From: a virus
Strand: one strand, 5' to 3'
DNA length: 22,524 bases
Virus record (IMG/VR): IMGVR_UViG_3300047457_001033
Location: 1 to 22,524 of that record
Part shown: one piece after another, positions 1 to 22,524 of the stretch
How the letters are laid out: each line of letters opens with the position of its first letter
How positions within the stretch are numbered: the stretch's first letter is position 1
Made by a program: the position numbers and the translations under genes
The notes under the pieces: model-generated
Databases searched by the model: none
Seen by the model: only the letters and a program-made list of their open reading frames with translations
What the model was told of the DNA's origin: nothing

Positions 1-1
1 A

Positions 2-199
2 TATTACTCCCATTGCCCCGGGGTGGACTTTTACGACATTAAAGTTGAGCACGGAAGGTATTTTATTGGAAAGGATTATTATCTTTACCGAGATCTTATG
101 GACAAAGACCTTGAGTTCTACGAAAGGGCATACCAGTCGATCCTGAAGAAGAGTGAGTACAAAGACAAAATATTGAAAAATGAAAGAAGAAGGTCCTGA
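2..199 (+). CDS. 3' end of an unrecognised gene (partial)
   Basis: An open frame enters from the left edge and gives 65 codons before a TGA at 197-199. I do not recognise the product. The visible C-terminus is rich in aromatic and charged residues (a YYLYRDL stretch near visible residues 26-32) and ends in a basic tail, NERRRS, so it looks like the end of a soluble, partly helical protein. The next gene starts inside it at 180, an overlap of 20 nt in another frame, which suggests translational coupling. This reading frame is favoured because the other forward frame from the edge closes within 14 codons and because the overlap is typical of phage operons. The function cannot be judged without the upstream part. 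Confidence 0.65.
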   Translation, partial: YYSHCPGVDFYDIKVEHGRYFIGKDYYLYRDLMDKDLEFYERAYQSILKKSEYKDKILKNERRRS

Positions 200-539
200 G
201 AACGAGATATTGGAGAGATACGGGTTTGAGTACATCAGCGAGTCTTGGCTCTCGGATGGAGACCCCGGTGCCGGGTATTGGAAGAGTGCTACCCACAAAT
301 TCATCAAGCACGACGACGATCGTTATTCGATCGTCCAATTTGGGGAGATCAAGGATTACGATGCGAAGAACAAGATGTTCACTGTTGTGAACTACGATGA
401 TTTGGGGTTTGTCTGCTATTTTGGAATGATTGACTGGGAAGACGAGGAGTACTGCGACAAGTTGCTCACGATGATTGGCGCCATTGTCGAGTTGGACGAG
501 GACTTTGATGACATCTACGGATTGGACGATCCCGAGTGA
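180..539 (+). CDS. Very acidic small protein, function unknown
   Basis: This 119-aa protein is unusually acidic: I count 32 Asp/Glu against 10 Lys/Arg, a net charge near -22. The acid residues are densest at residues 85-119 (WEDEEY, ELDEDFDD, GLDDPE). I see no cysteine pairs, signal peptide or membrane segment. Tyr, Phe and Trp are frequent, so it is probably a folded beta or alpha/beta domain rather than a disordered tail. The ATG at 180 overlaps the end of the preceding gene by 20 nt. Its size and charge recall phage DNA-mimic proteins such as T7 Ocr (116 aa), but charge alone does not establish that role. It could equally be a small accessory or regulatory protein. The gene lies just before a hairpin and the structural block. 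Confidence 0.7.
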   Translation: MKEEGPENEILERYGFEYISESWLSDGDPGAGYWKSATHKFIKHDDDRYSIVQFGEIKDYDAKNKMFTVVNYDDLGFVCYFGMIDWEDEEYCDKLLTMIGAIVELDEDFDDIYGLDDPE

Positions 540-549
540 ACTATATTTC

Positions 550-579
550 GGTTATTCTTGTTATTGATGCAGAATAACC
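550..579 (+). promoter_or_regulatory. Hairpin directly upstream of the first structural gene
   Basis: A perfect 9-bp inverted repeat, GGTTATTCT (550-558) and AGAATAACC (571-579), encloses a 12-nt loop. The right arm ends 4 nt before the ATG at 584, in the place where a ribosome binding site would normally lie. There is no following T run, so it is not a classic terminator. It could be an RNA structure controlling translation or stability of the downstream mRNA, or a protein-binding operator. A weak Bacteroidota-type -7 match (TATATTTC, 542-549) lies next to it, with a TTG at 522-524. Confidence 0.45.
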
Positions 580-583
580 AAAT

Positions 584-1291
584 ATGGCTACTACAATCAG
601 ATTTACAGAAGTATTAAACAGCAACGGCATTGCCGTAACGGGTATTTCCTACCAGGAGAGGGCTATTTCAACGGATAACTTCAAGTGGGCTTATGCCGGT
701 GCAGGCGTTGCTACCGGATCCAGGTTCCTTGAGTTCTACGATGCCGACATGGGCGTTGAAAGAGTCTGCACCATCACAACGGCTTCATACGATGCTCTAA
801 CGGCAACTACACAAACCATTACTTCTGGAACCGTAACCGGAACTTTGGAGGACGCACCGGTTGGGAATAACACGGCATTCTATTTCAACTACGAGAACAT
901 CTCTCTATTGTTTTTGAGTACCACGTCCACTACTGGAAATGCAAGGGTTGAGTATGTGTTTAAGGATAAGATCTACAACTTTACACTGAATGTTCCTCCA
1001 AGTGGTCTAAATACATTGGCGACAAATAGCAACCTTTTGCGCGTTATGGCCATTCCGTTCCCCTTGAATTTCATTAATTACAACAGGACGGATCTGCGAT
1101 ACCCACAGGCATCGGGTGCTTCGGGATGCATTATTTCTCGGAAATTCATTAAGTCAGCTCAAACATTGCCAACAGGTGACACCAATACGTCTTATGCGGC
1201 AATTCCGGGTATTGTCACCGAGATTAAGCTTGACACACCAAACAACTTGGTACTCGCATCAACAGCAGCGCTGAGCGCCGTATTAACTTAA
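584..1291 (+). CDS. Putative beta-rich virion structural protein
   Basis: This 235-aa protein has few charged residues and many Thr, Ser, Ala, Asn and Gly, with alternating hydrophobic stretches typical of beta-sandwich virion proteins. Residues about 65-90 form a threonine-rich segment (TITTASYDALTATTQTIT). I see no signal peptide and no enzyme motif. The ATG at 584 is followed by ATTIRF and is the only good start; the gene ends 4 nt before the next one. It is paired with another beta-rich protein and precedes the packaging genes, which suggests a capsid decoration protein, head fibre or tail spike component. I do not recognise the family, so the structural role is inferred from composition and context. 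Confidence 0.7.
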   Translation: MATTIRFTEVLNSNGIAVTGISYQERAISTDNFKWAYAGAGVATGSRFLEFYDADMGVERVCTITTASYDALTATTQTITSGTVTGTLEDAPVGNNTAFYFNYENISLLFLSTTSTTGNARVEYVFKDKIYNFTLNVPPSGLNTLATNSNLLRVMAIPFPLNFINYNRTDLRYPQASGASGCIISRKFIKSAQTLPTGDTNTSYAAIPGIVTEIKLDTPNNLVLASTAALSAVLT

Positions 1292-1295
1292 TAGA

Positions 1296-2042
1296 ATGAG
1301 CAAAGTATTTAATTTAGCGTTTCAAAACTCTGCCAATGCTCCCGACTCACCAGGCGCGGTGACAGACGACAACATTGTCTATGCTCAAACCACGCAGTCT
1401 ACTAAGACATTGGTCGTCCTTCAGAGTGGCATATCGAGGGTGGCAAACAACACTTTAGCTACTGTTAAGGTGGGCTTAGGATTGGTGTCAATTGGTACGC
1501 CAACAAGGGTGAATGGAAATGTGTGGAGTGGAGGTGAAGTGGTCATCAACCAAGAATACTTAACTCAAGTATACGACGACACAAGCTCAAGAAGGGTTCA
1601 ATTGAATTGGCCTGCGACATCCCCCGTCGTATTCACGACAACAACCACGATGGCAGCCATTACAGCAGCGGCCACTGCCGCCGATAAGGGGTATGCAGAT
1701 TTTGTGTGCAATTTAACTCAAACTGGAACAGCGGCTCCAACCGTTACGGTCATTAAAAACGAGTTCGCAACTGGTGTAACGGGATCTTATGTTTCCGTGG
1801 GCACTTACAGGTTGGCATTTGGTGGTATTGCCTCAACCATAAGTGGAGGCACATTTACGGCTAACAACGGCAACATCAATGTTTCGTTTGTAAATGGAAA
1901 CAACACGGCTGGAGCCAGCGCTAAAACGTACAATGTTTTTAGAAGTTCCAATACGGAAATTGATATAACTACCAGGGACGGAGTAACTCTTACCGATGCA
2001 TTGCTTACAAACGCAATGCTTTCAATACGATTGTACTACTAG
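1296..2042 (+). CDS. Putative fibre or decoration protein with a Bacteroidota phage beta-domain
   Basis: This 248-aa protein starts 4 nt after the preceding stop, so the two genes are probably co-translated. The N-terminal part (about 1-110) is beta-rich. A Thr/Ala-rich linker (about 111-130) leads into a C-terminal domain (about 134-248). That domain contains CNLTQTGTAAPTVTV near 138-152 and ends in a hydrophobic strand, AMLSIRLYY. From memory, LTQxGTxAPTxTV followed by a short terminal strand ending in IRxY recurs in structural and fibre-like proteins of Bacteroidota phages and prophages. I infer a virion surface role: head fibre, decoration or receptor-binding component. The hairpin after the stop could end transcription of this two-gene unit. 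Confidence 0.7.
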   Translation: MSKVFNLAFQNSANAPDSPGAVTDDNIVYAQTTQSTKTLVVLQSGISRVANNTLATVKVGLGLVSIGTPTRVNGNVWSGGEVVINQEYLTQVYDDTSSRRVQLNWPATSPVVFTTTTTMAAITAAATAADKGYADFVCNLTQTGTAAPTVTVIKNEFATGVTGSYVSVGTYRLAFGGIASTISGGTFTANNGNINVSFVNGNNTAGASAKTYNVFRSSNTEIDITTRDGVTLTDALLTNAMLSIRLYY

Positions 2043-2048
2043 TCGAAG

Positions 2049-2071
2049 AACCAAAGCGTTTTGCTTTGGTT
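2049..2071 (+). terminator. Terminator-like hairpin after the two beta-rich genes
   Basis: A perfect 9-bp stem, AACCAAAGC (2049-2057) with GCTTTGGTT (2063-2071), has a 5-nt loop GTTTT. It starts 6 nt after the stop codon at 2040-2042. The T run after it is short (TTTA), so termination may be weak or partial. Its right arm ends 8 nt before the ATG at 2080, so it may also affect translation of the next gene. Confidence 0.55.
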
Positions 2072-2079
2072 TATAGTGT

Positions 2080-2559
2080 ATGCTATTCAAGATAAGTAAA
2101 AACGACGTATTTGAGGATAATCCTCACATATCCATTCTTTCACAATTTAAGGGGATCACATCGGACGAGTTCAAGTTCGTTGCCCTGTACGCAGACTGGA
2201 AGTCCCCATACAAGAACCTACCGCAAGAGCAGAGGTACTCCAGGGCTCTTGAGAGCGTTGGAGAGGTGAGGTCCGAGAAGATGGACCAATACATCCAAGT
2301 CTACCAGGATTTGCAAGGCATTGGCCCGGAAAGAGAGTCCTTGGACGCTTTGGAATCAGCCCTTACGGAGATACGTAAAAGACTTAAGTCGGCCTATGAA
2401 TTGGAGGCTGATGCAATCAAGAAGCTTTCTTCATCGCTAATTGAATTAACCAAGCAACGGAAAGCCATTGAGCTCCTCATAAACGATGAACTGAACATTG
2501 ATGCGGCACCAAGTGATGATGCCGATGAAATGTCCTCCATTGATAACTTTTACGCATGA
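2080..2559 (+). CDS. Small helical protein upstream of TerL, possible small terminase subunit
   Basis: This 159-aa protein is predicted by eye to be mostly helical. Residues about 60-130 show heptad-like spacing of hydrophobics among Glu, Lys and Arg (ALTEIRKRLKSAYELEADAI), consistent with a coiled coil. The tail is acidic (SDDADE near 145-151). Its stop overlaps the large terminase start by 4 nt (ATGA at 2556-2559). Small terminase subunits are often short helical oligomers encoded just before terL, and this gene fits that place and size. I cannot see a clear helix-turn-helix, and small terminases diverge too far to recognise by eye, so the assignment rests on position and fold type. It may be another packaging or head-assembly protein. 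Confidence 0.6.
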   Translation: MLFKISKNDVFEDNPHISILSQFKGITSDEFKFVALYADWKSPYKNLPQEQRYSRALESVGEVRSEKMDQYIQVYQDLQGIGPERESLDALESALTEIRKRLKSAYELEADAIKKLSSSLIELTKQRKAIELLINDELNIDAAPSDDADEMSSIDNFYA

Positions 2560-4439
2560 AGCAAAAGTTGGTTGAGTACTTGTTCAATCAATCTTCGGAT
2601 ATTGATCAAAGGGTTAAGTATTATTTGGACAAGATAGGTGATATCAACAGGTCTACCTACAAAAAAACAAACCTAACAATACCGGAATTCTCCAATAAAA
2701 CAGACCAATCGAGGTGGGAGAACGAGCAGATCAGGCGTACCAGGTATGGCCATGACGGGATCTGCGGTATGATGTACATGTACACCTACTTTTGGAAGAT
2801 GAAGTCAAAGAGTGGTGGACTTATATCCCCGGAGTTTCGCAGGTGCAATGCCGAGATGTTCAATCTAATCGAGTCGTGCCTCTATGGGGAATCGGATCTG
2901 TACCCGGGTAACCTTGGAAAAGGAGTCATATTGGTGGGTAGGCGAAGGTGGGGTAAGTCTTACAGCCTAGCCAACGCAATGTACACCACGGCTATTCACA
3001 ACCCTTACTCAGAAATAGGTTTTACATCCAAGACCGAGGAGGACATGAAGAAGTTCATGAACGACGTCCTCAAAACAGGCTACAACAACTTGCCGCAGTT
3101 TCTTCGCGCCACTTCGATGGCCGGTAACTCAGCGTCAAGGCTAGAACTAGCCAAGAAGATTCGCGACAAAGACGGCAACGTCAAAAAGGTAGGTATAAAC
3201 TCCGTGATATTTGGAAGATCCCCGGAGCCAACGGCCTTTGAGGGATCCGGTATGCGGCTTGTGGTTTACGAAGAGCCCGGCAAATGGATGCCTGGACAGC
3301 TTAAGCAGAACTGGTCTTATACCGAACCGGCATTGGCCGATGATGATGGTATTACGAGGAAGGGAGTACCCATATTGGCCGGAACCGCAGGGGATGCCAA
3401 CGAGAACGGAGATGACTTAAAGGAGTTTTGGTATGGAGCTGAAGGATATGGACTCATAAGGTATTTCGCTGCCGGGTGGAGCGGGTTTATGATTGACGAT
3501 GACCTTGGCAACGAGAACATCATTGAAGGCATAAAATACATCTTAAACGAAAGGGAGAAGAAAAAGCGTCAATCGATGCGTCGTTACTATGACTTCATTG
3601 TACAGTACCCCCTTGAGCCAGAGGAGGCTTTTATCCAGGTTGGCGAATCACCATTTGATACAGAGTTGATTAACAACAGAGTTGCTTATTTAGACAACAA
3701 TCCGTCGATGATTAAACGAGGTTTGTTCAGAAAGTCAAACGATAACGTGGTCTTTATACCCAAGGAAGACGGCCCGATAATGATCATTGAAGAGCCAAAG
3801 GGTGGGTGTATCTACGCGGCAGGTTGTGACCCTACGGATGGCGCCAAGGATAGCGGTGTAGGTTCTGATCTGTCATTCTTTATTGCCAAGGGTTCATCCT
3901 ATGACTCCGAGTCTGTGGAAAATGGGGCCATTATGCAGTACACTGACAAGCCCAAGGACATGAACGAGGCCTATGAGCAATGCGCCTTAGCGTTGGAATA
4001 CTACAGCAAATACAGCGTGTGTACGGTTCTTATCGAAAGAAACAGGGCTCGAATGATATCTTATTTTGAAGACAGGATGCTTCACAAGTATTTGGCCAAG
4101 AAACCGAGCAAGGTCGGCAAACTTATGCGACCCGGAACTACCATTGAGTACGGCATTTATATGGACGAACTAGTTAAGGATCAAATGATTGGCCTTATAG
4201 ACGATGACGTGAATGCTAACATTGAGCAGTATCATTTCGTTGATTTGCTGTCCGATATGTGCAACTACAACCCAAACAACAAGAAAAGAAAGTACGATAG
4301 AGTTGATGCTTGGGGCTTAACTTTGATTAATTTACGAACCGCATCCAAAAGTCGTTTGTTAAGAAAAAAGACGGATTCTAATCTTTTTGCAGGTTTAGAC
4401 TATGTCATGAGTAAAGACGGAAAACTACAACGTAAATGA
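2556..4439 (+). CDS. terL: Terminase large subunit (packaging ATPase and nuclease)
   Basis: This 627-aa protein has the terminase motor layout: an N-terminal ATPase that drives DNA into the procapsid and a C-terminal RNase H-like nuclease that cuts genome units. Walker A is GRRRWGKS at 128-135. Walker B is LVVYEE at 235-240, with the catalytic glutamate there. The coupling motif is probably AGTAGD at 275-280. Nuclease acidic residues are likely D425 in AGCDPTDG, E494 in VLIERNRA, and D581/D584 in DRVDAWG. All expected catalytic groups are present, so it should be active. The length is normal for the family. The start overlaps the upstream stop by 4 nt, and the portal ATG overlaps its own stop in the same way, so three proteins appear translationally coupled. 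Confidence 0.95.
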   Translation: MKQKLVEYLFNQSSDIDQRVKYYLDKIGDINRSTYKKTNLTIPEFSNKTDQSRWENEQIRRTRYGHDGICGMMYMYTYFWKMKSKSGGLISPEFRRCNAEMFNLIESCLYGESDLYPGNLGKGVILVGRRRWGKSYSLANAMYTTAIHNPYSEIGFTSKTEEDMKKFMNDVLKTGYNNLPQFLRATSMAGNSASRLELAKKIRDKDGNVKKVGINSVIFGRSPEPTAFEGSGMRLVVYEEPGKWMPGQLKQNWSYTEPALADDDGITRKGVPILAGTAGDANENGDDLKEFWYGAEGYGLIRYFAAGWSGFMIDDDLGNENIIEGIKYILNEREKKKRQSMRRYYDFIVQYPLEPEEAFIQVGESPFDTELINNRVAYLDNNPSMIKRGLFRKSNDNVVFIPKEDGPIMIIEEPKGGCIYAAGCDPTDGAKDSGVGSDLSFFIAKGSSYDSESVENGAIMQYTDKPKDMNEAYEQCALALEYYSKYSVCTVLIERNRARMISYFEDRMLHKYLAKKPSKVGKLMRPGTTIEYGIYMDELVKDQMIGLIDDDVNANIEQYHFVDLLSDMCNYNPNNKKRKYDRVDAWGLTLINLRTASKSRLLRKKTDSNLFAGLDYVMSKDGKLQRK

Positions 4440-6661
4440 GCGCAACAGCCATACAGACCACATTCCCCAATATGTGGGTAGAGGATAGCAAGAAAGGCGA
4501 AGACTACCACAAACAGGCCATTTTGGCAATTTTGGGGCAAACTGTTGCCAACGGATACATCCCCAACCTGTACATCGCTATGGACAGGAGCATGAATTTT
4601 TACAACGGGGACTACGATATTTCGAAGAAGTTTGACTTTTTACAGAAAGACTACAACGGCAGAAGCTTGCCGGCTTTGTGGATTAACTTTAACAAGATCC
4701 GCAACAAGATTAACTTGCTCGAGGGCGAGGTAGCCGTTCAGAAACTGGACGTAAGCTGCAAGACGCTGAATCGTGACGCGGTATCAAGAAAGATGAAAAA
4801 GCGTTCCAGCATCATTGCTGAGAAGATTATGATGTCTCTCATACCTCAGATTGATCCATCAGGTGAGTTGTTGCAAGTTAAGGATCCGGATTTTGTTCCG
4901 TATTCCGAAGAGGAACTAGACTTGTACATGCAGTCATCGTACAAGGAACCCATCGAAAGGGCAATGGACTCCATTTTGAAATACGAAATGGAAAGAACCA
5001 AATACGTTCAGACCAGGCTTTCTTTTTGGAGGGATATCCTTATTACGGGTAGAGCTGTAGGAAAGCATGAGCTTCGTTATGGAAGACCGCATATCCGCAG
5101 GGTTGACCCAAGGTACATCATAATTGATCCTTATGTTTTTGACGATAGCTTCAGCACGGCGTCATTTGTTGGTGAATGGAGATACGCCCCTGTAACGGAG
5201 GTGTGCGACACATACGGATTGACTTTGGAAGAGCTTGACAAGGTAAGGTTCGACCAGGGTTCTTGGCTTTGGGGAGGATACTCTCAAAATGGTAGCAACT
5301 TCTTGTTGCCCTACATAACGATCAACAACCAGTTCATGTGCTTGGTGTTTTATGCCGAATGGCGTGATATCCGCCAAGTAAGAGCCAAGGTTACTGTGGA
5401 TCAATACGGCGGAGAGCACGTCAAGATCTTAGGCAAGGAGGATAAAACCAAGCTCACAGACAAAGAAAAACAGGCCGGAGCCAAGATTGAGGAAAGGAAT
5501 ATTGAGACGATTCGCAAAGCCACGTTGATTGGGTCAAGCATCGTCAAAGAGTGGGGTGAGATGAACAACATCGTCCGCGATAAAGTAGATAACCCAGTCA
5601 GAGCCGAGTATAGCTACACGATTATCTGCCCTCAGTATGTAAACTTTAGGGGTGTATCCAAGGTAGAAGAAATGTCCGCATTGCAGGAGTTCAAAGACCT
5701 AATCATGTACACGATACAGCAGGAAATGTCAACGGCTGGTCGTAAGGGATTTGTTTATGACTTAAGGTTTAAGCCAGACAATCTGCAATTGCAAGACGTA
5801 ATGTATTACCTGAAGACTGCCGGTATTGCTTTCACAAGCAGTGGACAGGAGGGCGTTCCTCCAGCTGGTAACCCATTCCCCACCATTGACACGGGCATAT
5901 CCAACTCAATCACGCTCTACTTAAACCTGGCTAGTTACATCGACATGGAGATTGACAAAATCTCCGGTATCAACGATGCTAGGCAGGGTTTTCAAAAAGC
6001 TGACTCGTTGGTTGGAGTTTCTCAGATGGCAGTAACTCAAAGTAGTTTGATCACCCAACCTTTGAACAAGGCCTTCGAAATATTTGAAAACGAAATATTG
6101 CAGAAGTACGCTAATTACATTAAAACCATCTTCCCGTTCATCAAGGATCAATACGAGCCAGTAATGTCTCAAATAAATATTGACACCCTTGAGATAGACG
6201 AGGATGTGCCATTACAGGACTACGGAATCTTTGTTAGAATAAACTCTGACGACATCATGAACAATCGTCAGAAGTTTGAGAGCATGGTTATGACCGCTGT
6301 TCAATCAAACAGCGTTAACCTTGCCGAAGCAATGGTTCTGTTGTACACCCCGGATACCAAAGAAGCAGTGAAAAAGTTCTTATCTCTTGTAGACAGGAAA
6401 AATGCCGAGCAACAAGAAATGGCCGCACAGCAGGCTCAGATGGCTCAGCAACTGCAACAGCAAAAGATAATGGGCGATACTGAGACACAAATTGCCATAG
6501 ACAGGGCTCGTTCGGGGAACAAAGGAGAACTTCAAGTGTTAAGAGAACAGCTTAAGAACCAGACAATGCAACAGCAAGCTGAGCTTGATATGCTTAAGAA
6601 GGAACAAGAGCAGAATTTTCAGTTGATACTTGAAGCAATCAAAGAACAAAAACCCCAATAA
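4436..6661 (+). CDS. Portal protein
   Basis: This 741-aa protein follows the large terminase with an ATGA overlap, the classic place for the portal. The portal forms a ring at one capsid vertex through which DNA enters and leaves. Supporting features are NFYNGDYD at about 54-61 and the NKIRNKINLLEGEV segment at about 86-99, which resemble conserved N-terminal parts of large portals in crAss-like and other Bacteroidota podoviruses. A long mixed alpha/beta body follows. Residues about 655-741 are rich in Gln, Glu and Lys (QQAQMAQQLQQQK) and should form a long helix or coiled coil, like the barrel or C-terminal helices of large portals. The length is in the usual range for that group. The family was recognised by position and motif resemblance, not by a search. 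Confidence 0.88.
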   Translation: MSATAIQTTFPNMWVEDSKKGEDYHKQAILAILGQTVANGYIPNLYIAMDRSMNFYNGDYDISKKFDFLQKDYNGRSLPALWINFNKIRNKINLLEGEVAVQKLDVSCKTLNRDAVSRKMKKRSSIIAEKIMMSLIPQIDPSGELLQVKDPDFVPYSEEELDLYMQSSYKEPIERAMDSILKYEMERTKYVQTRLSFWRDILITGRAVGKHELRYGRPHIRRVDPRYIIIDPYVFDDSFSTASFVGEWRYAPVTEVCDTYGLTLEELDKVRFDQGSWLWGGYSQNGSNFLLPYITINNQFMCLVFYAEWRDIRQVRAKVTVDQYGGEHVKILGKEDKTKLTDKEKQAGAKIEERNIETIRKATLIGSSIVKEWGEMNNIVRDKVDNPVRAEYSYTIICPQYVNFRGVSKVEEMSALQEFKDLIMYTIQQEMSTAGRKGFVYDLRFKPDNLQLQDVMYYLKTAGIAFTSSGQEGVPPAGNPFPTIDTGISNSITLYLNLASYIDMEIDKISGINDARQGFQKADSLVGVSQMAVTQSSLITQPLNKAFEIFENEILQKYANYIKTIFPFIKDQYEPVMSQINIDTLEIDEDVPLQDYGIFVRINSDDIMNNRQKFESMVMTAVQSNSVNLAEAMVLLYTPDTKEAVKKFLSLVDRKNAEQQEMAAQQAQMAQQLQQQKIMGDTETQIAIDRARSGNKGELQVLREQLKNQTMQQQAELDMLKKEQEQNFQLILEAIKEQKPQ

Positions 6662-6664
6662 TTT

Positions 6665-7795
6665 ATGTCAGAAGAACTCGAGAATTTGGCTTTCGAAAAA
6701 TTAAACGAAGGCCACCAGCCTCCCATTGTCGGAGAGCAACAAAACGAACAGGTTGCGCTGAACTCCTTAGGGATTAACGACCAACAGTCGGCTAATCAAG
6801 AAGAACAGCAACAACAAGAGGATCCCGTTAACTTGGGAGATGAGCGGCAACAGGAAAACGAAGATTCCGCAAACGAAAGCAATCCCGAAAGTGTTAATGC
6901 AGATGAGAACTCTAACCAAGATCTTAGTTTCGACATCGATCTTGACGAGGGCACCGAGGTAAAGCCTGACGATTTTGTCAGTAAGTACCGAGGCACCTTT
7001 GAGGAGCTCGGATTTGAGGACATAAGAAGTCAAGATGACTTCGTCGCCAAGTTCAAGCAAATCAAAGGCGAGTTAGAAGAAGCGAAAGAATCTTCTAAAA
7101 CGGTCTTCGCCAACGATTTGATTCGAGAGGCAAATGAAATCATGAAGCAAGGCGGTGACTGGGTTAATTACCTCGGAATCGCCTCTTACGATTACGATGC
7201 TGTTCCGGATGTGGATTTGTTGTCGTATGAGTTAATGTCCGACTTCGACACGAAGGAGGAGCTTAATGACTACATTTCCTCCCTTGATGAGACCCAAATT
7301 CGCCTTAACGCGAAGAGGATACGAAAGGACCTCAAGATGCAGCAGGAGACTCAGAAGCAGGCTATTGCTTTGAAGGCTCAAAATCAGCAAAAAGCTTATG
7401 ATGAGAGTTTGCGCAAGGCAATAAACAGCGTAGATCGGGTTGACCGAGTTGTAGTCAAAGACCACGACAAAGTCAGAATCGAAAAAATGCTGACAAGTTA
7501 TAACGACAAAGCCAAAGCGACTGAGTTTCAAATCAAGCACTTCTTGAAGCCCAACGGAGAGCCGGATTTTCCTAAGATGGTGCAAAGCGCCTACAAACTG
7601 GAAATGTTCGACAAAGTACTTGAGTATGCGACACGCAGTGCTAAGAACTCAGGGAAAGCATCGGTAATCCAAAATCTGTCCAATGTGGAAAAACCTACTA
7701 ACACAAACATTGTTAGTACAACCCCACGGAAGGCAATGTCAATCGTAGAATCTGAAGTTGAAAGGCTTATGAAAGGTGAAAAACCACTATTCTAA
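6665..7795 (+). CDS. Putative capsid scaffold protein
   Basis: This 376-aa protein lies between portal and capsid genes, the usual place of scaffold or protease genes. Residues 1-110 are strongly acidic and rich in Gln and Asn (EEQQQQED, NEDSANESN), probably disordered. Residues about 110-320 are charged and helical. The C-terminal third has basic patches and ends in a short helix (VESEVERLMKGEKPLF), like the capsid-binding tail of many scaffolds. I see no Ser/His protease motif and no separate protease gene nearby, so scaffold removal is unexplained here. The start is 3 nt after the portal stop. The function is inferred from position, composition and helicity. Confidence 0.72.
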   Translation: MSEELENLAFEKLNEGHQPPIVGEQQNEQVALNSLGINDQQSANQEEQQQQEDPVNLGDERQQENEDSANESNPESVNADENSNQDLSFDIDLDEGTEVKPDDFVSKYRGTFEELGFEDIRSQDDFVAKFKQIKGELEEAKESSKTVFANDLIREANEIMKQGGDWVNYLGIASYDYDAVPDVDLLSYELMSDFDTKEELNDYISSLDETQIRLNAKRIRKDLKMQQETQKQAIALKAQNQQKAYDESLRKAINSVDRVDRVVVKDHDKVRIEKMLTSYNDKAKATEFQIKHFLKPNGEPDFPKMVQSAYKLEMFDKVLEYATRSAKNSGKASVIQNLSNVEKPTNTNIVSTTPRKAMSIVESEVERLMKGEKPLF

Positions 7796-7818
7796 AACCT
7801 TTAATTCTTTAAAAAGAC

Positions 7819-9207
7819 ATGGCTTACATTAATACAATTAACCCGAATAACGCTCCAGGCGCGGTAACGGGTGCAGTAAACGCTGGGAACGTTAACTCCC
7901 AATATGTTTTCGGGAACATCCAAAAACCCGACTTTAGTGATTACATCACTTATCGCTTTCCTCAATACACCATCACGACTCTCTTGAATCGTATTGGTCG
8001 TAAATCTCCTGTTGTCGGTAACGACGTTTTCAGTTGGTTTGAAAAAGGTAAGTTCCGTAACCCTTACACTATTTTGGCATTAACAGGTGGTACAGGGGCA
8101 GTAGTTACCGCCACAATTAACGTGACTAGTACTGTTTCTGGAACTCCCTTGTTGACTGGTGATGTGGTTAGGTTTGAGGGTGGCGACTTGGCTGTTGTAA
8201 CGGCAAGTACTGTTACATCAACGACTGCTAGTGGTCAGATTGCTGTTCAAACAATTGATGGAAACGCATTCACATCTGCATTAGCAACCACCCAACGATT
8301 CTCGCACGTGTTTAACATTCAGGAGGAATATTCAAATTCTCCCTCTGGTCGCGTATGGCAAGAAACTCAAGTCAACGAGTATTTGGCCATCATGCGTCGA
8401 GCAGTAACGTGTTCCACAACACAGGGCTCTAACATGAAGTATGTGAAGAAGTCCGATAGCGAGTGGTCCTACTACTACATCAACGAGATGGAGACCATGC
8501 AGGAAATGGCTATGGACCGCGAGATGTACATCTTGACATCCAAAGCCAGCACAAGCAACACCACTGGTAACGTGTTCCCGACTGGGACTGGACGTTTGGC
8601 TGGTAATGGTATCATTCCTAAAATCACCGCTGGTGGTGTAGTTGGTACCTATTCTTCTGCCATTGCGGAGTCAGACCTTGCCGAGCAAGTTCGCTTGATG
8701 TGCCTGAACAGCTCCGGAAACGAGTTCACTGTTCTTTGCGGTAGCCAAGCCTTCGCTGACGCTCAGTTCGCCTTGCGTGACTACACCTTGAACGGTGGAA
8801 TCAGCTTCGGCACATTCTCTGGAGCAGGAATCATGACCGGTATCAACATCACTCAGTACAAGTTTATGGACAAAATCCTTAACTTCGTGTTGTACTACCC
8901 ATTCGCTAACCAAGCGTTGTTCCCAACTCCTGTATCCAGCGGTATCAACTGGGATAAAGCGATGTTGTTCTTGAACATGGGTACCGATGATCGCGGTAAT
9001 CCGCTCATCAACTTGCGCTATAAGCAAGACCTCCTCGGACAGAGCCTTGAGTTCCGTCGCACTGTACAGAGCGGTATCACCAGCCCCGAAAGCGGCACCG
9101 GTGTTGAGCGTTCTAACGGTAGGGATGGCTTCACTGTGGACTTCTATTCGTCCATTGGTGTAGAACTCCGTGCGGCCAACAACCATGGCTTGCTGTACGC
9201 TGCGTAA
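7819..9207 (+). CDS. Major capsid protein (HK97-fold, crAss-like)
   Basis: This 462-aa protein has the size, position and composition of a major capsid protein of the HK97 fold, the shell subunit. The N-terminus (MAYINTINPNNAPGAV, then PDFSDYITYRFPQYTITTLL at about 37-56) resembles capsid proteins of crAss-like and related phages. Residues about 85-160 are a Thr/Val/Gly-rich beta segment that may be the E-loop or an inserted domain. The C-terminal part (NSSGNEFTVLCGS at about 297-309 and DFYSSIGVELRAANNHGLL at 441-459) fits the P- and A-domain end. Codon use differs from neighbours: 18 of 20 arginines are CGN and no isoleucine is ATA, which suggests very high expression. A strong terminator follows. 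The 183-aa reverse frame over the 3' half is a shadow of this bias. Confidence 0.9.
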   Translation: MAYINTINPNNAPGAVTGAVNAGNVNSQYVFGNIQKPDFSDYITYRFPQYTITTLLNRIGRKSPVVGNDVFSWFEKGKFRNPYTILALTGGTGAVVTATINVTSTVSGTPLLTGDVVRFEGGDLAVVTASTVTSTTASGQIAVQTIDGNAFTSALATTQRFSHVFNIQEEYSNSPSGRVWQETQVNEYLAIMRRAVTCSTTQGSNMKYVKKSDSEWSYYYINEMETMQEMAMDREMYILTSKASTSNTTGNVFPTGTGRLAGNGIIPKITAGGVVGTYSSAIAESDLAEQVRLMCLNSSGNEFTVLCGSQAFADAQFALRDYTLNGGISFGTFSGAGIMTGINITQYKFMDKILNFVLYYPFANQALFPTPVSSGINWDKAMLFLNMGTDDRGNPLINLRYKQDLLGQSLEFRRTVQSGITSPESGTGVERSNGRDGFTVDFYSSIGVELRAANNHGLLYAA

Positions 9208-9225
9208 AGACAGCGGTTCCACGTG

Positions 9226-9261
9226 GAGAACCCCCGCTCAAAAGGCGGGGGTTTTCTTTTT
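9226..9261 (+). terminator. Strong intrinsic terminator after the capsid gene
   Basis: The stem pairs 9226-9237 with 9245-9256 (12 bp, one G-T wobble) around a core of AACCCCCGC and GCGGGGGTT, with a 7-nt loop TCAAAAG. A run of five T (9257-9261) follows. It lies 19 nt after the capsid stop codon. This is the clearest terminator in the window and should separate capsid transcripts from the genes downstream. Confidence 0.9.
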
Positions 9262-9306
9262 GGAACTATTTTGTTATGATTGCGTTATTGTGTTAAAAAA
9301 AATAAT

Positions 9307-10104
9307 ATGGCTATTTCAAGTAAAGATTTTGTGTTGTTTCTTTTGAAAGAAAACAATGGAGGAAGCTTCCATTTTTCAGAGTACAAGACGTTAGATGGAC
9401 AGGTTCACCGACTTGTTGAAACCATTCTCCCCGATGGGAGAACAAGGTACAAGCGTTTTCACTTCAACCTGGACGAACCATTCACGGTGCATAAATCAAA
9501 CAAGGAATTGCTAGATTTCTTGGAAAACCACCCAAACAATCCAGAATCTCCTTGGTTTAATGGTAAAACCTTGTTCTACAGACTTCAGCCGGAGCTCGAG
9601 TCACAAAAGCGTATTGAGGACAAGCTGTTTAACGCAAAAGTTCTCACACTCGCATCTGAGCTGAAAGGCAAGCGTTTGTTTGAGGTGGCATCATTGTGCG
9701 GATTATTCTTTGACGAATCAGAGGGGGAAACCCTGGCATTTGAGGCTATTCTTTCATTTGCGGAGTTACGACCACAAGAGTTTATGAAGGCCTATAATGT
9801 GCCCAATAAGGAGGCTAGAATGCGACATTTAGTTCGCACAGCCGTAGGGAAGGGCGTTATCTCAAACGCAGATGGGGTATACCGTTTTGGGTCTTATACG
9901 CTTGGTGTTGACGAGAACTCCGTAATCGGCAAGCTAACCAACGAAAAAGAAGTCCTGGAGATGATTGAGAACCGTATTGGATTCGTTGACACCGAAAACA
10001 CTGAAGCGAAGCCTCAACCAAAGGAGAAGACCCATAATGAGGATCAGGCGATCACCATGGATGACTTAAACAAGCATACAAGAGGGCGAAAACCTCAATC
10101 TTAG
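9307..10104 (+). CDS. Unrecognised protein encoded alone after the capsid gene
   Basis: I do not recognise this 265-aa protein. The ATG at 9307 (MAISSKDF) is preferred to an in-frame TTG at 9280, because the stretch between reads as a leader rich in A and T and would add only an unconserved-looking RYCVKKNN peptide. Residues 1-65 look like a beta-hairpin domain (GGSFHFSEYKTLDGQVHRLV). Residues about 70-200 are mainly helical, including a LASELKGKRLFEVASLCGLF stretch. The tail from about 225 is charged and disordered, ending in RGRKPQS. I see no membrane segment or catalytic motif. It is framed by two intrinsic terminators, so it forms its own transcription unit inside an otherwise continuous late operon. 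It may be a head-associated, DNA-binding or head-completion protein. Confidence 0.75.
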   Translation: MAISSKDFVLFLLKENNGGSFHFSEYKTLDGQVHRLVETILPDGRTRYKRFHFNLDEPFTVHKSNKELLDFLENHPNNPESPWFNGKTLFYRLQPELESQKRIEDKLFNAKVLTLASELKGKRLFEVASLCGLFFDESEGETLAFEAILSFAELRPQEFMKAYNVPNKEARMRHLVRTAVGKGVISNADGVYRFGSYTLGVDENSVIGKLTNEKEVLEMIENRIGFVDTENTEAKPQPKEKTHNEDQAITMDDLNKHTRGRKPQS

Positions 10105-10154
10105 CAAGAACAAAAGGTGAACAAATATTTGCTATTAAAACATGCTTGTTTAGA

Positions 10155-10182
10155 GAGGGGAGCTTAGGCTCCCCTTCTTTTT
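10155..10182 (+). terminator. Intrinsic terminator upstream of the connector genes
   Basis: The core stem is AGGGGAGC (10156-10163) with GCTCCCCT (10168-10175), loop TTAG, with one further G-T pair possible at 10155/10176. TTCTTTTT follows (10175-10182). It ends the transcript of the gene at 9307-10104. The T tract overlaps an in-frame TTG at 10181, which argues against that codon as the start of the next gene. Confidence 0.85.
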
Positions 10183-10231
10183 GAACCAAATTAAATGCGA
10201 TTTTGTTAAGTCTTTTAGAAAACAAGCGCAA

Positions 10232-10966
10232 ATGACGGCACAAGAATTAAACAACAATTTTGACCTTATTGCAGATAGGGTTGGATCTCCATATTTCACT
10301 ACGTCTGAAAAAGAGTACTTTTTTAATACCGCTCAATACGCTATAATCGACGACCTGTTATACCCCGGGTTGAGACCAGGAGCGAAAGAAAATGATGTCT
10401 TTGATTTTCATAAGGTAAGGGCATTTGAGCAAGGAATAGGCCCATTAGTTAGGACGGCCACATTGACGGCAACAGGGGCTGGTCAATCATATTTTACGTT
10501 TGACCAAATAACTTCGGCAACAAGTCCAACGGCTACAGTTTACAAGATAATAAATTTTCTTTGTCAAGACAATGCGGCTACAGGAACGTCGACTTATAAT
10601 AGCGCAAAACACGTAAGAAACATACAGTCTGCCGCGGCTCTTTATGGAAGACTCAGAACATTCAACTCTTTTACTTTTGATCAAAGAAGCGCGATTTACA
10701 CTGTTGCTGGTTATGGCATTGGGACTACGGGCACAACGAATAGATCTAGAATCGAATTCTATCCGGGAGCGGCGGCATCAGGTTCTCTTTATCAGGTAGA
10801 ATTCGTTGTAAATCCACGCCCAATAAGCATATCGGGATCAGTAAACCCAGAGATAGACGTTACGTTTCACAATGACCTTTTATTTAGGGCATTGACATTA
10901 GCGGGAATTTCTACCAGAGACGCTCAATTAGCGCAAGGAGCTCAAGCAATGGAGGTATCTCAATAA
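10232..10966 (+). CDS. Putative head-tail connector or first ring protein
   Basis: The preferred start is ATG 10232 (MTAQELNNNF), giving 244 aa; a TTG at 10181 in frame falls in the terminator T tract. The N-terminal helical part (residues about 1-45, ELNNNFDLIADRVG then EYFFNTAQYAIIDDLLYPG) precedes a Thr/Gly/Ala-rich beta core (about 75-200) and a C-terminal helix with HNDLLFRALTLAG near 215. This layout, together with its place after the capsid genes and before two related ring-like proteins, suggests an adaptor that sits under the portal. In crAss-like phages several such ring proteins precede the large muzzle protein. The role is inferred from context; no family motif is certain. Confidence 0.68.
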   Translation: MTAQELNNNFDLIADRVGSPYFTTSEKEYFFNTAQYAIIDDLLYPGLRPGAKENDVFDFHKVRAFEQGIGPLVRTATLTATGAGQSYFTFDQITSATSPTATVYKIINFLCQDNAATGTSTYNSAKHVRNIQSAAALYGRLRTFNSFTFDQRSAIYTVAGYGIGTTGTTNRSRIEFYPGAAASGSLYQVEFVVNPRPISISGSVNPEIDVTFHNDLLFRALTLAGISTRDAQLAQGAQAMEVSQ

Positions 10967-10974
10967 CATAATAT

Positions 10975-11688
10975 ATGATAAATTCCGTATCACTGAATCA
11001 AGTCGTAAGCAATGCGATGATTTCCCTTGGATCAGAAAATGATTCAGACAAAATTTTATTTTACGAATGGGCAAATGATTGCTTGAGATCAATGGGTTTT
11101 GTTGACCTAAATATATCAACATTTACTGGAACTATATCAGATCCAACGGCGGTGACCGGTGGATCACTCGATATTTCTTCAATATCGCCGAGGGCAATGT
11201 ATATAAATAATATATCAGTGTCTTCTGGCGGGACTTCGTTGATTTACCCAACATTTAGTTCAAACTATTGGGGGAACACAAATAACATTTCAGCTCCAAG
11301 TCAAACAACAACGGCAACGGTTACCAGGGCCACCAGCCCTTCAACCCCAGTTTCTCCCGTATCGGATATTTTATACTTTTTTGGACTTCCTGGCACCGGA
11401 TGGACTAATGGCTCCGTAAGTTACTATTCAATGCCGGTTGACCCATACGGATCCCCACTCATACAAGAAACGTTTATTTCGCCAATTGTTGCTTATATAG
11501 ACTATAGACTTGCAAGGAGGAATCAATCATCCAGCCAAGGGTCAGTGACTTCTCAAGATGTCAATTTGCTCTATCAAATATACGACAGGGCAAAGAATGA
11601 AGCAATTCTAAAAAAGAATAGGCCTGACAAAATTGTTGTGCCAGGGATGGGCGTTGCTTCCGTTATTTTAAAGCATCCACTTCTATAA
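10975..11688 (+). CDS. Putative tail ring protein, first of two tandem paralogues
   Basis: This 237-aa protein shares its layout with the next gene. Its N-terminal helical motif (SVSLNQVVSNAMISLGSEND, residues 4-23) is followed by an FYEWANDCLRSMG helix at 29-41. A beta-rich middle ends in an SYYSMPVDPYGSPLI element near 153-167. A helical C-terminus contains IVAYIDYRLARR and NEAILKKNRPDK. Such small helix/beta/helix proteins encoded in tandem after the capsid genes often form rings between portal and tail. It starts 8 nt after the previous stop and ends 17 nt before the next start. Tail adaptor function is inferred; I cannot tie it to a specific ring of a known virion. Confidence 0.68.
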   Translation: MINSVSLNQVVSNAMISLGSENDSDKILFYEWANDCLRSMGFVDLNISTFTGTISDPTAVTGGSLDISSISPRAMYINNISVSSGGTSLIYPTFSSNYWGNTNNISAPSQTTTATVTRATSPSTPVSPVSDILYFFGLPGTGWTNGSVSYYSMPVDPYGSPLIQETFISPIVAYIDYRLARRNQSSSQGSVTSQDVNLLYQIYDRAKNEAILKKNRPDKIVVPGMGVASVILKHPLL

Positions 11689-11705
11689 AATGAGCGCAAA
11701 AACGG

Positions 11706-12416
11706 ATGCCAATAACAAACACAGTAAGCTTAAATGAAGTTGTATCCAGCGCGTCATTAGCGTTGGGTATGGACGAAAATGATAGGTATAGAGTTGTATT
11801 TTACGATTGGGCTTATCAAGCACTTTCAGACATAGGACTTATGTCCTTAAATATAACAAATTCCACCGGAGCGATCATTACATCTCCGTTTAATTATTTC
11901 CCGATTCCCGGTTCTTGCGTATACATAGACTCAATTGCTATACGAAAAGGAGCAAATGGCTCCGTATGTTATCCGATTTTTGACTCAAACTATTGGGTTA
12001 GCGTTCCGGATGACGACCAAACGATGTACGACAAAGACTATGTCGTGAGCCGACAGGGAAGCAACTTAATTTTTAGTAGCACTATAATCGAAAATGGATT
12101 TACTGACGTAATACTTAGGTATTACGCAATACCATTAGACGCCAACGGAAGCCCACTGATACCTGAGTTCTACATGAGGGCCATCATGGCTTATATAGAG
12201 TACATGTATGTAAAAAGTCAAAGGCACAAAGACAGGTCTTCCGTTCCATTAAGTGAAATACAATTGTTTTATCAACAATGGCTATCCCTCAAATCGGATG
12301 CGATTTCAAGGAGGAACAAGCCGGAAAAACCAGAAATTGAGGCCGCTATTGCGCAATGGATTACGATGTTGCCAAATCAGCGAAGACTTATGAGGGAGTC
12401 CAAAAACAACGTGTAA
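11706..12416 (+). CDS. Putative tail ring protein, second of two tandem paralogues
   Basis: This 236-aa protein matches the previous gene in order and motifs: TVSLNEVVSSASLALGMDEN at residues 6-25, FYDWAYQALSDIG at 32-44, RYYAIPLDANGSPLI near 138-152, then AIMAYIEYMYVKSQ and SDAISRRNKPEK in the C-terminal helices. About half of the first 45 residues match by eye. The two therefore arose by duplication or belong to one family that builds successive rings. The C-terminus differs, with a longer basic tail (NQRRLMRESKNN). The stop overlaps the next start by one base (TAATG, 12414-12418), pointing to coupled translation of the large tail protein. Confidence 0.7.
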   Translation: MPITNTVSLNEVVSSASLALGMDENDRYRVVFYDWAYQALSDIGLMSLNITNSTGAIITSPFNYFPIPGSCVYIDSIAIRKGANGSVCYPIFDSNYWVSVPDDDQTMYDKDYVVSRQGSNLIFSSTIIENGFTDVILRYYAIPLDANGSPLIPEFYMRAIMAYIEYMYVKSQRHKDRSSVPLSEIQLFYQQWLSLKSDAISRRNKPEKPEIEAAIAQWITMLPNQRRLMRESKNNV

Positions 12417-15400
12417 TGCAAGATAGGAATCAAGGGGCGAATTACGAGAAAAAAAGTCAGTCCTTTGAGAAGGGGCTGAATACTGATGTTTCCGCTGCAT
12501 TTCAGCCTGATGGCACGTACAGGGACGCCATAAATATGGAGCTTACTTCTTTTGGTGATCAAAATGTGATCAACCAAATAAAATCAGCCTTGGAGATTTC
12601 AGCACAAGAAATCGTCAGCGGAGGGGATATTACGGCGGTAAACATATTGGGGTATACGCCATCAAAGGCATTAAACACCAGCGGCGTCATCGTTGATGGG
12701 TTTGTAGTGTATGTGCTCGGTAGAGTTTTGTCAAACGAGCCACAATGCGGAATATACTTTTTTGAACAAAGCGGGAACTCTGAGACTGGAACGATTCATT
12801 TAGTTTCAAACGACTCAAATCTTTTCTTTCCTGAAACAGGCAGTATAGACTCTTTTTTCACCCAAATAAATGACAAGATGGAGGTGTTTTTTACGGATTT
12901 CAATAATGAAATACGTAGCATCACCATGAACATGAATTTATGGCCTTTGTCTTCAACGCAGTTAAGCGCTCAATCTTTGTCGTTGAGCACTTCAAGCATA
13001 TCTGTTACAAGTATAGGAGGTGATGGGTCATTGTTAGCCGGTACGTATCAGTTTTCTTTTAGACTAAGAAACTCTTTGACGTTAAGGTACACTGATTGGT
13101 CAGTGTTTACAAATCCAATACCGATTATACCGCAATCATATACAACGGGATCAACAAATGCTTACTACGGAGGAAATGCTGGATATCCAACAACAAGGAG
13201 TATATCTTTTACGGTACCACGAAGTGCTTTAGAAACATCCGCGTATTACGATATTGTCGACATTGCTACAATAAAGAATAACGATGGATCTTACACAGAA
13301 CAAACGCTAGCTTATATAAGCAGCGTCAATAATACTGCTGTTAGCGGAAACCTAGCGATTACGTACAGCGGATCTGAAAGCGAAAGTACTTTACCTATTT
13401 CCGAAATCGTTGTTCCCGACGTAGCGATAAATACAGTAAAGACAATTGTTGAAAAAGATGGCAGGATTATCGCTGGAAACATAAAGTATTACGATAGGAG
13501 AGTACTCGACTCAGAAGCAACAATTACAGACGCAAAAACAATAAGGGTCGCGGTTGACTATCAAGATCCAATAAATACCGAAAAATACAGGGGATATTGG
13601 AGAGATGAGGTCTATAGATTTGGCGTTACATATCACGACAAATTCGGCAACTGGTCTCCCGTAAAGCCACTTAATTTTGCTACTTTCAACAAAAGAGATA
13701 GAACATCGTCGTCCGGAACTTCATGTACTATAGTCACAGGCGCGGGAAATGGCATAAATTACGACAGAAACACATTAACGCTTCAAGCGGCTAGTAATTG
13801 GGATACATCAAAATACTTTGCTGGAGGATCTGCCTTATTTAGAAATGTAATTGTATCAGGAATATCCTTTCCCGACTTTACGTCCGACATTATATCTGTT
13901 GCCACGACTGCGCTTACGGTGCTTGTTCCGGCAAAGATGTGGGCAAATTATCAAACCTTTCAATCGTCTGGAGCGACAGGATCAATGACGGCATTCCCAC
14001 TGAAAGGAAATAATTATAGTCATTCCTCCGATGGTTTCACGTGGAAGTTCCCAAAAAGGGAACACATTGGTGTCACAAGTACAGCAACTACAGGCACTTA
14101 TGGTACATACGAGCACGGAACGTATTCGCTATTAACAACAACTGGTGCTGGAATAACCGCTGCACAAGCGCTTGGACTTGGCGTCACTATAACCAACCAC
14201 CCGTCTTGGGCTGTAGGAATGGCTATTGTCAGAATGGAGCGTGATAAGGATATAATATACCAATCCCCCATAATACCTGCTTCATTGAGTGTTGGCAATA
14301 TAACTCCTGGTAAAAACTTGGGTGCACCTGTTTCAACTTTAGATTACCAGGTCATAAATGGAGTTGGTGAACTCGACCACTTGTCCCCAAAAGTCCTAAA
14401 GCTAGGAGCGGCGAGGAATATGGAGATATTGACGATAAAAACCTCTTCTTATGCTTCAGGGAACACCACAGGGTATGCTGATGTATATCAACTTCCGTCA
14501 TATCAGCCGTTAAACAGCGTACCAGAAAACAGGCTTATGTGGAAAAAATGTTTTTTCCCTGCGGTTGACTACGTGTATAATTATCTTGGAACACCTCTGG
14601 TTGCTACACCGGATGGCGAAAACAAAAAGGTTGAAATCATTGATGTCTGTGGGTTTAAGTTATCAAATTTGACGCCAATTGATCCAATAACAACTGTGAC
14701 CCAAACAGGAGGGATGTCGGTAACCAAACCGTCAGGATACGTGGAGGCTAGAATTTATCAGTGTGATACACCTACACTGCACTGGTACAATAATGCTTCA
14801 GGCTACACGAATATGCGGACACAAACCGCAACTGGAATACTCGGTAGTTATGAAGACACAAAATGGAGAAAAATAAATGAGTCAATTTTAGTCGCAAACG
14901 GAGTTTACAGCTCCTCGTATGTTGGCTCTAACAAGAGAGCCAATATACAAACAAGACTTTCCTCTACCGGTGCTGATAAGTACATTTACGCCACAACGTT
15001 GATGGACTTAGACAACCTGTTCACAACAGACAGTGTGATTCCTATTCCCAAAGGTTCACCCAAAATATTGCTAAATGTTCCAGAAAAAGGGACTGGCGGT
15101 CAGTCGACCAGGTCTGCCGCTGAGTACCTAATTGCAGGTGAAGAGCTCACGAATCAACAAAAGAACTCGTCAATAGATTCTTCTGATACGCAGTCAATCA
15201 ACTTGTTTTCTTCTGGAATAGATTATCAGAGAAATCTAGCTTTAACTCTGAACCAACCTTTAGACGATCCGCTGTACATGCTTACGGCTCATTACTCAAG
15301 TGAGGGAGTTGGTCAATTTGGCGTTATACCAAGAGATACCACAAACACTAGTGCAACAGGAACAATGGCGACTGTGCCATTTGCTGGATACCTAAACAAC

Positions 15401-17368
15401 TATAATCCATCAACAACAGGAAACAAAGAGTTAAGGAATGGATTAATACACGCGAATCCATTTATGAATATCACATACAATGGATCGGTTCTACCAACTG
15501 GCACCACTCCAGAAGGACTAATAAGCTTCCCGTATTTAATACCATCTTCTCCAATTAACGCATCAAATTCGAGGATTTATTATGCTCCAATAGAAAACGT
15601 TGACGCCGGGGTTCATTATGGGTATGCTGGAGGAAATACGACTGGATCATGGAACAAAGTCGCAAACTCAACCGGTGATGTTCAGCAAGCTCTTTACGTT
15701 GCGAACCTAAGGAATGGCAAATCTGACTTCAGATATGGAGACCCTAATTCAATAGACGAGTACATATTCACCGGTGCATATGCAAAAATTGCCGCCACAG
15801 GAACGCCAATATCGCTTTCTATCTGGGGAGGAGATTGCTTTGTGTCAAAATACAGGTACAAAGTAAATGACGAGTACAACATGCCGGCTTATTACAAGCC
15901 TACACCGTCTGGTACATACGGACTGGATTTTGATTTAAGAGGCAGATGCACATCTTTTGATTCAGCAGGAGTTGCTGGCGTAAAGGTGTTTAAGACTGGA
16001 ATAAAAAAGAGCCCAGAGTACATCGAGTTGTATATGGAGTCGGAAGCCAACGCCTTTTACAACAGCGAGGAAAACAGATACCCATATTTTAACGCGGTTA
16101 CCGCTACGGCAGGGACTGAATCTCAATATCAAGCTGACGCTTTTTACGATTACAACCCAGGATATTCTATTCAAAATCTACCCAAAAAATTCTTTTCAGA
16201 GAACAGGAATATAGCGAAATCAGAGTTTTATCCGGCAAGGGTAGTTTATTCAGATAAAAGGAGTGAAAACTCGGTTTATGATGGTTTCTCTAGGTTCAGA
16301 TTAGAGAGCTTTTATGATATGGGGGAGAAATACGGTAAGATATCTAGGATAGTCCTTTTAGGCGGAGATAACTCCGTCATTGTTGGCCAAGATAACGCCA
16401 TTTCTTTGCTTTATGTGAATAAGTCTTTGACTACTCTTCAAGATAACAATTCATTGGCAGTTCAATCCGGCGTATACATTAGCGAAGAAACGCCCCCTAA
16501 GTATTTTACGACAAATTATGGAGCCGAATTATTGAGGTGCATGATTTCAACTGAGTCGGGGGTATATGTGCTTGACACAAAAAAGGGAACTCTTTTATCG
16601 ATAAGCGATCAACTGAGGATTCTGCCACTCGGTAGAATGGAGGAATATTTTAGGTTTAATTTCAGTAATTCGGATTTTCCGTGGAAAGAAAACGAAATAC
16701 AGTTGAGTTACGACTCTGTAGAGAAAACCCTTTATATTATTGGCGGCATACTAACAGATAATCAATACCCCAAAATCGATAATTTCCAATGGCTTTCGTA
16801 TAACGCAAAAATTGACTCATTTATTTCAAGACTATCCTGGTCGATAAATGGACAAGGGCATGGAGGAAAATACTATAATAAGCCATACTTTCATTTTGAC
16901 TTAAATGGTACCACATATGTGATTCAATGCCATAGTCCAAATAATGCTCACGACGCCATAGATTTTCATGTCAACAAGTGGAAGGGAGACAACAGCTTCT
17001 TGAAGTTGTTAACTGGGCAACACATAAACGCCGTAGATGCTTCCATAGAGTATGTTATAAATCACAACAAGGGAGAACCAAAAGTGATAGATATTGTTGG
17101 TATAAATGGGCAATCTCCGTTTAGCAGTTTTGAAGTTGAAGTTTACAATGATACATCCGGGTTCAATCCGCTCGACACTGGCGTTAAAACAACGAACATT
17201 AACAATAGATTCGGTATGTCATCAACGGCATTTCTTAGGGATGCTGCAACCAATAGGCGCCTTACCGGAACATACGGAGTGGTGAAATTGACATTCAGTA
17301 GCGCAATATCAAAACTGATATCCATAAAAACGGCATTCACCCAATTTAGAAAATTACTAAGATGGTAG
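12416..17368 (+). CDS. Large tail protein, crAss-like stabilization/muzzle type
   Basis: I choose the ATG at 12416, which overlaps the previous stop as TAATG, giving 1650 aa. An in-frame ATG at 12356 would add 20 residues and overlap the upstream gene by 61 nt. Residues about 15-45 (FEKGLNTDVSAAFQPDGTYR, then DAINME) match from memory the N-terminal signature of crAss-like tail stabilization or muzzle proteins (KGLNTDxSxxxxPDGTYRxAxN). The middle is Thr/Ser/Gly-rich beta structure. The region about 1370-1520 has propeller-like strand pairs such as YDSVEKTLYIIGG and YNAKIDSFISRLSW. It ends in KLLRW without a membrane segment or enzyme motif. It probably forms the main body of a short tail below the ring proteins. 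Confidence 0.82.
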   Translation: MQDRNQGANYEKKSQSFEKGLNTDVSAAFQPDGTYRDAINMELTSFGDQNVINQIKSALEISAQEIVSGGDITAVNILGYTPSKALNTSGVIVDGFVVYVLGRVLSNEPQCGIYFFEQSGNSETGTIHLVSNDSNLFFPETGSIDSFFTQINDKMEVFFTDFNNEIRSITMNMNLWPLSSTQLSAQSLSLSTSSISVTSIGGDGSLLAGTYQFSFRLRNSLTLRYTDWSVFTNPIPIIPQSYTTGSTNAYYGGNAGYPTTRSISFTVPRSALETSAYYDIVDIATIKNNDGSYTEQTLAYISSVNNTAVSGNLAITYSGSESESTLPISEIVVPDVAINTVKTIVEKDGRIIAGNIKYYDRRVLDSEATITDAKTIRVAVDYQDPINTEKYRGYWRDEVYRFGVTYHDKFGNWSPVKPLNFATFNKRDRTSSSGTSCTIVTGAGNGINYDRNTLTLQAASNWDTSKYFAGGSALFRNVIVSGISFPDFTSDIISVATTALTVLVPAKMWANYQTFQSSGATGSMTAFPLKGNNYSHSSDGFTWKFPKREHIGVTSTATTGTYGTYEHGTYSLLTTTGAGITAAQALGLGVTITNHPSWAVGMAIVRMERDKDIIYQSPIIPASLSVGNITPGKNLGAPVSTLDYQVINGVGELDHLSPKVLKLGAARNMEILTIKTSSYASGNTTGYADVYQLPSYQPLNSVPENRLMWKKCFFPAVDYVYNYLGTPLVATPDGENKKVEIIDVCGFKLSNLTPIDPITTVTQTGGMSVTKPSGYVEARIYQCDTPTLHWYNNASGYTNMRTQTATGILGSYEDTKWRKINESILVANGVYSSSYVGSNKRANIQTRLSSTGADKYIYATTLMDLDNLFTTDSVIPIPKGSPKILLNVPEKGTGGQSTRSAAEYLIAGEELTNQQKNSSIDSSDTQSINLFSSGIDYQRNLALTLNQPLDDPLYMLTAHYSSEGVGQFGVIPRDTTNTSATGTMATVPFAGYLNNYNPSTTGNKELRNGLIHANPFMNITYNGSVLPTGTTPEGLISFPYLIPSSPINASNSRIYYAPIENVDAGVHYGYAGGNTTGSWNKVANSTGDVQQALYVANLRNGKSDFRYGDPNSIDEYIFTGAYAKIAATGTPISLSIWGGDCFVSKYRYKVNDEYNMPAYYKPTPSGTYGLDFDLRGRCTSFDSAGVAGVKVFKTGIKKSPEYIELYMESEANAFYNSEENRYPYFNAVTATAGTESQYQADAFYDYNPGYSIQNLPKKFFSENRNIAKSEFYPARVVYSDKRSENSVYDGFSRFRLESFYDMGEKYGKISRIVLLGGDNSVIVGQDNAISLLYVNKSLTTLQDNNSLAVQSGVYISEETPPKYFTTNYGAELLRCMISTESGVYVLDTKKGTLLSISDQLRILPLGRMEEYFRFNFSNSDFPWKENEIQLSYDSVEKTLYIIGGILTDNQYPKIDNFQWLSYNAKIDSFISRLSWSINGQGHGGKYYNKPYFHFDLNGTTYVIQCHSPNNAHDAIDFHVNKWKGDNSFLKLLTGQHINAVDASIEYVINHNKGEPKVIDIVGINGQSPFSSFEVEVYNDTSGFNPLDTGVKTTNINNRFGMSSTAFLRDAATNRRLTGTYGVVKLTFSSAISKLISIKTAFTQFRKLLRW

Positions 17369-17817
17369 ATCCAAGCCTTTATAATCCGATATCCATGCCT
17401 AATAAGTACGATTACTTAAAGGCAGCTGGAGATGAAGCGTATGATCGAGAAAAGGCAGAAAGAAGCGCTAGGGGCTCCGGTATAGGCTCGATTTTAGGCA
17501 CTGTCTTAGGGGCAGCGTCTTTTCTGATACCTGGCGTTGGAGTTCCTCTTGGATTAGGCATTATGGGAGCGGCCGGAACTGTTGGTGGATCAATTGGTGG
17601 ATTAACAGGAGGACGCGGAGCCAGAAGAGCGAAGGAGGCCGCTATAGCCGATGCTACGGGCAAGTACAATCAAAATTACGGGTACTTAATGTCTGAGAGA
17701 ACTAGCGCTATTGAGGACGCTATTAACGAGGCCAGATCTGAAATGTACACGAACAGGATACAATCTATGAGAAGAAATGTTATACCAAGTAGTGCGGAAT
17801 ACCTTAAATTTGTATAA
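17362..17817 (+). CDS. Small protein with a Gly-rich hydrophobic segment, putative internal virion protein
   Basis: This 151-aa protein overlaps the end of the large tail gene by 7 nt. Residues about 41-84 form a long glycine- and alanine-rich hydrophobic stretch (IGSILGTVLGAASFLIPGVG, then VPLGLGIMGAAG), flanked by a charged helical N-terminus and a basic helix starting at GARRAKEA. This is the pattern of membrane-active proteins that phages of the T7/P22 type eject into the cell envelope (T7 gp14-like). The rest (105-151) is helical with several Arg. There is no signal peptide, so the hydrophobic part is more likely inserted after ejection than during synthesis. The role is inferred from pattern and from its position in a run of similar genes. 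Confidence 0.65.
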   Translation: MVDPSLYNPISMPNKYDYLKAAGDEAYDREKAERSARGSGIGSILGTVLGAASFLIPGVGVPLGLGIMGAAGTVGGSIGGLTGGRGARRAKEAAIADATGKYNQNYGYLMSERTSAIEDAINEARSEMYTNRIQSMRRNVIPSSAEYLKFV

Positions 17818-17819
17818 AA

Positions 17820-18617
17820 ATGGCTACAGAGCAAGATTTTTATCAGTACCTAATTGACTCAAAAAGGGTGAACCCATGGATATCATATGGAGTCCCGGTT
17901 GTAGGCAGTATCGCTTCTCTTATCGCCTCAGAACAAGCCCGTAGACGGGCTCAGCAAGCTTTGAGCGGTCTTTCTAGACCAACTATGGGTAGATTTAGGC
18001 AGGACCCGTTGTTAGCTCAGAGAATAGCCTCTCAAATGAGAATGGTTGATCAGCCCAGGATGGGTTATCAGCGAGCTTTTAGTGAACAGGCCGCTAGGGA
18101 TATGGCAAGAGCGAGGGATGTCGCGGCAAATCTAGGCGGAGGAAGAGGATTGGCTTATCTCCAACAGGCTTCTTCAAATGCCGCTCAAAATGAAAGAGCC
18201 GGAATTTTTTCCGATATGGAGCAACAAAGGCTAAGCAGGGCGGAACTTGACAGACTCATAGGCATGAGAAATCAAGAGCTTCAACAAGAAAGGGCGTTAG
18301 ATGCTCAAAGGTATGCCCAAGAAATGCAAAACTATATCAACGAGAGAAGAGGATTACAGGCAGATATTTCCCAACAAAGAGGGAACACATGGGCGACGAT
18401 TGGAAATTTAGTGCAATCGATACCCGGAATGGTTCAGCAATATTACAGTTCAAAAGCCGCAGAAAAAATTCTTAAAGGGATTCAAGGGAATGATCCGGCT
18501 GGTAAATCAGGCAAAGTCGGTCCCGCGTCGTTCGATCCATCATATCGTCCAATTTATGATTTCTCTGGGCAATACGATCCTTTTAGGGGGTATGATGTTT
18601 ACGATATTTTTGAATAA
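17820..18617 (+). CDS. Gln/Arg/Ala-rich helical protein, putative internal virion protein
   Basis: This 265-aa protein starts 2 nt after the previous stop. A hydrophobic segment at about 20-37 (WISYGVPVVGSIASLIA) is followed by a long helical region rich in Gln, Arg and Ala (about 40-190, for example QRIASQMRMVDQPRMGYQRA and MRNQELQQERALDAQRY). The C-terminal part has a second weaker hydrophobic stretch (TIGNLVQSIPGMVQQYY near 195-212) and an aromatic-rich tail ending in YDVYDIFE. Such Ala/Gln/Arg-rich helical proteins with hydrophobic patches are typical of phage internal core or ejection proteins. I see no enzyme motif. Sequence-level family recognition is absent, so only the class is suggested. 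Confidence 0.65.
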   Translation: MATEQDFYQYLIDSKRVNPWISYGVPVVGSIASLIASEQARRRAQQALSGLSRPTMGRFRQDPLLAQRIASQMRMVDQPRMGYQRAFSEQAARDMARARDVAANLGGGRGLAYLQQASSNAAQNERAGIFSDMEQQRLSRAELDRLIGMRNQELQQERALDAQRYAQEMQNYINERRGLQADISQQRGNTWATIGNLVQSIPGMVQQYYSSKAAEKILKGIQGNDPAGKSGKVGPASFDPSYRPIYDFSGQYDPFRGYDVYDIFE

Positions 18618-18627
18618 ATAAAACATA

Positions 18628-19842
18628 ATGGATCAAACAGATCTTTCTCCTAGAGTGGCACAAGAAACAGCCGGGTACGGCTTTCAAGTGCCAATTTTCA
18701 GAATGAATCAAGGTATAAATGCATCGATGGCTAGCCCTCAGGCTAGGCAGTCAATGGTCCCGGTAGATTTCGCCATGGAAGACTTTAGGGTCAGTCCAGA
18801 AGATTATCAACTGAGCCTTAAGGAAGAAGCAAGAGCCGGATTAGATCAGGGATTGCTTGAGTTGAACGACCTCGTATCAAAGGCGGCTATGGCTGGAATC
18901 GATGCCACAAAAATAGATATGTCCAACCCTGCTAGCATAGCGGTAAACCAAATGTTTAGAAAAAAGTTTCAAGACGTAAAGAATCTGTCTAAAGACATAA
19001 GGACCGGTGTAGCACAACAAAAAATTGACTTAGATAGAAAGGCTCAAGAACGGGCTGAAGAGCAGTATGGTTGGGCAAAATCAAATATGGAATATAACAG
19101 GGATGTTGTTAGACCACAAGCCGCGAGGGATCAGCTTAGGCAGAACTTAGAGTATGAAGAAAAACAAGTTGACAAAAAGTTTGAAAAACTGATTTCCCCA
19201 TTTTATACCCAGGCGAAATCCTTGCTCAATATGGATTTCAATACTGTTGACCCAAAGAACTTGGGCGCAATAAAGAAAAGAAAAGCGGATTTGAGTAAGA
19301 GTTTAACAGAAATTCTTAAAAATCCAGATTTAGAAGATGAATTGAGGGATAAGGTAACCGACTTTATGTCGCAAATAAACAACGTTACTCCGCTTCAAGC
19401 AAGAGGAGACGGAGGTGGAGGTGGAGGTAAAGGTGTTGACGCGTATGATTTGGATATAGCCAAGCAAGGACTTTTCACTCAAAAAGCAACATTAAAAGAC
19501 AGCCAAGGAAAAGAGTCAGAAGCTGTTGGATTTGTAATTACCTCTGATGGTAAATTTAAAGTTTCCTTAAAACGCCCAAAGGCGCCATCAAAGCCGACAT
19601 TTGCTCAACTCGCTGGCGGAGATCCAATTGGATACGACAATGAACTAAAAGTATTAGACCCAAACAATAGACAAGATTTTCTTGATATAAACAAGATAAT
19701 TCAGGAAGGATATGGCGACGGAGATGATGGGAAAGAGGCGAAGGCGTGGCTATTAGGTATAGTCAGGAAGCTAGTAACCACATCACAGGGATCAGGTAGC
19801 TCTGCGAGTGTTAAAAAGGAGATGGCCACAGGGTCAAAGTAA
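18628..19842 (+). CDS. Helical protein with Gly linker, putative internal virion (cargo) protein
   Basis: This 404-aa protein starts after the A/T-rich leader AAAACATA, with no Shine-Dalgarno motif. Residues about 60-255 are charged and helical with coiled-coil character (DRKAQERAEEQYGWA, EEKQVDKKFEKL). A glycine linker (GDGGGGGGKG, 260-269) leads to a smaller C-terminal domain (about 270-404) with short beta strands (AVGFVITSDGKFKVSLKRP) and a helix (AKAWLLGIVRKLV). I see no catalytic motif. Context, between two proteins of ejection type and a giant partial protein, suggests a virion-internal protein delivered with the genome. The function is otherwise unknown. Confidence 0.65.
   Translation: MDQTDLSPRVAQETAGYGFQVPIFRMNQGINASMASPQARQSMVPVDFAMEDFRVSPEDYQLSLKEEARAGLDQGLLELNDLVSKAAMAGIDATKIDMSNPASIAVNQMFRKKFQDVKNLSKDIRTGVAQQKIDLDRKAQERAEEQYGWAKSNMEYNRDVVRPQAARDQLRQNLEYEEKQVDKKFEKLISPFYTQAKSLLNMDFNTVDPKNLGAIKKRKADLSKSLTEILKNPDLEDELRDKVTDFMSQINNVTPLQARGDGGGGGGKGVDAYDLDIAKQGLFTQKATLKDSQGKESEAVGFVITSDGKFKVSLKRPKAPSKPTFAQLAGGDPIGYDNELKVLDPNNRQDFLDINKIIQEGYGDGDDGKEAKAWLLGIVRKLVTTSQGSGSSASVKKEMATGSK
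19411..19428 (+). repeat. Three tandem GGAGGT hexamers inside a coding region
   Basis: GGAGGT is repeated three times and encodes the glycine run of the linker in the 404-aa protein. The repeat is in frame, so gain or loss of a unit would only alter linker length by two residues. It is also the strongest Shine-Dalgarno-like sequence in a region otherwise lacking them, but no start codon follows at useful distance in a good frame. Confidence 0.75.
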
Positions 19843-19873
19843 TTTAATGTCTTAATAAAAGAATCATATTGTA

Positions 19874-22524
19874 ATGCCGCGTGTACCTTACAAACAATTT
19901 GCGATAAACATTGGTGAAAACTACCCTAATTTTAGGAGAGAAAAGGGGGAAGACGACTTTTCGTTTGTACAAAGATTTGTAGCAGACGTACCTGAATACA
20001 GGAATTGGGTGGACTACACTGATGAATCTACGCTAGAAAATCCCAACCCCGTCAAGCCATCCGTAAACAGAAAAGGAATTTCCGAGCCAACTCAAGCGAA
20101 AGCGCTTGGTCAGAACCTCAATCTGTTTCAGGGTGCAACTGACATACCGCCGTACCTACTCGAGAAACAAAAGCCATTGAGGTCATTCCAAGATGAAGTT
20201 GGCGAGAAGTATCGGTATCAAACAGTTGATGCAGTCATAGACTTCGCGAACAAATCAAGAAAGACCGGTTCCCCTAAAATTAATGAAGAAACGATAGGAT
20301 TTGACGACATTTATAAATTCGTAAGGAGCAATGCAGTTAAGGGAAACCTCGGGTCAGATGCGCCATCCATTAAAATCGGTAATATTGAAGCGGCAAACGA
20401 ACTATTGCTTAGAGCAAAGGAAAAGGCTGTAAAAAAAGCTTACGGTGAGAATGCTGACCTTGACTACATACTCAAGGAGGCAGATCCGTTAGAATCATCG
20501 TATGTCGATGCATTGAGCAGGTCAAAGTCTTTAAAACTCATGGCTGAGCAATACAGGGCCGCTGGATATCAGGACGTCTACAATGACTTCAGCAATCAAG
20601 CAAATACCCTTGAATCATACGCAAATGCATTGGGTTCTGACCCTGACTTCCAAAAGAAGATTGACATAAAGAATAAATACATACCTCAATTTCAAAGAGC
20701 ACAAAAGGAATCTCAAAGGCTAGCCGATGATATAAAAACAACGGCTCTTTTGAAAAAACTAGATAGCGACATTAATGTCATGGTTATGCCCGGTTTGAAA
20801 TATGGGAGAGAAGCAATAAGGGATTACATTGGTGGTACATCTTATTGGATTTCTGATTTATTTGGTTCCGATAGAGCGAAGAGTTTCATACAAAACAACC
20901 CGTACTTATCTAGCGACCCAATGTTTGCGGATGAGGAATTTGGGGCTCCCGCTGAACCCGGGAAGCCATTCAATTGGGACAAGGTTCCTGGGTTTATGTA
21001 CAAGCAGACCATAAATATGTTGCCGGCATTGGCCGCTGGTTTTTTCACTGGTGGAGCGTCAACGGTTGCAAGAGCTGGAGCTATATCCGAGGCTGCGGCA
21101 GGATTAGGTTTGGGTCTTGAATCTGTTGCTACGGCGAAGAATGTATTGAACACGATTAAGTTCGGATCCAGAGCTGCCGGTGTAGCAGTTACATATTACG
21201 ATGATGCTATAAGGGAGTTAGACCAAGCCGCAGCTAATTCGGGTGTTCAAGTAAATCCGTCCCAAAAGTCAGTGCTTGCCGCATTAGCCACGGCAAAAAC
21301 GGCTGCTATTGAATCCCTAAATCCATTGGATGAAGTCCTTAGAACAAATGTTCTAAAGGGATTTGCTAAATCAGCAATGAGTGCCTTAGCGACAGGAAAG
21401 GGTTTTAGATCCGCTATGTATAATGGGGCAAACTCGTTGCTTTATGCAACAAAAGTTTATGGGCTAGAAACAGGGGAGGAGTTGCTTGACGAGACAGTAC
21501 AAAGGGGTCTGAATGCCATTTCCAATGAGGCTCTTGGGCTTAACAAGACTGATTCGGAATTGCCGGATTCTATTCCAACTTTAGGTGAATACGGGAATAT
21601 AGCGCTGAACACATTGGTTGCCACGGTTCCGTTTATGGGGGCAGGAACATATGCTGCTTCGTCTAATTTCAAAAACGACGTATTCCACTCGGTTTCTAGG
21701 CAAGGACTAGCAGAAGACTTTGTCGCAAAAATAGAAGAAAATAGGGACAACATTGGATTTAAAAAGGCGAACTTATTATCCAATGAGTTGCAGAGAGTAA
21801 ACAACGTTTACAAAGGCATACCTCAAGAATACGATGAAGATGCGGCTAGAGCGATAGCAGATAAGTCATTGCAGATTGATGCATTGAATGAAAAGATAAA
21901 AGGCGCTCCATCGGAAGTCATACGAAAAAGGCTAACGGATGAGAAAAAAGCATTGGAAGACGATATACTTGTTATTGAACAACAACAGCAAGGTGCATTG
22001 TCAAAAGGCATTGAGCCGCCAGTGTATAATCCTCAGGCTGAAGTGAAAGCACCAGCGTCTGATATAGAAGGTGATTATTCCCCCGTTTTGGGTTCAGATG
22101 GTGAGTATGTACCGTTTTTGGGCGTGGAGGATGACTATGTGCTAAATCTTGTCGAACAGAGAATTGAGCCTATTATGAATCCATTGGCAGAGAGAATGAG
22201 GAATGCAGAGGAGATTGATGTGGCTGAAATTGAGGATGTCGCCTCAAAGATGATCGATGCGGTTGGAGATGGGAACTTTAATTCTCCATCATTAGGTTTA
22301 AACAAAGATGAAAAGAAAATCATTGTTGATTTGGTATCATCTCAAATTGATAATTTACTTAACTATGAATTCGCAACAACTACTACTACTGAACAAACTG
22401 GAAAAGCAAGACAGGTTAAAGGTGTTGTCAGAACTGCTAAACCAGGGTTACCGCAGAAAGTCTCCGCGGACCGATTCTTCGGAACCCCAGTCACCAACCC
22501 TCAAACCGGAGAGAAAGGATTCCT
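19874..22524 (+). CDS. Giant virion-internal (cargo/ejection) protein, N-terminal 883 residues (partial)
   Basis: I translated this frame codon by codon from the ATG at 19874 and found no stop up to the right edge, so the gene continues beyond the window. The start follows 31 nt of A/T-rich spacer. The first 340 residues are mainly helical and charged. Residues about 382-418 are hydrophobic (MLPALAAGFFTGGAS then AAAGLGLGLES). Residues about 445-560 hold amphipathic helices including GLETGEELLDETVQ. A second hydrophobic segment lies at about 576-595 (IALNTLVATVPFMGAGTYAA). A coiled-coil-like stretch and an acidic linker follow. This resembles large internal proteins of T7-like or crAss-like phages that enter the cell during infection. 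No DxDxD polymerase motif or lytic transglycosylase motif appears in the visible part. Confidence 0.8.
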   Translation, partial: MPRVPYKQFAINIGENYPNFRREKGEDDFSFVQRFVADVPEYRNWVDYTDESTLENPNPVKPSVNRKGISEPTQAKALGQNLNLFQGATDIPPYLLEKQKPLRSFQDEVGEKYRYQTVDAVIDFANKSRKTGSPKINEETIGFDDIYKFVRSNAVKGNLGSDAPSIKIGNIEAANELLLRAKEKAVKKAYGENADLDYILKEADPLESSYVDALSRSKSLKLMAEQYRAAGYQDVYNDFSNQANTLESYANALGSDPDFQKKIDIKNKYIPQFQRAQKESQRLADDIKTTALLKKLDSDINVMVMPGLKYGREAIRDYIGGTSYWISDLFGSDRAKSFIQNNPYLSSDPMFADEEFGAPAEPGKPFNWDKVPGFMYKQTINMLPALAAGFFTGGASTVARAGAISEAAAGLGLGLESVATAKNVLNTIKFGSRAAGVAVTYYDDAIRELDQAAANSGVQVNPSQKSVLAALATAKTAAIESLNPLDEVLRTNVLKGFAKSAMSALATGKGFRSAMYNGANSLLYATKVYGLETGEELLDETVQRGLNAISNEALGLNKTDSELPDSIPTLGEYGNIALNTLVATVPFMGAGTYAASSNFKNDVFHSVSRQGLAEDFVAKIEENRDNIGFKKANLLSNELQRVNNVYKGIPQEYDEDAARAIADKSLQIDALNEKIKGAPSEVIRKRLTDEKKALEDDILVIEQQQQGALSKGIEPPVYNPQAEVKAPASDIEGDYSPVLGSDGEYVPFLGVEDDYVLNLVEQRIEPIMNPLAERMRNAEEIDVAEIEDVASKMIDAVGDGNFNSPSLGLNKDEKKIIVDLVSSQIDNLLNYEFATTTTTEQTGKARQVKGVVRTAKPGLPQKVSADRFFGTPVTNPQTGEKGF

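Follow-up and report, generated by a model that had tools for sequence, protein, structure and literature searches.

What is encoded by the giant open gene at the right edge of this viral DNA, and what might its missing part do? The window, that is, the whole stretch of 22,524 nt analyzed here, is the entire IMG/VR record IMGVR_UViG_3300047457_001033, which has no sequence beyond the right edge. A reading frame of 883 codons extends on the + strand from an ATG at 19874 to the final base without a stop, exactly as the first-pass annotation had described it. This openness is far above chance, as homologues in other records are open across the same region in the same frame. Because the right edge coincides with the record end, the truncation is due to assembly. 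No part of the record lies outside the window to extend the contig, and neither the other IMG/VR records nor a scan of genome contigs yielded the same virus covering this region.

The gene context points to a crAss-like phage. The window encodes a terminase (terL), a portal protein with 20-25% identity to Crassvirales portals, a major capsid protein (MCP) matching SU10_MCP (E 4e-10), and a muzzle protein recognized by Pfam (Table 1), which confirms the annotated placement of the giant gene behind a muzzle gene. The window thus contains the crass-type muzzle, portal, and MCP that characterize a Crassvirus virion. Three small cysteine-free genes separate muzzle and giant. The 151-aa product of the first of these gave weak PHROG matches to tail-associated lysin, tape measure, and internal virion proteins. 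In complete relatives, the giant gene ends the rightward structural operon and is followed by convergent genes, and the order of muzzle, small genes, and giant was also found in the complete circular 60.85-kb phage MW202828. The 3,859-aa giant of the latter (L085:741-12320) occupies the equivalent operon position, contains one cysteine, and lacks similarity to the window giant; its label "reticulocyte binding/rhoptry protein" is almost certainly spurious. Elsewhere in the operon, the 237-aa product of 10975-11688 in the ring-protein region shares 28-33% identity with its relatives, compared to 50-70% for its neighbors, and this low identity persists where the portal is 95-97% identical.

Table 1. 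Features of the window, with coordinates, strand, and basis of assignment (KD, Kyte-Doolittle hydrophobicity)
Feature	Coordinates	Strand	Basis or remark
Portal protein	4436..6661	+	phrog_6547, E 6e-69; anchor for finding relatives
Muzzle protein, 1,670 aa, 9 Cys	12356..17368	+	PF25731 crAss_MUZ, E 1.3e-46
Cys-free 151-aa gene	17362..17817	+	Gly-rich hydrophobic segment, KD 1.8
Cys-free 265-aa gene, probable cargo partner	17820..18617	+	
Cys-free 404-aa gene, probable cargo partner	18628..19842	+	residues 4-142 alone kept in most relatives
Giant cargo gene, 5' part, 883 codons	19874..22524	+	open to edge; homologues of 2,524-3,001 aa; 0 Cys
Putative N-terminal segment of ~48 residues	19874..20017	+	alignment and model, pLDDT ~65-80
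First hydrophobic zone, weak, Gly/Ala-rich, residues 380-419	21011..21130	+	KD 1.18, 1.09
Second hydrophobic segment, weak, residues 576-594	21599..21655	+	KD 1.22; counterpart in relatives 1.3-1.5
Start of conserved block, residues ~753-823 (RMRNAEEID..EIEDV...)	22130..22342	+	56-60% identity vs 10-38% upstream
Final 182 nt of the record	22343..22524	+	90% DNA identity to G001

The portal protein was used to gather 28 related records, and a homologue of the 883 residues was present in 7 of the 19 records searched. Four homologues are complete (P0007, 2,978 aa; P0002, 3,001 aa; P0003 and P0004, 2,524 aa; records G001, G003, G004, and G007), and all four genes close with a true stop before the convergent genes. 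They continue for 1,681 to 2,165 residues beyond the equivalent of the window edge, with enzyme-like modules in their central part. The prediction of further domains past the edge is thereby supported by the relatives, and the early stop that would have spoken against it was not observed. Judging from these relatives, the window protein (P0001) is expected to be the first third of a cysteine-free protein of ~2,500-3,000 residues, with about two thirds of the length missing from the window's copy.

Protein identity differs between the genes of the operon. To the same records, it amounts to 82-83% for the portal, 71-73% for MCP, 51-52% for the muzzle, 33-43% over partial length for the 404-aa protein, and 25-34% for the giant, which makes the latter the fastest-diverging gene of the structural operon. 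Divergence is uneven within the giant. Compared to P0007, the part ahead of residue ~750 shares 10-38% identity, followed by 56-60% and then by 90% across the final 33 residues. At the DNA level, the best long stretches elsewhere reach 73-74% identity to G001, and the gene matches no DNA over its first 2,469 bases, in contrast to the final 182 nt. The simplest reading is that these last bases likely mark a recombination (mosaic) junction. Because such a segment is common to different viruses, it plausibly explains why the assembly stopped at this edge.

The 883 residues themselves gave no significant match in Pfam, PHROGs, or NCBIfam and no match of weight among PDB sequences. Tail or fiber homology, which would have pointed to an external tail protein, was not observed for P0001 in Pfam or PHROG. 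Structure predictions were of too low quality to be interpreted, with a mean pLDDT of 47.5 for the N-terminal part and 42.7 for the C-terminal module; the low-confidence all-alpha model is consistent with the annotated helical, charged sequence. The best-modeled portion of the N terminus is the first ~48 residues, with a weakly conserved pattern Y..(F/L)...I..(Y/F)(P/G)...(L/F)...W/F...P.Y. The two hydrophobic segments that the first-pass annotation had listed are present and weak: in 19-residue Kyte-Doolittle windows, the best scores (at residues 380-398 and 576-594) stay below usual transmembrane thresholds, and relatives are hydrophobic at equivalent positions.

The C-terminal end of the full-length protein is shared more widely than its N-terminal part. 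Counterparts of the last ~780 residues occur at the C terminus of proteins of 2,159-3,201 aa in another ten records (L063-L073 minus the duplicate L065), with a probability of 99.8% and E 3e-28 in profile comparison (hhalign). All ten records also have muzzle and portal matches, with two of the muzzle matches below the family cut-off. Among the L063-L073 giants, identity amounts to 37-86% in the C-terminal part, and sequences upstream are mostly unalignable. In L067:2553-11533, the C-terminal module is a separate 668-aa gene right behind a cysteine-free 2,326-aa gene, so that the giant is naturally divided in two here.

Comparison of near-identical relatives revealed where the full-length proteins differ. 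P0002 and P0003 are 93.5% identical across residues 1-1045 and 96.5% across the last ~1,213 residues, yet the 744 central residues of the former and the 261 of the latter bear no relation to each other. The P0003 cassette is bounded by an exact direct repeat of 24 nt, with copies at positions 3165 and 3945 of the gene. It is the sole exact repeat of >=16 nt in the P0003 gene, and a near-identical copy is found at the right cassette boundary in P0002. The two copies in P0003 lie 780 nt, i.e., 260 codons, apart and in-frame; therefore, exchange or loss of the cassette would preserve the reading frame.

The cassettes resemble enzyme modules. The P0003 cassette is similar to ART-PolyVal (PF18760; E 9.3e-4, profile positions 20-137 of 140), at 20.4 bits, below the cut-off of 31.2. 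Searching at the genome level with this family found nothing. P0007 contains a GNAT-like stretch (Acetyltransf_7, E 2.6e-3; phrog_10691, E 6e-8) also occurring in a 3,912-aa protein of Ruegeria phage 45A6, as well as a second, weakly matching module (phrog_6170, E 8.5e-6); a module of P0007 is common to a small protein of Bacteroides phage DAC16. Residues 1229-1656 of P0002 have counterparts in Dolichospermum phage Dfl-JY45 (2,387-aa protein, E 4e-32) and in MW202675 (847-aa protein, E 3e-27); the gene of the MW202675 protein adjoins portal, M15-peptidase, and type-I-restriction-like genes. The ART-like and GNAT-like assignments may serve as weak to moderate leads. Shared ancestry of the two ART-like cassettes, one in P0003 and one in P0007, was considered, and the comparison gave it no support.

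These modules bear on the three enzyme guesses made for the unseen part. The weak ADP-ribosyltransferase and GNAT matches favor a toxin-like or host-modifying domain. A peptidoglycan hydrolase found no domain match in the homologues. The profile phrog_7348, labeled "endolysin," does match P0002, in a stretch of a 2,564-position giant profile that is presumably not a lysin. The central modules also bear on the possibility that the giant serves solely as an ejected trans-envelope DNA channel, comparable to T7 gp15/gp16, its variable center being a spacer or an adaptation to host range. Helical composition, weak hydrophobic zones, absence of cysteine, and small partner genes would all suit a channel; however, the centers look like enzyme or effector modules from phage giants unrelated to this one and are replaced wholesale, and we consider a channel-only function unlikely.

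The third guess, an RNA polymerase, deserves attention for positional reasons. A muzzle gene, two or three small cargo genes, and a giant is also the arrangement that leads to gp47 in crAss001, so the window giant might be the positional counterpart of gp47 and a subunit of the crAss-like virion RNA polymerase/transcription block rather than an effector carrier. Crass-like RNA polymerases are extremely divergent, and the block occurs in every group except Epsilon (PMC7886860); moreover, a separate giant RNA polymerase-like gene was not seen in the 71-kb relative. Nevertheless, the complete homologues lack a D[FYW]DxD-type catalytic motif. Their sole DxDxD-like run, FGDDDED, lies within an acidic/basic linker in P0002 and P0003 and is missing in P0007, and P0001 has no DxDxD motif. 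Profiles revealed no similarity to the gp47 family (hhalign probabilities below 1%), and a search for gp50, run without a positive control, found nothing. Furthermore, wholesale central replacement between near-identical relatives would be unexpected for a polymerase core. A BLAST match of P0001 to crAss001 gp47 (E 0.002, 87 residues) was not confirmed by profiles and was set aside as coiled-coil noise. On the motif and profile evidence, the virion RNA polymerase was dropped as leading idea, and we now regard it as quite unlikely.

A further property of the giant is its lack of cysteine. The four post-muzzle genes of the window encode 1,703 aa without a single cysteine, where ~11 would be expected from the other 13 window genes (36 in 5,645), with a probability of about 2e-5. 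No cysteine occurs in full-length P0002, P0003, or P0007 either, cassettes included, nor in 10 of the 11 C-module giants listed. In the exception, L063:2636-11725, six cysteines are all located within the final 63 residues, in a small DUF5763-like domain.

Ejected proteins of well-known phages served as controls. T7 gp15 and gp16, P22 gp7, gp16, and gp20, and the N4 virion RNA polymerase (vRNAP) are devoid of cysteine, and T7 gp14 has 1 in 196 residues. For crAss001, we counted 2 in gp45, 0 in gp46, 1 in the 2,341 residues of gp47, 1 in the 1,349 of gp49, and 3 in the 2,412 of gp50. Most other virion proteins of the control genomes contain 0.4-1.7% cysteine; cysteine-free exceptions outside the ejected set are the N4 coat protein, the P22 scaffold, and P22 gp26. 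The lone cysteine of the crAss001 gp47 family lies 2-4 residues from the C terminus in 4 of 4 members, and phage cr1_1 encodes a 4,551-aa giant that likewise has a cysteine near the C terminus, plus one more (loci L086:5120-12145, L088:2501-9664, L089:1556-8980, L090:6007-10923, and L091:3178-16833). A C-terminal cysteine is thus kept in giants that are otherwise free of this residue. Absence of cysteine from N4-like vRNAPs was noted in 2010, and passage through the tail or periplasm was proposed as the reason (PMC3715699). We found no statement of a broader pattern in the open-access literature searched; its extension beyond N4-like polymerases is what the present survey adds.

The first-pass annotation had proposed an ejected crAss-like virion cargo protein, which is in line with the gene position and the near-total absence of cysteine; ejection itself is a step that we infer. 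Cysteine absence is also not exclusive to the cargo block, since the 376-aa gene at 6665-7795 outside it is cysteine-free, too. This would suit a structural virion protein or a non-virion late protein that is not ejected. Such an identity appears very improbable, considering that cysteine depletion extends across many thousands of residues as in proven ejected proteins and that known cargo genes occupy this position (PMC10172136). The 376-aa gene itself is situated between portal and major capsid genes, its homologues in relatives (379 and 378 aa) also lack cysteine, and its product is possibly a scaffold-like or an additional cargo protein.

We therefore favor, as the probable explanation, that the giant is an ejected crAss-like cargo carrier of polyvalent type with an exchangeable central effector slot. 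The protein of ~2,500-3,000 aa would be packed inside the virion and ejected into the host before or with the DNA. Its N-terminal ~1,050 and C-terminal ~1,200 residues would constitute a carrier common to the phage group, and the region between them would be a slot for swappable modules acting on the host after entry. Following polyvalent-protein logic, ADP-ribosyltransferase-like, GNAT-like, and other modules may fill this slot in relatives, and a module of this kind may be present in the window's own copy. Modules would be swapped by recombination within conserved or repeated in-frame linkers. The entire chain, modules included, would have been purged of cysteine, probably in connection with unfolded passage through the tail and the oxidizing periplasm.

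Among known systems, polyvalent proteins (Iyer et al. 2017, PMC5512222) share with the giant their very large size, variable architecture, and a gene beside late virion genes, here behind terL, portal, MCP, and muzzle. In the relatives, the likeness extends to modules common to other polyvalent or giant mobile-element proteins (Dfl-JY45, MW202675, and 45A6) and may extend to unrelated enzyme-like modules in one chain, ART-like and GNAT-like among them, of which the 883 residues of the window show none. In contrast to polyvalent proteins, the modules of the giant homologues score under curated cut-offs and occupy one central slot between conserved ends. An HExxH zincin motif was not found in the complete homologues, and the survey of polyvalent proteins in phages and conjugative elements contains no crAss-like example (PMC5512222). 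The cargo proteins gp45, gp46, gp47, gp49, and gp50 of phi-crAss001 (PMC10172136) are similarly encoded directly behind the muzzle, large, and nearly cysteine-free, but the giant has neither detectable sequence or profile similarity to gp47 nor a gp50-type DFDxD motif. N4-type vRNAPs resemble it in size (about 3,000-3,500 aa) and in having no cysteine, and are ejected from the virion in N4, whereas motif and family searches detected no polymerase motif in the giant homologues. The giants of the muzzle-bearing L063-L073 phages have the C-terminal module in common with it, are cysteine-free but for one, and vary upstream; their N-terminal carrier part, however, is unrelated.

Non-DNA phage cargo is largely unknown because these proteins outpace homology searches by fast evolution. 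Absence of cysteine together with gene position flags candidate ejected proteins that are beyond the reach of homology, and aligning near-identical relatives reveals where the putative payload modules lie. It is tempting to speculate, though we advance this tentatively, that crass-like phages hold a dedicated exchange slot within an ejected giant protein, with conserved delivery ends, swappable effector cassettes between in-frame linker repeats, and a no-cysteine rule for the whole chain to which each newly acquired module would have to conform. If this is true, the slot protein would be a phage-borne, intracellularly delivered analogue of polymorphic toxin cassettes, and cysteine depletion would mark ejected phage proteins in general at the sequence level, allowing candidates to be picked easily from any phage genome. 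The slot would then offer an inventory of enzymes directed at the host in abundant Bacteroidota-type phages.
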